Below, one piece after another: positions 1 through 64,000 of a DNA stretch of 64,000 bases. Source of the DNA: a virus; the IMG/VR virus record IMGVR_UViG_3300023235_000015, positions 1-64,000 of that record, one strand, 5' to 3'. Under the pieces are notes generated by a model. The model had not been told where the DNA came from and did not search any database. It saw only the letters and a list, made by a program, of their open reading frames with translations. The stretch's first letter is position 1, and every line of letters starts with the position of its first letter. A program made the translations under genes and the position numbers.

Positions 1-2
1 GT

Positions 3-644
3 TCCGCAGGAACCTACTTCGACGGCAGCGGTTACGTCAACGACACCGGCAACTGGATCAGCGACCCCGGAGGGCATGTTGGCTGGCTAGGGACGGCTCA
101 CGCTAGTGCTAGTGATAAGGGGTGCTTTGCGAACGGTACGACCCGTACCTTCATGGGTTGGGTGTACCAAGACACGGCAGGCACGACGCAGGTTGTGTGG
201 CGCAACAACGACCCGATCAGCTACAACGTCCCCTTCAGGATCAGCGCCACGGCGGGAACGCTGGAAGTGTTCATGAGCGCGACCATAGTTACATGGACCG
301 GGACCGGCTGGCTCGCGGGGCAATGGAATCACGTTGCGGTGGTCTGCGACGAACCGGGCAACCTTGCGACCATCTACCTGAACGGGGTCAGTCTGACAAC
401 GAAGGCTCACGCCGGTCAATGGGCCACGTCCTCGCTCGGCAACAGGTTCGAGGTGAACGGCTACGGAGGGCAATGGTTCGACGGCAAGCAGGCATGGGTA
501 TCAGTCCACGAGCGAGCGCTTACAGCAAATCAAATACTAACTGCTTTTCGAAGCGCACTTTATAATCCACCATCTTCAAAATTTGAAATAAACATAAATT
601 ATAATTCTACAGATATATCTATTGTTACGGGTCATGAGGCATAG
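3..644 (+). CDS. Fibre or decoration protein, C-terminal part, LamG-like domain (5' partial)
   Basis: The frame is open from base 3, so the gene starts outside the window. After a GTYFDGSGY motif there is a W-G-T-x-H-A-S-x-S stretch and then a concanavalin/LamG-like sandwich with the hallmark GQWNHVAVVCD followed by ATIYLNGV. In phages such folds bind glycans or decorate tails and heads. The first roughly 530 bases are GC-rich, while the last roughly 110 bases and everything downstream are AT-rich, so the domain looks recently acquired. The TYFDGSG junction recurs in the distal tail gene at 16366-18450. Its position ahead of connector and tail genes suggests a head or neck fibre, which is inference. 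Confidence 0.7.
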   Translation, partial: SAGTYFDGSGYVNDTGNWISDPGGHVGWLGTAHASASDKGCFANGTTRTFMGWVYQDTAGTTQVVWRNNDPISYNVPFRISATAGTLEVFMSATIVTWTGTGWLAGQWNHVAVVCDEPGNLATIYLNGVSLTTKAHAGQWATSSLGNRFEVNGYGGQWFDGKQAWVSVHERALTANQILTAFRSALYNPPSSKFEININYNSTDISIVTGHEA

Positions 645-717
645 CTTTGATAATTTATAAAAATGCTCAATTATTGGTATCATATAGTATGACGGCAAAT
701 TTACTTAAGGACAAATA

Positions 718-1053
718 ATGAGTTTAACAATGAAACGCGGCGACACTTATCCGCCATTAGCTATAAACCTTACTTACATTGATGATAACAATGTAAGTCA
801 GCCTACCGATTTGCGCGACTCAACCGTAAAAATTATTATAAAGACTGCTTCTTTTGCCATTGTTTTAAGTGGAGTTACTTTATTTGATGGTCAAAATGGA
901 AAAATATCTTATAGCTGGCAAGCTGGTGATACAGACTTTAGTGGAACTTATGACGTTGAAGTTGAAGTAAATTGGCCGGGAGGATATCAAACATTTCCTA
1001 ATGATAGCTACGGAACTTTAATAATTATGCCTGATCTTGGTGGCGATGCTTAA
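718..1053 (+). CDS. Small Ig-like (BppU N-terminal-like) structural protein
   Basis: This 111-residue protein starts with MKRGDTYPP and has a beta-rich pattern: LRDSTVKIIIK, GKISYSWQAGDTDFSGTYDVEVEV and a final strand GTLIIM. That layout resembles the Ig-like N-terminal domain of baseplate upper proteins. The start ATG follows AAGGACAAATA, a usable ribosome site. The stop TAA overlaps the ATG of the next gene (TAATG), so the two are translationally coupled. Two similar folds follow in the next two genes. Function as a head or tail decoration or baseplate element is inferred from position and fold only. Confidence 0.6.
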   Translation: MSLTMKRGDTYPPLAINLTYIDDNNVSQPTDLRDSTVKIIIKTASFAIVLSGVTLFDGQNGKISYSWQAGDTDFSGTYDVEVEVNWPGGYQTFPNDSYGTLIIMPDLGGDA

Positions 1054-1397
1054 TGATTATTAAACCAAAAAATGCTCCCTTTGATATAGACCTCAGTTTA
1101 GGAAATAATACTGAAAATGTTAATTATAAAGAAATTATTGTAAAAATAAAAAACAATAATAAAGTTATTAAAGAATTTACAGTTGATTCTCAATTTGCTA
1201 ACATTAAAGCACCAGAAGAATCAGGCAAATATAAAATTATTTGGTCACTAGAAAATAAAGAATATTCTACTGAATTATTAGTTACTAGCACTTTGTATCA
1301 TAAATTTAATGAATCTGAAATTCTTGAAAACGATACTAAATTAGAAGAAAAGAAAAAACAAGATAATGAATTTTATGGGCAGTTTAAAGGTAACTAA
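1053..1397 (+). CDS. Second small Ig-like structural protein
   Basis: A 114-residue, lysine- and asparagine-rich protein with the same strand order as its upstream neighbour: a DIDLSL opening, KEIIVKIK, then GKYKIIWSLENKEYSTELLV. The C-terminal 30 residues are charged and probably helical. It overlaps both neighbours by a TAATG junction. I read it as a diverged duplicate of the 718-1053 protein. Exact role unknown; a structural protein of the head-tail region is the best guess. Confidence 0.5.
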   Translation: MIIKPKNAPFDIDLSLGNNTENVNYKEIIVKIKNNNKVIKEFTVDSQFANIKAPEESGKYKIIWSLENKEYSTELLVTSTLYHKFNESEILENDTKLEEKKKQDNEFYGQFKGN

Positions 1398-2266
1398 TGA
1401 AAAATAGAATTATAGTTTATAATACAGAAATTGGTATTCCTTTAAACGACCAAATTACTAATAATAACAGAGCTTTTAATATTCCTATTAGTTCTACTGT
1501 AAGACTTAAGTTGCGCCAATGGGATTCTGATAGTATCTATATAGATTCTGCTGCTAGTATAATAAACGCTAGCTCGGGTCAAGTTAGATATATTTGGAAT
1601 GCTAATGACTTTATTATTCCGGGGCAATATATAGCTTGGTGGGAAATTAATTCATCTGGTATTATTTTTGAATCTGATGAATTTTCTATTATTATTGCAA
1701 CTCATGCGCCGGGTCTAGAAACTCGCACAGGTGCTATATATCACGCCGCAAAATCTTACCTGCCTATTACATGGGAACGTTTAGAAGAATCTGAACACTA
1801 TGGAGACAGACAGTTACAAAGCAAAGTAGAAATTGCGAAGCTTTCGCTGCTAGGTGTTGAAATTCTTGCAGAAGATGAAGCCGCTATGGATATTAGAGTA
1901 GCTAATTATATCGCTAAGATTGCTGTAATTTCTATAATACCTGCTGGTAAGGACTATTGGGCTTCTATGGTAAGCTCAAAGACTTCTGTTGGTACAGATG
2001 AGTCAGTTTCATATCCTGATAGAATTGAAATGCTGGATCAGCTACACGATCAACTAGTAGAAGAAATTGCTAAAGAACGTGACGATATTTCAGAACTTAT
2101 AGACTTACCAAACATTAGACGCGCTAACTCAGTACCTAGCGTATCTGATGGCACAGATGAAGGATACATTACGCCTAATCCACATACGCACTTTAGAGAT
2201 TATGGATTTCCAGTTAGAGGTAATACCTTACGCGGCAGAAACGCAGTTAGAGGGAGATTTTGGTAA
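1397..2266 (+). CDS. Ig-like domain fused to a head-tail connector-like region
   Basis: The 289-residue protein opens with a third Ig-like domain (about residues 8-100; GQVRYIWNANDFIIPGQYIAWWEI matches the pattern of the two upstream genes). It continues into a mostly helical region (about 105-235) and a basic, Gly/Arg-rich tail ending RGRNAVRGRFW. Position between Ig-like genes and the terminator and major tail genes is where connectors lie in siphoviruses. No catalytic motif is visible. The connector assignment is from position and helical character, not from a recognised family signature. Confidence 0.45.
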   Translation: MKNRIIVYNTEIGIPLNDQITNNNRAFNIPISSTVRLKLRQWDSDSIYIDSAASIINASSGQVRYIWNANDFIIPGQYIAWWEINSSGIIFESDEFSIIIATHAPGLETRTGAIYHAAKSYLPITWERLEESEHYGDRQLQSKVEIAKLSLLGVEILAEDEAAMDIRVANYIAKIAVISIIPAGKDYWASMVSSKTSVGTDESVSYPDRIEMLDQLHDQLVEEIAKERDDISELIDLPNIRRANSVPSVSDGTDEGYITPNPHTHFRDYGFPVRGNTLRGRNAVRGRFW

Positions 2267-2850
2267 TGGAACTTACTGAATCTGGATTTGGAACAGAACT
2301 TATTGAAACAGAAGCTATAAAAATTCTTTATAGTGAACTTAATACAGAACTTGTTAGTGTACAAGATAGGTGGGAATCAAGGGATCAAGAAGTTAATCAA
2401 CTAATTGGTGTAGAACCTATTACAGTTGAACAAGAATTAGTAATTGAAGGTAATTATTATTATGGACACACACCATCTTTGATTGAAGCGCCCATTGATA
2501 AATACCCAAATATTTGTGCTATATCAGATAATGCTGATCAATCAGAGAGCGGAATTGACCAAATGAATAATTACGCTGTTGGCTTAGCTATTGAAATTAT
2601 GTGTAAATCCCTATATAATGAGTCTGAGGTAAATAGACGAACAAATAGAACTTTAGAAGCAGTACATAACGTTATGATGCGTAATCAAACACTTAACGGA
2701 CTTATAGAAGGTTTTGATTCAGACCCTTCAGCTATCTTAACAGATGTTTTTACAAGAAGTGATCACCCGCAAGGTAATGATATAAAATGGTTTTGGAGAG
2801 CAGGACGCATTGATTATCAAATCACTAGAAACGCTTTAATACCGGAGTAA
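2266..2850 (+). CDS. Tail terminator or head-tail joining protein candidate
   Basis: I prefer the ATG at 2266, which overlaps the previous stop (TAATG), over a TTG six bases upstream. The 194-residue acidic protein has a long first helix, a middle segment NNYAVGLAIEIMCKSLYNESEVNRRTNR and a second long helix, then ends KWFWRAGRIDYQITRNALIPE. This alternation and its place just before the major tail protein suit a tail terminator or joining protein. No sequence motif proves it. Confidence 0.45.
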   Translation: MELTESGFGTELIETEAIKILYSELNTELVSVQDRWESRDQEVNQLIGVEPITVEQELVIEGNYYYGHTPSLIEAPIDKYPNICAISDNADQSESGIDQMNNYAVGLAIEIMCKSLYNESEVNRRTNRTLEAVHNVMMRNQTLNGLIEGFDSDPSAILTDVFTRSDHPQGNDIKWFWRAGRIDYQITRNALIPE

Positions 2851-2854
2851 ATTT

Positions 2855-3151
2855 ATGAGCTATAAAAATAACGGACCTAAGAATACAAGTGCGGATTATC
2901 TTGTTGTAAATGGTTCAAGAGTTTATACAGGAGAAAAGTTTGAAGCATCTGACGAAGATGTAAGCAGTCTTTCAAAAAACTTTAACATTAAAAGCCTTAA
3001 GACTGAACATAAGGATGTAGTATCAACACCAAAAGATGAAGTTGTAAAGGTGGGTAGTATTCCTAAAGACAGTCAAGCACAATTTCAAACAGAAGAGGAT
3101 GCTTTAGCTAGTACCTCTAAAAATTCTAATCCAAATAAGGGGGTGAAATAA
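2855..3151 (+). CDS. Small hydrophilic protein before the major tail protein
   Basis: A 98-residue, Lys/Ser/Asp-rich protein without recognisable domain; the second half looks disordered. The N-terminal part (YLVVNGSRVYTGEKFEASD) resembles a short beta barrel of the kind found as decoration or joining proteins. It sits four bases after the preceding gene and four before the major tail gene, clearly within the structural operon. Function unknown. Confidence 0.5.
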   Translation: MSYKNNGPKNTSADYLVVNGSRVYTGEKFEASDEDVSSLSKNFNIKSLKTEHKDVVSTPKDEVVKVGSIPKDSQAQFQTEEDALASTSKNSNPNKGVK

Positions 3152-3154
3152 CAG

Positions 3155-3772
3155 ATGGCAGATTTCTATAAGACAGGATTAACAGACGATTGGGCTACAC
3201 TTAAAGGTGCCGCCCGTATTCTAGTTGCCGACATTGGACAGGCTTACCCTTCAGGTATTGACGATATTATCGTTGTAGCTTCAGGCGTAACTCAGTACAA
3301 CGCAAGAGCAGGTTGGGAGGATTTGGGAGCTACTAAAGGTGGCGTAACAGTCTCAACTAACCACACTGAAGAAACACTTTCAGTAGACCAGATATTTGGA
3401 GATATTTATTCTTCTCCTACATCATGGGAAGCGTCAGTACAGACAGCCCTAGCCGAAATGACTCTAGAACACCTTCAGCTAGTATGGGAAGGTTCAGCTA
3501 TTACGACTAACGGTGCTGGTGAACGTATTCTTGGATACGGACAGTCAGACGAGTATAAGCAGCGTCGTCTAGCAGTTCTATTCAAGAACGCTAGAACTGA
3601 TAAGATTCGCGCTACAGTAGTACGTATCGCGCAGCTACAGCCAGTAGAGTCAAGCATTGTTTTCAACCGTGAAGGCGATCAAATGACAATTCCGGTTCAG
3701 TTCAAAGCTCTAGCGGATACATCAATTGCTGATCCGAAGAGTCGTTTCTTCTTGACATTCGAGCAAGCGTAA
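3155..3772 (+). CDS. Major tail tube protein
   Basis: The 205-residue protein has the usual features of a siphovirus tail tube subunit: length near 200, an early ILVADIGQAYP strand, a glycine-rich AGWEDLGATKGGVTVS loop, an LSVDQ segment, and a C-terminal beta region QMTIPVQFKALAD. Codon choice is richer in C-ending codons than its neighbours, as expected for an abundant protein. A GGGGGTG-type ribosome site overlaps the upstream stop. A strong intrinsic terminator follows, isolating it as a high-output unit. The assignment rests on position, length and composition. Confidence 0.75.
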   Translation: MADFYKTGLTDDWATLKGAARILVADIGQAYPSGIDDIIVVASGVTQYNARAGWEDLGATKGGVTVSTNHTEETLSVDQIFGDIYSSPTSWEASVQTALAEMTLEHLQLVWEGSAITTNGAGERILGYGQSDEYKQRRLAVLFKNARTDKIRATVVRIAQLQPVESSIVFNREGDQMTIPVQFKALADTSIADPKSRFFLTFEQA

Positions 3773-3812
3773 CAGTTACATCTGTTATTTTGCTAGCTAA
3801 AGCAGCATTAAG

Positions 3813-3855
3813 AAAAGGGGTTGGTAATCGAAAGGTTGCCAGCCCCTTTATTTTT
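3813..3855 (+). terminator. Rho-independent terminator after the major tail gene
   Basis: AAGGGGTTGG pairs with CCAGCCCCTT (one G-T pair) around a 14-base loop, followed by TATTTTT. It lies 40 bases after the major tail stop and before the next gene. Confidence 0.85.
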
Positions 3856-3866
3856 ACAGGATAATT

Positions 3867-4421
3867 ATGGGGAATATTTCTATAACAACTGACGCAAGTT
3901 ATCCAATTATGTTTAGCTCAGACAACCGTTCTGCTGCTCAACAAGAATGGATTGATATGTATGTTAGAAAATACGTAAATGATCAGAGAGACTTTTTTAA
4001 GAAAGTCTATAAAATCCATGCTCCAAGGGGTGAATTAGGTCTACTAAGGTCCAGAGGACTTAAATGGACTAGAAAGATACGTGAAATTGATCACGCTGGT
4101 AGCGGCAATACTTATTGGCATAATTTACAACTTGCCCCTATTAAAGATTCTAGAATTAGGTGGCAAGAAAGTGACTATCCTTTTTGGGTAAACTATGGCA
4201 CAACTGATCCTATTACCCCACGCGCTATGGGTAATGTAATGAGACTACGTAATAAAAAAACTGGAATACCATACGCTACAGCGAGTTCAGTAGCAGGCCA
4301 GCCGCCTCAACTATTTTGGGAGAAGTCTATTAGGCTTACTAAAACTAACTTTGGCGGCATTGAAAAATATAACCTTGGTAGAAAGATTGCTAAAATTATA
4401 GCAACTGGTGAAAGGCTATAG
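3867..4421 (+). CDS. Neck or tail-completion protein candidate
   Basis: The 184-residue basic protein contains YWHNLQLAPIKDSRIRWQESDYPFWVNYGT and ends with a basic helix (LGRKIAKIIATGERL). The pattern of a central W/Y-rich beta region followed by a basic C-terminal helix resembles HK97 gp10-type tail completion proteins. It stands alone between a terminator and a promoter-like site, so it may be read by run-through. Family not certain. Confidence 0.45.
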   Translation: MGNISITTDASYPIMFSSDNRSAAQQEWIDMYVRKYVNDQRDFFKKVYKIHAPRGELGLLRSRGLKWTRKIREIDHAGSGNTYWHNLQLAPIKDSRIRWQESDYPFWVNYGTTDPITPRAMGNVMRLRNKKTGIPYATASSVAGQPPQLFWEKSIRLTKTNFGGIEKYNLGRKIAKIIATGERL

Positions 4422-4442
4422 TAGCTTATTAGCTGACTTCTT

Positions 4443-4450
4443 GGTATAAT
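4443..4450 (+). promoter_or_regulatory. Extended -10 promoter for the tail chaperone and tape measure genes
   Basis: TTGGTATAAT gives a perfect -10 (4445-4450) with an extended TG-N motif; no good -35 is visible 16-18 bases upstream. It lies between the 3867-4421 gene and the strong AAAGGAGG ribosome site at about 4489-4496. Similar TGnTATAAT cores recur in the tRNA region. Confidence 0.5.
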
Positions 4451-4500
4451 CTATATAGAAACTTAAACAACAACTTGTCTGAAAATCAAAGGAGGACAAA

Positions 4501-5133
4501 TTGAGTACCGAAGTAGAAACAGAAGTAACAGAGGAAGAATCAGTAGTACAGGAAGCGCCTGTTGCAGTTAAAGATGAACTTTCAGATTTTGAAAAACAGG
4601 TAGCAATTCTAGATACAGTATCTAATGAAGTTACTGTAACACTAGTACACCCTGTTACTGAAGAAACAAAAGATTTTATTCAGAAGGAACTAGCTTTCAT
4701 TCCTAAGACTAGGCTTCTAAGTCTAGTAGCTACAACTCTACGTGCTGCTTCTGATAGCGACGGAAATATTGGAGAGGTAGTGTCAGATATGTTTGGTGGC
4801 GTAAATAACCTTATTGGTCAGGGCGTTGATCCTGAAGATGCTGAGTCATTTGCGACTAACCAGTTTCTAGATGTAATTCTGCGCCTAGTTGAAATCACTC
4901 CCGATTTCCTAGACCAGCTATATCTATTAGTTCTTGGCGCGAAACCAAAGGATCGTCAGTGGGTAGTAGACTCATTAGAAGTTATTGACGATGAACAGGG
5001 TGTAGCAATTCTAGACACAGCTATTGCTCAGAACGGGGAGGCTTTGAAGAGTTTTTTCGACCAACATCTACGAAAAATAGCGACCAGAGTACAGACTCTA
5101 GCGGCGAGCGAAAAGGCTACGGCGCAGGAGTAA
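4501..5133 (+). CDS. Tail assembly chaperone, short form (gpG-like)
   Basis: The start is a TTG preceded by a near-perfect AAAGGAGGACAAA site. The 210-residue acidic protein has a disordered Glu/Val-rich N-terminus, then a helical domain with FIPKTRLLSLVATTLRAAS and a VDSLEVIDDEQGVAILDTAI segment. Placement directly before the tape measure and an in-frame slippery heptamer near its 3' end identify it as the upstream chaperone. A fraction of ribosomes should shift into the next frame to make the long form. It probably coats the tape measure during tail assembly. Confidence 0.8.
   Translation: MSTEVETEVTEEESVVQEAPVAVKDELSDFEKQVAILDTVSNEVTVTLVHPVTEETKDFIQKELAFIPKTRLLSLVATTLRAASDSDGNIGEVVSDMFGGVNNLIGQGVDPEDAESFATNQFLDVILRLVEITPDFLDQLYLLVLGAKPKDRQWVVDSLEVIDDEQGVAILDTAIAQNGEALKSFFDQHLRKIATRVQTLAASEKATAQE
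5052..5058 (+). promoter_or_regulatory. Programmed -1 ribosomal frameshift site T TTT TTC
   Basis: In the chaperone frame the bases read AGT TTT TTC, which is the classic X XXY YYZ heptamer. A -1 slip puts the ribosome in a frame with no stop from 5058 straight through the TTG at 5145 to the stop at 5513. The predicted fusion is about 337 residues. Confidence 0.8.
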
Positions 5134-5144
5134 GGAACTATAAC

Positions 5145-5513
5145 TTGATAGAGACAGTCGAAGCTTTTTCAGCGGATCATAACGAAAGTATTGATACTAT
5201 GCTATTTGACTGGCCTGCATCAAAGTTTGAAGGTCTTTACGAAGCATACTCTAGAAGAAAGATTGCGGATAGCCTTAGTGCTAGACGGGATTCTGAGATT
5301 GCTAATCTTTGGGGCAACCCAAACCTAGATCAAAGTGAGAAGCCTAGTCTAAGGCAGGATATGATGGAAGCTGTTGATAAACAGTTTTCAACTGCTATTG
5401 CTGCTCTTTATGGAGAAATTACTGAGGAAGAAGTTGATTGGGATGATCCATTCTTAGCACCTGCTAAGAAGTCAATTGAAAACATGAAACTACCAAAGCC
5501 TGATAGCGAGTAA
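5145..5513 (+). CDS. Tail assembly chaperone, frameshift extension (gpT-like)
   Basis: The 122-residue segment is normally reached by -1 frameshifting from 4501-5133 at 5052-5058; the frame is open from 5058. Independent initiation at the TTG (5145) lacks a clear ribosome site. Sequence: LFDWPASKFEGLYEAYSRRK, an acidic second half with DDPFLAPAKKSIENM. Its place between gpG-like protein and tape measure, plus correct frame relation, supports the gpGT model. The T part would contact the tube protein while the G part coats the tape measure. Confidence 0.75.
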   Translation: MIETVEAFSADHNESIDTMLFDWPASKFEGLYEAYSRRKIADSLSARRDSEIANLWGNPNLDQSEKPSLRQDMMEAVDKQFSTAIAALYGEITEEEVDWDDPFLAPAKKSIENMKLPKPDSE

Positions 5514-5518
5514 TAGAT

Positions 5519-8500
5519 ATGGCTAAATCTGATACTACAACTTTAACATTAATTTTAAACGCTATAAATAATATCTCACCGGAGACTGAAGATGCGCGTA
5601 AAAGTCTTGCTCAACTAAGAAAAGACTTAGAGGACGCAAATAAGCGCCAAGAGGATATAGACAAGCAGCGTGGTAAAGATTCTGATGCTATTAATAAACA
5701 AGCTGATTCAACTAACAAGCTTACTGACTCTCAAAAAAAGTTAAATGATGAGCAAGAACGAAGTGCAATCTTAGATGAAAAAATTAAGAATACTACTTCT
5801 AGAATGGAAGATAACGCTGATCAACTAAAAAGTTTAAATGAAGCTCTAAAAAGAGCGTCAGTAAGCAGACAAGAGGCAGCTAAGTGGAAAAGAATCGCTG
5901 CTGGTTATTATAAAGATGAAAATTCTACTAGTACAATAACTAAATTTACGCCTGACAAGAATGATGGCTATGGCTCTGGACCAAGATGGATTATAGAAAA
6001 TGACGATGGAAACTATAGCGATCCATTTAATACTTATAAAGAAGCTAAAGAAGATTATGATAGTTGGGTAAGTTCTAATCGTGTTTCAGAAAGAGTAAGT
6101 TATAAAAAACTTATTGCTCGTATGGAAGATTCTCAAAATAACTATGTAAGTAGTTTACAAGAACACGTTAATGAAATAAAGAAAATACAAAATGATCAGA
6201 TAAAAAATGAACAAAATACAACAAAACAAATAAATTCAGAATTAGCTAAGAGAGCAGACCTAGTTGGCGGCGGGTCTGGTGGTAGCGGTGGTTCTGGTGG
6301 TAGTGGTGGCGGCGGGTCTGGTGGTAGTGGTGATTCTGATGAAGAAGATGAGAGAAATAGAAGAATTAGACAGCTTAAAGTTGCTAGCTTAAGAGGTAAG
6401 CTAGGTAGGCTTGCTAACCAAACACAGGAAATGCGTAATCAGTATAGGGGTGGCGGCTCTATAGAAAGTGAGCTTCTAATAGACGAATGGGCTGCTAAAG
6501 CTAAAGCTATTCATGATGAATTAGACGCAATGGGTGAATCTTATGATGATATCATGGATAAGGCTAGAAGAAATCAAATTCATACAGAGTCCTTTGGCAA
6601 GAAGCATACTGCCGCGCTTAAAATGGATAGAAAGATTGAAGAAGATAAGGGCGCAGCATTTCTTCATATTGCTGACACACAAGAAGATAGTTACAAAAAA
6701 TCAATTGAGTTTGGCAAAGAAAATCTTACACTTACACAGGCTGCTACTAAAGTTGAAAAAGAACTTAGTAAACAAAGGTTGCTTGAAGGCAAGCAGGTTC
6801 AAGGCGACCTTAAAGAACAAGGCAAACTAGATAACCAAAACTCTGAGGCTAGGGACAAAGCGCACCGCGAGAGGCAAAAAGCCGAACAACGTATGGGCAG
6901 CACTATTGAATCAATCAATACCCGTACTGAAAAGCACATTGACGATCAAGTTGCTGGAACCAATAAGATTGCCCAAGAGCGCAAAAAGCTTGCTAAGCTT
7001 CTTGTTGAAGAACATGATCTTATTAAGAAAGGCGGCGATCAACTTGATAAAGATGCTAACAAAACCGCACAGGAAGTTTCTAGAAGGGCTATTACTAAAA
7101 GGGGAGGAAAGTATGATGATCTTGGCGGCATAGCTGATAATGTAATTGCTGAAAGGGACCGCTCAATTGCCGCAGCTAAAGCTGAAGCTGAAGCAACTAA
7201 AATTGCTAATAGGGAAAGAGCTAAATCTATAGCTGTAGAGAAAGAAGTTGCTAAAGCTAAGAAAAAAACTAATAAGGAAACTGATAGACAAAGTAGTTTA
7301 TTTAATGATGTAATAAATAATTGGAGAATAACTGCTAGGGCTGGTGGCGATCTTTCACGTAGGCTAGGTCGTCTAGGACTAGCTGTTCGTGGTCTAGCTA
7401 TCGTTGGTATTTTAGTATTTGCTCGTTCTCTAGTTGCTGCCCTATCAGCACTTGCTGGTTCTGCTATATCTCTAGCAGGCTCATTAATTTATGCTGCTGG
7501 TGCGTTAGGTGGAGTTTTTACCGCTGCTGTAGCACAAGCTATACCAGTAGTCGGGCTGTTAGCAACGGCTATGAGCAGGCTATCAGCTATTCAAGAGGCT
7601 GTCAAACAAAGCGACTTATTGAAAAAGCAACAGTTTGGTGATACTGGTGCTGAAGAAGCCGCAATTGATAATACTGATCAGATTGCTGATGCTAACCGCG
7701 CATTACAAGAAGCACAAGAAGGAGTTACTGAGGCGCGTAAGGATGCTAAGAAAGAACTTCAAGAACTTATCTATAAAGAGCGCGAAGCTGAATTAGCTCT
7801 AAGAGGATCAGTTCTTTCACAGGCAGACGCACAAAGAGCTTTAAGAGAGTCTATACGTGGTGGCGATGTTGAAGGAATAGCACAAGCTCAGTTAGATATA
7901 GATACTACAAGATTTGATACTGGTCAGTCACGTAGAAACTTAAGAGATGTTCGTAAAGAACGTAAACTTGGTAAACGGAATGGAGTTAATGGTGACGATG
8001 GAGTAAAAGACGCTATAAAGGCTGTAGCTGATGCTCAGCGTAATTTAGCTGACGCTCACAAGACTGCTGCAACTGCTGCTGATACTCAAAGTGCCGCTAC
8101 AGATAATCTAGCTTATTTCTTGTCTAAACTTTCTCCTGCTGAAAAAGCTTTATTCAAACAACTACAATCTTTCAAGGCTAGATTTGCTAAAGCTACTAGA
8201 CCTATTACAGATATTATTATTAGGTCTTTTGGTGATGGATTACAAAATGTAGAAAAACTTTTATTCAATCCTAAAATTCTTAAAGCTTTTACTGCTCTTG
8301 CTACAGTTGTTGGCAACCAGATTGAAAGAATTTCTAAAGTCTTAACAAATTCAGGATTTACAAGATTCTTTGAAGAAACAATTGGTGAATCATCTAAAAA
8401 CTTTCCAACAATTGTCTCAATGTTCTTGGAGCTTGCTAAGGTATTTAGAAACATTGCGACAGCTTCAGCGCCAGTACTAACTGAATTTCTAAAATTCTTT

Positions 8501-11500
8501 TTAGAGGAACTAACTCAATTAACTGATGCTACGTCTGATACCAATAGCTTAAGCGATTTCTTTTCTACAGGGCTAGAACACTTCAAGGCTTGGTATCACC
8601 TAATTGGAGCAGTAATTGGCCTCTTTGGGGAGTTGATGGGCGCAAGCGGCGACAGCGCGTTAGGAACGCTTACAACGCTTACAGGGGTAATAAACGACGC
8701 TAAGGACGCGCTCTCATCAGACGACTCGGGCGCTAAGAACTTTTTTGAAGATGCTGCTAAATCAATGGAGTACATTGGTAGCGTAATAGTAGAAATTGGT
8801 AAAGCATTTATTGAACTATCTGGAAGTGTACATGTAAAAGCTTTGGCAGACATTTTAAATAAAGTTCTTATCCCCGGATTTGTACAAGGTATCGAATTAG
8901 TTGGAGTGTTCGCACTTGGTATTGACAAGCTAATTGAGATACCTCTAATTGGTCACTTCTTAAAGTGGGCAGTTGCTATTACTATTTTTGGTGCTGCTTG
9001 GTCCTCTATGTTTGCGCTTTTCAAGCCATTTTACTTATTGTTCAAAGGCTTTAGTACTATAATTGGTAGAGTTGCTGTTATGCTTGGCGGCACAATTCTA
9101 AAAGCCACTGAAGGCTTTAGAATGAGCTTACTTAAAATTTGGGGAGCATCAGGTAAGGCTAACAGCTTCTTTGGTTTATTTAGAGCTTTATTGGGCGAAT
9201 TTTTTAGAACCCTTACAAAGAGCGGAGGCTTTATACGTATCTTTACTAAAGGGTTGGCGGGTATTCCTATAGTTGGTTGGGCTATAGCTGCTGGAATAGA
9301 AATAGTTATTGGGGCTATAAATGCACTAAAGGAAAACTTCCTTGGAATTAGAGATATACTTATAGACAATCTTAAAGGTATTTGGAAAGAAGTTAAAGCT
9401 ATTTTTGGAGATATTGGAGATTCTGTAAAAAGTATAGGAGAAATTTTTGGAGCAGTAGCTAGTGGCGATTCAGGATTTGCTCAATTTCTTAAAGTAATAT
9501 TTAATATCATAGCATGGATTGGTAAACTAGCAGGAACTATCGCGCTGATGGCAATTATTAATACCATACTTGTTCCTCTAAAGGGCTTCCTTAGAGCAAT
9601 TAGAGCTATTACTAAAGCTATTGCTGCGTGGATTGATAATATAGCTCAGCTTGTAAACGGAGAAATTACCTTTGGCGAATTCTTAAAAAATATTGGCAAG
9701 ATACTTCTTACATTTGTATTTGATATTTTGAAAGCTGCTGGCGGTATTGTTTGGGATTCACTAAAAAATATTGGTAAGTTAGTTTGGAATGCGCTAGGTG
9801 ATGGATTGCGCAATGTATTTTCTGGTATTGCCCAAACAGTTCTTGATGGATTTATTAGCGGAATTAATTGGATTATTGACGCAATCAATGTTGCTATTGA
9901 TGCTTATAATAAACTACCTATTGGTGACGTTGATAGAGTTGGTAAAGTAGAAACTAGCGGTGAAAGAGCCGCTAGAAAAGCAAACGAAGCTAAACTTAAT
10001 GCGGCGGGTAATAGAGGCAGAGGTTCAGGGCTTGGCGACAGTTCAAAGAAAAACGATGAAGCTGATGCTAAAGCAAAAGACAAAAAAACTAAAGCTAATA
10101 AAAGAGCTACAACTGCTGAAAACTTCAACCATAAAGCAATGCTTAGGTCGGGTGGCGCTTCTAAGAAAAATATTGTAACTAATAACCAGCTTAGCAAAGC
10201 TCTTGATAAATCATCTAAAGCGTCTAGACGAGCGCAAAGACTACAGAAGGCAATGGCAGAGGCGGCGGATACAGCATCTAAGCGACAGAGAAATTATGCT
10301 AGATCAGTAGCGGCTACAGCTAATGCCGAAGCGCGTTTGGCTAAAGTTCTAAAGAATAGCAAAGGCTCACGTACTGATTCTAATGTAGCCGATAGTAACT
10401 CTGTAAAGATTAAGGGTAATCTTTCAGATGCTACTAAGTCAGCTATGAGTATTCAACAGAGATTTACTAGTGCTACTAGATCAGGGACAAAAGCTCGCGG
10501 CGTATATAACTCTAATCTTGTAAAAGGAATTAAGCATACAGACAATTACGAGGCAGCAGCCTTTAAAGCTACTAAAACAACTAACTTAGAAACTGCCGCT
10601 ATTAGAGGTCTATCTAAAAAAATGGGCGCTCTAAATACAGTATTGAAAGTAACTGGTGAAAATTCACGCGCTCTTGGAATGGTGTTTAAGCAAGTAACAA
10701 ACAAAATTCTTACACAGTTTAATGTTGATCCTATTAAGGTTGATTTACCAGAAGTTAGCGGAATGTTTAAACAAGCTACTTCTGATACTGGATTTGCTAA
10801 GGGTGGTTACTTTGGCCGTAAGGGTGAACGTAAGCCAGATGATCGTCATGTAAAAGTAGCTGGCGGCGAAGCTTTCTTAACAGGCGCACAACAAAGAGAA
10901 ACTGATAGAGCTTTTGCTGTAGCTAACTCTGTAGGTGGCTCACCTTATAACTCACTAGATAATCTTTTCCAGAAAGAAAATCGCGCTCATGCTGGTACTG
11001 GTCATTCTGGTAATAGTAATTTTAATAGGGGCGGTAGAAATTCACGCAGAGCTAATGCTGGTGGACAGTCAATTATAATTCCTAAAAGTGTTCCTGACGC
11101 TATGGGCGCTCTGCCGGGTCTAGACTTGATGGGCTACCTAGCCAATCAGTATTTTGGTGTTGGAGTAACAAGTGGTATTAGAGGCGCAGGAACGTTAACT
11201 AGTTCTGGTAATGTTTCAGATCATTCATGGGGCGGTGCTATTGATATTTCAAACGGTTCAAGCCCAACCCCTGAAATGGACGCAGCTTGGCAATGGTTCG
11301 CTAATGTTCTAGGTAATGGCGGCTCATGGGTAGAAAATTATTCTGGTGGCGCAATTAAACAAATGCTTTACCGTACTAATATTGGCGGAAACCACTTCGA
11401 CCATATCCATCTTGCCCTACAGGAACAGTACGCTAATAGTACTGCGGCTCTAACTGAAATTCTTACAGGACAAGCAATACCTGTTTCTTCTGGCGGCATA

Positions 11501-14500
11501 ATGGCAACGGAAGCACCTAAGCTTAAGAAGCCTAAAATTAAGGGAGACAACGGAGTACCTAAAAAGATGCTTCAGGGTCAAAGCGATAAACTAACTAAAG
11601 CTTCTAATAAGTATCTTGCTGAAAAAATTGTTGCTACTGAAGCTGGCGGTAGTGGCACTATTCGTATGTCTCTAAAAAACGCAGAAGATTTCAGCGCCAT
11701 AGATAGAATCTTTGCTCCTGTAACAGACTATGACGGGCCTGCACTACCATTCAACGTAGTAGCGGCTCTAGCTGAAGCAGCGGGTATGCCCGGTAAAACA
11801 TTTGCTCAAATTGCTATTGGAGAATCTATGCTAATGCCGGGAGCAATTGGTAGTGACGCTGCTGCCGGTTATGGAAATACTTTTGGTCTAGGGCTTTGGC
11901 AGATAACAACAGGAGTTGGCAATGAAGATGTTATTAGTCGTTTTGGTGGAGAAGCCAACATGCGTAATCCTGTTAAAAACGCTTTAGCAGCTAGAGCTAT
12001 TTATGACCGGCAAGGCACAGGCGCTTGGTATGGTACTGGCTCTGTAACAGATTGGAATGCTCACTATAATGGTAGAGTACCAAACATGGATCATGATAGA
12101 GGCGGTAAGGTTCCTACGTTCCATGACGGAGTTTATGGAATTGGAAAAGAACATCAAAATGACGAAGTAACTAAAAAGATGTTTGGTCTTAAGGGCAACG
12201 AAGTTATAGCTAAACTTGAATATGGCGAATCAGTAATTCCTGCGGCAAGCTTACGCAAAAATAATAAAAAGAAAAAGCCTAAGAGTGCGGCTGGATTACA
12301 GAATCAGATTGATAAGATGTGGAAGAAAATTGAAAATTCTGAACGTAGGTCAATCAAAGAACGCTTAAAAGAAAAAATCAAAGATTTCAAAGATGATATT
12401 CTTCTTATTAAGGCGCGTGACGAATTCACGGATGAAATTAAAGAGAAGAATAAAGAAATTCGCAATAAACAAAAAGAACTTGATGAGGCTAGTTCCGATA
12501 AGAAGAAAAAATCTGCTAGAAAAGAACTTAATACTTTAAATACAGAGCTTAAAGAAATTAAAAGAGATCGTAAAAGTTTGCGAGCTTTTGAAGGTGCAAC
12601 ATATAATACATCTAATATTGGTGATTACATTCTTTTAACTTCTGACAGAATTACTTCATTCATGAAAGATATTGAAGATACTGTAAGTAATCTTGCTAGA
12701 GCAACAGCTAAGTGGACTTACTCTTTCAAGAAAAATAGAAAAGGAATAAAGGTTGCGACTAGAAGTAATACTGAAATACAAGAAGCTAAGAGACAGGTTG
12801 GCGATCTTCGTAAGCAACTAAAGGTTGAACAAAAAGCAATCAATGAGGCTACTCGCGGTAGAATAAAGACTAAGAGAAAGCTTGGTAAAACTCAAGATTC
12901 TTACCAAAAAGATATAGATAAAATAAAGAGAAAGCTTAATAAGTCTGATGATAAAGACGAAAAAGAAGCTCTCAAAAAAGATTTAGATAAAACTCGCAAG
13001 AATAAAAAAGTTGATGTTCAAAAGCTACGTACTTCTTTAAACAACATTACTAATAACCGTAAAGAAGCTATTGATAAGAAACGAGAAACAATAGCTGCTC
13101 TATATGAAGCTCAACTTGCTGTTTACGAAGCTACTATTGGTAGATTTAGTCAGAGACAGAGTGCTAATGATACCAAAATTCAAATTGCTAGTCTAAAAAA
13201 TCAGGATAGGGACGGAAATCTAACTGAAAATGGAAAGACAGAAGTAGCAGCTTTATATGGTAATAAGAAAAATATTCTTGAAGAAGAACGCGCCGTAATT
13301 AAAAACGCTATTAAAAATGCTAATAAGACAGGCGATATTGAGCGCAGCAGAGAACTAAACCAAGCACTTCTAGAAAATCAGCTTGCCATGCTAGAAAACA
13401 CTCAGAGCATAAATGATCTAAATGATACTACACAAGCTTATGAAAAACTACTTGCAACTTTTGGTAACAGAACTCAACAGGCAGATACTAAAATTGAAAT
13501 TGCTAGACTTCAAAATACTGATGAGGAAGGAAACCTTACTAATGTTGGTATAGGAATAATTGAAAGTCTGTATGGAGAAAAAGCTAATATTTTACAGGGT
13601 GAACGTGATGCTATTCAGGAAGAACTAAACCGTTCAAAGGCAGAAGGAGATACTGATAGAGTTAAAGACCTTGAACAAGCTTTACTAGATAATGAGTTAG
13701 CTACTATTCAAAATTCAGATAGCGTTAAGGCTTTATCAGACACTTATATTCAAGCTTACGAAAAGCAAATGTCAGCATTTGGTGTTGGTATTCAATCAAT
13801 AGATTCTCAGATTGAAATTGCTAATTTGACAAATAAAGACCCTAACGATCAATTGACCCAAACAGGTAAAAATAAAATTGCTGATCTTCTAGCAGTTAGA
13901 AGCAGCATACTTGATTATCAGAGGGGCGCGATTGAAACTGAGCTAGCAAGAGCTATAGCAGAAGGGGGTTCTGAAGAAAGAATTAATGAACTAAAACAGT
14001 CTCTACTAGAGAATGAGCTTGCTACTCTTGGTAATACTCAAAGCATTAATGATTTGGATACAAGTATTGCTGATTATGAAAAAGAAATTAGTGGGTACGG
14101 CGGTGAAAAACAACAGCTAGACACTATGGCCGAAATTATAGCTCTACAGAATAAAGGCGCTGACGGCGAAACAACTAGAGCAGGTAAGGATTTAATAGCG
14201 GCACTATATGGACAGAAAGGTGGTGTCTTAGAGATTGAGCGCCAAGCAATTCAAGATGAGCTAGCAGAGTCAATCCTAGCTGGAACTACAGATAGAACTA
14301 AGGAACTTGAACAGGCGCTTCTAGATAACGAATTAGCAATACTTCAAAATACTGATGCCACTAATGAACTTAATTCAAGCGGCGTATTTAACTTTAAGTC
14401 TACTAATTGGGAAATGCTTAGACAGGCTATTACAAATGGTAATGGACAAATTCTTCCATCGCTAATGAACACTATTCCAATGCTAGCTTCTGGTGGACAT

Positions 14501-14680
14501 ATAAAAACAGATGGGCTTGCTTATCTACACGCAGCAGAGGTTGTTGTGCCAAAAGATAAAAATTATGGTAATGGCACAATGGTTGATACAATTAACTTTA
14601 CGCAGCCAATGGAAGTAGCCGATCCTGTGGCACTAAGCAATATAATCGGCTTTAAACTTTCAACTCTTAAATCAATATAA
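5519..14680 (+). CDS. Tape measure protein with two cell-wall hydrolase domains
   Basis: At 3053 residues this is a very long tail-length ruler. Residues 1-250 are coiled coil; about 251-275 is a Gly/Ser repeat linker ending in an acidic patch; hydrophobic segments lie near 620-690 and 1130-1320, typical for membrane insertion during DNA entry. Around 1855-1985 lies an M15/VanY-like Zn peptidase (H-x6-D in DHSWGGAID, then HFDHIHL). Around 2060-2200 lies a lysozyme/transglycosylase-like domain (catalytic Glu in AIGES, then FGLGLWQIT). The C-terminal third is coiled coil with four tandem repeats. Both enzymes probably open peptidoglycan locally at infection. It lies right after the chaperone pair, as expected. 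Confidence 0.9.
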   Translation: MAKSDTTTLTLILNAINNISPETEDARKSLAQLRKDLEDANKRQEDIDKQRGKDSDAINKQADSTNKLTDSQKKLNDEQERSAILDEKIKNTTSRMEDNADQLKSLNEALKRASVSRQEAAKWKRIAAGYYKDENSTSTITKFTPDKNDGYGSGPRWIIENDDGNYSDPFNTYKEAKEDYDSWVSSNRVSERVSYKKLIARMEDSQNNYVSSLQEHVNEIKKIQNDQIKNEQNTTKQINSELAKRADLVGGGSGGSGGSGGSGGGGSGGSGDSDEEDERNRRIRQLKVASLRGKLGRLANQTQEMRNQYRGGGSIESELLIDEWAAKAKAIHDELDAMGESYDDIMDKARRNQIHTESFGKKHTAALKMDRKIEEDKGAAFLHIADTQEDSYKKSIEFGKENLTLTQAATKVEKELSKQRLLEGKQVQGDLKEQGKLDNQNSEARDKAHRERQKAEQRMGSTIESINTRTEKHIDDQVAGTNKIAQERKKLAKLLVEEHDLIKKGGDQLDKDANKTAQEVSRRAITKRGGKYDDLGGIADNVIAERDRSIAAAKAEAEATKIANRERAKSIAVEKEVAKAKKKTNKETDRQSSLFNDVINNWRITARAGGDLSRRLGRLGLAVRGLAIVGILVFARSLVAALSALAGSAISLAGSLIYAAGALGGVFTAAVAQAIPVVGLLATAMSRLSAIQEAVKQSDLLKKQQFGDTGAEEAAIDNTDQIADANRALQEAQEGVTEARKDAKKELQELIYKEREAELALRGSVLSQADAQRALRESIRGGDVEGIAQAQLDIDTTRFDTGQSRRNLRDVRKERKLGKRNGVNGDDGVKDAIKAVADAQRNLADAHKTAATAADTQSAATDNLAYFLSKLSPAEKALFKQLQSFKARFAKATRPITDIIIRSFGDGLQNVEKLLFNPKILKAFTALATVVGNQIERISKVLTNSGFTRFFEETIGESSKNFPTIVSMFLELAKVFRNIATASAPVLTEFLKFFLEELTQLTDATSDTNSLSDFFSTGLEHFKAWYHLIGAVIGLFGELMGASGDSALGTLTTLTGVINDAKDALSSDDSGAKNFFEDAAKSMEYIGSVIVEIGKAFIELSGSVHVKALADILNKVLIPGFVQGIELVGVFALGIDKLIEIPLIGHFLKWAVAITIFGAAWSSMFALFKPFYLLFKGFSTIIGRVAVMLGGTILKATEGFRMSLLKIWGASGKANSFFGLFRALLGEFFRTLTKSGGFIRIFTKGLAGIPIVGWAIAAGIEIVIGAINALKENFLGIRDILIDNLKGIWKEVKAIFGDIGDSVKSIGEIFGAVASGDSGFAQFLKVIFNIIAWIGKLAGTIALMAIINTILVPLKGFLRAIRAITKAIAAWIDNIAQLVNGEITFGEFLKNIGKILLTFVFDILKAAGGIVWDSLKNIGKLVWNALGDGLRNVFSGIAQTVLDGFISGINWIIDAINVAIDAYNKLPIGDVDRVGKVETSGERAARKANEAKLNAAGNRGRGSGLGDSSKKNDEADAKAKDKKTKANKRATTAENFNHKAMLRSGGASKKNIVTNNQLSKALDKSSKASRRAQRLQKAMAEAADTASKRQRNYARSVAATANAEARLAKVLKNSKGSRTDSNVADSNSVKIKGNLSDATKSAMSIQQRFTSATRSGTKARGVYNSNLVKGIKHTDNYEAAAFKATKTTNLETAAIRGLSKKMGALNTVLKVTGENSRALGMVFKQVTNKILTQFNVDPIKVDLPEVSGMFKQATSDTGFAKGGYFGRKGERKPDDRHVKVAGGEAFLTGAQQRETDRAFAVANSVGGSPYNSLDNLFQKENRAHAGTGHSGNSNFNRGGRNSRRANAGGQSIIIPKSVPDAMGALPGLDLMGYLANQYFGVGVTSGIRGAGTLTSSGNVSDHSWGGAIDISNGSSPTPEMDAAWQWFANVLGNGGSWVENYSGGAIKQMLYRTNIGGNHFDHIHLALQEQYANSTAALTEILTGQAIPVSSGGIMATEAPKLKKPKIKGDNGVPKKMLQGQSDKLTKASNKYLAEKIVATEAGGSGTIRMSLKNAEDFSAIDRIFAPVTDYDGPALPFNVVAALAEAAGMPGKTFAQIAIGESMLMPGAIGSDAAAGYGNTFGLGLWQITTGVGNEDVISRFGGEANMRNPVKNALAARAIYDRQGTGAWYGTGSVTDWNAHYNGRVPNMDHDRGGKVPTFHDGVYGIGKEHQNDEVTKKMFGLKGNEVIAKLEYGESVIPAASLRKNNKKKKPKSAAGLQNQIDKMWKKIENSERRSIKERLKEKIKDFKDDILLIKARDEFTDEIKEKNKEIRNKQKELDEASSDKKKKSARKELNTLNTELKEIKRDRKSLRAFEGATYNTSNIGDYILLTSDRITSFMKDIEDTVSNLARATAKWTYSFKKNRKGIKVATRSNTEIQEAKRQVGDLRKQLKVEQKAINEATRGRIKTKRKLGKTQDSYQKDIDKIKRKLNKSDDKDEKEALKKDLDKTRKNKKVDVQKLRTSLNNITNNRKEAIDKKRETIAALYEAQLAVYEATIGRFSQRQSANDTKIQIASLKNQDRDGNLTENGKTEVAALYGNKKNILEEERAVIKNAIKNANKTGDIERSRELNQALLENQLAMLENTQSINDLNDTTQAYEKLLATFGNRTQQADTKIEIARLQNTDEEGNLTNVGIGIIESLYGEKANILQGERDAIQEELNRSKAEGDTDRVKDLEQALLDNELATIQNSDSVKALSDTYIQAYEKQMSAFGVGIQSIDSQIEIANLTNKDPNDQLTQTGKNKIADLLAVRSSILDYQRGAIETELARAIAEGGSEERINELKQSLLENELATLGNTQSINDLDTSIADYEKEISGYGGEKQQLDTMAEIIALQNKGADGETTRAGKDLIAALYGQKGGVLEIERQAIQDELAESILAGTTDRTKELEQALLDNELAILQNTDATNELNSSGVFNFKSTNWEMLRQAITNGNGQILPSLMNTIPMLASGGHIKTDGLAYLHAAEVVVPKDKNYGNGTMVDTINFTQPMEVADPVALSNIIGFKLSTLKSI
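13140..14370 (+). repeat. Four tandem repeats of about 100 codons in the tape measure
   Basis: Repeated anchors are YEKxxxxFG, a KIEIARLQN-like strand-helix start, DEEGNLT (or DRDGNLT, GADGETT), a G-K-x-x-IxxLYG helix, and LEQALLDNELA. Copies begin near 13140, 13440, 13740 and 14070. They are diverged at the DNA level, so the duplication is old or tolerated. Confidence 0.75.
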
Positions 14681-14689
14681 GGAGATATT

Positions 14690-15958
14690 ATGGCAGCAAG
14701 ATCAGGTTTTGATGGAGTATTCAATAACGCAGCAGACGGAAAGCCTATGGCTAATCTTGAATGCTATGTATACGATTCTACTAACTCATTAGCAACAATT
14801 TATGCAGGTAAAACTGGTAGCACTCTAAAGTCACAGGGATTTCTAACTGTACCAAACGGTGTTATTGAGTTTTGGACAAACCCCGGATATTACGAACTTG
14901 AAGTAAGAGATACAGAAATTCCGGCAAGAGTAACAACAAGAAGAATTCCGTTCAATGCGGTTGCTGGCGACGATGCTGGAATAGACTTTGATCAGCTAGA
15001 AATTCCTGCTGGTAGTATTACTAATCCCAACATAGCTAACAACAACATTAACGCATCACAGAAGATACTCGATCTAAGCGTTTCTACTGGAAAGATCGCC
15101 AACGGCGCAATTGATGGGTCAAAGCTTGGCAATCTTGCTGTTACCCACAGCAAGATATGGGATGAGTCGGTAATAACTCGCACAATCAACGGCGGCGCGG
15201 TCACCAACGCCAAGCTCGGGCCTGACTGCGTTACGTTCGACAAGATCGCTGACGACGCGGTGAACAGTTCCCACATTGCCGATAACTCGGTCGGCACCAA
15301 CCATATCGCTAACGATGCAGTTACAGGATCAAAAATTGCTAGCAACTCGGTAGGTACTCCTGACCTTATTGACACGGCAGTCACTACCGCCAAGCTCGCT
15401 AACGATTCAGTCACCGCAGGCAAGATTGCAGCCGGGCAAGTCAGCGCAAGTGAACTGGCTTCTAGCGCGGTCACCAGCGCCAAAGTTGATGCCACGCTAA
15501 AAGACGGCTCGACCGGCAGCGCAACCATGCGCTCGCTCGGCACCGGGGCAGCACAGGCAGCGGCAGGCAATGATTCACGACTGTCGAACCAACGAACACC
15601 CTCCGATCTTTCCGTAACTTCGGGCAAGATTTGGACAAACGCGGTTGGAAATCGAGCGGTAAATGTTGTTCAGGAAATGGCGACCTATGCACACTCTTCA
15701 GGAAATACGCTAGTCGCCTTTGGCTACTTGCCAATAGGACAACACGTTGTGATTGTTCATACAAGTGGAAATATGTCAAAAATGACCTTTTCTTGGACAG
15801 ATGGCGGGGTCGGGACAATCCAGCAGGCGAGCCTACCGGCGATTGGCAAGTCAATATCCTGCAATGTTAATATCACAACTGCTGGCACACTCCGATTGGA
15901 CGGAAATATAGATGCAACTGGAACATCAGTAATGATTACATTCGGAATAGGAGCATAA
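14690..15958 (+). CDS. Tail fibre with repetitive coiled shaft
   Basis: A strong TAAGGAGATATT ribosome site precedes the ATG. The 422-residue protein starts with a small beta domain (ARSGFDGVFNNAADGKPMAN, like a transthyretin-type phage module) and a YELEVRDTEIPARVTTRRIPF strand region. It continues into a shaft of repeated short units such as DxAVTxxKIAxxSVxxxxIA (about residues 100-270), and ends in a compact beta tip. Such A-V-T-x-x-K-I repeats form trimeric fibres. The shaft coding sequence (about 15100-15640) is GC-rich while both ends are AT-rich, suggesting a swapped shaft. Likely role is host contact. Confidence 0.75.
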   Translation: MAARSGFDGVFNNAADGKPMANLECYVYDSTNSLATIYAGKTGSTLKSQGFLTVPNGVIEFWTNPGYYELEVRDTEIPARVTTRRIPFNAVAGDDAGIDFDQLEIPAGSITNPNIANNNINASQKILDLSVSTGKIANGAIDGSKLGNLAVTHSKIWDESVITRTINGGAVTNAKLGPDCVTFDKIADDAVNSSHIADNSVGTNHIANDAVTGSKIASNSVGTPDLIDTAVTTAKLANDSVTAGKIAAGQVSASELASSAVTSAKVDATLKDGSTGSATMRSLGTGAAQAAAGNDSRLSNQRTPSDLSVTSGKIWTNAVGNRAVNVVQEMATYAHSSGNTLVAFGYLPIGQHVVIVHTSGNMSKMTFSWTDGGVGTIQQASLPAIGKSISCNVNITTAGTLRLDGNIDATGTSVMITFGIGA

Positions 15959-15959
15959 A

Positions 15960-16331
15960 ATGATTGAAAATACATTCCCTTATACAGACCCAACTAATGC
16001 CGACTTAACCGCCAATATAGTAAGTAATGAAGATGGCGACATCGTAATTGAGTGGCACAATCTAAAGGTGGAATTTGGGCCGCTGTGCGGTAGAATCCGC
16101 TGCACTCTATCGAACAAAACCCTTGACTTTACAGAGTTTTCACTTAGTTCATCTGTGAGTGGCGAAGGCGTACTTACACGATTTGTGGAATGGGCAAATG
16201 ACAACCTGCTAAGTGACGAAGTAACAAAACTGTCCGTAACCTCTCTCGCACCGGCAGTCGTTTCAACGCTTAAAAAAGCCAAATGGTCTAAACGTGGCAA
16301 CACTTACACCTTAAAGAAAACTAATGCCTAA
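15960..16331 (+). CDS. Small protein following the tail fibre
   Basis: A 123-residue protein starting one base after the fibre stop (TAAAATG). It has a beta-rich first half (GDIVIEWHNLKVEFGPLCGRIRCTL) and a helical basic C-terminus (LKKAKWSKRGNTYTLKK). I do not recognise a family. Position suggests a fibre assembly chaperone or baseplate accessory. Confidence 0.5.
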   Translation: MIENTFPYTDPTNADLTANIVSNEDGDIVIEWHNLKVEFGPLCGRIRCTLSNKTLDFTEFSLSSSVSGEGVLTRFVEWANDNLLSDEVTKLSVTSLAPAVVSTLKKAKWSKRGNTYTLKKTNA

Positions 16332-16365
16332 TAATAATCTAGTCAGATTTGGTTTATAGATATAA

Positions 16366-18450
16366 ATGCCAGTTAATCATTCATTATATAAAGCAATAAC
16401 TAATAGCAGATGGCAAGGCGATGGTGAGCTAGCAGTTAAAGGCTCTGGAATTGCTGTGCCTATTGGCCTAGAGGCAACATTTTCTTATAACGGGCTAGTT
16501 ATGAATGATTTAACTGTATACGATAAATATAGAGTAATGAGTATTGATGGTTTAGCTGATTCTTCTATTAGAGATTCTAGAGAAGATAAGCCGGGTGATG
16601 ATGGTCAAGATGCCTACACTAGTTATTATTCTGGCCGCACAATTGTTATGCAAGTTAGAGTAGAAGCTTATGGCTTAGATAAACTCCGTGATATGGAAGA
16701 ATCTTTAAGAACAGCTTTTATTGATATGAAAGAAAAGCCGCTATACTTTTTGACTAATCAAAACAATATGAATCATTACATAAATTGTAAAAAATCTGCC
16801 GAAATGTCCAAAGAAGAAGATGTATCAAGTTTAGATTACAGACATTTTCGTACATGGCAGATTACACTTACTGCTTCTGATCCTAGATTTTATAGAGTAA
16901 GTAAAAATTACATTAATACGCTAGTAACTGTTGATGAACCAGAATTTAATAATGATATTAGTTTCGAAAGTGCTAGCGGCATAAATAATAGATGGGTTTC
17001 TGATCCTAATAACAAAAGAACTAGTTGGCTTGGAACTGATCACAATAGCACAAGCGAAATTGATAATAATTATGCTAATACGCGGCGAAACTACGCGGCA
17101 AACCCGCGAGCCGCCGTAAACGCAACGGACGGCTGGTCTTTTGGCAGCACCGGCTACACGGGCGCGGCGATGATAAAGCAAAACACTTCGCTTACTCAAC
17201 ACGGAACGTCGTTCAGCATAGTCGGCACGAAGGTAGGCGCAACCCCTCAGGCTCTGTTTATGACGACCTCGCCGACGAACTCGGTTCCTGCGGCACCGGG
17301 CGAGATCTGGACCGCGAGCGCAGTCTTTCATAGCATCGACCCGTCTGTCTCGACTTCTGCCGCAAGAGGTTTTCGATGCCAGATCCAATGGTATGACGCG
17401 GGGAACTCGCTCATTAGCACCGATACTTCGGACTTTGTGCCAGACGAAGGCGTGGCCGGGACTCGGATTCACACCACCGCGACCGCGCCTGCTTTGACAG
17501 CGTTCGTCGCAATGCGGCCTACCTGCTTTTCGGAAACAGACGGCGACTTTGTAAGTTTCCGCGTATGGGACTGTCTGCTTGAGAAGTCAAGCGAGGTGGG
17601 CACCTACTTCGACGGCTCAGGTTACTATGACCCATATAATGTATTAGCTCCGGGTGGAAGTGTAGTTAGCTCTATTTCAACTGATTGGGCATCGCAGGGA
17701 ACTAAATCACTAAAGGTTGTAAGCTCATACACTAATCCTGATAAAGTAAAAATTACAAAGTCTTTTTATAACATACGCGACGGATTTGCTTACTCATTTT
17801 CTGGTAATGCTAACTTTGAAGTAAATGATATAATAGGAAGTGATCCAGCTAATGTAATAATAAAATTAAACTTTTTTAATCTAAATAATACAAGTTTAGG
17901 ATCAACAATTGTTTACAGCGCACAAATAGGGTTTGCTCTTTCTAATTCTATATTTAATTGGAATCATGGGTTTATAGCGCCAAGTGGTTGTGCTAAAATT
18001 ACAATGGAAACAAGTATTGAATACTTAGTTTCTAATACTGGCTGGACTTTATATCTAGATGAGCTTTCTCTAAGACATACTAATATCCTTTCAGAAACAG
18101 GCCATATAAATATTGAAAATTTAGGTAATTATAATACTAGTCCTATTATAATAATTGGTGGCGAAATGGAAAATATTACTGTTATAAATGAATCAGCGCC
18201 AGAACCATTTAATAATATTAAATTCAAGCCTTCAATAGTAATAAATGAAGGCGACGTTTACATTATTGATGTAGATAAAAGAACAATTGTAGATCAAAAT
18301 GGTGTTAATAAAATTAACGAACTAGATATGACTTCTGGTTGGCTAAAACTTTATAATGGCCCTAACACTATAACATTAAGCCCTAGTACAATTTTTGGCT
18401 CAAGCACAGAATCTCAAATATCTTTTGAGTGGAAGGATGCGTGGATATAA
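16366..18450 (+). CDS. Distal tail protein with inserted carbohydrate-binding-like module
   Basis: The 694-residue protein has an N-terminal Dit-like part (residues about 40-185: GRTIVMQVRVEAYGLDKLRDMEESLR, then FRTWQITLTASDPRF) and a matching beta ending (SPIIIIGGEMENITVIN, then LDMTSGWLKLYNGPNTI). Between them lie two jelly-roll-like modules. The first (about residues 240-420) is encoded by a GC-rich segment with the WTASAVFHS and VGTYFDGSGY motifs of phage carbohydrate-binding modules. The second (about 430-570) is AT-rich. The tail-associated protein follows one base later. The protein probably forms the ring at the tail tip and displays sugar-binding modules. Confidence 0.75.
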   Translation: MPVNHSLYKAITNSRWQGDGELAVKGSGIAVPIGLEATFSYNGLVMNDLTVYDKYRVMSIDGLADSSIRDSREDKPGDDGQDAYTSYYSGRTIVMQVRVEAYGLDKLRDMEESLRTAFIDMKEKPLYFLTNQNNMNHYINCKKSAEMSKEEDVSSLDYRHFRTWQITLTASDPRFYRVSKNYINTLVTVDEPEFNNDISFESASGINNRWVSDPNNKRTSWLGTDHNSTSEIDNNYANTRRNYAANPRAAVNATDGWSFGSTGYTGAAMIKQNTSLTQHGTSFSIVGTKVGATPQALFMTTSPTNSVPAAPGEIWTASAVFHSIDPSVSTSAARGFRCQIQWYDAGNSLISTDTSDFVPDEGVAGTRIHTTATAPALTAFVAMRPTCFSETDGDFVSFRVWDCLLEKSSEVGTYFDGSGYYDPYNVLAPGGSVVSSISTDWASQGTKSLKVVSSYTNPDKVKITKSFYNIRDGFAYSFSGNANFEVNDIIGSDPANVIIKLNFFNLNNTSLGSTIVYSAQIGFALSNSIFNWNHGFIAPSGCAKITMETSIEYLVSNTGWTLYLDELSLRHTNILSETGHINIENLGNYNTSPIIIIGGEMENITVINESAPEPFNNIKFKPSIVINEGDVYIIDVDKRTIVDQNGVNKINELDMTSGWLKLYNGPNTITLSPSTIFGSSTESQISFEWKDAWI

Positions 18451-19503
18451 ATGGCAAATTGGAAATTTTTTCTTGCTAATTCTTCCAACATGGAAGTACA
18501 GCTTGATATAACTGGTAATGCTAGAGCCAAACAAATAACGCTTAGTCACAACAGATCGGGCAATTTTACATTTAATCTTCCTCTTACTATAGAGTATTTA
18601 GAATATACTAAAACAAATCAATACTGTATCATAGCAATGAAAAATAATACTATAGTTTGGAGTGGACCTTTATGGACGCGCTCTATTGACCTTTTAGAAG
18701 AAAAAATTACTCTTTCGGCGGTTGGTTGGTTTGAGATTCTTATGAATCGTTATCTTCGTGAAACCGTACCTGACTATAGTGACGTTCCTACTTTAGATAG
18801 CTCAATTGGTCACGCTCTATTAGGTATAGCTAATACAGACGTACCTACATATATTACTACTGGTTTAAGTACAGGATCAACTAATAGAACTATTAAATAT
18901 GAGATTTTTCAAAGTATTGGCGAGGAAATAATTAATCTTTCTGATACAGAAAATGGATTTGATATCTATGTTGATCCTGAAACTAGAGAGCTAAACTTGT
19001 ATGATAATACTGATTATGTTGATAGAACGTCTATACCTTTTGGTATGAATCATGGTGTTAATAATATTTCTAATATTGTAATTAACGAGAATGGCGGCGA
19101 AATGAGAAACCGTATTCAAGTTGTCGGCGCTAATAATGATGTGTATGAATATGATAGTTTAGCAAGTCAAGCTACTAATGGGCTTATGACTGAGGTTATA
19201 CAGCTTACAGAAAGTGATGATGCTACATTATTACAAGCTATTGCTAATGCTCAGGGAGCAATTAAAGAAAATGGAATGATTGATTATGAACTTACGTTAA
19301 AGCCTGAAGGCGAAAGCAATCCTTACGAAATTTTTGAAGATTACGATATTGGAGATAGAATTTACATTACTGCTCAAAAATATATTGATGGTGAAACAGT
19401 ATTATTTACACATGAGCCTAGAATCTTTGGCGCTACAATTGATATTGATGAGTACAATACTGAACGTGTAAGCTCTCTACAAACTACTTTTTCAGGTGCT
19501 TAA
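18451..19503 (+). CDS. Tail-associated (Gp37-like) tip protein
   Basis: The 350-residue protein shows the pattern of the siphovirus ReqiPepy6 Gp37-like family: an opening strand-rich domain (ARAKQITLSHNRSGNFTFNLP), VWSGPLWTRSIDLLEEKITLSAVGWFEIL, and the later YDIGDRIYITAQKY strand. These proteins form the tail tip hub below Dit. The start abuts the Dit stop and its own stop overlaps the next ATG (TAATG), so translation is coupled. Confidence 0.75.
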   Translation: MANWKFFLANSSNMEVQLDITGNARAKQITLSHNRSGNFTFNLPLTIEYLEYTKTNQYCIIAMKNNTIVWSGPLWTRSIDLLEEKITLSAVGWFEILMNRYLRETVPDYSDVPTLDSSIGHALLGIANTDVPTYITTGLSTGSTNRTIKYEIFQSIGEEIINLSDTENGFDIYVDPETRELNLYDNTDYVDRTSIPFGMNHGVNNISNIVINENGGEMRNRIQVVGANNDVYEYDSLASQATNGLMTEVIQLTESDDATLLQAIANAQGAIKENGMIDYELTLKPEGESNPYEIFEDYDIGDRIYITAQKYIDGETVLFTHEPRIFGATIDIDEYNTERVSSLQTTFSGA

Positions 19504-19922
19504 TGTCAAATTTAGGTAAACAAAAAACTTTAGTTGGCGCTATTCTTAAAAACGAAAAAGATATTGAAGAACTAAAGAGAAAATCAATAAATCTGGCAAA
19601 TAACGTTCCCGAAGCATGGATTGCCCCAACATTCACAAACAGCTTTACAAACTTTGGCAGCCCCCACGCCAACGCCGGGTACTACAAAGACCCATCCGGG
19701 CGAGTCCATCTACGCGGCGCGGTCAAGCGCAGCCCGACCACCGATCTCGGAATGTTCACCCTGCCTGCGGGCTACCGGCCTTCTGCCCAGCTTGTCTCAC
19801 CTATCTCGGTCTTTGGCGCAATCGGGGGACTTGGGATTACCAGCGCAGGCGTTGTCAATGCCAACAGCGGCGATACCTCAGTTTTCGTATCGCTCGACGG
19901 AATCTCATTCAGGGCAGCGTAA
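19503..19922 (+). CDS. Minor tail protein, probable receptor-binding tip
   Basis: The first 37 residues form a short charged coil (LKNEKDIEELKRKS). The rest is a beta-rich C-terminal domain with GYYKDPSGRVHLRGAVKR and FTLPAGYRPSAQL, a pattern common to phage receptor-binding or fibre-tip domains. The coil is AT-rich and the tip (about 19610-19922) is GC-rich, so the tip appears to be an exchangeable domain. It closes the tail operon. Confidence 0.65.
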   Translation: MSNLGKQKTLVGAILKNEKDIEELKRKSINLANNVPEAWIAPTFTNSFTNFGSPHANAGYYKDPSGRVHLRGAVKRSPTTDLGMFTLPAGYRPSAQLVSPISVFGAIGGLGITSAGVVNANSGDTSVFVSLDGISFRAA

Positions 19923-20009
19923 GTAGACCTATGTGAAGGCAAGGGCTGGTACGACGAGCATTCTAGGAAGTTTGCGCCAATGCTAGCAGTATGATACCAT
20001 ACGTTTACA

Positions 20010-21410
20010 TTGATTGAGATAAAAGTCACAAACTTCATTGAGGTTAGGGGGCTACCTGATAAATGGGTAGCTTCTCTTGCTAAGCTGGTGTCAGTAGAAA
20101 ACGAGAAGAAGGCTACAGCGATAAGTGAACATACTTATGGCGCTGAATACCTACCTGATCGTTTGACCTACCTAGAAGATCAGGGTGATTACATTACGCT
20201 ACCTCTAGGCTTTGAGAAAGAGCTTACAACGCGCCTGACTGAGACTAAGACACCTTACAAAAGACTTAGATGTACTAATTTTGTATCGTCAAAATCTTAT
20301 ACAGATCATGATACTATTGCCCTTAGAGATAGACAGCCAGAAGCTAAACAAGCTATGCTAGACAATAAGCATGGACTTATTATGGCTTCTCCCGGCTTTG
20401 GCAAAACTACAGTTGGCCTTCACGCTATTTTAGAAATAGGTCAAAGAACAATAATCTTAGTTGACAAAACTGAGCTAGCTAAACAGTGGATAGTTCGCGC
20501 CAAAGAACAATTTGGTATTGATATAGGTCTTATTGGAGATAACCAATGGAACGAGCAAGACATTACAGTAGCTACGCTTCAAACTCTAAGGTCTAGAGAA
20601 GAACAGCTAAACAATGAAAACTTTTGGGATAGATGGGGAGTTGTTGTATATGATGAATCGCATCATGCTGGTAGCTCAGATAGCTACTTTAATATTGTCA
20701 GTAAGTTTAAAGCTGATCGTAGGTACGGCCTTTCAGCTACTAAAGGAAAGAGCCAACAGAAATCAAAGGTGGCCGAACTAGTATTTGGCCCTGTTTTATT
20801 TGAAGATAAAACAAATCAACTTATTCCTACTGTACACAGAGTAAAAACTAATTTTCAATTTGAATATCGTGGTACAGATATTATCAATGGAAAGCGCGTA
20901 CAGAATAATTACCAAGCTATGATAAAAGAACTTATCGCTGACATAGATAGAAATAAATTAATTGCGTCTAAGATAAATAACGAACCTAACTGCGCTCATC
21001 TAGTTATATCAAGGCGGCTACAGCACCTAGAGGACGTTCAAAGCGCCGTAATAGAGGCTGGCTTCGATCCTAAGCGGTGTTTTATGCTTACAGGCAAGGA
21101 ATCCTCAGACCGACGCTTAGAGGTCGGGAGAATGGCTGACAGCGGCTCTATCGCTATATTTTCAACCGTAGCTGACGAGGGATTGGATATCCCGCGCCTA
21201 GACAGAATACACTTACCATTTCCATCTAAGAATCATGAGACAACTAGACAACAAGTAGGTAGAGGTTTAAGAAACCATCCTGATAAAGATGAAACTATTA
21301 TCTATGATTATGTTGATTTAGAAGTATCTGTAATGCGCAATCAATGGAGAAACCGTTTGAATAGATATTACCGTCCAAACAAATTTCCCATTGAATCTTA
21401 CGAATTTTAG
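20010..21410 (+). CDS. Superfamily 2 DNA helicase (UvsW-like)
   Basis: The TTG at 20010 is the plausible start. The 466-residue protein has Walker A ASPGFGKTT (about residue 127), DESHH Walker B (about 215), LSATKGK motif III and a C-terminal QVGRGLRN motif VI. Length and an N-terminal domain before motif I resemble UvsW/RAD25-type helicases that remodel recombination or replication forks. It stands alone between the tail operon and the converging tRNA cluster. Its last codons and stop (21408-21410) lie inside the 3' strand of helix P1 of the RNase P RNA gene on the other strand. Confidence 0.85.
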   Translation: MIEIKVTNFIEVRGLPDKWVASLAKLVSVENEKKATAISEHTYGAEYLPDRLTYLEDQGDYITLPLGFEKELTTRLTETKTPYKRLRCTNFVSSKSYTDHDTIALRDRQPEAKQAMLDNKHGLIMASPGFGKTTVGLHAILEIGQRTIILVDKTELAKQWIVRAKEQFGIDIGLIGDNQWNEQDITVATLQTLRSREEQLNNENFWDRWGVVVYDESHHAGSSDSYFNIVSKFKADRRYGLSATKGKSQQKSKVAELVFGPVLFEDKTNQLIPTVHRVKTNFQFEYRGTDIINGKRVQNNYQAMIKELIADIDRNKLIASKINNEPNCAHLVISRRLQHLEDVQSAVIEAGFDPKRCFMLTGKESSDRRLEVGRMADSGSIAIFSTVADEGLDIPRLDRIHLPFPSKNHETTRQQVGRGLRNHPDKDETIIYDYVDLEVSVMRNQWRNRLNRYYRPNKFPIESYEF

Positions 21411-21779
21411 TATATCATATAGGCAGGATTCTGTTTTTCAGTCAATCATCTGTCTCAGTGTTGCTCTCGCTTTTCAGCGCACTTAGCTCCCTCAATAGGA
21501 AGTGCATACTGGCCGCATCTTTACATGGTGGCTGCTCTCTACCTTCATTCCTCAAAGTTTTCGGCATCTTAGTTTTCACGCCACTATGATTAGTCCTTAC
21601 AGGAAATATTTTGAGATTGCATACCCTGCTTAACGTCTTTTCTACTTATTGGTAAATAGCGGGTTTCCCCTCCCAAAGCGGATAAGTCATTTTATATTAG
21701 GTTAGCCCTAACAGGGTTGTCCTGACCTTCCTCGACAATGAATTTGAGCCATATGCCGCGACTGACCAGATATACTAAA
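21406..21779 (-). ncRNA. rnpB: RNase P RNA (bacterial type A-like)
   Basis: Read on the minus strand this 374-nt stretch matches the order of RNase P RNA landmarks. P1: TTTAGTATATC (21779-21769) pairs perfectly with GATATACTAAA (21416-21406). P2: TCAGTC (21765-21760) pairs with GACTGA (21443-21438). Conserved GAGGAAGGTC precedes the P4 strand CAGGA (21724-21720), which pairs with TCCTG (21428-21424) in the ACAGAATCCTG block. GAGGGGAAACCCGC, GGTAGAGAGC...CCACC and AGACAGATGATTGACTG follow the order seen in E. coli M1 RNA. I did not find a clear GGU in the expected L15 position, consistent with tRNAs that do not encode CCA. The gene starts right after the last tRNA fragment of the cluster, so it is probably co-transcribed. 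Role: ribozyme that cuts tRNA 5' leaders, using the host protein subunit. Confidence 0.9.
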
Positions 21780-21781
21780 TA

Positions 21782-21860
21782 GGAGTGGTGGGAATCGAAC
21801 CCAACGTATTATCTGTAACCATTACCCCTTAAGTACTGCCGTCTGGATTTGAACCAGATT
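21782..21860 (-). pseudogene. Two tRNA fragments at the end of the tRNA cluster
   Basis: The first piece (about 21833-21858) is a T-arm only: TCTGG, loop TTCAAAT, CCAGA, then CGGCAGT. The second (about 21782-21830) has an acceptor-like AGGGGT/ACTCCT, a D-like hairpin GTAATGGTTAC and a canonical T-loop TTCGATT, but no anticodon arm. Neither is a full tRNA. The HNH gene ends directly at the first fragment, suggesting the endonuclease replaced a 5' half. Confidence 0.5.
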
Positions 21861-22248
21861 AAAGCCTTCCGTCTAGGTATTTATTTTTATACCAGTCGTT
21901 TTCTTCTATGTGAAATATGTGGTGACAATTCCTGCATAAGACTTCGCATTTATTTATTTCATCTAAAATGCGTTGTTGAGCTATTTGTTTATGCGGCGCG
22001 TCAAATAAGCCGAATGATTTTTCGCCTCTTATATGGTGAAAGTCCAAACACCGAATATCTTTTTGACCACACTCACCACAAGGGTTGGTTGATAAATATT
22101 CGCACAGAAAAATTTGAATTTCTCTAGTTCGTTTAGCTTTTTGAATCTTAACTCTAGCTTTTTGTTTCTTTTTGTTCTTCTGATACCAGTCTCTTTGGTA
22201 CTGGCGATTTCGTTTTCGTTGCTCTAAATTATTAGGATCGTATGACAT
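21859..22248 (-). CDS. HNH homing endonuclease within the tRNA cluster
   Basis: The 129-residue basic protein has paired CxxC motifs (PCGECG and EVLCRNCHH) around the catalytic core RCLDFHHIRGEKSF, the usual HNH layout of small free-standing phage endonucleases. The N-terminus is strongly basic (KNKKKQKARVKIQKAKR). It lies on the same strand as the tRNAs, and its stop codon abuts a T-arm fragment. Such genes spread by cutting intergenic or tRNA sites. No intron core was recognised around it. Confidence 0.85.
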   Translation of the reverse strand: MSYDPNNLEQRKRNRQYQRDWYQKNKKKQKARVKIQKAKRTREIQIFLCEYLSTNPCGECGQKDIRCLDFHHIRGEKSFGLFDAPHKQIAQQRILDEINKCEVLCRNCHHIFHIEENDWYKNKYLDGRL

Positions 22249-22283
22249 AACTGTATTATATCAAGTTATAAGATCAATTCATA

Positions 22284-22356
22284 GGGAAGGCGGGGATTGA
22301 ACCCGCGTGAACCAATTACCCTTTCAACTGCATATAAGACAGAGGGGATACTTCCC
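22284..22356 (-). tRNA. Atypical tRNA-like gene, possible TAT anticodon
   Basis: Acceptor GGGAAG/CTTCCC and a canonical T-arm (GCGGG, TTCAATC, CCCGC) are clear, and the length is 73 nt. The 5' half lacks a normal D-arm: only six bases separate acceptor from a CTGT/GCAG hairpin with loop CTTATAT (anticodon TAT if used). A D-like AATTGG sequence lies after that hairpin instead. It may be decaying or rearranged. Confidence 0.35.
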
Positions 22357-22363
22357 AACGATT

Positions 22364-22386
22364 AAAGACTCTGTTATAGAGTCTTT
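22364..22386 (-). other. Perfect 8-bp hairpin between tRNA genes
   Basis: AAAGACTC pairs with GAGTCTTT around a seven-base loop. It separates tRNA-Ile from the atypical tRNA and could be a processing or stability element. Confidence 0.5.
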
Positions 22387-22398
22387 GGTAATACAATA

Positions 22399-22467
22399 GG
22401 ATATAAAGGTTATGCTCCTTTTTCTCTGCCTTATCAGAGCAGCGTCTTAACTAGTGGACAAATATCC
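22399..22467 (-). tRNA. tRNA-Ile(GAT) with unusual elbow
   Basis: Acceptor GGATAT/ATATCC, anticodon stem CTGCT/GGCAG with loop CTGATAA. The T-loop is AGCATAA instead of TTCNANT and the D-loop is ACTAGTTAA without GG. C56 and one G in the D-loop are kept. Acceptor plus T-stem give 11 base pairs rather than 12. Confidence 0.7.
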
Positions 22468-22482
22468 AATGTGTAAATAAGT

Positions 22483-22554
22483 GGAGCTAATAGGATTCGA
22501 ACCTACATAAAATACGTTGCAAACGTATCGCCTTGCCAATCGAGCCATAACCCC
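22483..22554 (-). tRNA. tRNA-Ala(TGC)
   Basis: Acceptor GGGGTTA/TAGCTCC, anticodon stem ATACG/CGTAT with loop TTTGCAA, canonical T-loop TTCGAAT and D-loop with GG. CCA is not encoded. Confidence 0.92.
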
Positions 22555-22571
22555 TTGATAAATTTTTAAGT

Positions 22572-22643
22572 GGTCAATCAGGGATTCGAACCCCGGACCT
22601 TCCGCATGTAAAACGGCTGCGCTACCAACTGCGCCAATCGACC
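22572..22643 (-). tRNA. tRNA-Val(TAC)
   Basis: Acceptor GGTCGAT/ATTGACC, loop TTTACAT, T-arm GGGGTTCGAATCCC. All arms are intact and CCA is not encoded. Confidence 0.9.
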
Positions 22644-22680
22644 TTAAATTTTACTTCTTGACTTTCTTTTTCTTAACGTA

Positions 22681-22740
22681 TTCGAACCTATGCTTTCTTG
22701 GTATGTAACACCAAAGCTCTACCTACTGAGCTAATCGGGT
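22681..22740 (-). pseudogene. Truncated second tRNA-Val(TAC)
   Basis: The 5' acceptor strand ACCCGAT, D-arm GCTC/GAGC, anticodon stem TTGGT/ACCAA with loop GTTACAT and T-loop TTCGAAT are all present. After the T-loop the sequence runs ACGTTAAGAAAAAG, which cannot close the T-stem or the acceptor. The 3' end is lost, so it is probably a dead duplicate. Confidence 0.6.
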
Positions 22741-22754
22741 ATGTAATTTTTAAA

Positions 22755-22826
22755 GCGCCTATTTGGATTCGAACCAAAATCTTCGACCTTCGTAGAGTCG
22801 TGTGTTATCCATTACACTATAGACGC
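22755..22826 (-). tRNA. tRNA-Arg(ACG)
   Basis: Acceptor GCGTCTA/TAGGCGC, anticodon stem CGACT/GGTCG with loop CTACGAA, T-loop TTCGAAT. A34 would need deamination to inosine to read all CGN codons it could serve. Confidence 0.9.
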
Positions 22827-22872
22827 ATATGTAGGTTACTTTGAAGTAGAGCGTATACCTACAATACTCTAC

Positions 22873-22944
22873 ACCCCTACTAGGATTCGAACCTAGACCT
22901 AACGACTTAGAAGATCGTTGCATTATCCATTGTGCTATAGAGGT
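22873..22944 (-). tRNA. tRNA-Arg(TCT)
   Basis: Acceptor ACCTCTA/TAGGGGT, anticodon stem ACGAT/GTCGT with loop CTTCTAA, T-loop TTCGAAT. It reads AGA, a frequent Arg codon in these genes. Confidence 0.92.
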
Positions 22945-23017
22945 ATATTGCTAGTCACAAAAAGTAGCTATTTTTTTACTAGCTCTTACATGAGAGGATA
23001 AGTCAATGTAAGTAAGC

Positions 23018-23087
23018 AGGAAATAAAGGGATCGAACCTTTGTTTGCAGGTTTGGAATCTGCCGTGATGCCATTACACTAATCTCCT
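23018..23087 (-). tRNA. tRNA-Trp(CCA)
   Basis: Acceptor AGGAGAT/ATTTCCT, anticodon stem GCAGA/CCTGC with loop TTCCAAA, T-loop TTCGATC. The 73-base spacer to the next gene holds two inverted repeats (CTTACAT/ATGTAAG and GCTAGT/ACTAGC). Confidence 0.88.
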
Positions 23088-23103
23088 ATATTTAATTTTT
23101 AGC

Positions 23104-23174
23104 TGATCCAGAAGGATTCGAACCTTCATTTTTCTGCTTAACAGGCATACGCATTTCCATTATGCTACAGATCA
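23104..23174 (-). tRNA. tRNA-Asn(GTT)
   Basis: Acceptor TGATCTG/TGGATCA, loop CTGTTAA, T-arm GAAGGTTCGAATCCTTC. All arms are present. Confidence 0.9.
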
Positions 23175-23187
23175 ATGTTTACTACAG

Positions 23188-23270
23188 TATCGCATATAGG
23201 ATTCGAACCTATTCACCCGAAGGAACAGTTTTACAGACTGCCATGACTCTCCAACTTCATCGCTACGATA
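23188..23270 (-). tRNA. tRNA-Tyr(GTA)
   Basis: Class II tRNA with acceptor TATCGTA/TGCGATA, anticodon stem GCAGT/ACTGT, loop CTGTAAA and variable arm closing with CCTTCGGG. Length 83 nt. Confidence 0.92.
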
Positions 23271-23283
23271 TGTTTTACTTCAT

Positions 23284-23354
23284 GATTCCTGATGGATTCG
23301 CACCACCGACGCGCAACGCTTCAAGATGCCGCTCTACTCCTGAGCTAAGGAACC
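23284..23354 (-). tRNA. tRNA-Phe(GAA) with G55
   Basis: Acceptor GGTTCCT/AGGAATC, anticodon loop TTGAAGC (stem GCATC/GTTGC, one mismatch), T-loop TGCGAAT, so position 55 is G rather than T. The D-loop AGGAGTA can place A at 18 and G at 19. Confidence 0.8.
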
Positions 23355-23368
23355 GTATTTAATTAAGG

Positions 23369-23440
23369 GCGAACAGAGGAATTCGAATCCTCATTTTCTT
23401 GGATCACAACCAAGGGCATTAACCGTTATGCTATGTTCGC
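23369..23440 (-). tRNA. tRNA-His(GTG)
   Basis: Acceptor GCGAACA/TGTTCGC, anticodon stem CTTGG/CCAAG with loop TTGTGAT. C73 is present; the base before position 1 is T, so G-1 is not encoded and would have to be added. Confidence 0.92.
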
Positions 23441-23443
23441 AGT

Positions 23444-23518
23444 ACGCTCGGAAGGAATCGAACCTTCAAAATCTCTTGTGTCTAAGACAAGCGGCTTTGC
23501 CAGTTTGCCCACAAGCGC
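23444..23518 (-). tRNA. tRNA-Leu(TAG) with short variable region
   Basis: Anticodon stem CTTGT/ACAAG with loop CTTAGAC; D-arm GTGGGCAAACTGGCAAAGCC is Leu-like. The variable region is only AGATTTT, not the long arm usual for Leu. Acceptor GCGCTTG/CGAGCGT begins with a G-U pair. Confidence 0.8.
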
Positions 23519-23536
23519 ATGTTATTTTTACTTCAA

Positions 23537-23606
23537 TCACCGGCTAGGATTCGAACCCAGATAAGATGCCCCAAAAACATCTGTCTTACCGTTAGACGAC
23601 CAGTGA
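23537..23606 (-). tRNA. tRNA-Gln(TTG)
   Basis: Acceptor TCACTGG/CCGGTGA, anticodon stem GATGT/GCATC with loop TTTTGGG, T-loop TTCGAAT. The register was fixed by counting from the D-stem; a Pro(TGG) reading would need a shifted loop. Confidence 0.8.
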
Positions 23607-23611
23607 ACATT

Positions 23612-23680
23612 GCTTAGAATGGATTCGAACCACTATCCCTAGATTCAGAGTCTAGTCACTTACCAATTAGTGTACCAAGC
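23612..23680 (-). tRNA. tRNA-Gln(CTG)
   Basis: Anticodon stem CTAGA/TCTAG with loop CTCTGAA, acceptor GCTTGG/CTAAGC, T-loop TTCGAAT. It complements tRNA-Gln(TTG) next to it. Confidence 0.88.
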
Positions 23681-23696
23681 ATTATTTTTACTACAA

Positions 23697-23767
23697 GCCT
23701 AAATACGGAATCGAACCGTAATTATCTGATTACAAAACAGAGGTAATAGCCGTTATACTATTCAGGC
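23697..23767 (-). tRNA. tRNA-Thr(TGT)
   Basis: Acceptor GCCTGAA/TTTAGGC, loop TTTGTAA, T-arm TACGGTTCGATTCCGTA. All arms are intact. Confidence 0.9.
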
Positions 23768-23782
23768 GTATGTTGTTCATAC

Positions 23783-23791
23783 ATTATACCA
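23783..23791 (-). promoter_or_regulatory. Extended -10 promoter candidate within the tRNA cluster
   Basis: On the minus strand ATGGTATAATG provides TGnTATAAT; no -35 match at 17-18 bases. It would start RNA for tRNA-Thr and the genes downstream of it. Confidence 0.4.
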
Positions 23792-23799
23792 TACTTCAA

Positions 23800-23882
23800 G
23801 GAAGGGCAGAGATTCGAACTCTGAGGGCTGTTACGCCTAGCTGTTTTCAAAACAGTGTCCTTAACCAATTCGGATACCTTCC
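23800..23882 (-). tRNA. tRNA-Ser(TGA)
   Basis: Class II tRNA: acceptor GGAAGG/CCTTCC, loop TTTGAAA, variable arm GGCGTAACAGCC, T-arm CAGAGTTCGAATCTCTG. Length 83 nt. Confidence 0.9.
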
Positions 23883-23898
23883 ATATTTAATTTTAAGC

Positions 23899-23981
23899 GG
23901 AATACTCAGGGTTCGAACCTGAAGGGCTTTTATGCCTTGTCTCTTTAGCAAAGAGAGTCCTGTCCAATTCGGTTGTATTCC
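23899..23981 (-). tRNA. tRNA-Ser(GCT)
   Basis: Class II tRNA: acceptor GGAATAC/GTATTCC, anticodon stem TCTCT/AGAGA with loop TTGCTAA, long variable arm, T-arm TCAGGTTCGAACCCTGA. Downstream of its 5' end a hairpin CCATACC/GGTATGG fills the spacer to tRNA-Met. Confidence 0.92.
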
Positions 23982-24040
23982 AGATGCCATACCAGTGTAG
24001 CAGATTGTATGCTAGACGGTATGGAGTTTAGTACTTCATG

Positions 24041-24110
24041 GCGGGTATCGGTGCCGCCCCGATTCCTAGAGCTTATGAGACTCCCGACTTATCTACCTTG
24101 TCCTACCCGC
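24041..24110 (-). tRNA. tRNA-Met(CAT) with non-canonical T-loop
   Basis: Acceptor GCGGGTA/TACCCGC, anticodon stem GGAGT/GCTCT with loop CTCATAA. The T-loop is GGCGGCA instead of TTCNANT, and T-stem plus acceptor share a base, giving 11 stacked pairs. G1-C72 argues against an initiator tRNA; elongator Met or lysidine-type Ile are possible. Confidence 0.72.
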
Positions 24111-24122
24111 TTTGTATGTTAC

Positions 24123-24152
24123 ATTATATCAAATGATAAGGAGTAGCGTCAA
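24123..24152 (-). promoter_or_regulatory. Strong sigma70-like promoter inside the tRNA cluster
   Basis: On the minus strand TTGACG (24152-24147), an 18-base spacer and TATAAT (24128-24123) preceded by TGA. It starts just before tRNA-Met and reads toward the RNase P RNA. The stretch 24153-24347 upstream of it has short hairpins but no gene I can name. Confidence 0.75.
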
Positions 24153-24347
24153 CCTTTAATCTAAGTTCTTAATATTAGAGTAGCTTACACCAGACTTCTA
24201 CTGGTTCCTACATAAGTTATAAAAGTTATAAAGAAATATAAAAGGTATCGGGCGGGAGGTACATATTGCGCCATATGCTTCCTCACATTATTCTCAGTAG
24301 AGATTTTTATATTAACCTGCTAGCGGTAGGTCGTCCGATGTTATAGT

Positions 24348-24429
24348 ACCCTTACTAGGATTCGAACCTAGACGCATATTTCAGCAGTTGGGCTTAAACC
24401 AACCGTGTCTACCATTTCACCATAAGGGC
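24348..24429 (-). tRNA. tRNA-Leu(TAA)
   Basis: Class II tRNA: acceptor GCCCTTA/TAAGGGT, anticodon stem GTTGG/CCAAC with loop TTTAAGC, variable arm TGCTGAAATATGCG, T-loop TTCGAAT, A73. Confidence 0.9.
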
Positions 24430-24440
24430 TTATGTAAAAT

Positions 24441-24513
24441 GCTGCTACTAGGATTCGAACCTAGACTTTACCGCGTTTGAAACGGCTTCCTCTACCAATT
24501 GGGATATAACAGC
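24441..24513 (-). tRNA. tRNA-Leu(CAA) with short variable region
   Basis: Acceptor GCTGTTA/TAGCAGC, anticodon stem GCCGT/GCGGT with loop TTCAAAC, T-loop TTCGAAT, A73. The variable region is about six bases, unlike normal Leu tRNAs. Confidence 0.8.
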
Positions 24514-24521
24514 TTATGTAA

Positions 24522-24558
24522 ATCAGACTAACAGGATTTGAACCTATATAATCTTAAT
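24522..24558 (-). pseudogene. tRNA fragment: T-arm and 3' acceptor only
   Basis: ATAGG, TTCAAAT, CCTGT followed by TAGTCTG. The preceding bases belong to the 3' end of tRNA-Pro, so no 5' half exists. Confidence 0.6.
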
Positions 24559-24628
24559 CGGAATACGTGGAGTCGAACCACGGCTTCTAAGTTCCAAACC
24601 TAGGGTGCTACCGTAACACCTTATTCCG
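24559..24628 (-). tRNA. tRNA-Pro(TGG), overlapping the HNH gene end
   Basis: Acceptor CGGAATA/TATTCCG, anticodon stem CTAGG/CTTAG with loop TTTGGAA, T-arm CGTGGTTCGACTCCACG. Its first bases CGGAATAA contain the stop codon of the upstream HNH gene. Confidence 0.88.
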
Positions 24629-25010
24629 TTATGAAACGTGAGCTTGTTCTAATTGCGTGACAATTGGCACAAACTAATTCACATTTACTAATTTCTTTTG
24701 ATATCTTTTCTATACCGAAACCTCTTGCGACCATGTTACCAACATTGAATTCTTTATCATTTTCAATATGATCCCAATGCATTACTATAGGTGGGTATGT
24801 ATTGTCGCAATCTGTACAAGGGCCGGACTTTATTTTGTTCGACCATTCTCTTAAGTCTTTACGCCTTGATTTATTTTGTGAAGCCCTTTTGCCTTTATCA
24901 GACTCGTAGCGTTCCTTATCATAAACTTTAACGCAAATCCTACACCAAGATTGTCCCTTATTAAATTCTGATTCTGTTTTAGTCTTAGTACATCTAGAGC
25001 AGTTCTTCAT
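24621..25010 (-). CDS. HNH homing endonuclease ending inside tRNA-Pro
   Basis: The 129-residue protein has an N-terminal CxxC...CxxC zinc knuckle (NCSRCT, WCRIC) and a core VMHWDHIENDKEFNVG with the flanking CTDCD and LVCANCHAIRTSSR. These are typical of phage recombination-endonuclease-VII/HNH proteins. The last codons ACG GAA TAA form the start of tRNA-Pro, so endonuclease and tRNA share eight bases. The spacing suggests invasion of a tRNA 5' flank with restoration of the tRNA. Confidence 0.85.
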   Translation of the reverse strand: MKNCSRCTKTKTESEFNKGQSWCRICVKVYDKERYESDKGKRASQNKSRRKDLREWSNKIKSGPCTDCDNTYPPIVMHWDHIENDKEFNVGNMVARGFGIEKISKEISKCELVCANCHAIRTSSRFITE

Positions 25011-25060
25011 AAATGAAATATACCATATTTGGAAACTTTGTCAAATGTTCCAAATAAATT

Positions 25061-25129
25061 GCCGGTATGGGTAACGATCCCATTTCTGAAAGTTAAGAGC
25101 TTCCTGCATCACCATTAATGCTTACCAGC
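25061..25129 (-). tRNA. tRNA-Lys(CTT) with A54/T58
   Basis: Acceptor GCTGGTA/TACCGGC, anticodon stem GGAAG/CTTTC with loop CTCTTAA, D-loop with GG. The T-loop is ATCGTTA: T55 and C56 remain but the 54/58 pair reads A-T instead of T-A. Confidence 0.85.
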
Positions 25130-25139
25130 TATGTAAAGC

Positions 25140-25210
25140 GGTTCATGAGGGTTACGATCCCTCTTATTCTGATCGACAATCAGATGTAATAACCAGTATA
25201 CGAATGAACC
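25140..25210 (-). tRNA. tRNA-Asp(GTC) with A54/T58
   Basis: Acceptor GGTTCAT/ATGAACC, anticodon stem TCTGA/TCAGA with loop TTGTCGA, T-arm GAGGG, ATCGTAA, CCCTC. Same 54/58 exchange as tRNA-Lys(CTT). Confidence 0.88.
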
Positions 25211-25217
25211 AAATGGT

Positions 25218-25288
25218 ACGGAATAAGAGAATTGAACTCTTGTTTCAAGGATGAAAACCTCGCGTATTCTCCACTATACTAATCCCGC
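25218..25288 (-). tRNA. tRNA-Glu(TTC)
   Basis: Acceptor GCGGGAT/ATTCCGT, anticodon stem CGAGG/CCTTG with loop TTTTCAT, T-arm AAGAGTTCAATTCTCTT. Canonical T-loop TTCAATT. Confidence 0.9.
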
Positions 25289-25302
25289 GTAAATTTTAAA
25301 AA

Positions 25303-25374
25303 GCATCATTAGAGATTCGAACTCTATTCTCTTGGGTGGAAGCCAAGTATGTCAACCATTTCTACTTATGATGC
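25303..25374 (-). tRNA. tRNA-Gly(TCC)
   Basis: Acceptor GCATCAT/ATGATGC, anticodon stem CTTGG/CCAAG with loop CTTCCAC, T-arm AGAGTTCGAATCTCT. Confidence 0.92.
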
Positions 25375-25379
25375 ATATT

Positions 25380-25448
25380 GCCCCTGAGTGACTTGCACAC
25401 TCGCCCCAAGGCTTAAAAGGCCCGGATCTACTTGTTGAATTAAGGAGC
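25380..25448 (-). tRNA. tRNA-Lys(TTT) with G55
   Basis: Acceptor GCTCCT/AGGGGC, anticodon loop CTTTTAA within GGC/GCC, T-arm GAGTG, TGCAAGT, CACTC. The T-loop has G55 and the D-loop AACAAGTA has A18 G19 instead of GG. Confidence 0.75.
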
Positions 25449-25462
25449 TTCGTTTACTAAGT

Positions 25463-25539
25463 GGAGAAGAAGGGTATCGAACCCTTGTCTTAGAGAGCGC
25501 ACTTCGGCAGTAACTCTAATCGAATCCTATCGCTTCCCC
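25463..25539 (-). tRNA. tRNA-like gene, isotype unresolved
   Basis: Acceptor GGGGAAG/CTTCTCC and T-arm AAGGG, TTCGATA, CCCTT are good. Between them lies an extended hairpin TTAGAG/CTCTAA enclosing ACT/AGT with loop GCCGA, instead of a normal 5+7 anticodon arm. Possible Gly(GCC) if the loop is CTGCCGA, but the stem would be poor. Confidence 0.4.
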
Positions 25540-25570
25540 GTGTTTTCCTACAGTTGATACCTGTTCGTAC

Positions 25571-25579
25571 ATTATAGCA
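25571..25579 (-). promoter_or_regulatory. Extended -10 promoter candidate
   Basis: Minus-strand TGTGCTATAATG contains TGCTATAAT. The -35 at 17 bases (TACACG) is weak. It would drive the tRNA-like gene at 25463 and downstream tRNAs. Confidence 0.45.
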
Positions 25580-25603
25580 CAGATGCCCCGCGCCGTGTAG
25601 AGA

Positions 25604-25674
25604 GATTGAGAAAGGATTCGAACCTTCATAAGACAGGGTTGCAGCCTGCCGCGTCACCATTCCGCCACTCAATC
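25604..25674 (-). tRNA. tRNA-Cys(GCA)
   Basis: First tRNA of the cluster: acceptor GATTGAG/CTCAATC, anticodon stem GCAGG/CCTGT with loop CTGCAAC, T-loop TTCGAAT. Confidence 0.93.
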
Positions 25675-25685
25675 GTGTTCTAGGT

Positions 25686-25714
25686 ACTATACAGGGTCGC
25701 GCGGAGAATGTCAA
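25686..25714 (-). promoter_or_regulatory. Consensus sigma70-like promoter of the tRNA cluster
   Basis: Perfect TTGACA (25714-25709), 17-base spacer, TATAGT (25691-25686) on the minus strand, 12 bases before tRNA-Cys. The -35 overlaps the last codon of the HNH gene at 25711. Confidence 0.85.
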
Positions 25715-26019
25715 GCTCTGCGATTAAAGACCCAAGGGCGCTCTCCTTCAATAATTTCATCAGCATGAAAATCGTCGTGACAATATTTACACATTAAAAC
25801 GCATTTATTAACTTCGGACCAAAATCTTTTATGGCTACATTTAGCTAAGTAAGTAACTGTATTTAGTTTAGTTTCAGGGTTTATATGATGAAACTCTAAA
25901 CTTACGTGTGGAGTAATACACTCTGGAATGTAACATTTATTTCCAAGATGTTCTTTAGCATCATTTACTCGCTTATTATATCTACGTTTTTGTGATGCTT
26001 TTTTTGCTTCGCTTTGCAT
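25711..26019 (-). CDS. HNH endonuclease upstream of the tRNA cluster
   Basis: The 102-residue basic protein has CYIPEC, then the core VSLEFHHINPETKLNTV and a second zinc pair LMCKYCHDDFH, the usual small HNH layout. The N-terminus is a basic helix. Its stop codon lies in the -35 element of the tRNA promoter, showing tight packing or recent insertion. Probably free-standing and mobile. Confidence 0.85.
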   Translation of the reverse strand: MQSEAKKASQKRRYNKRVNDAKEHLGNKCYIPECITPHVSLEFHHINPETKLNTVTYLAKCSHKRFWSEVNKCVLMCKYCHDDFHADEIIEGERPWVFNRRA

Positions 26020-26047
26020 AGAACCTTTTGTATTTATATAAACTCAT

Positions 26048-26112
26048 GTGATAGGCCGGGAGGGAAGGTTTGATATCTCAGCCGTTTCCCTTTATTCCCG
26101 CGCTCCTATCAC
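26048..26112 (-). other. Structured element downstream of the reductase gene
   Basis: Outer stem GTGATAG/CTATCAC (7 bp) encloses CGGGA/TCCCG and GGGAA/TTCCC. No T-run follows, so it is not a standard terminator. Its acceptor-like outer stem is tRNA-sized, but no T-arm or anticodon arm is recognisable. It could be a 3' processing or stability element. Confidence 0.45.
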
Positions 26113-26200
26113 CTGACCAGTATAGCACAGTCGGTCCTGACGCGCTAGAGGGGCAGCCGGGGTACGATGTGGCGCATAAAGTATGTAACGCCTAAGTCAA

Positions 26201-28840
26201 TTAAGCGCCGCATACTCCCCCGGCGCACGTTTCTAGGTCTGACTCAAATACCACGCCTTCCTTGCCAATTGCTTCTTCATAAGTAACAGAAGTTAAAGGT
26301 TGACCGCCACGCGCTCCATCAGGATAGCAAGTAACGCCTCTTAGTTTAGGCAGATAACGGTAAAGCATTTCTTTAAAGTCCTCTACTTCTTCTTCTTCTG
26401 TAATTGGGTAAGGCAGATTAATTGTTGAACTAATAGCATGATCAACATATTGCTGAACAAATGCTTGAAATTCAATTCTTTTTTCTACGTTATAAGCTAG
26501 TTCGTGGGCGCTTTCAATGCTAGATGGATGTACTCCATCTTCATCAATAAGACGTTTAGCTGTAGGGTCTACAATATATTCATGTACCCAATTCTTTCCG
26601 TCTTTAAGATAACGGCGCTTCATAGCTACGCAGTAAATTGGCTCAATTCCTGTAGTTGTTTCAGCAATAATTCCGATTGTCCCTGTGGGCGCAATAGCTC
26701 TAACTTTTACAGGCTTTGACAGGCCAAGTTTTTTAGAATATTTTTCTGATGCTGCATTTGAAGCTGACTCATAAATCTCTAGCCACTCTCTTAGCTCGTC
26801 ATTTGGAGCATATTTATATTGACGCTTTAGAAGCCACTCATGGATTCCCATTAGGCCAAGTCCTAAACGACGATTTTTAGTTCTTATATTTTTTACTTTT
26901 TCATAAGGCACATGTGAGTAAACGGTTCCTGATAATAGAAACAGAACTGCTTTATCTATAACCTCTGCAAACTCTTCTTTTGTGTCAATGTTTGCTAAGT
27001 TAATTGAACCTAGATTACAAATGTCTGAATCGTCAGCACTTGTAACTTCGCAACAGTTAGAAATAATTACACCTTCCGCCATAAAGGAATGTTCTTCTAC
27101 CTTTACATCAGCGCAATAAACATCTTCAATCCCGTCCTCTACAACTTCTAGAACTTTAATTGTTGATGCTCGATAAGGTTTGTAGCTATCTAGGTTAATA
27201 TTTAGTCTGTGGGTAGGAACCTCATCAGCAAATTTAGCTCTGAAATCTGCCGCGATAACTAGCTGCCAACATTTTGTCTTGCCAAATGTGGAAGTTCCGG
27301 CAGAACTTATATTAGACTGTATACCAATCTGTTCTAAAGCTTTTTGTACGCCATTAAGAAAACTTTTATGTTTTGATGCTAAACGAATAGCTTTATTGAT
27401 TGGTTCCCAATTGCCATCAGCATCAAATAGTCCACCAACAAATGACTTAATTTGTTCAGGTGAGGCCGCATAGATATCTTTGGGAAATTCAGCCTTTCCT
27501 CGACCTGAAAATTTCTCATTAACTGAGAAATATAGTCTAGTGTAACCACGACTATCATTTTCATTTACTGAATTGTATCCGTCTAGCCATTCCAAACAAT
27601 CTTTAGATTCATCTGTACATAAGGTTAGGTCGGCACCACCAGTATTAGTGAAGGAACCATCGCCATAGATGTATCCCATAGTATAATAGTCCTTGCACAA
27701 AGCGTTGCCGCTAGTTGTAGGATATGAAACGTGAAGGATATCTCCACTTTCTAGGTCTTTAGCGGGAATTTTTAAAATCCTTTCAAATTTGCGCCTTGAA
27801 CCGGCACCAGAATATTCTTCAACAAGAAACTCATGATTTGGTTCACAACGAATCTCACGACCGCCAGAAATTAACACGCAAACAACGCTAGCTTCTTTTT
27901 CAGTTAGTGAAAATACAACGTCATTAGCCCATTGTTTACCTGTCCACACAGTTGTAGGATTATCCACGATATCTGATACTGGTTGATATCCTTGCCGTGT
28001 TAAAACATTAGTTCCGGCTGTTACCGGAGCATTGCGTAAAGTCTCGCCAGCATTTTCTCCAACGTCAATTGAAAAACCCGGCTCTGCTGTTTTTAGCATC
28101 CTCTTAGTAGTCTGGTGGTAAACTTCTCTGGCATGATTATGTAGTTCGTGATCCTCGTTATCGTGAGCCTCAAAAAACTCATCGTCTAAAAGAACACTAA
28201 TATTTGTCATATCTAATCTTGCCGGAAAGTTAAAGTCTTTCTCTTTTTCTGCGCGTACTATATCGCTCCAATTCTTAGCATCAATAAACTGAAAGATATC
28301 ACCGTGTTTCCAGTTTAGACCAGCCCAAATAGCTGACCGTCTAGAGCCGCCTTGCATAATATGACGGCCACACTCATTAACCATTTCCATAATAGAAATA
28401 GGTCCAGAGGCAACACCGCCAGTTTTAGTAATAACTGAGCCAGATTGTCTAACATCTGAGTAGTCAATTCCAATTCCTGCTCCTGTCATTAGAGCCATTG
28501 AAGCGTTAGCTAGTAGCTCACTCCAACCCTCTCTAGAATCTTCACAGCGCATCAGGAGGCAGTTTTGTGTCTGGTGAAAGTCGCGCCCCGAAGCGTATAG
28601 ATAACGACCGCCTGCTAAAAATTGTTGTGCTGCTAAGTATTGTTCTAGTATATCAGCAGATTCAGTTTCTTCCATGCTGATAGCCTCTAGATTAGCTTGA
28701 ATTACTCGCTTGGCAGTATCAGGCCAATCTTCTACAATATTTCCATCTTTATCTTTAAATGCGTATTTTTGTTCGTAAATTCCTCTTGCGAAAGGGGAAA
28801 AGTCTTGGCCCTGTTTAGCGGGTCGTACTGCTGTCGGCAT
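26201..28840 (-). CDS. nrdJ: Ribonucleotide reductase, B12-dependent type, with intein
   Basis: The 879-residue precursor contains a 324-residue intein (residues 272-595); the spliced enzyme would be 555 residues. Extein motifs are typical of catalytic subunits: NCLLMRC, GAGIGIDYSDVR, GGSRRSA, CNLGSINLA, RRLGLGLMG, RAIAPTGTIG and a C-terminal redox pair CAGGVCGA. The short, single-subunit form and lack of a nearby small subunit suggest a class II (adenosylcobalamin) enzyme, which is inference. It makes deoxynucleotides for phage replication. Its own promoter lies at 28885-28913, and it is last in the leftward block behind the glycosyltransferases. Confidence 0.88.
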   Translation of the reverse strand: MPTAVRPAKQGQDFSPFARGIYEQKYAFKDKDGNIVEDWPDTAKRVIQANLEAISMEETESADILEQYLAAQQFLAGGRYLYASGRDFHQTQNCLLMRCEDSREGWSELLANASMALMTGAGIGIDYSDVRQSGSVITKTGGVASGPISIMEMVNECGRHIMQGGSRRSAIWAGLNWKHGDIFQFIDAKNWSDIVRAEKEKDFNFPARLDMTNISVLLDDEFFEAHDNEDHELHNHAREVYHQTTKRMLKTAEPGFSIDVGENAGETLRNAPVTAGTNVLTRQGYQPVSDIVDNPTTVWTGKQWANDVVFSLTEKEASVVCVLISGGREIRCEPNHEFLVEEYSGAGSRRKFERILKIPAKDLESGDILHVSYPTTSGNALCKDYYTMGYIYGDGSFTNTGGADLTLCTDESKDCLEWLDGYNSVNENDSRGYTRLYFSVNEKFSGRGKAEFPKDIYAASPEQIKSFVGGLFDADGNWEPINKAIRLASKHKSFLNGVQKALEQIGIQSNISSAGTSTFGKTKCWQLVIAADFRAKFADEVPTHRLNINLDSYKPYRASTIKVLEVVEDGIEDVYCADVKVEEHSFMAEGVIISNCCEVTSADDSDICNLGSINLANIDTKEEFAEVIDKAVLFLLSGTVYSHVPYEKVKNIRTKNRRLGLGLMGIHEWLLKRQYKYAPNDELREWLEIYESASNAASEKYSKKLGLSKPVKVRAIAPTGTIGIIAETTTGIEPIYCVAMKRRYLKDGKNWVHEYIVDPTAKRLIDEDGVHPSSIESAHELAYNVEKRIEFQAFVQQYVDHAISSTINLPYPITEEEEVEDFKEMLYRYLPKLRGVTCYPDGARGGQPLTSVTYEEAIGKEGVVFESDLETCAGGVCGA
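27056..28027 (-). mobile_element. Intein in ribonucleotide reductase, begins with Pro
   Basis: Residues 272-595 interrupt extein LRNA and CCEVTSADD. Block A is PVTAGTNVLT with Pro at position 1, block B GREIRCEPNHEFLV, block F DVYCADV with Cys where Asp is usual, and the end is GVIISN followed by Cys. LAGLIDADG motifs are MGYIYGDGS and FVGGLFDADG. The Pro1 plus block F Cys combination points to a non-classical (class 3-like) splicing route, although the expected Trp in block B is Phe. Confidence 0.8.
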
Positions 28841-28884
28841 AAAATCTCCTACTAGTTTGTCTAAGTTTTTTAGGTGGTCTTTGA

Positions 28885-28913
28885 ATAATACCGCTTTAGA
28901 CCAAAGCGTACAA
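28885..28913 (-). promoter_or_regulatory. Promoter of the ribonucleotide reductase gene
   Basis: TTGTAC (28913-28908), 17-base spacer and TATTAT (28890-28885). The spacer contains the small palindrome GCTTTGGTCTAAAGC, a possible operator. A TAGGAG ribosome site precedes the ATG. Confidence 0.6.
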
Positions 28914-28939
28914 TAGACCTATTGGACTGATTTTGTAAT

Positions 28940-29953
28940 TTAGCTAAGAAATTTTTCCCATTGAATTGCGCCCTGTCTAATATCTCGGTTTTCTTGAACA
29001 AAAACTTTCGCATTTTGCGCTATTTCATTTCTTAAGCTAGCGTCCGTAACAAGTGTACCTAGTTTATCTTCAAACTCTGCTGCTGTTGCTGCTACCATTC
29101 CTGTTACCCCATCTACTACTTCTGGATAGGTAATAGGATTTACTATCATAGGTATTCCTGCTGCTGACCCTTCAACCCACCTAAGATCAGATTTGCTCCT
29201 AAAATATTTTGAATCGTGGGATGGCGCTAAACCAATATCCATAGCTTTTAGTGCGTATGGGTAATTTTCAATGTTAGTCCAAGGCATAGACAAAGTTCTA
29301 CTAGGAAACCCTTTATCTACTTCAATAGCATAATCTGTACCTATACTTACAAAGTTAGTATTACTATAGTCTCTCATTATATTTAAAAGTTGTGGATACC
29401 AACTCTTGAAAGATTGTAGATGGCCTGTGCCTCCTGACCATCCAATTATTAATTTATCGTTTTCTTTTTCATGAGGCAAAACATCGTATAATTTAGTATT
29501 AATAGAGTTTAAACAAACATGTACATTGTCATTATACTTTTTGTATTGTTCAGCTAAAAATTCTGTTGAACAAATAATTCCATCGCATTCTTTCATTACA
29601 GATGTGTATTTTTTTACTTCGTTTTTAGAAAAATTACTTTTAAACCTGTGGTCTTTAATTCTGTTTACTCCTTGTAAAAAATCGTCACACTCATAGTAAA
29701 CAGTTTTGCCTAATTTTTTCCAACGCTTTACAGCTTTAACCCAAGCATCACCCTTACCTAGCTGTACTATAATAACTTCGTAATTATCTACATCTGGCAT
29801 ACCAGCGTGATTGCCAGAAATCATTACGCCGCCATCATCGGGCGGTCCTACTAGCAACCCTATCCAATCCTGTCCTAACTGAGTCGCAGGAATAGCACAC
29901 CTATACCAAGCTATTGATGAGCCGCCAAGCCCAATCCATAATGTCTTTTTCAT
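28940..29953 (-). CDS. Glycosyltransferase, GT-B type
   Basis: The 337-residue protein begins with a Rossmann-like strand and the phrase LGGSSIAWYRCAIPA, then TVYYECDDFLQGV, IICSTEFLAEQYKKY, and GWSGGTGHLQSFKSWYPQL. The C-terminal domain has MDIGLAPSHDSKYFRSKSDLRW followed by EGSAAGIPMIV, the nucleotide-sugar site of GT4-like enzymes. It overlaps the next gene upstream by its ATG. Target could be phage DNA, virion proteins or host envelope; nothing here decides. Confidence 0.8.
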   Translation of the reverse strand: MKKTLWIGLGGSSIAWYRCAIPATQLGQDWIGLLVGPPDDGGVMISGNHAGMPDVDNYEVIIVQLGKGDAWVKAVKRWKKLGKTVYYECDDFLQGVNRIKDHRFKSNFSKNEVKKYTSVMKECDGIICSTEFLAEQYKKYNDNVHVCLNSINTKLYDVLPHEKENDKLIIGWSGGTGHLQSFKSWYPQLLNIMRDYSNTNFVSIGTDYAIEVDKGFPSRTLSMPWTNIENYPYALKAMDIGLAPSHDSKYFRSKSDLRWVEGSAAGIPMIVNPITYPEVVDGVTGMVAATAAEFEDKLGTLVTDASLRNEIAQNAKVFVQENRDIRQGAIQWEKFLS

Positions 29954-30729
29954 TACTGTCCTTTCTCTAACATAGAAGGCACAAAACCAGCAAAATTAGT
30001 GTGTTCATATTTTTTCATAATATACGTAAGTGACTCCATTTGTCTATGGTTATTAATGCCTTTACGGATTAATGATTCATGATGTAATGCTATTACTTTA
30101 GGATCGTACCTACACTCGCCGCCATTAAATAATACTCTAAGGTTATAATCTACATCTTCGTATCCTAAGTAAAACTTTTCATCATAAATACCTACTTCTT
30201 CTAGCGTTTCATATTTTATATATTGTAGTGCGCCTGTTACCGGACACTTAGCAGGTACTAATGCTTCTGGCGTACTTGGAAGGCAATATAAAAACCTGTG
30301 ATTAAACGATCTACTCAAATGGCTAAAGTAGATGCCGCCATGTTGTATAAGCTTATTAGGATATAGCAACAATGCGCCAGTTACATCTGAATCATTAGAT
30401 GCTAGTTGTTCAAGCCAACCCTGTTCAAAAAATTCTAAGTCTATATTTAACAATACAGCATCGCGTTTTTCTTCTAAACACTTACGTAACCCAACGTTTA
30501 CTGTAGAAGCAAAGCCTGAATTTTCTGGTTTGATAACCCAACTAGTATTAACAAAGTCAGTTGTATAATCGCAAGCTTCATTTAGTAAGTTTTTGTCAGG
30601 CGAATAATCATCTACTAAAAAGATTTCAGCGTCGGTGGTTCTGCGAATAGAATCTACACAATCTTTAAATACATCTAGTACCTCTTGTTTAGCAAAAAAT
30701 GATGGCATAATCAATAAAGGATTATTCAT
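29953..30729 (-). CDS. Glycosyltransferase family 2
   Basis: The 258-residue protein has the GT-A pattern: IFLVDDYSPDKN near the N-terminus, PENSGFASTVNVGLRK, then AVLLNIDLEFFEQGW in place of a DXD metal motif, and YDEKFYLGYEDVDYNLRVLFNGG, which is the classic ED(V/W)D acceptor region. This matches rhamnosyl- or other GT2 transferases. It overlaps its neighbours by a few bases in an operon. Confidence 0.85.
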   Translation of the reverse strand: MNNPLLIMPSFFAKQEVLDVFKDCVDSIRRTTDAEIFLVDDYSPDKNLLNEACDYTTDFVNTSWVIKPENSGFASTVNVGLRKCLEEKRDAVLLNIDLEFFEQGWLEQLASNDSDVTGALLLYPNKLIQHGGIYFSHLSRSFNHRFLYCLPSTPEALVPAKCPVTGALQYIKYETLEEVGIYDEKFYLGYEDVDYNLRVLFNGGECRYDPKVIALHHESLIRKGINNHRQMESLTYIMKKYEHTNFAGFVPSMLEKGQ

Positions 30730-31618
30730 TTGATTTCCACATTTCTAGCGTATTTTTATGTTCTCCTGTTTCTGGATCAACCCACTCAAAGCGTTTTCCG
30801 TCATTATCGGAAACGTAGATACCATGATTATGAACCCAAGGGTGTCTCTCATCTAGCATTGGAACTTCTACTGTGTTTGTATCTAGCTTCCATTGATGGT
30901 TAACGGGGTGATCTAAATGGTATCCTCGCGCTCTACCTACAGTTGTCATAGGAACTCCTGCGGCGCAGAATCTCAATCCAATTTCTCCATCTTCAACTCT
31001 ACCTGCTGATAGCTCATCCCAAAATCCACCAAGATCACGAAACGCTTTAGCAGGGTAAACAATATTTCCACCAAAGTTTGCCATAGCATAACTAATGTTA
31101 CCTTCGGCAGTTGTTCTATGCCCATTTGAGTTAAACATATCCCATCTAGGATCATTTTTAATTTCTGGCGATAGTTCTCTTTTTCCTTTTGGTAGCCACT
31201 CATAAGGACCAATCATAATTCTTGGCTCACCATAATCATATTGCGTTGCGTAAGCATACATTTGATTAGCTTCAGGGTCCATAATTATGTCTGAATCTAC
31301 AAACCAATAATGAGAAAAGCTGTCAATAGGTAAATTATCATCAGCCCAAATAGCACCAGCGTTTTTAGGCTGAATTGTTCCTGAGCCGCCAACATGCTTA
31401 GCGTTATAAGTAGCGATAGAAACAACCCCATCTAATAGTAGTTTGCCGCGTATTTCGCCACATACTTCATTTACTTTATGTGGCATAAATCCGTCGCATA
31501 CTATAACTATATATATAACCTTTAGAGTTTGATTATACAGTGATTCAAGTACTAGATTTAAATTCTCTAACCTATTTTCTCCACAAGGTATTATAACTAC
31601 TGGACTATATGTATTCAT
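30722..31618 (-). CDS. Glycosyltransferase family 2-like
   Basis: The 298-residue protein starts with SPVVIIPCGENRLENLNLVL, has IVIVCDGF, AGAIWADDN and WFVDSDIIMDP (DXD-type metal site), and GGFWDELSAGRVEDGEIGLRFCAAG, the GT2 acceptor-site helix. It overlaps both neighbouring genes by 4-8 bases. Adjacent to three other transferases, so it likely adds one sugar of a multi-step glycan. Confidence 0.8.
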   Translation of the reverse strand: MNTYSPVVIIPCGENRLENLNLVLESLYNQTLKVIYIVIVCDGFMPHKVNEVCGEIRGKLLLDGVVSIATYNAKHVGGSGTIQPKNAGAIWADDNLPIDSFSHYWFVDSDIIMDPEANQMYAYATQYDYGEPRIMIGPYEWLPKGKRELSPEIKNDPRWDMFNSNGHRTTAEGNISYAMANFGGNIVYPAKAFRDLGGFWDELSAGRVEDGEIGLRFCAAGVPMTTVGRARGYHLDHPVNHQWKLDTNTVEVPMLDERHPWVHNHGIYVSDNDGKRFEWVDPETGEHKNTLEMWKSNE

Positions 31619-31917
31619 ACAAGATTCTTTCTAATGTTGTCTAGAAAAGTGAGCTTTTCTGCTTCGCTAACATTATAGTAAGTATCTTCATACTGATCAA
31701 TAAAAGGTCTAGCTTCTGCTACACTTGTTATTTGTACAAGGTCAGCTAAAGATTTAACATATTCCCAAGGGTCAAAGCATGAGCAACCACTATCGTCACC
31801 TAAATATAACTTGCCTGTATTATTATCGCGCCAAACGGCAGTAATTGACCACTCATAATCTTCCCAACCAATTTGAGCAATCTGTTCTAAGTTATCTTGT
31901 TCGTATATCCAGTCCAT
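31615..31917 (-). CDS. Small conserved-looking protein in the glycosylation block
   Basis: The 100-residue acidic protein contains WSITAVWRDNNTGKLYLGDDSGCSCFDPWE, a beta region with a GDDSGCSCFDPWE loop shared in my recollection with small phage proteins of unknown function. ATG and TAG overlap neighbours. No function assigned. Confidence 0.55.
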   Translation of the reverse strand: MDWIYEQDNLEQIAQIGWEDYEWSITAVWRDNNTGKLYLGDDSGCSCFDPWEYVKSLADLVQITSVAEARPFIDQYEDTYYNVSEAEKLTFLDNIRKNLV

Positions 31918-32612
31918 TAGTTTTCTCCGTTTATTCTATAAGGTCTTTTATGTATTTTAGCAGTTTCTATTTTTCCATCAGCGCCTTCTAATGCTACGGT
32001 GCTTCTGCCTAAGCCCATACCATAGTTCTCCGCTAGCTCTTGTAGGGGTAAACCATTGTACCATTTTGCTGACACTTCTATTTTCTTCATAAGTTCCCAA
32101 TCTTCACTAAAAGATTCTGAGTATGAGGCGATTCCAAATTCTTCGTAAACTTCACGCCTGACAGCAAATCCTGAACCTAGAATATGAGTGTGTGAAGTAT
32201 GATCATCATAGTCACAAATAAGTGTTTTATTCATATCTACAGGTTCGTGATGATAGTGACACAAGCCTAGTAAACCTAGTCGTGGGTTTTCTTCAAACAA
32301 ATGTACAACTGACTCTAACCAATTGTGTGCGAAGTTTAGATCGCTGTCAATCTTTATTAAAATATCTCCTGTAGCGATCTTGAAGCACTTGTTAATTGAT
32401 CTCCCAACTCCTTCATTATATCCACAAGGGTTAATAATTCTAGTAGCGCCATCGAGAGCAAGTTTGTCTACATTATGAAATAGCTCTAAGTCGCTACCAT
32501 CATCATTAATTATTAATTCATAAGGTGTTTTTGTATTATCTTTTAAAGATAATAAAGTATCTTGTAACCATTGGTGTCTATTATATGATAGTACACAAAC
32601 GCTAGGAATCAT
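31917..32612 (-). CDS. Glycosyltransferase family 2
   Basis: The 231-residue protein has a clear GT2 signature: SVCVLSYNRHQWLQDTLLSL, ELIINDDGSD, NEGVGRSINKCFKIATGDILIKIDSDLNF with an IDSD metal site, and FGIASYSESFSEDWELMKKI at the acceptor site. Small size indicates a minimal catalytic domain. It overlaps the preceding membrane protein gene. Confidence 0.88.
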   Translation of the reverse strand: MIPSVCVLSYNRHQWLQDTLLSLKDNTKTPYELIINDDGSDLELFHNVDKLALDGATRIINPCGYNEGVGRSINKCFKIATGDILIKIDSDLNFAHNWLESVVHLFEENPRLGLLGLCHYHHEPVDMNKTLICDYDDHTSHTHILGSGFAVRREVYEEFGIASYSESFSEDWELMKKIEVSAKWYNGLPLQELAENYGMGLGRSTVALEGADGKIETAKIHKRPYRINGEN

Positions 32613-32877
32613 TTTTTATCTTTCTCATTAAGCTTTCTAGCTTATAACGTAACGTAGGCTTTTTGTATTTATTTTTTATAAAATAAATTATTTCTACTAA
32701 AGCAAATACTGGCATAGTTGTAAACCACAATATTGAAATTAATAATATTTCTAAGGTATTGCAAGTATCACTTGTTTGATACTGTCTAGTAGGCTCCCAC
32801 CAAAATTTAGTAGTAAAAATAAAAGTTGCTATAAATCCTATTATATAAATTGTTATTATCAATGCTTCTATCAACAT
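32602..32877 (-). CDS. Small two-helix membrane protein
   Basis: Two hydrophobic segments (about residues 1-25, ALIITIYIIGFIATFIF, and 45-68, LEILLISILWFTTMPVFALV) are followed by a basic tail (KNKYKKPTLRYKLESLMRK). The gene sits between the methyltransferase and a glycosyltransferase, overlapping the latter. It could anchor the glycosylation enzymes to the membrane; function unknown. Confidence 0.6.
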   Translation of the reverse strand: MLIEALIITIYIIGFIATFIFTTKFWWEPTRQYQTSDTCNTLEILLISILWFTTMPVFALVEIIYFIKNKYKKPTLRYKLESLMRKIKNDS

Positions 32878-32884
32878 TATTTCC

Positions 32885-33619
32885 TTACTTAGTTAATGTA
32901 ACTCTTATCTCTCTTGGCTTTTCAAATATTAAATCTGTATCTAAATAGGGCAAAGGGCTTGAGCCATCAACCGAAAATATAACAACATCATTTACTAGTT
33001 TTCCTGTAATCATAGGAGCAGGAGTATATTCAATAGCAGTTTGTGTAAATCTTGCTTTAGTATAAGGAGTAGCAAATACTTCGTGCCAATGTTCAGCGCC
33101 GTCAGTTCCAGTAAAATCAATAAAAGTTTCTTTCCCAATCCACATTTTATGATCTGATGATTCCCAAGAACTTCTTGAAGGAAAAATAGGAACAATGATT
33201 CTAAGTATTCCGCTTTTAACAAGAACCCTATAACAATCGTCAATTAAGTTAATGAACCCATCTGAAGTTAGATGTTCAAAGAAATGGTGACTAATTATTG
33301 ACTCGATTGAGTTATCTGGAAAAGGAAGTACTCCCCACTTTCCAAAAGTTTTATCGTATTGTGTAGTTTGATCTGCTAAAGGTTGTCCTTCGCGCCAACT
33401 AAAAATTTGTCCTGTGTTCAAGTCCATTTGAATATCACCCTGATTACGGTCAATACCTATACGAGCTTTTGGAATTTTGCCGCACCCAAGATCAATATGA
33501 AAGTCAGTAAAATCATCAGGGTGAGATTGCGTTGTACCTAAATCCCAACCTTTATCATGTTTACACGCTTCAAGATTTTCGTATCTCCACCATTCATTCA
33601 TCCTCTTACCAAAACCCAA
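32885..33619 (-). CDS. SAM-dependent methyltransferase
   Basis: The 244-residue protein has the class I motif FHIDLGCGKIPKARIGID, then LPFPDNSIESIISHHFFEH (post-I and motif IV region) and CYRVLVKSGILRIIVP. These are hallmarks of small-molecule or glycan methyltransferases of the 11/25 type. In the glycosylation block it probably methylates a sugar. It overlaps the upstream small gene. Confidence 0.8.
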   Translation of the reverse strand: MGFGKRMNEWWRYENLEACKHDKGWDLGTTQSHPDDFTDFHIDLGCGKIPKARIGIDRNQGDIQMDLNTGQIFSWREGQPLADQTTQYDKTFGKWGVLPFPDNSIESIISHHFFEHLTSDGFINLIDDCYRVLVKSGILRIIVPIFPSRSSWESSDHKMWIGKETFIDFTGTDGAEHWHEVFATPYTKARFTQTAIEYTPAPMITGKLVNDVVIFSVDGSSPLPYLDTDLIFEKPREIRVTLTK

Positions 33620-33789
33620 TCCCCAACAACTTTATAATTGTCGGGATTATTTAATCTTTTTAGTTCTTCACAACATCTATCATAAGTCAAAAATTTTCCA
33701 CCACGTTCTGCGGTTTCAATATGTTCTAGAAAGTAGTGAAAAGATTTATTTCCAGCACCTAGTCTAGTTCCGTTTTTTAATATAACCAT
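33598..33789 (-). CDS. Short leading protein of the glycosylation operon
   Basis: A 63-residue basic protein with ribosome site ACAGGAAAAA before ATG. Its sequence (FHYFLEHIETAERG, FLTYDRCCEELKRL) is not recognised. It is the first coding gene after the long structured leader, and its stop overlaps the methyltransferase start. Confidence 0.5.
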   Translation of the reverse strand: MVILKNGTRLGAGNKSFHYFLEHIETAERGGKFLTYDRCCEELKRLNNPDNYKVVGDWVLVRG

Positions 33790-34227
33790 TTTTTCCTGTT
33801 TTTGTTTGTCACCGCTTAGTACGGGAGCAGGTATCTTATCACAGGTCGGGCCTGTCGCCTAATCTGGCGAGGCGTGAAGGGCGGGCGAAGCGCGAAAGGA
33901 AATCGCCACATTAAAAGGATAAAGAAAAAGCTCAATTAAATCTATTAGTAGATTCCAAAAGGACACGCATTTTGGACGTACCTCTCCCGTCAAGGAGAGA
34001 TAAGAATAGGTTCCATGAAGGTATCCGCTTCTGTTACGATAAGGTTTCAATGCGCCCGGTCCTCCTGCTGATCCCGCGCATATGTCTTTCGACAATCTGC
34101 CTTACCCCCCATACAGGTTTATTAAACTAGGCCGAGTAGCGTAGTTCCGGTAAGTGCCTCTACAAGTTAGCTCTTTCCCAAGGCTCTGTAAGTATGTAGG
34201 AAAAGGACAAGACGATCCTCAACCGAT
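33790..34227 (-). ncRNA. Long structured leader or independent ncRNA
   Basis: This stretch of about 440 nt has no convincing gene. From a consensus minus-strand promoter at 34262-34234 it would be transcribed into a string of hairpins: TGTC-GAAA-GACA (34083-34094), ATGCGC/GCGCAT (34050-34081), CTCTCC/GGAGAG (33982-33999), CCAAAA/TTTTGG (33955-33975), TCGCC/GGCGA (33855-33870) and CAGG/CCTG (33842-33854). It is richer in G+C than flanking genes. A second -10-like TGATAAGAT lies at about 33832-33840. It may be a regulatory leader of the glycosylation operon or a separate RNA. No Rfam family was recognised; tmRNA is excluded. Confidence 0.55.
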
Positions 34228-34233
34228 AAAACC

Positions 34234-34262
34234 ATTCTAGAGATTAGCTGCCGCAATGTCAA
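34234..34262 (-). promoter_or_regulatory. Consensus sigma70-like leftward promoter
   Basis: Perfect TTGACA (34262-34257), 17-base spacer and TAGAAT (34239-34234) on the minus strand. It would drive the structured leader and the glycosylation genes, back to back with the rightward promoter at 34285. Confidence 0.85.
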
Positions 34263-34284
34263 ATTTTTTGTTTGCGCCGCCCTC

Positions 34285-34314
34285 TCGACACGCCCCGGTC
34301 AGGTGTGGTACAAT
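34285..34314 (+). promoter_or_regulatory. Rightward promoter of the replication operon
   Basis: TCGACA (34285-34290), 18-base spacer and TACAAT (34309-34314), preceded by TGTGG (extended -10). Transcription starts about 20 bases before the AAGGAGA ribosome site of the first gene. Confidence 0.8.
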
Positions 34315-34343
34315 GCCGGGAGGCAACAATGAAGGAGACACAG

Positions 34344-34595
34344 ATGCCAGATTCAAATTACTACCCTCTAGATGAGAACGAGCAGCCAAAGGCGCTTATT
34401 CAGGTGTCAGAGGAAGATAAGATTGGTCTTGATAATTACGGCAACGTAACTATCCGCGCTTCAATCAGTCGCTTTGTCAAGGACGAAAATATCGCCGCTC
34501 AGATTATTTCAGCGCACGATGAGATTGTAGATGTACTAGATCAGACGTATATTGATAAGCGCCGTGACGCAATGCGAGAAGAACTAAAGGGATGA
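34344..34595 (+). CDS. Small acidic protein at the head of the replication operon
   Basis: I choose the ATG at 34344 because GAAGGAGA lies 6 bases before it and the promoter overlaps the longer upstream frame. The 83-residue acidic protein has IRASISRFVKDENIAAQIISAHDEIVDVLDQ, a helical pair, and ends DKRRDAMREELKG. No family recognised. It overlaps the dUTPase start by 4 bases. Confidence 0.6.
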   Translation: MPDSNYYPLDENEQPKALIQVSEEDKIGLDNYGNVTIRASISRFVKDENIAAQIISAHDEIVDVLDQTYIDKRRDAMREELKG

Positions 34596-35026
34596 ATGTG
34601 GCGAAGGTTCACGCCGACGCTGTTATTCCATCCCTCGCGCATGATGGTGACGCGGGTTATGATCTATACTCAGTAGAGTCATTAGACATTTCACCCGGCG
34701 AAACTAGATTGGTTGATACAGGTCTTATATTAGAGATTCCGTATCCTTATGCTGGTTTTATTCTGCCGCGCTCAGGACTCGCAGTTAAAAAAGGCATTAC
34801 GATTCCTAACTCTCCCGGCCTGATTGATTCAGGATATCGTGGAGAGGTAAAAGTAGGGCTTCATAATAATCGTTACCACCAAAGATACAAAGTTAAAAAA
34901 GGTGACAGAATAGCTCAGATTGTATTTATGCCTGTTCATGCTTATTTTAAGTTCAAAGAAAAAACAAAAAAAGAACTAGAAAATACAGAAAGAAATATAG
35001 GAGGATTTGGCTCAAGTGGATATTGA
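34592..35026 (+). CDS. dut: dUTP pyrophosphatase
   Basis: The 144-residue protein shows all trimeric dUTPase motifs: HDGDAGYDLYS (I), PRSGLA (II), GLIDSGYRGEVKVGL (III), KKGDRIAQIVF (IV) and IGGFGSSGY (V). It hydrolyses dUTP to dUMP, preventing uracil incorporation and feeding ThyX. Length is typical. The start overlaps the preceding gene (ATGA) and its end overlaps the next start. Confidence 0.95.
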   Translation: MNVAKVHADAVIPSLAHDGDAGYDLYSVESLDISPGETRLVDTGLILEIPYPYAGFILPRSGLAVKKGITIPNSPGLIDSGYRGEVKVGLHNNRYHQRYKVKKGDRIAQIVFMPVHAYFKFKEKTKKELENTERNIGGFGSSGY

Positions 35027-35279
35027 CAATGAAGAATGTGGAAATTATGAACGTGACCCAACATATGAATATGATTTTATTTTATCTGGTCTTGATATAA
35101 AATTTATGCTTGAAGCTATAGATTTTACAGTACAAAATTCTGAGCCACATTATACTTTTCTTAAGTATGCTATAAACCTTACATCAGATATTTACACTCA
35201 GCTTGGTATTGATTTTCAGGATGAACGTGAAAGTTTACTTAATGAACTTGAAGAAATCGAAAAATCAGGAGAACTCTAA
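35007..35279 (+). CDS. Small acidic protein after dUTPase
   Basis: GGAGGATTTGG gives a ribosome site for TTG at 35007, inside the dUTPase 3' end; a GTG at 35016 is an alternative. The 90-residue acidic protein (FILSGLDIKFMLEAIDFTVQN, then LNELEEIEKSGEL) is helical and unrecognised. It precedes the helicase gene and could be a helicase accessory factor. Confidence 0.55.
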   Translation: MAQVDIDNEECGNYERDPTYEYDFILSGLDIKFMLEAIDFTVQNSEPHYTFLKYAINLTSDIYTQLGIDFQDERESLLNELEEIEKSGEL

Positions 35280-35281
35280 AA

Positions 35282-36529
35282 TTGGATTATGAATCTAGAT
35301 TACTAAGCAAAACAGTACAAAGTGGTGGTCTAGAGAATCTAATTGCTAGTGGCATTTCGCTAAGGCACTTTGAGAACCCACAGAATGAGGAACTTTGGAA
35401 TTATCTACTTAATCATGTAGATAAATATAAAACAGAACCCTCATACGAAGAAGTCAAAGATAGCTTCAAAGAGTATGAATTTGAAGTTGTAACAGATTCT
35501 TTTGACTATATAAAAGATAAGTTTATTGCTCAGTTAAAACGCCGTGAAGCAACAGCGGCACTATTTGATCTTGGCAACATTATAGATACAAATAATCATG
35601 AGCAGTTGATGCAAATTGATGAGCTATTTTTAGATCGCTCTAGGGACTTGGCGAATATTTTGCCAACAACTAAGGCTGCTAAATTTTCATCAATGAAAGA
35701 CCGCATCGCTCAATATAAGCGTGATCAAGAATTAGGAATTCAAAAAGGTATGCCGTTTGGTATACCTACGTTAGATTCTTATACGCTTGGATTGATGGAA
35801 TATGAATATGTGACAATTGCTGGACCAACAGGCTTTGGTAAAACTACTCTTGGATTGTGGTTTATGCTGAATCATTTCTTTGCTGGTCATACACCAATGA
35901 TTATTTCACTCGAAATGAGTGATGAAGAAATCTACAAGAAGCTTGATGGAATGGCCGCTGATCTCAAACAACATGCTATTCAGGCAATGACTCTTGGATT
36001 AGATGAAATGGGCCGATGGGAAGCTATGGCTGAAAAGATTGAAAATCTAGAGAATGACATTATTGTAATTGATGTTGATAATGCTACTCCTGAGAAAATC
36101 TATGCTGAAGCTTCAAGATGGAATCCTGACGTAATCATGGTTGACTACATTCAGTTGTTAGACGCGCCAAGGCATATTAAAGAAAGCTACAAACAGGTCG
36201 GACATATTTCTAAGCAGATGAAGCGTATTGCTCGTCAACTTAGAATTCCGGTCTATGGACTTTCACAGACTAACTCAGAATCATTTGCTGAAGGTGCAAA
36301 GTTAACTAACGTTTCAGAATCTAGAGCTATTGTACATAACTCAGATATTGTTTTAGGTTTACATCAAGATGAAGAAATGCAAGCCGTACAAAAACTAGAA
36401 CTTCGATTACTTAAAAATCGACGCGGTGTTGCTAAAAAAAATATATATATGCTTTGGGATCATGAAAACTCTGACTACAGAGAATGGAATCCAGAGATAG
36501 ATCAATTTAGGGAGTTGAATGACGAATAA
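35282..36529 (+). CDS. DnaB-like replicative helicase
   Basis: The 415-residue protein has a small N-terminal domain and a RecA-type core: Walker A AGPTGFGKTT (about residue 180), a MIISLEMSDEEI H1a region, Walker B VIMVDYIQLL (about 283), and the LRIPVYGLSQTN H3 motif with C-terminal arginine finger region LLKNRRG. Start is TTG at 35282. It unwinds the replication fork together with the primase encoded two genes downstream. Confidence 0.92.
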   Translation: MDYESRLLSKTVQSGGLENLIASGISLRHFENPQNEELWNYLLNHVDKYKTEPSYEEVKDSFKEYEFEVVTDSFDYIKDKFIAQLKRREATAALFDLGNIIDTNNHEQLMQIDELFLDRSRDLANILPTTKAAKFSSMKDRIAQYKRDQELGIQKGMPFGIPTLDSYTLGLMEYEYVTIAGPTGFGKTTLGLWFMLNHFFAGHTPMIISLEMSDEEIYKKLDGMAADLKQHAIQAMTLGLDEMGRWEAMAEKIENLENDIIVIDVDNATPEKIYAEASRWNPDVIMVDYIQLLDAPRHIKESYKQVGHISKQMKRIARQLRIPVYGLSQTNSESFAEGAKLTNVSESRAIVHNSDIVLGLHQDEEMQAVQKLELRLLKNRRGVAKKNIYMLWDHENSDYREWNPEIDQFRELNDE

Positions 36530-36782
36530 ACAATCGCCATTGGCGAAAGAATTATTAGCAACAGATGAACTATACAAATTTGCTAATGAATTTGGGCTTT
36601 CAATTGAGTTAGATAAATTATCTGAAACTGGCGGAGAACTTGTATACCGCGTAGCTGATAATAATAATCAAACAATTAAGCAAATAGTTATTAAAGAAAG
36701 CGACATTCAATATTTCCAAAATAATATTGAAGAATACGCTGGAACACTACTAAACAAAGTAAGTCAAATATATCCTAAATGA
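36519..36782 (+). CDS. Small protein between helicase and primase
   Basis: The 87-residue protein overlaps the helicase end by 11 bases and the primase start by 4. It is acidic with a helical N-terminus and a beta pair (GGELVYRVADNNNQTIKQIVI). No family recognised; position suggests a replisome accessory. Confidence 0.55.
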   Translation: MTNKQSPLAKELLATDELYKFANEFGLSIELDKLSETGGELVYRVADNNNQTIKQIVIKESDIQYFQNNIEEYAGTLLNKVSQIYPK

Positions 36783-37837
36783 ATGAAACTAAGTATGATA
36801 TCGTAGAGGCTCTTGAAGCCCTAGGCATTAAGCGAATTACTGTAAGAGGCGAGGAAGTAAATTTCTCTTGCCCGCAGGACTTCCATGCCAGAGGCGACCG
36901 GAATCCATCTGCATCCGTAAATAGTAAGAACTATACCTACCACTGTTTTAGTTGTGGCGCATCAGGAACGATCTACACGCTGATTGGCGACGTATTAGGG
37001 GTTTCCCCTGCCATTGCTATCAGATGGCTTAGAGAGCGTTTCTGGCTAGGTGAATCAGAGGACTACAAAACTGTATCGGTGGAGCAGCGCCTACGAAACA
37101 TGCTGAATAATAATGCTGAAGATGTAACAGAAAAACCAAAATGGCTTCTGGATAAATCTTTAGACGATTTTAAAGTTGACTGGTTTAGAGCTTATACAGC
37201 TTACATAGATGGGGAACTACCTGAAAAGCTAGCCCGTCCATTTGAATCGTATAATTTAACTCCGAAAACTTGCACTAGTTTTGAGTTAGGTTATGATAGG
37301 TCAACAAACCGTATCACAATCCCTAGAAGAAATTTCAAGGGACAATTAATTGAAGTCAAAGGTAGAAGCTCAGATAACGATGAGTTTCCAAAGTATCTTG
37401 GATTAGGTAATAAAGAGGGGGTAAGCGGCTACAAGTTCCCGCGACTGAAAGACACTTCTTTGGTCTACGGCCTTGACACAGCCTCCACCGATTTGATACT
37501 CTGTGAGGGTGAGTTCGTTTGCCAATATATGAGGCAATTAGGATTCACTGGATCAGTAGCAATAGGTACAAGCAAAATTTCAGAAAAACAACTTAAGAGT
37601 ATTCTTAAAAAGGCTGAACGAGCTACTATCCTATTTGATCCAGACGATGCTGGTTACGAAGGCGCATCACAAGCAATAGATTTGCTTTACGGGAATATAC
37701 CTGTTACTATTGCTTTACTACCTTCTCCTGACCCTGACCAATTTTCTAAGTCAGAAATGGAAGGTATAATAAAGAACGCAAAGAACCCCTTAGAGTTCAA
37801 AAAGTTTTATAAAGAATACAAAGAAAACAGGAGTTGA
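36779..37837 (+). CDS. DnaG-like primase
   Basis: The 352-residue protein has an N-terminal zinc finger (FSCPQDFHARGDRNPSASV...YHCFSCGASG, CHC2-type, residues about 28-60). A TOPRIM domain follows with LILCEGEFVCQYMRQL (catalytic Glu) and ILFDPDDAGYEGASQA (DxD). It lacks the C-terminal helicase-binding domain of cellular DnaG. Makes RNA primers at the fork; sits directly after the helicase. Confidence 0.93.
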   Translation: MNETKYDIVEALEALGIKRITVRGEEVNFSCPQDFHARGDRNPSASVNSKNYTYHCFSCGASGTIYTLIGDVLGVSPAIAIRWLRERFWLGESEDYKTVSVEQRLRNMLNNNAEDVTEKPKWLLDKSLDDFKVDWFRAYTAYIDGELPEKLARPFESYNLTPKTCTSFELGYDRSTNRITIPRRNFKGQLIEVKGRSSDNDEFPKYLGLGNKEGVSGYKFPRLKDTSLVYGLDTASTDLILCEGEFVCQYMRQLGFTGSVAIGTSKISEKQLKSILKKAERATILFDPDDAGYEGASQAIDLLYGNIPVTIALLPSPDPDQFSKSEMEGIIKNAKNPLEFKKFYKEYKENRS

Positions 37838-37842
37838 ATTAA

Positions 37843-38559
37843 ATGCCGCGAGGATTAAGTGTAGTTGAAAAGTTTGGAAAGAGAAGTGCTGGTGGAGCAG
37901 GCCCGCTTCGATTGAGATTGAAAGAAGGAGAAACTGCCACAGTTCGTTTCTTAGAACAAGGTGATGAACTATTCTATTATTACTACCACGACTTCTCTCA
38001 CCTAGATAAGCAGAATGGATTTAAGTTCAGCTTTCCTTGTCTAGATCAAGATGATGAAGGTAAGCCTAGCCCCGGTGCTGAACAGGAGTTTCCACGTAAG
38101 TTCCGTACATCTGTAAATGTAATTTGGCGCGATGCACCAAAATACGAGCGCGATTCAGATAACAAGATCGTAACAGGATCAGACGGCAAGTGGAAGCAGA
38201 TTGACACCGAGGATCAGGTTGCAGTTTGGGAAGGTGGACAGAACGTATTCAAAATGCTAGCAGAGAAGGATCGCAAGTATAAGGGCATTGGAAGCCTAGA
38301 GCTTGAAATCGGACGCTCAGGGACCGGGTTTGATACTCGTTACACAATTGAGCCTGCTGACTTTGATGCTGGTAAGACACCGCTTAGCAAGGAAGATAAG
38401 AAGCTATCTGAAGGTAAGTACAACCTAGATAAGATTGCGCGTCTAGATATGACTTATGAAGAAGTTACTGATCTAATTGACAAGCAGCTAGGAGCTAATG
38501 AGACTGAAGATGATTCAGACGTTAACGATTTCCTAGACGATGATCCGTTCAAAGAGTAG
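37843..38559 (+). CDS. Single-stranded DNA-binding protein
   Basis: The 238-residue protein has a basic N-terminus, an OB-like beta region (GETATVRFLEQGDELFYYYYHD), and a very acidic C-terminal tail (ETEDDSDVNDFLDDDPF), like phage gp32/gp2.5 SSBs whose tails recruit replication proteins. A CPQ-type zinc site is not seen. Codon use is richer in C/G third positions than neighbours, consistent with high expression. Lies between primase and polymerase. Confidence 0.75.
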   Translation: MPRGLSVVEKFGKRSAGGAGPLRLRLKEGETATVRFLEQGDELFYYYYHDFSHLDKQNGFKFSFPCLDQDDEGKPSPGAEQEFPRKFRTSVNVIWRDAPKYERDSDNKIVTGSDGKWKQIDTEDQVAVWEGGQNVFKMLAEKDRKYKGIGSLELEIGRSGTGFDTRYTIEPADFDAGKTPLSKEDKKLSEGKYNLDKIARLDMTYEEVTDLIDKQLGANETEDDSDVNDFLDDDPFKE

Positions 38560-38575
38560 TAGAAATTAATTAGAG

Positions 38576-38633
38576 TGTAGGTAGTCTCTATAATGGTAGA
38601 GAACTAAGTCACGCAACCAAAGCGTAGCCTACA
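38576..38633 (+). other. tRNA-like structured element before the polymerase gene
   Basis: TGTAGG/CCTACA (outer stem), TCTC/GAGA enclosing a D-loop-like TATAATGGTA, and ACGC/GCGT with a seven-base loop. It resembles a tRNA without an anticodon arm. The D-loop also contains TATAAT, so a promoter is an alternative reading. Confidence 0.35.
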
Positions 38634-38654
38634 TTATATAGAAAGGTATTACAG

Positions 38655-40019
38655 ATGTGCGACTATTGTAATCTACACGCTCACAGCGATAACAGTTTGC
38701 TGGATGGGGCAGTCACAACTATGGAAAGAGCTAGGCTTACACAAGAGCTAGGTCAGACCTCATTAAGTATTTCCGATCATGGAACCCTTATGGGCGTACC
38801 AGATCATATTGAATCTTGTAAAGAATATGGGCTTAAGCCTCATGTTGGAATTGAAGCTTACTTTAAACCTGATCGTCTTAAGCAAGACAAGCATAATAAA
38901 AAGTCATTCCATCTGTTGCTAACCGCACAGAATGAAGATGGCTGGAAAAATCTAATTAAGCTCTCTAGCGAAGCTTATCAATCTGGTTTCTACTACAAGC
39001 CTAACATGGATTACTCTCTGTTAAAAAAACACTCAGAGGGAGTCATTGCTTCTTCTGGCTGTATTTCAGGATACCTGCCGCGCCTAATTTTGAATGGTGC
39101 GCCGCAACATGAAATTGATGAATGTATTCAAAAGCACCTAGAAATTTTTGGCGACAATTACTACTTTGAAATTATGCCACATGATTTAAATGAGCAGCGA
39201 GTAGTCAATCAACATCTAGTAAAGTATTCATTAGACTACAATATACCTTTAGTTGCTACTAATGATTCTCACTATGGCAATAACGATGATGCGTCTACTC
39301 AAGACGTTCTGCTAATGATTGCTACTGGTCAATCTAGAAATCAGCGTGAAACTAAAAAGGAAGCTGGCGAAGAAGTGTACGAAATGGGTGAGGCTGACAC
39401 GCTTCATATGATGAGTATGGATCAAATGAAGGATAAGTTTGCCACATACCATTATGATATTCCAGAAAACGTTATACATAAATCTTTACTAGAGTCAGGT
39501 AAAATTTCTGAGAAGATTGAAGAATTTGAACTAAGTAAAAAGATCAAGATACCTAAGCTTTACAACACTAAAGATAAAGCTAAGAAGCAGCTTGAAAAAT
39601 GGTGCCGTGAAGGTATGGACAGAATTGGTAAGACAGGCGTACAGGAGTATGAAGATCGCCTATCATACGAGCTACAAGTTATTTACGATATGGAGATTGA
39701 AGATTACTTTATCCTAGCCGCTAACACGGTGCGTTGGGCTAGAGATAGCGGCATTAGAATATCTAGTGGTCGTGGTTCTGCCGCAGCGTCTATTGTATGT
39801 TACTTAAGTAAAATTACGATGATTGATCCCATTACACATAAGTTCAAGTTTGCTAGATTCCTAAATAAGAACAGAAGTGGGAAGCCAGAATTACAATTTC
39901 CTACTATTGAGTCTGATAATTATAGCGGCTTGACGGAAACCGAGCTTTTTGATATTATTGAATACAATGGAAAAAGCAATGCCGGAATCCAAAATAACCA
40001 AAGTATGCCCAGTATGTAA
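38655..40019 (+). CDS. DNA polymerase III alpha-like, N-terminal piece (split gene)
   Basis: Contains the PHP domain (NLHAHSDNSLLDG, SISDHGTLMGV, ATNDSHYGNNDD) and the first palm motif GRGSAAASIVCYLSKI, then FARFLNKNR. The following ISFC/PDIDLDF active-site strand is missing; it lies in the C-terminal piece. True homology ends near 39965, after which the frame runs into the HNH insertion and stops at 40019. Together the two pieces make a C-family replicative polymerase. The split lies inside the palm. Confidence 0.88.
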   Translation: MCDYCNLHAHSDNSLLDGAVTTMERARLTQELGQTSLSISDHGTLMGVPDHIESCKEYGLKPHVGIEAYFKPDRLKQDKHNKKSFHLLLTAQNEDGWKNLIKLSSEAYQSGFYYKPNMDYSLLKKHSEGVIASSGCISGYLPRLILNGAPQHEIDECIQKHLEIFGDNYYFEIMPHDLNEQRVVNQHLVKYSLDYNIPLVATNDSHYGNNDDASTQDVLLMIATGQSRNQRETKKEAGEEVYEMGEADTLHMMSMDQMKDKFATYHYDIPENVIHKSLLESGKISEKIEEFELSKKIKIPKLYNTKDKAKKQLEKWCREGMDRIGKTGVQEYEDRLSYELQVIYDMEIEDYFILAANTVRWARDSGIRISSGRGSAAASIVCYLSKITMIDPITHKFKFARFLNKNRSGKPELQFPTIESDNYSGLTETELFDIIEYNGKSNAGIQNNQSMPSM

Positions 40020-40620
40020 TAAAGCATTTATTTCATATAAGTGTAAGAATCAGCATGTATGTTCTAAAAATTGTCGGCATAAAGCACATTCTACTAAAAT
40101 GAAGCAATATGAAAATAAAAGTTGCGCCTTTTGTAAAAAAAAATTTTATGCGAAGAATGGTAATCAAAGTCAAAGATTTTGTTCGTTAGAATGTTTTCAT
40201 AATTCTACTAAAGTAAAATGTTTAGTGTGTAAAAAGCCAATATTAAAGAAACTAAAAACTTGTTCTCGTAAATGTATGGCAATTCGCTACAAAGAATTGC
40301 TAAAGGGTGAGAACAATCCTAATTGGAAAGGCGGATTTTTTAGCAGAGAAAACTCATTAGTATCAGCTAAACTTAGAAAAGAAGTTTTAACCAGAGATAA
40401 CAATAAATGTCAGGAATGCGGAGTAACAGATTGGAACGAAAAACCCAGCCTATTACATACGCATCATATAATAGAATTTACAGATGGCGGCGCAACAGAA
40501 TTATCTAATCTCATAATTCTTTGTTTTGTGTGTCATTGGGAAAGGAAGCATGGATATACGTTGGGTAAAAATATGCAAGAAATCGCATCCAGAACGGGTT
40601 GCGGAGATTACAGAAGATAA
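39967..40620 (+). CDS. HNH endonuclease interrupting the polymerase gene
   Basis: I prefer the ATG at 39967 (or 39979). The protein has several CxxC zinc knuckles (VCPVCNKAF, CAFCKKKF, KCLVCKKPI) and an HNH core: CQECGVTDW...LHTHHIIEFTDGG, LSNLIILCFVCHWERKHG. Multiple zinc ribbons before an HNH core are typical of phage intron- or gene-associated endonucleases. It overlaps the end of the N-terminal polymerase piece and the beginning of the C-terminal piece. Confidence 0.9.
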   Translation: MEKAMPESKITKVCPVCNKAFISYKCKNQHVCSKNCRHKAHSTKMKQYENKSCAFCKKKFYAKNGNQSQRFCSLECFHNSTKVKCLVCKKPILKKLKTCSRKCMAIRYKELLKGENNPNWKGGFFSRENSLVSAKLRKEVLTRDNNKCQECGVTDWNEKPSLLHTHHIIEFTDGGATELSNLIILCFVCHWERKHGYTLGKNMQEIASRTGCGDYRR

Positions 40621-42703
40621 GCTAACCGAAGAAATAGTTAGTATACCTGATAAGTATACTAAAAAGCTACAGCTTTGTTTGCTAAATAAAGAAAAGATAG
40701 ATAACTTAACAAATAGCAGCTTACTGTATTGTTTAGGAATAACTAATGACAAGCCAACTGGCGATATTAAACGTGTTGGTGGGTCTATGCCCGACATTGA
40801 CCTTGACTTTGATCCTGAACGTATTCCAGAAGTTATTGCGTATTTAGAAAAGCTTCTAGGTAAAGATCACGTATGTCACATTTCAGCGGTTGGTACTTAC
40901 AAACCTAAGTCTGCTATTAAAGACGTAGCGCGAGTTCTAAATGTACCTTTTGCTGAAGTCAACGCCGTAACTAAAATGATTCCTGATCCTCCCGATCAGC
41001 CGCCGCTAGATATTCTTTACAGAGACTATCAAGAGGTAGCAGATTTCTTAGATGCTTGGCCCGAAGTAAAGAAACACGCATTCAAAATTGAGGGAATGAA
41101 AAAGCAATTATCTAGACACGCCGCTGGTATTCTAGTGTCGCCGTTCCCAATTACAGATGAAATGCCAATTATTAGAGGCAAGGAATCTATGGTAACAGGC
41201 TTTACTGATACCGCTGGTGCTGAGTGGGTAACTGGTCTAGGATGGATGAAGCTTGATATTCTTTCTATTGACGGGCTAACTAAACAAGGCAAAGTAATTG
41301 AATCTGTTTACAGGCGCACAGGCAAAAAAATTAATCTTGATGAGCTTTCTGTAGCTACTGATCCAGATTCCGCCGATCCTAAAGTGCTAGAGATTTTATC
41401 ATCTGGTAGGAATGAAGGCATTTGGCAGTTTCGGTCTAAGGGTGCGTCCAATTTCATTAAAGATATTGGGCCAACGTCATTCTACGATATCGCCGTAGCT
41501 AATGCTCTATACAGACCGGGTGCGCTAGATGGTGGTGACGCTTTTAAGTATGCTGCTTGTAAGCATGGCAAAGATGTTCCTACTTATTGGCATCCATCAG
41601 TAAAACCGTTCCTAGAATCAACTTATGGAATTGTAGCATTTCAGGAACAGCTAATGGAAATCGCTGAAGAACTTGGCGGATACACACCAGAAGATGCTGA
41701 TGATTTACGTAAGATTGTATCTAAGTTATATAGGATTGGCAAGGCACAGGCATCTAAGATCATGAACGAGAACAAGCCTAAGTTCGTTAACGGCTGCAAG
41801 AGCAATGGGCTAACTGAGAGCGAAGCTGAGCTAGTTTGGGAACGCTTTCTAGCATTTAGTGGTTACGGATTCAATTACATTCACGCGGCCTCATATGGAT
41901 TTACCGCCTATCAAGATGCCTACTTAAAAGCTTACTACCCTATGGATTTCTACGCTGCTGAATTAAGCGGCTCTGACGAGGTAGCCAGTATTGTAAGAGA
42001 GGCAAGATTCTCAGATATTATTGTTAGTCCTCCCGATATTAACAGGTCAGAAAAAGAATTTACTATTGATGAAGAAGAACAAAAAATTCTCTATGGTTTG
42101 CGAGCAGTAAAGTATATTGGTAGCGAGGCAGTAAAAACAATTGTTAACACTCGTAAAAATGATCCTTACATTGACATACATAATTTTCGTAATAGAGTAG
42201 CCCCAAAGAAGGTAAACAAAAGAGGTCTAGACTATTTGGTAAAAGCTGGTGCATTTGATAGCGTTGGTGAAAGAGCGCAGCTTGATAAGCTACAGAAAAG
42301 AGCATTAGAAGCTGAGGCAATTGGAGTCGAGCTTACTGGATCACAAGACGCTCTAAAATATTCCGGCATTCTAGAATCAAGAATAAAGACAGAAAAGCAA
42401 GTAGAGAGCGCCGCAGATGGTAGCGGTCTAACGGTTGGCGGTGAAATTACAGCAGTAAAGCAAATTGAAATTAAGCGAGGAAAGTTTAAGGGAAAGCCTA
42501 TGGCATTCGTTGATATTTCTCACAAGGCAGATAGCTACTCATGTACTGTATTTACTGACAAATTTTACAAGTATCAGGACTTGCTTTCTGAGGGCAATAT
42601 TGTTATTGTTAGAGGTAGAAAGAGTGATCGAGGCGGATTACTACTAGACACTATGGCTAGGCTTGAAGATTTAGCAAAAGCATTGGAGAAAAATAATGAA
42701 TGA
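40550..42703 (+). CDS. DNA polymerase III alpha-like, C-terminal piece (split gene)
   Basis: I place the start at the ATG 40550, preceded by GGGAAAGGAAG. The 717-residue protein contains the catalytic SMPDIDLDFDPER motif, RHAAGILVSPFPI, WMKLDILSIDGLTK (third Asp), the ALYRPGALDGG fingers region, GYGFNYIHAASYGF, tandem helix-hairpin-helix and an OB domain (VIVRGRKSDRG). With the N-terminal piece it restores a full C-family polymerase. Whether it assembles from two polypeptides or an intron is spliced is unknown; the ribosome site favours two polypeptides. Confidence 0.88.
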   Translation: MDIRWVKICKKSHPERVAEITEDKLTEEIVSIPDKYTKKLQLCLLNKEKIDNLTNSSLLYCLGITNDKPTGDIKRVGGSMPDIDLDFDPERIPEVIAYLEKLLGKDHVCHISAVGTYKPKSAIKDVARVLNVPFAEVNAVTKMIPDPPDQPPLDILYRDYQEVADFLDAWPEVKKHAFKIEGMKKQLSRHAAGILVSPFPITDEMPIIRGKESMVTGFTDTAGAEWVTGLGWMKLDILSIDGLTKQGKVIESVYRRTGKKINLDELSVATDPDSADPKVLEILSSGRNEGIWQFRSKGASNFIKDIGPTSFYDIAVANALYRPGALDGGDAFKYAACKHGKDVPTYWHPSVKPFLESTYGIVAFQEQLMEIAEELGGYTPEDADDLRKIVSKLYRIGKAQASKIMNENKPKFVNGCKSNGLTESEAELVWERFLAFSGYGFNYIHAASYGFTAYQDAYLKAYYPMDFYAAELSGSDEVASIVREARFSDIIVSPPDINRSEKEFTIDEEEQKILYGLRAVKYIGSEAVKTIVNTRKNDPYIDIHNFRNRVAPKKVNKRGLDYLVKAGAFDSVGERAQLDKLQKRALEAEAIGVELTGSQDALKYSGILESRIKTEKQVESAADGSGLTVGGEITAVKQIEIKRGKFKGKPMAFVDISHKADSYSCTVFTDKFYKYQDLLSEGNIVIVRGRKSDRGGLLLDTMARLEDLAKALEKNNE

Positions 42704-42848
42704 AAAAGATAGTTTTAAACAAGACATTGAAGTAGTAGTACAAGAAGGTTTTGAACTAGGATTATCTCCAACTGAAATAGACAAAATGGTTCAAGAAGTT
42801 ATTGCTTGGGCAACAATTCAATTTACAAAAGAAGATAGTTTTGAATGA
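42696..42848 (+). CDS. Small acidic protein after the polymerase
   Basis: A 50-residue helical acidic protein (FELGLSPTEIDKMVQEVIAWAT). It overlaps the polymerase end by 8 bases and the next gene by 4. No function recognised; tight packing supports translation. Confidence 0.55.
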   Translation: MNEKDSFKQDIEVVVQEGFELGLSPTEIDKMVQEVIAWATIQFTKEDSFE

Positions 42849-43303
42849 AAGCATTTGATATACATAACACACCAGATACATTTGACGCTTTTATTATAAG
42901 TGTAAAAAAGCTAATAGAAGAAACTGAAGTAGAAGTAGACGACTGGTATCCAGATGCTTTATTTACCGTAGATGAATATGATTTAGGAAGAATAATTGAT
43001 ATTGACGAAGAAGTAGCAGAACTAGAAATTCCTCATCAAGCAATACTAGAAACTAAATGTGTACAGCACATTATGAAAGACAAAGTAAAATGGTACGCGC
43101 ACGTATCAGTTGTAGGTGACGATGATGGAAAAAAATATTTAGTTTTAGTTATTGGCAGTTTTACCCAAACGGGAATGTGGATATCAGAAATTATTCAGCA
43201 CGAAGGTTATGAATATGTAAAACAATGGGATGGGTTAGCACCATCAGAACATTTTCCAAAAATAGTAATACCACTTAGACGAGCAATAGTTAATAGAGGA
43301 TAA
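42845..43303 (+). CDS. Unknown acidic protein before the recombinase
   Basis: The 152-residue acidic protein has a beta core (AHVSVVGDDDGKKYLVLVIGSFTQTGMWISEII). I do not recognise the family. It is linked to the RecA-like gene by a six-base gap. Confidence 0.55.
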   Translation: MKAFDIHNTPDTFDAFIISVKKLIEETEVEVDDWYPDALFTVDEYDLGRIIDIDEEVAELEIPHQAILETKCVQHIMKDKVKWYAHVSVVGDDDGKKYLVLVIGSFTQTGMWISEIIQHEGYEYVKQWDGLAPSEHFPKIVIPLRRAIVNRG

Positions 43304-43309
43304 AAAATA

Positions 43310-44419
43310 ATGGCAGTTGATACAAGCAAGATAGCAGAGATTGTAAAGGCAGTAGAAAAAGAATATGGTAAGAACGTAATTCACAAGAGTACAGATTTTG
43401 AGCGCATTATGCGTATCCCATTTGACTCTATTGAAATGAACGTGATTACTGGTGGCGGCGTACCTATTGGTCGCTGGTCTAGATTTTGGGGCGGCGAGAG
43501 TTCGGGCAAAACTACTCATGCTCTAAAGACTATTGCTAACGCTCAGAAGATTCATATTATTGGCGAACAGATGATGGACTGTAACTTTGAGCCTGTGCAA
43601 CGTGAAGGTGAAAGACTAGTCAAGGCTTTCCCTAATGGAATGGAATGTGCCTACTACAACATCGAGCAATCATTTGATAGGATTCACGCCGAAGCATTAG
43701 GCGTAGATACTGAGAGACTATGGCTAGTTGACGGTAACGAGCTAGAGGCAGTAGGAGAAATTCTACACGCTGGTCTAGAAGGTTTTCATCTTCATGTAAT
43801 TGACTCAGTAAACGAAGCTGTGCCAATGGATGCAGCAGCATCAGATATTTCTGATTGGCAGAGAGCTTTGAATTCAAGAGTATGGAGCAAGGTACTTGAT
43901 AAGGCAGAAAGCGCAGTTGGAGAAGGTGAAAACGCCGTAATTTTGATTGACCAAGTTCGTCAAGATATGTTTACAGGCGGTGAGAAAATGTCAGGCGGAA
44001 GGCGCTTAGGACACGTATCATCAATGACTATTCATTTCAAACATGGCAGGGAACAATATTTTAATAATTCTGGTGCGCTAAAACCTGAAAAACCAAAAGT
44101 AGGAGATAACTTCTCAGGAGAGGCTGACGCTGACGCTTATCTACTTCACGCGCACGTTCGTAAGAGCCGTGTAGGCACAGCGCAGCGCAAAGCTAACATC
44201 TTCTATGAGTATGAGAAACGTGGCGTAGACAGGCTACAGGAGCTAGCAAAGGCATCCTACTGGCTAGGGTTCACACAGAAGTCAGGCTCATGGTTTACGT
44301 TACCCGACGAATCAAGTGTACAAGGCATTGGTAAGCTAATGGAGTACATTGATTCAGATGTAAATATTCAAAAACAAATTCAAGATAAAATTTACCAATA
44401 CTACTATGAGCATCCTTAG
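43310..44419 (+). CDS. RecA/UvsX-like recombinase
   Basis: The 369-residue protein has GGGVPIGRWSRFWGGESSGKTT (Walker A near residue 62), YYNIEQSFDRIHAEALGVD, LHVIDSVNEAVP (Walker B) and ILIDQVRQDMF, the DNA-binding loop region. It lacks the RecA N-terminal helix and long C-domain, as in phage UvsX/Sak-type recombinases. Mediates strand invasion for recombination-dependent replication along with the SF2 helicase and RuvC-like resolvase. Confidence 0.88.
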   Translation: MAVDTSKIAEIVKAVEKEYGKNVIHKSTDFERIMRIPFDSIEMNVITGGGVPIGRWSRFWGGESSGKTTHALKTIANAQKIHIIGEQMMDCNFEPVQREGERLVKAFPNGMECAYYNIEQSFDRIHAEALGVDTERLWLVDGNELEAVGEILHAGLEGFHLHVIDSVNEAVPMDAAASDISDWQRALNSRVWSKVLDKAESAVGEGENAVILIDQVRQDMFTGGEKMSGGRRLGHVSSMTIHFKHGREQYFNNSGALKPEKPKVGDNFSGEADADAYLLHAHVRKSRVGTAQRKANIFYEYEKRGVDRLQELAKASYWLGFTQKSGSWFTLPDESSVQGIGKLMEYIDSDVNIQKQIQDKIYQYYYEHP

Positions 44420-44427
44420 AAAGAACT

Positions 44428-44589
44428 ATGACTGTAGAAATAGAACTAAAAAACGATACAAAAAGTAGATATATTTATGATGTAAAACATGAGCAAAAGC
44501 ACGACGGTTTTTACATAATTCAAAGTAAAAAAGATAAATATTTTTTTGCTATTGATCAAATAAAATCAGTTAGGATTATCAATGGCTGA
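44428..44589 (+). CDS. Small basic beta protein
   Basis: A 53-residue protein (SRYIYDVKHEQKHDGFYII, KYFFAIDQIKSVRI) whose stop overlaps the start of the Cas4-like gene. Fold looks like a small beta sheet; function unknown. Confidence 0.5.
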   Translation: MTVEIELKNDTKSRYIYDVKHEQKHDGFYIIQSKKDKYFFAIDQIKSVRIING

Positions 44590-46450
44590 TAGACAACAAA
44601 CAATGGCGGCATTAGGATTAGATGTAGATATCGTATCGCCATTAATTGAAAAAGCGTATAAGAATGAAGCTAAGGCTATCTTCGAGAAAGACTTATTTAG
44701 TTCCCCTCATGGAGAACATTGGGCTACTTGCTTAGCTGGCGAAACTGAAATAGTAACAAGAGGCGGGATAAAACAAATTAAAGATTGTTTGGGTATTGAA
44801 GAAATTCTTATACCTAAAAGAGGTAAGGGTAAATTTAAGAAGTGTGAAATAAGGAATTTTGGACCCAACTATCTTTATAGAATTGAATTAGTTAAGGGTA
44901 AGAGTAAAAAAACTGTTTATGCTACACACGATCACAGGTGGTATCTTAAGGATGATTCAGTTAGCTATACAGGGGTATTAAATATTGGAGATAAACTAAA
45001 ATCTATAAAATCTCAGAGCGTTGTAAATAATCATAAACTAATTAGATTTGCAGCGGCGCAAGGATTTGTTTTTGGCGACGGTACAACCGGGCTAAATTCT
45101 AGCCATCTTGACTTACATCATAATGGCAAAGATGAATGTATGCTTGACTATTTCATAGGTCACGATACTAGCTTATTAAGTAATCTTAGTGGAATGATTA
45201 TAACAAGAATTTTGGATTTGCCTGCTAATTGGAAAAACTTACCAGATATTTATGAATCTAGAAAATTTTTAATATCTTGGTTGGCTGGTTATTTTGCTGC
45301 TGATGGACACGTTTCTAAAACAGGTTCTATGAGATTAGTTTCTAGCGAATATGGAAATCTTGATTTCGTTAGAGCAGTCTTATCTATTTGTGGTATTTCA
45401 TATGGAAAAATTACGCAAAGGGAATCTGGAAAATATAAATGGCATGAATTGTCAATTGAAAATAAAAATATTCCAGATTGGTTTTTTATATTAGATAAAC
45501 ATAAAGATAGATCAGATAATTCAAAACGGGACACAAGAAAATTAGATTGGAAAGTATTAGATATACAACTAACAACTAGGTGTGAAGATGTTTATTGTGC
45601 TATTGTCCCTGAAGAAAATAGTTTTGCTTTATCTGGCGATCTATTGACTGGAAATTCTTTTCACGCTTCACAATTTCCCGGCGACGAGGAAACAGCTTGT
45701 GCTAGAAAAGCTATGTATGGGTTTATGAATATACCTGATACTAGTCCTGCCTCTCGCAAGCTAGTTACATCAGCCGAATCTGGTTTAGATTTAGAGGATC
45801 GTATTGTGTGGAGATTACACCGCGCCGGTATTTTACTATCTAATCCACCAGACGCAGATCATCAGACTAACTTTACTGATGAAAAGCATTGGCTTAGTGG
45901 TAACTCAGATGCAATCATAAAGATACCAAGATCAAACCGGCCCTATGCTTTGGAAATTAAGTCTAAGTATGGTAGGGTTATTGAAGAAATGCAAAGAGGG
46001 GATCGTGAACCTGATCCACAGCATGTAAATCAGCTAATGACGTATATTAGTCTAATTCATATGTATGGAAAAGAACACTGGCCCGATATGGATAAGTGTA
46101 TGGGTGGTTCATTACTATATGTAAGCCGTGACGATCCTTCTCAGACGTTTGAATTTAAATTGAAGTACAACCAAAAATGGCTAGATGAAGGTCTAGCTCG
46201 CTTAGAAAAGTGGCAGGGATATTTCTTAGATGAAACTATACCAGAACGACAAGAACACTTCATGTGGAGTAAAGGCGCTTGTCAGTATTGCCCGATGAAA
46301 CGCGAAGCCTGTAAAAAAGATTTCAAAGATGGTATTACAGATATGAATAAATCACATGGTATTGCTTATGCTAAAACAATACGTAAAAATTACGATTATA
46401 AGGAAACAAGAGAAGCCGTATTAGAACGGTGGATCAAGGACAGTAAATAA
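44582..46450 (+). CDS. Cas4/RecB-like nuclease with intein
   Basis: The 622-residue precursor has a 309-residue intein (residues 50-358). The spliced product of about 313 residues shows SFHASQFPG, CARKAMYG (first Cys of an Fe-S cluster), HWLSGNSDAII, ALEIKSKYGRV (PD-(D/E)XK catalytic) and a C-terminal CQYCPMKREAC cluster. This is the Cas4-type 5'-exonuclease layout. In phages such proteins act in replication or recombination, next to a RecA-like gene as here. No CRISPR array or other cas gene is present. Confidence 0.88.
   Translation: MADRQQTMAALGLDVDIVSPLIEKAYKNEAKAIFEKDLFSSPHGEHWATCLAGETEIVTRGGIKQIKDCLGIEEILIPKRGKGKFKKCEIRNFGPNYLYRIELVKGKSKKTVYATHDHRWYLKDDSVSYTGVLNIGDKLKSIKSQSVVNNHKLIRFAAAQGFVFGDGTTGLNSSHLDLHHNGKDECMLDYFIGHDTSLLSNLSGMIITRILDLPANWKNLPDIYESRKFLISWLAGYFAADGHVSKTGSMRLVSSEYGNLDFVRAVLSICGISYGKITQRESGKYKWHELSIENKNIPDWFFILDKHKDRSDNSKRDTRKLDWKVLDIQLTTRCEDVYCAIVPEENSFALSGDLLTGNSFHASQFPGDEETACARKAMYGFMNIPDTSPASRKLVTSAESGLDLEDRIVWRLHRAGILLSNPPDADHQTNFTDEKHWLSGNSDAIIKIPRSNRPYALEIKSKYGRVIEEMQRGDREPDPQHVNQLMTYISLIHMYGKEHWPDMDKCMGGSLLYVSRDDPSQTFEFKLKYNQKWLDEGLARLEKWQGYFLDETIPERQEHFMWSKGACQYCPMKREACKKDFKDGITDMNKSHGIAYAKTIRKNYDYKETREAVLERWIKDSK
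44729..45655 (+). mobile_element. Intein in the Cas4-like nuclease with WCT residues
   Basis: Residues 50-358 run from CLAGETEIVT to LLTGN, followed by Ser. Block B has ATHDHRWYL with Trp two after His; block F is DVYCAIV with Cys in place of Asp; block G has LLTGN with Thr. These three are the class 3 signature residues, yet position 1 is Cys. LAGLIDADG motifs are FVFGDGT and LAGYFAADG. Confidence 0.85.
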
Positions 46451-46609
46451 ATGAAGCAATACGAGATAGAAATAACCGCCGTAATCGCGGCAGAGGACAT
46501 TGACGAGGCCGCAGGACACGCCGACGAGCTTTGTGATATAATGGTCGCTCAGGGGCAAGCCGTGTCCGACGCATACTGGAACGAGCTACTAGCCGCAGTG
46601 GGCGACTAA
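46451..46609 (+). CDS. Small acidic protein, GC-richer than neighbours
   Basis: A 52-residue protein (AVIAAEDIDEAAGHADELCD) that begins one base after the nuclease stop. Its base composition is visibly higher in G+C than flanking genes, hinting at transfer. Function unknown. Confidence 0.5.
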   Translation: MKQYEIEITAVIAAEDIDEAAGHADELCDIMVAQGQAVSDAYWNELLAAVGD

Positions 46610-46621
46610 TAGAGAGGAAAA

Positions 46622-46798
46622 ATGGTGTATACTGAAGAACATTTAAGAGACACTTTTTGGAACGGAGTAAATACAAATATTCCGCAAGATGTAAAAGACA
46701 AAGGGCCAATAGCAGTTATCCGTTTCACAGATAACGAGTACAGAATTTGGTTTGAAGGAAAATTTCAAACTGAAAGCGAACTTAATGCCTTTAACTAA
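46622..46798 (+). CDS. Small unknown protein
   Basis: A 58-residue protein (AVIRFTDNEYRIWFEGKFQTE) with GAGAGGAAAA before ATG. Its end overlaps the next gene by 14 bases. No family recognised. Confidence 0.5.
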   Translation: MVYTEEHLRDTFWNGVNTNIPQDVKDKGPIAVIRFTDNEYRIWFEGKFQTESELNAFN

Positions 46799-47135
46799 CG
46801 AGCAAATGAATGAAATAAGAGAAAACTGTATTGACCCAATGTGTACAAGAACGGGATTTGTTGGTAAAGACAGCATATGTATAAATATGCATTGTACTTA
46901 TTGTGGCGAACGCTGTAGCCCACAAGGACATTTTGAATGTCCTGTTAGGGAAAAAGAACAGGAGACTAAAATAATGACAACAGAGTTTGAAGAAGTAATA
47001 ATTACAGTTGATAAAAAAGAACTAGATTATCTTCGTAAACGTGATGCTGACCTTACTGAGTTAGAAAAAGAAAAAAAGAACGTAGACATTTTTTTAATTG
47101 AAAATTCAGAAAGGACAGTAGAACTAAGTGAGTAA
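46785..47135 (+). CDS. Small zinc-knuckle protein
   Basis: I prefer ATG 46785 over a TTG 33 bases earlier. The 116-residue protein has an N-terminal cysteine pattern (CIDPMCTRTG, ICINMHCTYCGERCSP, HFECPV) that could bind zinc, and a charged helical second half. Unknown function. Confidence 0.5.
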   Translation: MPLTNEQMNEIRENCIDPMCTRTGFVGKDSICINMHCTYCGERCSPQGHFECPVREKEQETKIMTTEFEEVIITVDKKELDYLRKRDADLTELEKEKKNVDIFLIENSERTVELSE

Positions 47136-47829
47136 AAATAAAGTAAAAGCAGCCGCAGCAATTATCAATGAGTGTAAGTCTAGAGGCTACTACGATAAGC
47201 CTATGCCATCTAAGGATGGAGATATTATTACACTCGCTGAACAGTTATTAGGGAGAGCAGAGTTAGCTTTAGAAAATGGCAGCACAAAGCCTGATGTTAA
47301 AGACATTGTATCAGTTGGCGCAGTATACAAACTATCAGATACATCTAGTGATGCTGATGAGTCACGATACGTAAGCCTTATTATGGAAGATGTAGATGGA
47401 CTACCAAATCCATTTCAGCCAACAGAAGAAGAAATACTTCCTTACGATCTTAGTACGCTAACTGTAAAAGAAATTATGCGATATACTGGTATTTATAACT
47501 CTTGCTTTGGGTACGCTAATCATAAGTATTCACTAGAGGAAGCTGGTTCAGCGGCAGCCAAAATTATTGCTGATGAGGCATATGACGAGTGGCTTGTAGG
47601 AGCGCCTAAGAAAGACGAAGAAACTAAGAAACCTAAGACCGCTAGACAACTAGAGGCAGAGGCTAACGTACAGGACGCTAGAGTAAAGAAGTGGCGTACC
47701 AAACAGAAGGAACATCTGACTAGGGCTAAGAGGTACAAGCGCCTAAAGGATATTTATTTCGAAAACTGTGAACGCCTATCAAGAGCTTTCACAGCTATAC
47801 AAGACGAACGCAAATACACAAGCGGATAA
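47128..47829 (+). CDS. Unknown protein with basic coiled C-terminus
   Basis: The 233-residue protein starts with a basic helix (KVKAAAAIINECKSRGYYD) and ends with a basic coiled coil (DARVKKWRTKQKEHLTRAKRYKRLK). The middle contains IMRYTGIYNSCFGYANHKYSLEEAG. No family recognised. Confidence 0.55.
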   Translation: MSKNKVKAAAAIINECKSRGYYDKPMPSKDGDIITLAEQLLGRAELALENGSTKPDVKDIVSVGAVYKLSDTSSDADESRYVSLIMEDVDGLPNPFQPTEEEILPYDLSTLTVKEIMRYTGIYNSCFGYANHKYSLEEAGSAAAKIIADEAYDEWLVGAPKKDEETKKPKTARQLEAEANVQDARVKKWRTKQKEHLTRAKRYKRLKDIYFENCERLSRAFTAIQDERKYTSG

Positions 47830-47841
47830 AGGAAATATACA

Positions 47842-48003
47842 ATGGCAAGTTACGGAGAAGGCAGTACAAACAAGGTTAAAGAAAATAAAGAAAAAAGTTT
47901 ACTATACAGTTTTATGGGGTTATTTTTAACAATTCCTATTTTGACAGGTATGCTAGGCAGTATTGTATGGTTTAATATTTTTATCTGGTCACAGATTTTC
48001 TAA
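47842..48003 (+). CDS. Small single-pass membrane protein
   Basis: A 53-residue protein with a charged N-terminus (NKVKENKEK) and one membrane segment (LLYSFMGLFLTIPILTGMLG extended to SIVWFNIFIW). AAAGGAAA precedes the ATG. Confidence 0.5.
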   Translation: MASYGEGSTNKVKENKEKSLLYSFMGLFLTIPILTGMLGSIVWFNIFIWSQIF

Positions 48004-48007
48004 TTAG

Positions 48008-48322
48008 ATGAGTGTAAAACTAACACCCGAAAATTACAAAAGATACTATGAGTGGGATACACTACCTTACGAAATAAGAACAGTTACTATAGAAAAATTA
48101 AGCGACAGATTAAAATTAGATGAGCTTTTAGTTACAGAGTTAGAAAAAGTTATTAAAGCTGATCAGAACTGGTGGTGCCACGTAAGCGAAGAATTTGAAA
48201 AAGAAACTAAACAGTTTCTAACACACAGAGTAGCTGCTAGATCATGGGATGATTATTGGGCAGCAGCAATTGAAAAATCTATTGAAAAAATAGTAGAAAG
48301 CGCAGAATATGACAAGACTTGA
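48008..48322 (+). CDS. Unknown small protein
   Basis: A 104-residue acidic, tryptophan-rich protein (NWWCHVSEEFEKE, SWDDYWAAAIEKS). Four bases after the membrane protein; overlaps the next gene by 14. No family recognised. Confidence 0.5.
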   Translation: MSVKLTPENYKRYYEWDTLPYEIRTVTIEKLSDRLKLDELLVTELEKVIKADQNWWCHVSEEFEKETKQFLTHRVAARSWDDYWAAAIEKSIEKIVESAEYDKT

Positions 48323-48524
48323 ACTTAAAGTAGAAAATGTAGGAAGTATTATAGCAGACAAAGATGGCGAGCTTTGGACTGTACAGGTGTACAAAGATGG
48401 CATAGGAAATATGGGCGGCTGGACTGGCAGCGACTTACATATAGCTTGGAATGAAGCTCTAGCTAATCTAGATATAGACTTATATTATGAACTTACTACT
48501 AAAAAAGAACAGGATTACAGATGA
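48309..48524 (+). CDS. Unknown small protein
   Basis: A 71-residue protein with a small beta sheet (IIADKDGELWTVQVYKDGIGNMGGWTG). Overlaps both neighbours. Function unknown. Confidence 0.5.
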   Translation: MTRLELKVENVGSIIADKDGELWTVQVYKDGIGNMGGWTGSDLHIAWNEALANLDIDLYYELTTKKEQDYR

Positions 48525-48637
48525 AATTAATTGGACTAGTATTTATTGTATTTGGAATTTTAGCATTTTTTATTACAACACCAATTGCCGCAGTATTAAC
48601 AGGAGCAGCATTGTTACTTTACGCTGAATTTGGATAA
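48521..48637 (+). CDS. Tiny membrane protein
   Basis: A 38-residue hydrophobic protein of two short helices (LIGLVFIVFGILAFFI and IAAVLTGAALLLYA). Start and stop overlap neighbours (ATGA, TAATG), so it is likely translated. Confidence 0.5.
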   Translation: MKLIGLVFIVFGILAFFITTPIAAVLTGAALLLYAEFG

Positions 48638-49353
48638 TGAAAATTGATTATTTGAATGACGGAATTTCAGGTGTAGAGCTAGTAAACGTAACAGGTACAG
48701 AGCTTGATATTGTTAACGCCGCCAGAGTGTCATTACATAAAGAGTCAAATTGGGAGCATTCCGATTCTAGTAAAGCTGGTGGAATTCTTGACGATAAAGA
48801 TAAAGGGCTAATCAATTTTCTTATGAAAAATAAGCATGGTACTCCATTTGAAATGGGATTCCAAGCCACGTTTAGATTACGTATGCCTATCTTTGTTGCG
48901 CGTGAACACGTTAGACACAGGATTGGACATAGTATTAATGAAGAAAGCGGAAGGTATGTAGAAATGCGCCCTGATTTTTATACTCCCGAAACTGTAAGAA
49001 CTCAACACGGTAAGCCGGGTGCTTATACATTTGTAGACACAAACGATCTAGTACTACAAGAAGAATTTAAAGCAGAGCTAGAATATCGAAGTAAAGAAAC
49101 TTACAAACTATACAAGTATTTTCTAGATGCTGGCGTAGCAAAAGAACAAGCAAGAATGTTTCTACCTCTGAATTTATATACAGAAATGTTGTGGACTTGT
49201 AACGCACGTTCACTAATGAATTACTTAGAGCTACGCGCTCACAAAGACGCTCAATTAGAAATTAGGTATCTAGCTGAAACGCTAGAAGCAATTTTTTCTA
49301 TATACATGCCTAACACTTGGGAAGCGTTTAACAAAGAAAGGATATCACCTTAA
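48637..49353 (+). CDS. thyX: Flavin-dependent thymidylate synthase
   Basis: The 238-residue protein contains REHVRHRIGHSINEESGRYVE, the ThyX signature RHRxxSxNExSxRY. Other matches: KHGTPFEMGF, and C-terminal ELRAHKDAQLEIRYLAE. ThyX makes dTMP from dUMP using FAD and methylenetetrahydrofolate, taking dUMP from the dUTPase. Length is typical. Confidence 0.95.
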   Translation: MKIDYLNDGISGVELVNVTGTELDIVNAARVSLHKESNWEHSDSSKAGGILDDKDKGLINFLMKNKHGTPFEMGFQATFRLRMPIFVAREHVRHRIGHSINEESGRYVEMRPDFYTPETVRTQHGKPGAYTFVDTNDLVLQEEFKAELEYRSKETYKLYKYFLDAGVAKEQARMFLPLNLYTEMLWTCNARSLMNYLELRAHKDAQLEIRYLAETLEAIFSIYMPNTWEAFNKERISP

Positions 49354-50741
49354 TGAGTAGTCATATCAAGCTAGGAGATTGCGTAGAAAAAATGCGCCTT
49401 CTAGATGAAAATTCAGTTGACTCTGTAGTTTGTGATCCACCATATGGCCTTAAATTTATGGGCAAAGAGTTTGATAATATAGGCGAGGCCGCTGCTCAGA
49501 GAGAGTGGCATAAGACTTGGGCTATTGAAGCCCTTAGAGTACTAAAGCCGGGTGGTCATATGTTAGCCTTTGGCGGTTCAAGAACTTACCATCATCTAGC
49601 ATCTGCTATTGAGGAAGCAGGCTTTGAAATTCGTGACCAAATCATGTGGATTTACGGATCAGGATTTCCTAAGTCTACTAACATTACTAAGACCCTAGAT
49701 AAAAATGGTATTGATGGTAGCGAGTACGAGGGTTATGGTACTGCATTAAAGCCTGCCCATGAACCTATCGTGCTAGCCCGTAAGCCTTTCAAGGGTGCTA
49801 CATATAAGAATGTATTAGAACACGGGACCGGGGCGCTGAACATTGACGGGTGCCGGGTTGCAGGCACAAAGCCCGTAATGGTACGAACGGAAACGGTTGT
49901 GGCGGCAAACGCAATGGCGGGAGAATCAACCGGGGCGACCTCAACCGGCGAGACTACTACCGAGGGAAGATGGCCCGCCAATCTTATTTTAGGACATAAT
50001 GAAGATTGTGAACTTGTAGGTACAACAGAAGGTGAAGGGTACTCTATCAATACATTTGATAATGGCGCAAAACCATTTGGTGATGCTGTAGGTGAAGATT
50101 ATTCTACTAGCAAAAAAACAGAAGTAATTGAAGAATGGGAATGTACAGAAGGTTGCGCTATAAAGATTCTAGATGATCAGACTGGCGTAAGTAAATCACC
50201 ATCTACTTATGTTAGAAAAGAAGGGTCAAAACAAAATATTGGTCACACACCGGGTTCAGAAGGTGGTAATCAAACTGTCTCATTAAATTACGGAGATTCG
50301 GGCGGTGCCTCACGCTTCTTTTATTCAACTAAAGCCAATAAAAAAGAAAAAAATGCTGGCCTAACAAAAGAAGTAGAAAACGATAGGTTTCAGACTAGGG
50401 AATGTACCCAATGCGGCAAGAACGTTCCTTACGTTGGCTCCTGTGGCTGTCCTGACGCTGAGATTATAATGGTTGCCTCTAAGCCTACTAAGAACGTTCA
50501 TCCTACGGTAAAGCCAATAGACCTCATGCGGTATCTAGTACGCTTAGTTACCCCTAGAGGCGGGACAACTCTTGACCCATTCTTAGGTAGCGGCTCAACA
50601 GGGATCGCAGCACACCTAGAAGGATTTAATTTTATAGGTATTGAAAAAGATGAAGAATATTTAGAGCTAGCTAAAGAACGTATTGATTGGTGGGCGCAGT
50701 TTGAAGGCGAAACAAAACAAATTCTAAAGGACAATAAATAG
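49353..50741 (+). CDS. DNA methyltransferase (N6-adenine or N4-cytosine)
   Basis: The 462-residue protein has CDPPYGLKFMGKEFD (catalytic DPPY) near the N-terminus and HPTVKPIDLMRYL...LDPFLGSGSTG (SAM site) near the C-terminus, so it is a beta-class enzyme. GTGALNIDGCR and GRWPAN are found in phage relatives. An insert has CTQCGKNVPYVGSCGC, a possible zinc site. A GC-rich patch at 49823-49985 interrupts an AT-rich frame. It may protect phage DNA from restriction. Confidence 0.9.
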   Translation: MSSHIKLGDCVEKMRLLDENSVDSVVCDPPYGLKFMGKEFDNIGEAAAQREWHKTWAIEALRVLKPGGHMLAFGGSRTYHHLASAIEEAGFEIRDQIMWIYGSGFPKSTNITKTLDKNGIDGSEYEGYGTALKPAHEPIVLARKPFKGATYKNVLEHGTGALNIDGCRVAGTKPVMVRTETVVAANAMAGESTGATSTGETTTEGRWPANLILGHNEDCELVGTTEGEGYSINTFDNGAKPFGDAVGEDYSTSKKTEVIEEWECTEGCAIKILDDQTGVSKSPSTYVRKEGSKQNIGHTPGSEGGNQTVSLNYGDSGGASRFFYSTKANKKEKNAGLTKEVENDRFQTRECTQCGKNVPYVGSCGCPDAEIIMVASKPTKNVHPTVKPIDLMRYLVRLVTPRGGTTLDPFLGSGSTGIAAHLEGFNFIGIEKDEEYLELAKERIDWWAQFEGETKQILKDNK

Positions 50742-51683
50742 ATGTATATGTTAGATTTATTTTCTGGAGTTGGTGGATGGGATGTTGCCGCTAATCAGAT
50801 ATCAGAGATTGACGATTTATTAGGTATAGAGCTAGAAAAGTATATGTGCGATACGCGCCAAAAGAATAACCTGCCAACAGTACAAGCAGAGGTTTCTTTA
50901 TTAGACCCTACTGATTACCCGTCAGATATTCTAGTGGCTAGTCCACCTTGTCAGGGCTTTTCTAAACAAGGGCATGGCAAGGGCAGACTAGATAAAAAAA
51001 TAGTGTATCAGTACGCAGATGATATTAATTCTGGTCTTGACACTAAGAATGAATTGTTCCCACAACTACAGGATAAGCGATCACTATTAGTTGTAGAGCC
51101 GCTAAGGTTTGTTTTAGAAGCTAAGCCTAAGTATGTAGCCTTTGAGCAAGTGCCATACGTTAAAGAGCTATGGGAGTACTTTGCTAAGATTATGAAGCAA
51201 CATGGGTACTCAACATGGGTAGGTAATTTAGAAGCAGAAGAATATGGATCGCCACAAACTCGTAAAAGAGCTATCTTAATGGCTAGCACAGAAAAAGATG
51301 TTGCGCCACCAACTAAGACTCATCAGCGTTTTCTAAAGTCAGAAATTAAGCGTGGCGACTTAGGTGTACTGCCTTGGGTATCATTAGAAGATAGATTCCC
51401 TGAGCGCAAAGGTTGGAGTTATCAAGCAGGCGCTAGGAAACGTTCAGCACTTAGAAAAAGTACGGAACCCGCACCCACTATAGCTTTTGGTTATGATTAT
51501 AATAATCACGGTTGGAGAATAGACGAACAGTTTGAAAAACTAACTGAAGCTGAAGGCTTAAAGTTTCAAGGCTTTCCAGATAATTTTCAGTTATGTGGAT
51601 CAAAGCATTCTAGGTATACACAAATAGGTAACGCTATTCCTGTAGAATTAGCTAAGTCTATATTAGAAGAATTGATTTTATGA
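50742..51683 (+). CDS. DNA cytosine-5 methyltransferase
   Basis: The 313-residue protein has MLDLFSGVGGWDVAA (motif I), ASPPCQGFSKQGHG (catalytic Cys), AFEQVPY (motif VI), SPQTRKRAILM (motif VIII) and IGNAIPVELAKSI (motif X). All are in the order of m5C enzymes. It starts immediately after the DPPY methylase; no restriction endonuclease is adjacent. Confidence 0.93.
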   Translation: MYMLDLFSGVGGWDVAANQISEIDDLLGIELEKYMCDTRQKNNLPTVQAEVSLLDPTDYPSDILVASPPCQGFSKQGHGKGRLDKKIVYQYADDINSGLDTKNELFPQLQDKRSLLVVEPLRFVLEAKPKYVAFEQVPYVKELWEYFAKIMKQHGYSTWVGNLEAEEYGSPQTRKRAILMASTEKDVAPPTKTHQRFLKSEIKRGDLGVLPWVSLEDRFPERKGWSYQAGARKRSALRKSTEPAPTIAFGYDYNNHGWRIDEQFEKLTEAEGLKFQGFPDNFQLCGSKHSRYTQIGNAIPVELAKSILEELIL

Positions 51684-51707
51684 GCATATATGTCTATACT
51701 GTATATT

Positions 51708-52181
51708 ATGACATTAGTGCTAGGGTTAGACACTTCATCATCAAAAGCAGGAATTGCTTTACTTGATGATAAGTACAAACTAAAAAAACTTGACCTTTGG
51801 AAAAAGGACAAAAAAAAAGACCACTACGCAAATCTACTTGACTTCCACAATTACGTAGGGAAGTTTTTACCAGTAGATTTAGTAGTGGTTGAAAAAGTTT
51901 CAAAGAGCCGCAATCTTAATACTGTTAGACTATTAGCGTATTTTGAAGCGGCTTGTTTGCTTGCAGCACAAAAACATGGAATAGAAATTTTACACATTTC
52001 TCCTAAGACGGCCCGCAAAAATGGTTTTGGTAGTGGAAGTTTAAGTAAAGATGCTATTTATATGATGGCTAATAAAAAATACGGTCCATTATTAGAATAT
52101 GAAAAAGGTGGAAACGATCAATCAGATTCTCTATGTTTAGCAAGGGCAGGCGTACATTACTTGAAGGACAAAAATGGCTGA
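51708..52181 (+). CDS. RuvC-like Holliday junction resolvase
   Basis: The 157-residue protein has LGLDTSSSKAGIALL (first acidic residue), LVVVEKVSKSRNL (second), HISPKTARKNGFGSGSLSKD, and GNDQSDSLCLARAG (last two Asp), matching RuvC-type RNase H folds. I choose ATG 51708; an ATG 18 bases upstream adds six residues. Probably resolves replicative DNA before packaging, consistent with terminase genes following. Confidence 0.85.
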   Translation: MTLVLGLDTSSSKAGIALLDDKYKLKKLDLWKKDKKKDHYANLLDFHNYVGKFLPVDLVVVEKVSKSRNLNTVRLLAYFEAACLLAAQKHGIEILHISPKTARKNGFGSGSLSKDAIYMMANKKYGPLLEYEKGGNDQSDSLCLARAGVHYLKDKNG

Positions 52182-52626
52182 AGATAAAAAAAGTTTAGTT
52201 CTTTCTGATGAAGAAAGAAAACGAAGATCAGATAGGGCTAAGGCTTTAGTTAAATCTGGAAAAATTGGTGGGCCTAATCATGGTCAGGGCAGAAAAAAGA
52301 AAGTAAAAGCTAATGAAAAAGTAGCACAAGAAGCCGCTCGCCATTCACAAAAAATTATTGATCGCTTACTAGATGTTATTGAAAATGGTAAAAATCTTGA
52401 AGCTCTAAACGCTATTTCTATGTGGCTAAAGATTGAAGCTGATGAAACTCACCGTCAATCTCATCAAGAAGTTTCCGAACTTGAAGGTAAGTCTAAGGAT
52501 GAGCTAATGAAATTTGTTATTGAAAAACTTATTGAGCAGCAATCTAGCGGCGATATAAAGATTCCTTTTGTTGATGGTACTGCTGTAGAAGTTACAGATG
52601 CTAAGGTAATAGAAAGTGTCAATTAA
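52174..52626 (+). CDS. Small terminase subunit candidate
   Basis: The 150-residue protein overlaps both neighbours. It has a basic region (GKIGGPNHGQGRKKKVKANEK) and helices, then a C-terminal acidic helix. Position directly before the large terminase gene supports a DNA-recognition subunit. Sequence alone is not decisive. Confidence 0.55.
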   Translation: MAEDKKSLVLSDEERKRRSDRAKALVKSGKIGGPNHGQGRKKKVKANEKVAQEAARHSQKIIDRLLDVIENGKNLEALNAISMWLKIEADETHRQSHQEVSELEGKSKDELMKFVIEKLIEQQSSGDIKIPFVDGTAVEVTDAKVIESVN

Positions 52627-54406
52627 CGAAAAGCAATTATTAAAGAAGCTTTCTGAAATGGACGAGGACGAGCTTATGGAAATGGCGCTCAACCTAGAGA
52701 AGCTTTCAAGTGGCCCTGTAGCCTCTCAGGAACGGCCACAGACGGACGATGAGCTACATGATTGGGTGCTTGCCGCTACTGGTGTTGACATTCCTAGAGT
52801 TGCTGCTACGCCAGACACAAACGCTCCTTTTGAATGGTTTAGCGATTTATTTTTTGAAAGAGAAAGGGCTGTATTAGTAGTAGCGTCTAGAGGTTCTGGT
52901 AAAAGTTTTCTTTCTGCTTTGTTTAACTTTACGATGTGTTACTGGTTTAAAGAAGCACAATGCATGAGTGTAGGTGCTATTGAAGAACAGGCTAAAAATG
53001 TATATAATCATGTTCGTACTTTTCAAGACATAGCCGCTGACAGATTGAAAGTAGTATTAGTAAAACAAGGACAGTCTCAGCAGTCTTTCACAAAGTATTC
53101 AAACAACTCTAGATATAAGATTGTAACTGGTTCTAAGAAAGCCGTAAACGGACCACACGATCCTGTAGTACATCGTGACGAAATTGAACTTATGGATAAA
53201 GAAGTTTACTTAGAATCTCTAAACATTGAAAAAGCTAAAGTAAATTCTGAGGGAGAACTTATTAATACTAGGACTCTGCTTACTTCTACTCGTAAGACTT
53301 CTCAGGGGTTGATGCAAGAGATTATTGATAATTGCTTACTAGCTGAGAAAGAAGGTAGACAAGCTCCATTCAAAATTTATTGGACAAACGTTTATGATGT
53401 TTCTGAGAATAGACCAGATTGTAGAGTAGCTTTTCCTGACCTACCAGAGAGCGAAAAATGTAACTGTAATGAAGTTACATCTGGTGAGTGGGAAAAGGGA
53501 AACCCTAGAACTTTTGAAGATGCTTGCGGAGGTAAGTTAGGTAAGGCGCAGGGCTTTTCACCTTTAGCTGACGCTCAAAGTATTTTTGAACGCTCTCCTA
53601 GATTCTTGTGGGAGGCGCAGCAGGAGAATAAACGACCTTACGTAGAGGATGTTTCTATACCAGAATTTTCTAAAGAAAGACACGGTATTAGAGATTACGC
53701 GCCACTACCTGAAAATGGTAGAATCTATAACGCAATTGACTTTGGTGGCCGACACCCATTTGGTATATCATACTTTCAAGTTTTAGATCATGATGTTTAC
53801 GCTACAAATCATGCTGGCGTAGAAATTTTATTACTTGAAGGAACTAAAGTAATGTTTAAAGAAATTTACAAAGGCGACATTGGTAATCAAGCCGCGTCAG
53901 AGCTAATAAAATCTTTTGAATCAGAAATGAAAGCAAAGTATGGAAACGATTGGAAAGTATGGCAAAGGTTTGGAGACAAGGCTGCTACAGCCGCTCGTAA
54001 AGACTTTGCTGAATGGGGATTGCCTACTCAATGGCCTGCTATTACAAGAGAGCGTGAGGCACATTTAGAGAGACTTAGAACTGTTATTCAAAATGATGAG
54101 TTTATGTATGATATAAAAACTTGTAAGATTTTTGAAGAACAATTATCTATATGGCATATTGATGGTAAAAAAACATTTGACGATATGGTTGATTCGGCTC
54201 TGTATAACAATACAAATATATATGCTATAGAAAAACAAGGGAAAGGTAAGAAAGGCCGTCCTGCTGTTAAGAAACGTGCTTATAACACTAGAAATGGCAA
54301 TGCATTTCATGATACAATGCATGGAGTAGGAATAAGAACACAAAGGAATGAGATAGGCGGAATGACCGCTAAGGGATTTTTAGATCAGGTTAGGCGTAGT
54401 AGATGA
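52616..54406 (+). CDS. terL: Large terminase subunit
   Basis: GTG start overlapping the small-subunit stop. The 596-residue protein has a Walker A-like VVASRGSGKSFLSAL (about residue 93), DPVVHRDEIELMD (Walker B), LLTSTRKTSQG coupling motif, and an RNase H-type nuclease with AIDFGGRHPFG and later acidic residues (GDKAATAARKD). It pumps DNA into proheads and cuts it. The insertion of CNCNEV...EDACGG cysteines is unusual. Confidence 0.92.
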   Translation: MSINEKQLLKKLSEMDEDELMEMALNLEKLSSGPVASQERPQTDDELHDWVLAATGVDIPRVAATPDTNAPFEWFSDLFFERERAVLVVASRGSGKSFLSALFNFTMCYWFKEAQCMSVGAIEEQAKNVYNHVRTFQDIAADRLKVVLVKQGQSQQSFTKYSNNSRYKIVTGSKKAVNGPHDPVVHRDEIELMDKEVYLESLNIEKAKVNSEGELINTRTLLTSTRKTSQGLMQEIIDNCLLAEKEGRQAPFKIYWTNVYDVSENRPDCRVAFPDLPESEKCNCNEVTSGEWEKGNPRTFEDACGGKLGKAQGFSPLADAQSIFERSPRFLWEAQQENKRPYVEDVSIPEFSKERHGIRDYAPLPENGRIYNAIDFGGRHPFGISYFQVLDHDVYATNHAGVEILLLEGTKVMFKEIYKGDIGNQAASELIKSFESEMKAKYGNDWKVWQRFGDKAATAARKDFAEWGLPTQWPAITREREAHLERLRTVIQNDEFMYDIKTCKIFEEQLSIWHIDGKKTFDDMVDSALYNNTNIYAIEKQGKGKKGRPAVKKRAYNTRNGNAFHDTMHGVGIRTQRNEIGGMTAKGFLDQVRRSR

Positions 54407-54489
54407 ACTTAGAAGCTAAATTAGCAGAAATATTTGGAGTTAAGCAAAACACTATATCGTATATAATCAATGGGATTAATTGGAAATAA
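54403..54489 (+). pseudogene. Helix-turn-helix remnant between terminase and portal
   Basis: A 28-codon frame reads LEAKLAEIFGVKQNTISYII followed by NGINWK. It is the pattern of the C-terminal helix-turn-helix found at the end of HNH homing endonucleases. No endonuclease core precedes it. It overlaps the terminase stop and the portal ATG. Confidence 0.5.
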
Positions 54490-57400
54490 TGGGTTTATTT
54501 GATAGAAAGAAGAAAGACAATTTAGCAGAAGATGGAACCTTAGACGAATCAGAAAATAAAAAACTAGGGGATAAGATTCGTAAGTCTAGAGATTACGCGC
54601 CTTCTAGTAGAATTCAGACTGACAATTATAAGTATTTTCAAGAAGCTCAATCAGCAATGCTTGGCGCTCCTTATGATGTAAGTAAGATTCCGATTGATGT
54701 TCTTACTCAGATGAAGTTTGATCCTATGATTATGTTTGCTGAACACTTTATTACGATGCCTTTACTTAGAGCGCGTTGGCATATTGAGTGTGTGGCGGAA
54801 GGTCAGCGCGTAATGATGCGTGATGGTACTCTTAAAAATATTGAATTTATCGAACCCGGTGACGAAGTTCTTTCTTCAAATGGTGAAATTGTTGATTATG
54901 ACACTGTAATTGATAAATGGAATTCTGGCAAGAAAGATATTCTTAAAATTACTTTAGAAAATGGAAGAACTATGCGTGTCTCTGGCGACCATAAAATTTG
55001 GGTATGGGATGAATGGATAGAAGCTAGAGATCTTACAGTTGGCGACCCAATTGCCACACCAAGAACTGCTTTATATGATGAAACTTCTAGCGCAAATCTA
55101 GATGATGCTTTCTTGCTTGCTCTTTGGCTTGCTGAGGGTTCTAAGCATAAACCTACTTATGAAGTTTCAAATCTATTAGAAGAAAATCGCGCCCGAGCCA
55201 GAGAGATTGCTGAAAAACGAGGATGGGATTTTACATTTAGAGATAGATACAAGTTTGCGATAACTAATGAGAGTAAGCGAAATGATAATACTCCCGTTAA
55301 TTTCTTACGCAAACACGAAGTATTTGATTTAAAGACAAAAGATATTTTTGTTCCAAATTTTATTAAGTCAGCTAGCAAAGAAGTTATTGCTGAATTCTTG
55401 GGCGAATATATCTCTTGTGATGGATGTGTTACACAGGATTCAGTTAGAGTAATCAGCACAAGCATTACAATGGCTAAAGATATTCAATTTCTGTTTAATA
55501 AACTAGGGATTAATTCTAGTATTCAAACTAAAGAAATCTTAAACGAAAATCATAATACTCAATATGTGGTTAATTCTGGTGGTAAAGAAAATATATCTAA
55601 GATTAAATCTCAAATTTATATTTATGGAAAGCAGAATAAGTTACTAGCTATTTCTGATGTTTCTAAAGAAACTGATAAATCTATTCCGGCTCAATATTAT
55701 GACGAAAAAGAGTTTGCGCTACCAGCTTATAGAGCAGAAGGATTTAACCCTAGAAAAAATAATTGGGGGTCTAGAAGAACTGCATTAGGCGTAGCCATTG
55801 TTGATAAAAACACAACACTAAGAAATAAAGTTGAAAGTTTAAATTATTCAGCGATTAAGTCAATTGAATCTGATGGAGCAGATGAGTGCTATGATATCAC
55901 TACTCTAAAACATCATGCCTTTTTCTTAGAAGGCGGTCTTACTCATAACTGTGAAGATGCTCAAGTAGCAGCTTTTGTTGATGCTGCATTACGTAAAGTT
56001 TATGCGTCATACTTATTAGAACGTTCTCAATCTCATATCTATGGTTTCAAGCCAATTGTAAAAAGATTCCAGTTAGAAAATCCAGATTGGAAATATCTTA
56101 ACCCCTCTGTATCAGACACTACTATTCCTGTATGGGATTCTAAGAATGTTGAAGCTAAAATCTTTAAGCATTTTGTAGGGCTACCATCTGATCCAGAAAT
56201 TTGTCAGCCTAGATTTAATGCTAAAGGTGAATTCAACGGCATTGAGTATACTCCACAAGTAGCAGGAGTGTCTAGCTTTCCATTTCAAAAAAGCAATTCT
56301 AGTAATGAGGAAGGCTATAGAAAAATTCCGGCCCACCTTTCACTTTGGGCTACTAACCAGCGCCACACAGTTGACGGGAGCCTTTGGGGATTTCCAAGAA
56401 TCGGGTATGCGTATAGATATTGGTTCTCATACTGGCTTAGATGGGCTATGTACGACAGATACTTTGAGCGTAAGAGTGATCCGCCCTACGTAGTTTATTA
56501 TCCAACTGATCCCGGCGAAGGGACAGAGGATGAAGATGGCGCTTCAATGAAAGCACACGCCTTACGCATTGGCGATGCTGCTAAATCTGGTGGCACAATT
56601 GCTCTACCCGGCGACTTTGTAACAGACTATGAAGGTAGAGTAACTGGTAACAGAGAGTGGGAAGTAAAAGAACTTGAAATTGCTGGCGACCTAACGCACT
56701 TTGTTGAATCATTTGAATACTTAGACAAAATGAAAGTAACATCACTACTAGTACCTGATAAGGCTATTCGTGGTGGCGACGATTCATCTGACGCTGAACA
56801 TACATTCAATATCTTCAAACAGTCAGAAGCCTCAGAAATGGAGCAGATTGATGATGAAATTAATCGCTTTATTATTCCTGACCTTATTGCTGCTAACTTC
56901 CCCGATAGGAATGTTACGGCACGAAAAGTAACTACCGGATTCGATGATGCCGACTTAGACACGATGATGGAAATTATCCGCGTTGTAGGTCAGACAGATC
57001 AGAACGCCTTAAAAGCAGTAGACTTTGATAGCATGTTAGATACAATTGGCATTCCTTCCATCAGTCACGATGAAATTGTAAGACGAGAGCAGGCTGTAAA
57101 AGATGAAATTGAAAGCTTTAAGCCTGACCCTATCGTTCCTATTCCCGGCGAACAAGCAGGAGTAGATGAAGAAGGGTTTTATATTCAGCCTAGAGAAAAG
57201 ATTATACTGTCAGAAGATAGTTCGTTTATTTCTAAGCTGCCGCCCACAAGACATTATAACGACGAGGAAGTACTTCAAAGTGCTAGAGAAATTCGCGCCA
57301 AGTGGAATGTAGCTTACAAGGATATTTATGATGATGTTGCTACGTTCTTATCTAGCGTAGAGTTATCAGAAGAACTTAAAGGAATTGATTTAGCAGACGA

Positions 57401-58148
57401 TGATCAGGCTAGCAAGTTAGCTTTCAAAATAATTTCTAAGTGGAACTTTAGTAAGAATAAAACTAAGAAGCTTATTGAAGATACTAAAACTTCTGTAAGA
57501 AATATTATTGCGCGGGCAGGTTCAAGAGAGCTAAGGCGGATTCGTACCGAAGATGATTGGAAAGTTGATTCTGAATCAGTCGCTACTTACTTAGAAGATC
57601 GCGGCCTTGAATATGTAAAGGCTATAGAAGATACTATAAGGGACGAAGTAGCTTCTTACTTAGCTCAACAGATTAGGGACGGCAAGAGCAATACTGAAAT
57701 TGCTGACGGAGTAAGGGAACACTTCTCAGATAGTTTTCCTGATTGGAAGGCTACGCGCCTTGTAAGATCAGAAGTAAGAAATGCTTACAACTTTGCTACA
57801 TTAGAAGCAGGACAGCAAGCAGGAATAAAAGTAGTACAAGCAAAAGACGCTCAGTTACCACAAGAAACGGATCAAGACTGTATAGATCGAAATGGCAATT
57901 TTTACTCAATACCACAAGCTTTAACAGAAAACCTAAAAGAACATCCTAACGGAACTTTAGAGTGGAAACTAATTCCAGACGTAAGTTCTGTATCAGAGGT
58001 TACTGTAGAAGCATCTGAAATTGAAGATGGCGGCATTGGCTACTTTGATAATATAACAAACACTATCTATCTAAATGAGGATGCAACTAAAGAGGAAGCT
58101 GAACAATTCAGAATTCTTCTAGGAGAAATCCTTAGCAATGATTCATAA
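54489..58148 (+). CDS. Portal protein fused to MuF-like domain, with intein
   Basis: I choose ATG 54489. The 1219-residue precursor has a 387-residue intein (101-487). The spliced protein starts KFDPMIMFAEHFI, RARWHIECEDAQVAAFV, then RYWFSYWLRWAMYDRYFERKSDPPYVVYYP and FVESFEYLDKMKVTSLLVPDKAIRG, typical of portal proteins of actinophages. A C-terminal MuF-like region (about 1000-1219; VRSEVRNAYNFATLEAGQQAG, then DQDCIDRNG) is fused on. It forms the DNA gate of the prohead and may carry a minor head protein. Confidence 0.88.
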   Translation: MGLFDRKKKDNLAEDGTLDESENKKLGDKIRKSRDYAPSSRIQTDNYKYFQEAQSAMLGAPYDVSKIPIDVLTQMKFDPMIMFAEHFITMPLLRARWHIECVAEGQRVMMRDGTLKNIEFIEPGDEVLSSNGEIVDYDTVIDKWNSGKKDILKITLENGRTMRVSGDHKIWVWDEWIEARDLTVGDPIATPRTALYDETSSANLDDAFLLALWLAEGSKHKPTYEVSNLLEENRARAREIAEKRGWDFTFRDRYKFAITNESKRNDNTPVNFLRKHEVFDLKTKDIFVPNFIKSASKEVIAEFLGEYISCDGCVTQDSVRVISTSITMAKDIQFLFNKLGINSSIQTKEILNENHNTQYVVNSGGKENISKIKSQIYIYGKQNKLLAISDVSKETDKSIPAQYYDEKEFALPAYRAEGFNPRKNNWGSRRTALGVAIVDKNTTLRNKVESLNYSAIKSIESDGADECYDITTLKHHAFFLEGGLTHNCEDAQVAAFVDAALRKVYASYLLERSQSHIYGFKPIVKRFQLENPDWKYLNPSVSDTTIPVWDSKNVEAKIFKHFVGLPSDPEICQPRFNAKGEFNGIEYTPQVAGVSSFPFQKSNSSNEEGYRKIPAHLSLWATNQRHTVDGSLWGFPRIGYAYRYWFSYWLRWAMYDRYFERKSDPPYVVYYPTDPGEGTEDEDGASMKAHALRIGDAAKSGGTIALPGDFVTDYEGRVTGNREWEVKELEIAGDLTHFVESFEYLDKMKVTSLLVPDKAIRGGDDSSDAEHTFNIFKQSEASEMEQIDDEINRFIIPDLIAANFPDRNVTARKVTTGFDDADLDTMMEIIRVVGQTDQNALKAVDFDSMLDTIGIPSISHDEIVRREQAVKDEIESFKPDPIVPIPGEQAGVDEEGFYIQPREKIILSEDSSFISKLPPTRHYNDEEVLQSAREIRAKWNVAYKDIYDDVATFLSSVELSEELKGIDLADDDQASKLAFKIISKWNFSKNKTKKLIEDTKTSVRNIIARAGSRELRRIRTEDDWKVDSESVATYLEDRGLEYVKAIEDTIRDEVASYLAQQIRDGKSNTEIADGVREHFSDSFPDWKATRLVRSEVRNAYNFATLEAGQQAGIKVVQAKDAQLPQETDQDCIDRNGNFYSIPQALTENLKEHPNGTLEWKLIPDVSSVSEVTVEASEIEDGGIGYFDNITNTIYLNEDATKEEAEQFRILLGEILSNDS
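54789..55949 (+). mobile_element. Intein in the portal protein (class 1)
   Basis: Starts CVAEGQRVMM and ends GGLTHN before Cys. Block B is RVSGDHKIWVW, block F CYDITTLKHHAFF. LAGLIDADG motifs LALWLAEGS and FLGEYISCDG indicate a homing endonuclease. All classical splicing residues are present. Confidence 0.88.
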
Positions 58149-58166
58149 TGGAAACAAAACCTAAAC

Positions 58167-58328
58167 ATGCAGTTCAAACCCACAAGGGACGGAGCCTTAT
58201 TTATAATAGGGCTATTAGGGATAATAAACGAAGCAGTATTACAGCAAGTACCCGATCCACAACTTCTAGTCCTGTTCGCAGCGATGGTTGGACTACCAGC
58301 GTTTCTGGCAAAGGATCGTCAAGATTAA
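58167..58328 (+). CDS. Small membrane protein, holin candidate
   Basis: A 53-residue protein reading MQFKPTRDGALFIIG, then LLGIINEAVL and LLVLFAAMVGLPAFLA, ending in a charged AKDRQD tail. One long or two short membrane helices with this tail suit a small actinophage holin. The overlapping frame from 58148 has an unlikely composition. Role in lysis is inferred. Confidence 0.55.
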   Translation: MQFKPTRDGALFIIGLLGIINEAVLQQVPDPQLLVLFAAMVGLPAFLAKDRQD

Positions 58329-58336
58329 TTACTGCT

Positions 58337-58432
58337 ATGATAATCAAAAATTATTTAGAACAAAACTACAAATGGACTACACCTTATATAACGCTTGTTG
58401 CGACGATAATAATTACAATAGGAATTTTTTAA
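58337..58432 (+). CDS. Very small membrane protein
   Basis: A 31-residue frame with one hydrophobic helix (YITLVATIIITIGIF), between two membrane protein genes. Possible but unproven. Confidence 0.35.
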   Translation: MIIKNYLEQNYKWTTPYITLVATIIITIGIF

Positions 58433-58433
58433 A

Positions 58434-58751
58434 ATGAATAAACTTATACACAAAAATAATTTTTGGCCCATAGTTTCTTATGTATTTTTAGTCGCTGTAC
58501 TTTTGTTTGCTTTGAATGTTGCTAGAAATGACACAACAAACCTTTTATTAGAAAATCAATTAAGCTCATGCGAAAGAGGAAATGTAATTAGAGAAGTATT
58601 ATTTGCTACCATTGTACAGGCCGCAGAGTCTAACCCTACAGAAGCATACGCTGAACAAGTAAGGATTATGCAATCAACTTTGCACACTAATCAAGAAACA
58701 GGAGTGGTAGATTGTCGTAAAACAATAAAGGGGTTTGATTCAAGTGAATAA
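58434..58751 (+). CDS. Membrane-anchored protein, first of three paralogues
   Basis: The 105-residue protein has an N-terminal membrane helix (FWPIVSYVFLVAVLLFALNV) and a soluble part with CERGN and a later VDCRKTIKG. Two more proteins of the same plan follow. The conserved cysteines may pair outside the cytoplasm. Function unknown. Confidence 0.55.
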   Translation: MNKLIHKNNFWPIVSYVFLVAVLLFALNVARNDTTNLLLENQLSSCERGNVIREVLFATIVQAAESNPTEAYAEQVRIMQSTLHTNQETGVVDCRKTIKGFDSSE

Positions 58752-59066
58752 AACTATAAAAGATATTTATAATAAAGCTATTAAAAATCATTATTTATTA
58801 GTTTATATTTTTTCATAGTAATAGTTTTGCTTTCTTTGAACTATGTACAAACTCAAAACATTACTCAGATTCAGGCACAAACAGATGAAAATGTAGCTGC
58901 TCTTTATCAAAGTCAAATAGCTGAATGTCAAAGAGGCAACGATGTTTTGAGAGCGACTTTAACGCAACTAGATTTAAATATAAAAGACAGTAATTTTATA
59001 GTTCATTGTAGAAAAACTGTAATAAAACCTAAGAGCTTACAAGATTTAATAAATGATGCCAAATAA
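58744..59066 (+). pseudogene. Second membrane paralogue, frameshifted at a T run
   Basis: From GTG 58744 the frame reads to a TAG at 58816-58818 right after six T's (58808-58813). A -1 shift there continues FIVIVLLSLNYVQTQN without a break to 59066, restoring a membrane helix and the CQRGND / VHCRKT motifs of its paralogues. Either a lost T, an assembly error or a programmed shift. Confidence 0.6.
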
Positions 59067-59394
59067 AATAAGTAGTTATTTAAAAGCTTCATCAACACGA
59101 CTACATACTATTGTTTATATATTTTTTGTTATTGTAGTTCTCTTTACTTTGCATACAGTTCAGAGCAATACTATTAAAAAAATAGAAAGAGCCGACTCTC
59201 AGGTTGCTAGCGCAATTTATAAAGGTCAAATAAATGAATGTAATAGGGCAAATGCTATTCTTATAAGTAGCATAAAACAACAAAAAGAATTTGGCATTAC
59301 ATTAAATTACGATAGTTTTATTGTAAATTGTAATAAAGTTATTGATAAACCCACAACAGTAGAAGATATTAACAAAGGAAGATATATACCATGA
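59053..59394 (+). CDS. Third membrane-anchored paralogue
   Basis: The 113-residue protein has membrane helix IVYIFFVIVVLFTLHTV, then ECNRAN and FIVNCNKVI at positions equivalent to its paralogues. It overlaps the end of the second copy and the start of the next gene. Function unknown. Confidence 0.55.
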   Translation: MMPNKISSYLKASSTRLHTIVYIFFVIVVLFTLHTVQSNTIKKIERADSQVASAIYKGQINECNRANAILISSIKQQKEFGITLNYDSFIVNCNKVIDKPTTVEDINKGRYIP

Positions 59395-60209
59395 ATAAAG
59401 TTTTTTCTCTAAACAGAAAAGACCTCAATACTTTAAATTTAGCTAACGTCAAAATTGATGTAGAATCTGGTAACCCTTACCGTAATGCTGGTACAGGTAA
59501 GTTTGGGTTTGAGTTACCCGGCGTTTCTATTCTTATGGGAAAAAGTTTTTTAAAGGGAATGAACACAGAAGCTAAGAATGCTTTAGCTAATAGAGTAAAG
59601 ATAACTAACGCTAGACAAATGGGTATTAGGCAGGACGAATCAACTGGAGAGCTTATAGTCGTCCTAGCCAACGATGGGCGAATCATAGACTCCTTCACCT
59701 TGCCCCCTCCCGACCCCGTAGAGGGCAATTCACCAGATACAGGACCAGAGACACAGGGAGAGCGTGGAAAGCCTTACGAGGCCGCATTTGACCAGTCCGA
59801 TGAGATACTTAGGGACGCAATTTTAGATGCGGCACGAAACTTAAATCTTGGGGAAGAACAAGTAATAGCCGCAGTAGAAGCTCGTATTGGCCGTGAGCTA
59901 ACTGACGCTGAGAAATTTCAGCTAGGAGAAGAAATTACGCGCCAACGTATTGAAGATTTGGTTCAATACCTGTACTCTAACAGTACGGACGAAAATACTG
60001 ATGGCATAGTACGCATTAGAACGCCTAGAGGTTACCTTAGACGAACGTTCGCAGGACTTGACAAGGTACAGGCTGAAAAGGTTCTAAACCGCCTAAAGGC
60101 TATGGGCCTAGACGATGAGACTATTGACAATAAAATAATTTCAGGTATGTCTAAGAAGCTAAAAAAAGAATTAGGCTATGTAAAGGAAGAACAAAAAAAT
60201 GAAGGATGA
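59391..60209 (+). CDS. Unknown structural-region protein
   Basis: The 272-residue protein starts with a globular part (GKFGFELPGVSILMGKSFLKG), has a proline/glycine-rich linker (PPPDPVEGNSPDTGPETQG) encoded by a GC-richer patch (about 59650-59770), and a helical acidic C-terminal domain (LGEEQVIAAVEARIGRELTD). Position after portal-MuF would suit a scaffold or head maturation factor but no signature supports it. Confidence 0.5.
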   Translation: MNKVFSLNRKDLNTLNLANVKIDVESGNPYRNAGTGKFGFELPGVSILMGKSFLKGMNTEAKNALANRVKITNARQMGIRQDESTGELIVVLANDGRIIDSFTLPPPDPVEGNSPDTGPETQGERGKPYEAAFDQSDEILRDAILDAARNLNLGEEQVIAAVEARIGRELTDAEKFQLGEEITRQRIEDLVQYLYSNSTDENTDGIVRIRTPRGYLRRTFAGLDKVQAEKVLNRLKAMGLDDETIDNKIISGMSKKLKKELGYVKEEQKNEG

Positions 60210-60628
60210 TATTAGTGGAAGCTAAGTTAACTCCACAACAAGAGGGAGTAGAGTTTGAAAAAAGATTTGCTGCTAAATTTAAAGGCGCATTAGTCCCTAG
60301 AAGTGGCGCGGGAATTTATCACAAACTTGATGTTAGGGACAGCAAATTTCTTTGGAGCTTAAAGTATACATCTAAGAAATCGTTTAGCATTACACAAAAA
60401 ATTTGGGATGAAGTACACGATGAGGTTTATGGGCCGGGAGGATTAGGGCTTGACTTCATGCCGGGATTAGCCATTGAGCTAGAGGGGGAGACATACGCCT
60501 TTCTAAAGATGGATGATCTTGTAGACCTACTAGAGAGTGACGTAAAGGTATTCAAAGCAGATAAGAAAACTGAGAAACGCGCTCTAGCGGCAGTTCCTAG
60601 ATTACTTAGAACTCAACAAGAAGATTAG
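60206..60628 (+). CDS. PD-(D/E)XK-like protein, possible resolvase
   Basis: The 140-residue protein has GVEFEKRFAAKFKGALVPRSGAG, LDVRDSKFLWSLKYTSKKSF and FMPGLAIELEGETYAFLKM. The E...D...(S)LK arrangement resembles compact Hjc/VRR-type nucleases. Catalytic identity is not proven. It ends the rightward block before the structured RNA. Confidence 0.5.
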   Translation: MILVEAKLTPQQEGVEFEKRFAAKFKGALVPRSGAGIYHKLDVRDSKFLWSLKYTSKKSFSITQKIWDEVHDEVYGPGGLGLDFMPGLAIELEGETYAFLKMDDLVDLLESDVKVFKADKKTEKRALAAVPRLLRTQQED

Positions 60629-60640
60629 AAACACAAACTT

Positions 60641-60760
60641 GAGCGACCTAATCTATTCCGCCCGACAAGGGATTAGATAACGCTCTTGCATCAACTGCTT
60701 ATAACATAATAATAGACTAGGATTCCTTCTCCTGACTATTAGCAAAGCAGACAGATGCAA
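60641..60760 (+). ncRNA. Two-hairpin structured RNA candidate
   Basis: Hairpin 1: GAGCG/CGCTC (60641-60685) with inner CTAATC/GATTAG. Hairpin 2: TTGCATC/GATGCAA (60686-60760) with CTGCTT/AAGCAG, AATAG/CTATT and AGGA/TCCT nested. A terminator follows at once. The arrangement resembles a small RNA gene or 3' UTR element. The orientation is set from the terminator and upstream gene but could be either. Confidence 0.5.
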
Positions 60761-60763
60761 TAA

Positions 60764-60804
60764 AAAAGCCCCGGTTCACTATGCCTAAAGTGACCGGGGC
60801 TTTT
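60764..60804. terminator. Bidirectional intrinsic terminator
   Basis: AAAAGCCCCGGT...CAC pairs with GTGACCGGGGCTTTT around a short loop. It separates converging gene blocks and has T-runs on both sides. Confidence 0.9.
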
Positions 60805-60821
60805 CCTTTCTATGTCAAATA

Positions 60822-61408
60822 TTACTTTACTTTCTGCTGCTTTTTTAGGTAAGCGATACCTTCATCAAATGCTCTGAGAGTTTCCTTGTGAGCTTTGTTA
60901 CGTGATCCTTGATCATTGATTTCCTGAATATTATCTAATTCAAAAGGCCATTCAAATTGTTCCTCGCCCCAATAATCATCATCATCTGGCGGCGCGTTTT
61001 CATATGCGTCGTCATTGATATGCCCTAGAGAACGATTTAGGGAGTTAATAGCAATTGATCCATCAATGATGGTATCCGCCGCCAGATAAATAGCTCCTTC
61101 CGCACACACTCTACATACCTTATCTTCTAGTGAACACGCAAACCGTTCTTCAATCACTTTTAGCTCATTATAATCACTTGGATTATCAGAGTAGTCTAGT
61201 CCTTCTGTAATGCTCTTTTCCTTTACTGTACCACCATCAAACCAACTACCCTGTACCCAATACTGCTTGTCAGAGATAATGTCACGCGCCACTTCAAGTG
61301 TAGCTAGAACCCGAGTCTGTTCTTTACGCTTACCCTTAATAAATGAACGTCCCTTAGAGACTAGACCAGCTAGCTTCTTGCTGCTTGTGCTTTTGTCTGC
61401 TTAATCAT
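60822..61408 (-). pseudogene. Unknown protein, apparent frameshift near the 5' end
   Basis: The long frame reads from GTG 61292 (156 residues, acidic, VCRVCAEGAIYLAADTI). A good ribosome site AGAAAGGTATT precedes ATG 61408, whose frame ends after 12 codons. The shifted frame is open from there and reads KLAGLVSKGRSFIKGKRKEQ into the long frame. So the gene probably begins at 61408 and has a one-base error or mutation near 61370. Function unknown. Confidence 0.45.
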
Positions 61409-61454
61409 AATACCTTTCTTAGTTATCGTATCTGTCTATTAGTTCTAACAATTT

Positions 61455-61544
61455 TTATGACGGCCAAAACAATCCTGAAATAAATCCTGAAATAAACACA
61501 ATCAGGAACAGCGTAAAATAATAAGTATCTACTTTATTAAGCAT
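61455..61544 (-). CDS. Tiny membrane protein
   Basis: A 29-residue hydrophobic protein (YYFTLFLIVFISGFISGLFW) with a GGAGGT ribosome site. Its ATG overlaps the upstream stop (TAATG). Confidence 0.5.
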   Translation of the reverse strand: MLNKVDTYYFTLFLIVFISGFISGLFWPS

Positions 61545-61807
61545 TAATTACCTCCATTTTTTTGTGTTGGATAAATAATAAAATCGTGGCCCATATTATC
61601 CCAACCAATAGTCATATCAGTCGCTCTAATACCAACTTGAATATCCTCTACCACAATAGACGGCCCGCTGTAAAACCATCTACCATTGTAATGAATAGGC
61701 TCGTATCCATTAGACTTTACATCACTAATAAATCGCTTGTAGTTTTCATCTTCATAGTCGTCAACATTTACAATTTTATCGCCATCTTCATTTAACTCAT
61801 CAGTCAT
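61544..61807 (-). CDS. Unknown small acidic protein
   Basis: An 87-residue protein with a beta region (RWFYSGPSIVVEDIQVGIRATDMTIGWDNMG). Not recognised; overlaps both neighbours. Confidence 0.5.
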   Translation of the reverse strand: MTDELNEDGDKIVNVDDYEDENYKRFISDVKSNGYEPIHYNGRWFYSGPSIVVEDIQVGIRATDMTIGWDNMGHDFIIYPTQKNGGN

Positions 61808-62189
61808 TATATTCCTTTAGAAAGTTGCCCTCAATCATATCAGCAATATCATTAAAGCTTGCTTGCTGTCCATCATTCCAATTAGAAGCAGAATGAGCTT
61901 CCTCGCCATTTTCGCTTACTAGCATGGGATCATGTTGATTAGCTTTTAGCCCTAGCCAATCAACAACTACACTAGGCAAAGCTGTAGAATAAAAATCCTC
62001 CTCTGTACCAAATCTGTCAGATGTTTCCCATCTATAATCGTCTGTTAGGTCGCCTGACTTTAGAGCAATATCACAAGCAACTCCTAGACAACAGTATTTT
62101 TCATTAATTCTAAGAGCGCCGTCAATCTGCTCATAGTCACCAGACCTTAGAGCTTTTACCCATTCTTGAATGTTGTTTTTGTTAACCAT
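61800..62189 (-). CDS. Unknown protein of the small leftward block
   Basis: I choose ATG 62189 after AAGGAGAA. The 129-residue protein contains YCCLGVACDIALKSG and LPSVVVDWLGLK, a pattern I recall from widespread phage proteins of unknown function. Acidic, no membrane segment. Confidence 0.6.
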   Translation of the reverse strand: MVNKNNIQEWVKALRSGDYEQIDGALRINEKYCCLGVACDIALKSGDLTDDYRWETSDRFGTEEDFYSTALPSVVVDWLGLKANQHDPMLVSENGEEAHSASNWNDGQQASFNDIADMIEGNFLKEYND

Positions 62190-62493
62190 TATTCTCCTTA
62201 TCCAACCAGCTAGCGTTTGTAATATTTTCATTATCACTAATAAAGAATTGTAGGGTTCCCTTAACTGAAGCGGCGGGCGCAATACCTAGAGTAATTTCAG
62301 GCCCATAGTTTATTCTAATTTCTCTAAGAGAAGTAAGTATAATACTTGTTGGCCTACAGTTATCAATCAGTTCTCTAGCAATATCAGCAGTTAATCTTTT
62401 TTCATCAGTATCTAATTCGTAAGTTACTTCTGAATGTTGTTTTGGTTTAGACTTTACGTACGTTGTTTCAAAAGGCATTATTTTTTCTTTCAT
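62182..62493 (-). CDS. Unknown protein
   Basis: Start placed at ATG 62493; a non-ATG start upstream would add 11 residues. The product has RLTADIARELIDNCRPTSIILTSLREIRINYG. No family recognised. Confidence 0.5.
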   Translation of the reverse strand: MKEKIMPFETTYVKSKPKQHSEVTYELDTDEKRLTADIARELIDNCRPTSIILTSLREIRINYGPEITLGIAPAASVKGTLQFFISDNENITNASWLDKENNG

Positions 62494-62506
62494 TTTTTTT
62501 ATAAAT

Positions 62507-62710
62507 TTAGTTTGAATTAGAATCACGTTGCTTCATACCCAAGCCACCAGCAGTACCTAATTCAACTTTAGAATATATTTTCATACCCGAGTAGTAACGA
62601 ACAGACTTCTTGTTACACTTAGGGCAAGTTACCTCACTAGGTATCTTATCATGACTGCAAGCAATTTCCGTTATGTGATTATTGATACATAAAAAATCAT
62701 AACGCGGCAT
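62507..62710 (-). CDS. FmdB-like zinc-ribbon protein
   Basis: The 67-residue protein reads MPRYDFLCINNHITEIACSH, then VTCPKCNKKSVRYYSG. The YDFxCxxxH and CPKC knuckles match the FmdB regulatory zinc-ribbon family. Possible transcription-associated role. Confidence 0.75.
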   Translation of the reverse strand: MPRYDFLCINNHITEIACSHDKIPSEVTCPKCNKKSVRYYSGMKIYSKVELGTAGGLGMKQRDSNSN

Positions 62711-63077
62711 ACAGATTCACAAATTCCTCATAGGTATGTTCCGCGCCATCTGGTGTTTCTACTCTCTGCTTATCGCCAGAGTAACCAGCGTACAGTTCAA
62801 TGTCAGTAGCGGTACTGCTATCCTGATAGTTCCTAGAAATACCAATACCAGTCTCACCCTCAATATCGCCCTTTACGAACTCGCTGATGATGATTCTGAT
62901 TAGATAAGACGGATCACTCCATCTACTCTTACCGCGCTTTAGAGCGTTGGCTAGAGTATTTTCAATATTGTATCCACCCCAATGAGTGTATAGGTGGATT
63001 GGCTTATCAAAATAACTAAGCTCTCCATTTTCATAATACTCTTCAAAAATAAGTACCTGTGCTCTGTCTCCCATCAC
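62697..63077 (-). CDS. Unknown conserved-type phage protein
   Basis: The 126-residue protein has RAQVLIFEEYYENGELSYFD, IHLYTHWGG and YLIRIIISEFVKGDIEGETGIGIS. I recall similar ALAKRGR-type segments in many phage proteins of unknown function. It overlaps neighbours by a few bases. Confidence 0.6.
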   Translation of the reverse strand: MMGDRAQVLIFEEYYENGELSYFDKPIHLYTHWGGYNIENTLANALKRGKSRWSDPSYLIRIIISEFVKGDIEGETGIGISRNYQDSSTATDIELYAGYSGDKQRVETPDGAEHTYEEFVNLYAAL

Positions 63078-63349
63078 TGCTCCTTATCTACGTATACTGT
63101 TTCTATTTGAATATGGGTATCTACATCTTCATCTAGCACCCTGTACGGGCCGAAGATTTTAATTACTTCTTCTGCTTTTGTATTCCAATTAGTATCAATG
63201 TAGCCAACCATTAAAGTACGAGGTTTATCGCCACTATACGTTTTTACAGCTTCCTGTGGTGAGTCAGCTTCAATATGTTCACCATCCCAATGATTAAAAA
63301 GTTTTTCTCCAAAATCTTCCTGAAGGGAAAATAGCATATACTTACTCAT
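63074..63349 (-). CDS. Unknown small acidic protein
   Basis: A 91-residue protein (YMLFSLQEDFGEKLFNHWDGE, LMVGYIDTNWNTKAEEVIKIFG). Not recognised. ATG and TGA overlap neighbours. Confidence 0.5.
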   Translation of the reverse strand: MSKYMLFSLQEDFGEKLFNHWDGEHIEADSPQEAVKTYSGDKPRTLMVGYIDTNWNTKAEEVIKIFGPYRVLDEDVDTHIQIETVYVDKEQ

Positions 63350-63360
63350 AAACTTCCTTT

Positions 63361-63762
63361 CTAACTATAACTTGATGATATAAGCCAAGTGGGATTTTCC
63401 CACTTAACAATTTCTTTTTCTTTAGCCCATCTATTACAAATTTGTATTTCTTGTGGTGTAGGGCCAAGAATACTATTTGTAAAACTAGAAGTACCTTTTT
63501 CTAGTTTTTCTGCTACCTGATAATTACTCCAATAATAACCTTTTACAGCTAGTCCATAGTAAAACCATCCATCCCCACCCTGAGAAACTAGCTGAAACGG
63601 ACAATCTTGTTCTAATTCTAAATTATAAGCATAATCGCTAAAGCTGCCATATTTTTCTTCCATAGCTTCAAATTCTTCATATGGTTTTTCTCCAAACCAA
63701 CTATCCCACCAGTCATCGCCAGCTATTCCATAAAATAAAATACCACTAGCACTACTACCCAT
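63361..63762 (-). CDS. Unknown aromatic-rich protein
   Basis: I choose ATG 63762. The protein begins MGSSASGILFYGIAGDDWWD and contains WFYYGLAVKGYYWSNYQVA. It resembles small phage proteins of unknown function with a G-I-A-x-D-D-W-W start. Not membrane-bound by sequence. Confidence 0.55.
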   Translation of the reverse strand: MGSSASGILFYGIAGDDWWDSWFGEKPYEEFEAMEEKYGSFSDYAYNLELEQDCPFQLVSQGGDGWFYYGLAVKGYYWSNYQVAEKLEKGTSSFTNSILGPTPQEIQICNRWAKEKEIVKWENPTWLISSSYS

Positions 63763-64000
63763 TATATTCAACTCCAAACCATTCTGAAATATCGTTTTGA
63801 AAATTCTCGCTAATGTATCGCACATCGTCTAAGATAATCTTTGTCATTACTCTATTGCCACGATGATCATATAGAGGGTAGGCTGTACGTAGAACGTAGC
63901 CCTCAATCTCTTTATTGCCAACGTGGTCATGTAGTATAGCAGGTTCTCCCTCGTCTGCTAGGTCAATGGCAAGTAGCATATCTGAGATTACGTTAGGGAT
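63755..64000 (-). CDS. Unknown protein, 5' partial
   Basis: The frame is open to the window edge (IPNVISD before the internal ATG), so the gene probably begins outside. The visible part includes LADEGEPAILHDHVGNKEIEGYVLRTAYPLYDHRG, a beta-rich small domain. Function unknown. Confidence 0.5.
   Translation of the reverse strand: MPNVISDMLLAIDLADEGEPAILHDHVGNKEIEGYVLRTAYPLYDHRGNRVMTKIILDDVRYISENFQNDISEWFGVEYNG

Follow-up and report, generated by a model that had tools for sequence, protein, structure and literature searches.

Only two ribozymes are nearly universal in cells, and RNase P is one of them; viruses are generally assumed to use that of their host. Within RNase P RNA, conservation is strongest in helix P4, which holds 11 of the 21 universally conserved nucleotides (PMC4919922). 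The closest described system is the bacterial class A RNA (Rfam family RF00010, M1 RNA). Reduced forms are also known, as the archaeal RNase P RNA of Pyrobaculum is confined to the catalytic domain (PMC4919922), and the catalytic domain (C-domain) of the E. coli RNA still cleaves without the specificity domain (S-domain), aided by a P6-like contact (PMC5839562). In phages, tRNA arrays and tRNA-processing genes such as the CCA-adding enzyme of huge phages (PMC7162821) have been described, as have theta ribozymes close to tRNAs (PMC10879173). The open-access literature searched contained no description of an RNase P RNA encoded by a phage, although work outside it may exist; RNase P is mentioned neither in the paper on the Stenotrophomonas phage DLP6 nor in a survey of viral tRNA genes. 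The first-pass annotation of the locus described here, made from sequence alone, likewise knew of no well-described case in such a cluster.

An RNase P RNA gene at the end of a phage tRNA array

The locus lies within the window, i.e. the whole stretch of 64,000 nucleotides analysed here, which forms part of an IMG/VR virus record of 102,342 bases (IMGVR_UViG_3300023235_000015, positions 1 to 64,000). The presence of genes for terminase, portal, tail, DNA polymerase, ribonucleotide reductase and helicase identifies the source as a tailed phage. For its DNA polymerase, the top match among annotated phages has an identity of about 33%. The features of the locus are as follows.

20010-21410, plus strand: DNA helicase gene, convergent to the RNase P RNA (phrog_16, E 2e-50)
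21406-21779, minus strand: RNase P RNA gene, P1 to P1, about 374 nt (RF00010 and R1 models)
21780-21829, minus strand: degenerate tRNA-like element (acceptor and T-arm) abutting the RNase P RNA (sequence only)
21859-22248, minus strand: HNH endonuclease ORF separating the last tRNA from the RNase P RNA (phrog_3106, E 8e-20)
22282-22357, minus strand: weak tRNA-like element (Rfam tRNA 24.6 bits, below cut-off)
22396-25674, minus strand: 22 tRNA genes, none with encoded CCA (ARAGORN)
25714-25686, minus strand: promoter-like site upstream of the tRNA array (consensus match only, 11/12)

With all 4227 Rfam families searched, RF00010 (class A) aligned over its full length at 21404-21777 of the minus strand (37.3 bits, E=3.2e-10), and this was its sole match in the entire 102-kb record (E=1.6e-11). 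Since the score is below the Rfam gathering cut-off of 100 bits for this family, a default Rfam search does not list the RNA; an E-value threshold recovers the match. In a control panel of genomes, 11 matched RF00010 and only 8 of them exceeded the cut-off. A second covariance model, R1, was built from 21 other phage RNAs with the window RNA excluded. It matched at 21408-21777, again over the full length (56.4 bits, E=1.3e-13), and nowhere else in the window, the RNA thus scoring higher with the phage-only model than with RF00010 (56 vs 37 bits). By homology and structure, positions 21406-21779 of the minus strand are an RNase P RNA gene. We class it as homologous to bacterial RNase P RNA but keep it apart from ordinary class A members, since it neither reaches the Rfam cut-off nor has a full S-domain.

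A chance resemblance might be suspected from the folding free energy of the RNA, which is not unusual compared with shuffled sequences (z=-1.14) and was not counted as evidence; E-values of 3e-10 and 1e-13 from two models all but exclude it. The comparative structure given below is about 13 kcal/mol worse than the unconstrained fold, with P4 left out, and is a comparative reading, not an energy argument. Another rival is a normal rnpB of a bacterium, present because a bacterial contig was mis-binned or a prophage flank was included. In its favour, IMG/VR may include host sequence, and one INPHARED hit labelled Acinetobacter phage was rejected as bacterial sequence (an Acinetobacter contig). 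This explanation is very unlikely, however, as the window carries terminase, portal, DNA polymerase, ribonucleotide reductase and tail genes, the record is without 16S rRNA, the P4 bases differ, the S-domain is reduced, and relatives occur in phages of up to 735 kb and in the isolate DLP6.

The gene lies downstream of the 22-tRNA array on the same strand. On the other side, the last 5 nt of the helicase ORF overlap the 3′ strand of P1. The nearest tRNA called by ARAGORN is 617 nt away, and the HNH ORF and degenerate tRNA-like pieces lie between. The T-arm/acceptor part of the abutting tRNA-like element, which was called by neither ARAGORN nor Rfam, ends at 21780, and P1 starts one base later at 21779.

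Several side observations were made. Three tRNA-like remnants (T-arm and acceptor), not called by ARAGORN, occur in 21780-21870 and 22282-22357 of the minus strand; they are possibly decayed tRNAs for Gly and Met, the isotypes that the array lacks, or else short substrates of RNase P. In or beside the array are three HNH endonuclease ORFs related to one another (21859-22248, 24621-25010 and 25711-26019, minus strand). DNA polymerase III alpha is seemingly split across adjoining ORFs on the plus strand, the first (38655-40019) comprising PHP and the start of the polymerase domain and the second (40526-42703) the remainder. A Cas4-like exonuclease ORF of 622 aa (44582-46450, plus strand) has a LAGLIDADG domain within it, probably an intein.

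Structure of the RNA and compensated changes in P4

The structural elements read in the window RNA, all on the minus strand, are listed from 5′ to 3′.

21769-21779, minus strand: P1 5′ strand, pairs with 21406-21416, 11/11 bp; P1 covaries in homologues
21760-21765, minus strand: P2 5′ strand, pairs with 21442-21447, 6 bp
21720-21728, minus strand: P4 5′ strand AGG-U-CAGGA with a single bulged U, active-site helix, 8 bp with 21421-21428
21628-21711, minus strand: reduced specificity domain with the P6 5′ strand, P7, P8, P9 (GGG-GAAA-CCC) and a 7-bp hairpin (manual comparative reading, tentative)
21536-21616, minus strand: P15-P17 with GGU in L15 (RF00010 alignment and hand structure)
21421-21428, minus strand: P4 3′ strand UCCUG-CCU within ACAGAAUCCUGCCUA (direct pairing)
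21406-21416, minus strand: P1 3′ strand (direct pairing with 21779-21769)

Further helices were read by hand, namely P3 (5+3 bp), P5 (7 bp), P15 (4 bp), P16 (5 bp), P17 (5 bp) and P18 (6 bp). The order of P1, P2 and P3 and the crossing of P2 and P4 are present in the window RNA and supported by covariation in homologues. For P2, the register with GACUGA of the first-pass annotation likewise pairs. The blocks GAGGAAGGUC, UGCAA, GGUAG..GC, AGACAGAUG and ACAGAA align to the RF00010 consensus, and CR-I, CR-IV and CR-V are present (GAGGAAGGUC, AGACAGAUG and ACAGAA..CUA), with P4 letters unlike the cellular consensus. Some conserved letters are altered (CAAAUAG to CAAAAUAU). The GGU of L15 is the CCA-binding loop in known RNase P.

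The P4 core of the window RNA reads CAGGA/UCCUG, compared with CCGGG/CCCGG in cells; in three of the eight P4 pairs, both strands depart from the cellular AAG-U-CCGGG/CCCGG-CUU. As P4 lies outside the nested Rfam structure, its pairing constitutes separate evidence. The same P4 class was also found in other phages.

Within the S-domain of the window RNA, P11-P14 and CR-II/CR-III were not recognisable, and only P7, P8, P9 and one hairpin could be read. P6 comprises 4 bp read from one sequence only, and covaries in relatives. A blastn search of the RNA against annotated phages gave no match, and no relatives were found via the helicase; via the DNA polymerase we obtained one near-identical 36-kb contig, which does not extend to the RNase P locus. 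Because no close relative of this copy was found, the readings of its S-domain and P6 depend on a single sequence.

Covariation was evaluated in the homologues. In 21 relatives, the named structure was paired in 89.7% of the alignment cells (65% in shuffles), with a covariation score of 0.567 compared with 0.169 when shuffled and 0.05-0.10 when slid. For 57 RNAs including that of the window, 95.1% of cells were paired vs 62.7%. P4 itself was paired in 99.6% of the cells of these 57 phage RNAs; both sides had changed in six of its eight pairs, and the bulged U was kept in all readable variants. The P4 variants among phages comprise CAGGA/UCCUG, CGGGA/UCCCG, U-CGCGA/UCGCG-G, CGACG/CGUCG and CGACA/UGUCG. 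The 57-RNA alignment was fitted to a model containing P4 and therefore leans towards pairing; P4 was also recovered on a plain MAFFT alignment, apart from the model-fitted one. RNAalifold recovered P1, P3, P4, P5 and P15 unaided.

The claims of the first-pass annotation on the RNA itself were thus confirmed: its coordinates and strand, the pairing of P1 (11 bp), P2 (6 bp) and P4 in the right order, the conserved blocks around P4, and the compensation of P4 relative to E. coli CCGGG/CCCGG. The covariance-model search it had proposed as a check gave a significant match, though below the gathering cut-off. Neither outcome named as refuting it, namely no model match or loss of P4/P2 pairing in homologues, was seen. 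Its statement that the gene lies immediately 3′ of the array held only in part: strand and array end are correct, but not the immediate proximity to a called tRNA.

Related RNAs in other viruses and their placement by tRNA genes

Related RNAs of about 150-375 nt, mostly unannotated, were found at about 60 viral loci. Viral contigs were scanned with GAGGAANGTCAGGACA, with the 3′ half, and with both halves with P4 left free. Most raw motif hits (81 and 94) were due to chance or lay inside genes; we retained those hits alone in which the P4 strands were complementary and suitably spaced, and scored them with RF00010 and R1. Together the three scans yielded full RNase P RNAs on about 30 distinct contigs. 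Most of these RNAs matched RF00010 with E 1e-6 to 1e-90, largely below the cut-off; the RNAs measure about 147 to 374 nt. R1 also matches three huge phages, LR756501 (735 kb), LR756511 and LR745206, and one phage in culture, DLP6 of Stenotrophomonas, where the matched stretch, 105774-106018 of KU682439, is unannotated and lies 8 nt from a tRNA-Arg. A scan for the P4 of DLP6 and LR756501 (GUUCGCGAC/UCGCGGCUA) revealed a second P4 class on 31 further viral contigs, some of them near-duplicates; R1 detected all 31 and RF00010 none (at E 0.001). As contigs were chosen by P4 words, the frequencies of P4 types are biased; this bias spares the compensation seen in the free-P4 scan and the placement by tRNAs. 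A weak, partial match in an Enterocloster phage (15.9 bits) was excluded from the count.

These records are not stray bacterial contigs, as 16S rRNA was found in none of 30 and terminase in 12. The smallest relatives (147-165 nt) are nearly devoid of an S-domain and consist of a 4-bp P5 hairpin with a P6 strand in its loop, followed by P15 with the GGU loop, CR-IV and CR-V. A scan of 84,980 cellular genomes for this short form gave only three matches. One was an ordinary rnpB with an assembly gap, and another has a cellular P4. The third, JACRNU010000015.1, is a contig with tRNAs of an Elusimicrobia MAG that has an ordinary rnpB on another contig; its RNA is compact, has the P4 CCGGA/UCCGG and lies beside the tRNAs. 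It is likely a phage contig binned with the MAG. The near absence of the short form in cells points to a viral group rather than a recent capture, with the limitation that the second P4 class was not included in the cellular scan.

The phage RNase P RNAs sit head to tail with tRNA genes. Among 33 loci, a tRNA gene is at most 14 nt away in 20, and the strand is the same in all 24 with a tRNA within 1.5 kb. For the second P4 class, a tRNA lies within 100 nt in 24 of 31 and on the same strand in 28 of 28 within 1.5 kb. ARAGORN also called tmRNA genes close to the RNase P RNA and tRNAs in three records. The phage of the window encodes a CCA-adding enzyme with an HD domain (genome positions 88536-89960, minus strand), and PF01743 was also matched in 12 of 38 related records searched. 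RnpA (PF00825) was absent from the 102-kb record and from 29 others, i.e. all 30 searched; host RnpA is therefore the probable partner, its binding being inferred.

The assignment as a phage RNase P RNA at the end of a tRNA cluster is supported by two covariance models, the compensated P4 and the about 60 related viral loci similarly placed. Alternatively, the RNA could derive from a host rnpB and now be an inactive, decaying pseudogene. The low score (37 bits), the array turnover evident from nearby HNH genes and degenerate tRNA-like pieces, and the single copy without close relatives speak for this possibility. Yet every P1 and P4 pair is intact, the P4 changes are compensated, the phage-only model outscores RF00010, and many distant phages retain such RNAs in a like setting, which makes a pseudogene unlikely.

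Proposed function and comparison with known systems

We consider it likely (probability about 0.8) that the window encodes an RNase P RNA that is divergent yet functional and is one of a widespread phage group. The data establish its homology and structure, the compensated changes, its placement, the presence of the CCA enzyme and the lack of RnpA; transcription, RnpA binding, catalysis and a benefit to the phage are inferred. With its catalytic domain whole and its specificity domain shrunken, the RNA would be co-transcribed with the tRNA array during infection and join host RnpA. The complex is predicted from homology to cleave the 5′ leaders of the phage pre-tRNAs, after which the phage CCA-adding enzyme would finish their 3′ ends. 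In relatives with the RNA a few bases from tRNAs, tRNA processing would also release the ends of the ribozyme. Since the E. coli C-domain cleaves alone, the reduced S-domain is no bar to activity. The self-sufficiency suggested by the first-pass annotation is too strong, as no RnpA gene was found and a host protein is probably required for the inferred catalysis. Evidence against our main reading consists of the score below the cut-off, altered conserved letters, the lack of recognisable CR-II/CR-III, the absence of transcript or activity data and the lack of a close relative.

The RNA might instead act as a decoy, its RNase P-like fold binding host RnpA (or pre-tRNA) and blocking host RNase P without cleaving. 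A phage without RnpA must compete for that of the host, and the altered P4 and reduced S-domain are compatible with this idea. A decoy does not need an active site, however, yet the 57 RNAs retain P4 pairing, its bulged U, ACA-AA and the GGU loop, with compensated changes, and the location inside phage tRNA arrays favours tRNA production. We therefore regard a decoy as unlikely and retain the reading as a functional RNase P RNA. A bolder version, which may or may not prove correct, is that tailed phages hold their own RNase P ribozyme lineages specialised for phage tRNA arrays, with P4 rewritten several times and the specificity domain reduced or lost; such ribozymes would process tRNAs alongside the host enzyme, perhaps once the latter is shut off, diluted or inhibited.

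A viral RNase P lineage, if true, would add a ribozyme to the translation equipment of phages and, with P4 rewritten with compensation, provide natural active-site variants with which to ask which letters catalysis needs. The relatives of about 150 nt would rank among the smallest RNase P RNAs of bacterial architecture. Standard annotation overlooks these RNAs, one entire class being without an RF00010 match. The cultured phage DLP6 puts the question within experimental reach.

The window RNA shares with bacterial class A the order and pairing of P1, P2, P3, P4 with its bulged U, P5, P7 and P15-P18, tentatively also P6, the CR-I, CR-IV and CR-V blocks and the GGU loop. It differs from class A in its score below the cut-off (37.3 bits), in CAGGA/UCCUG replacing CCGGG/CCCGG in P4, in a short S-domain without recognisable P11-P14 and in being phage-borne at a tRNA array. 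Like the minimal RNA of Pyrobaculum, the smallest phage relatives (147-165 nt) are without nearly the whole S-domain; unlike it, the phage RNAs are class A-like, have P6, are viral and have a recoded P4, and the window RNA has a partial S-domain. Phage tRNA arrays and processing genes (PMC7162821) represent the same genomic theme, both being present in the genome of the window, whereas the text of those papers yielded no ribozyme for 5′-end processing. Theta ribozymes (PMC10879173) are likewise located close to phage tRNAs, but they are small, self-cleaving, HDV-like and structurally unrelated to the RNA described here.
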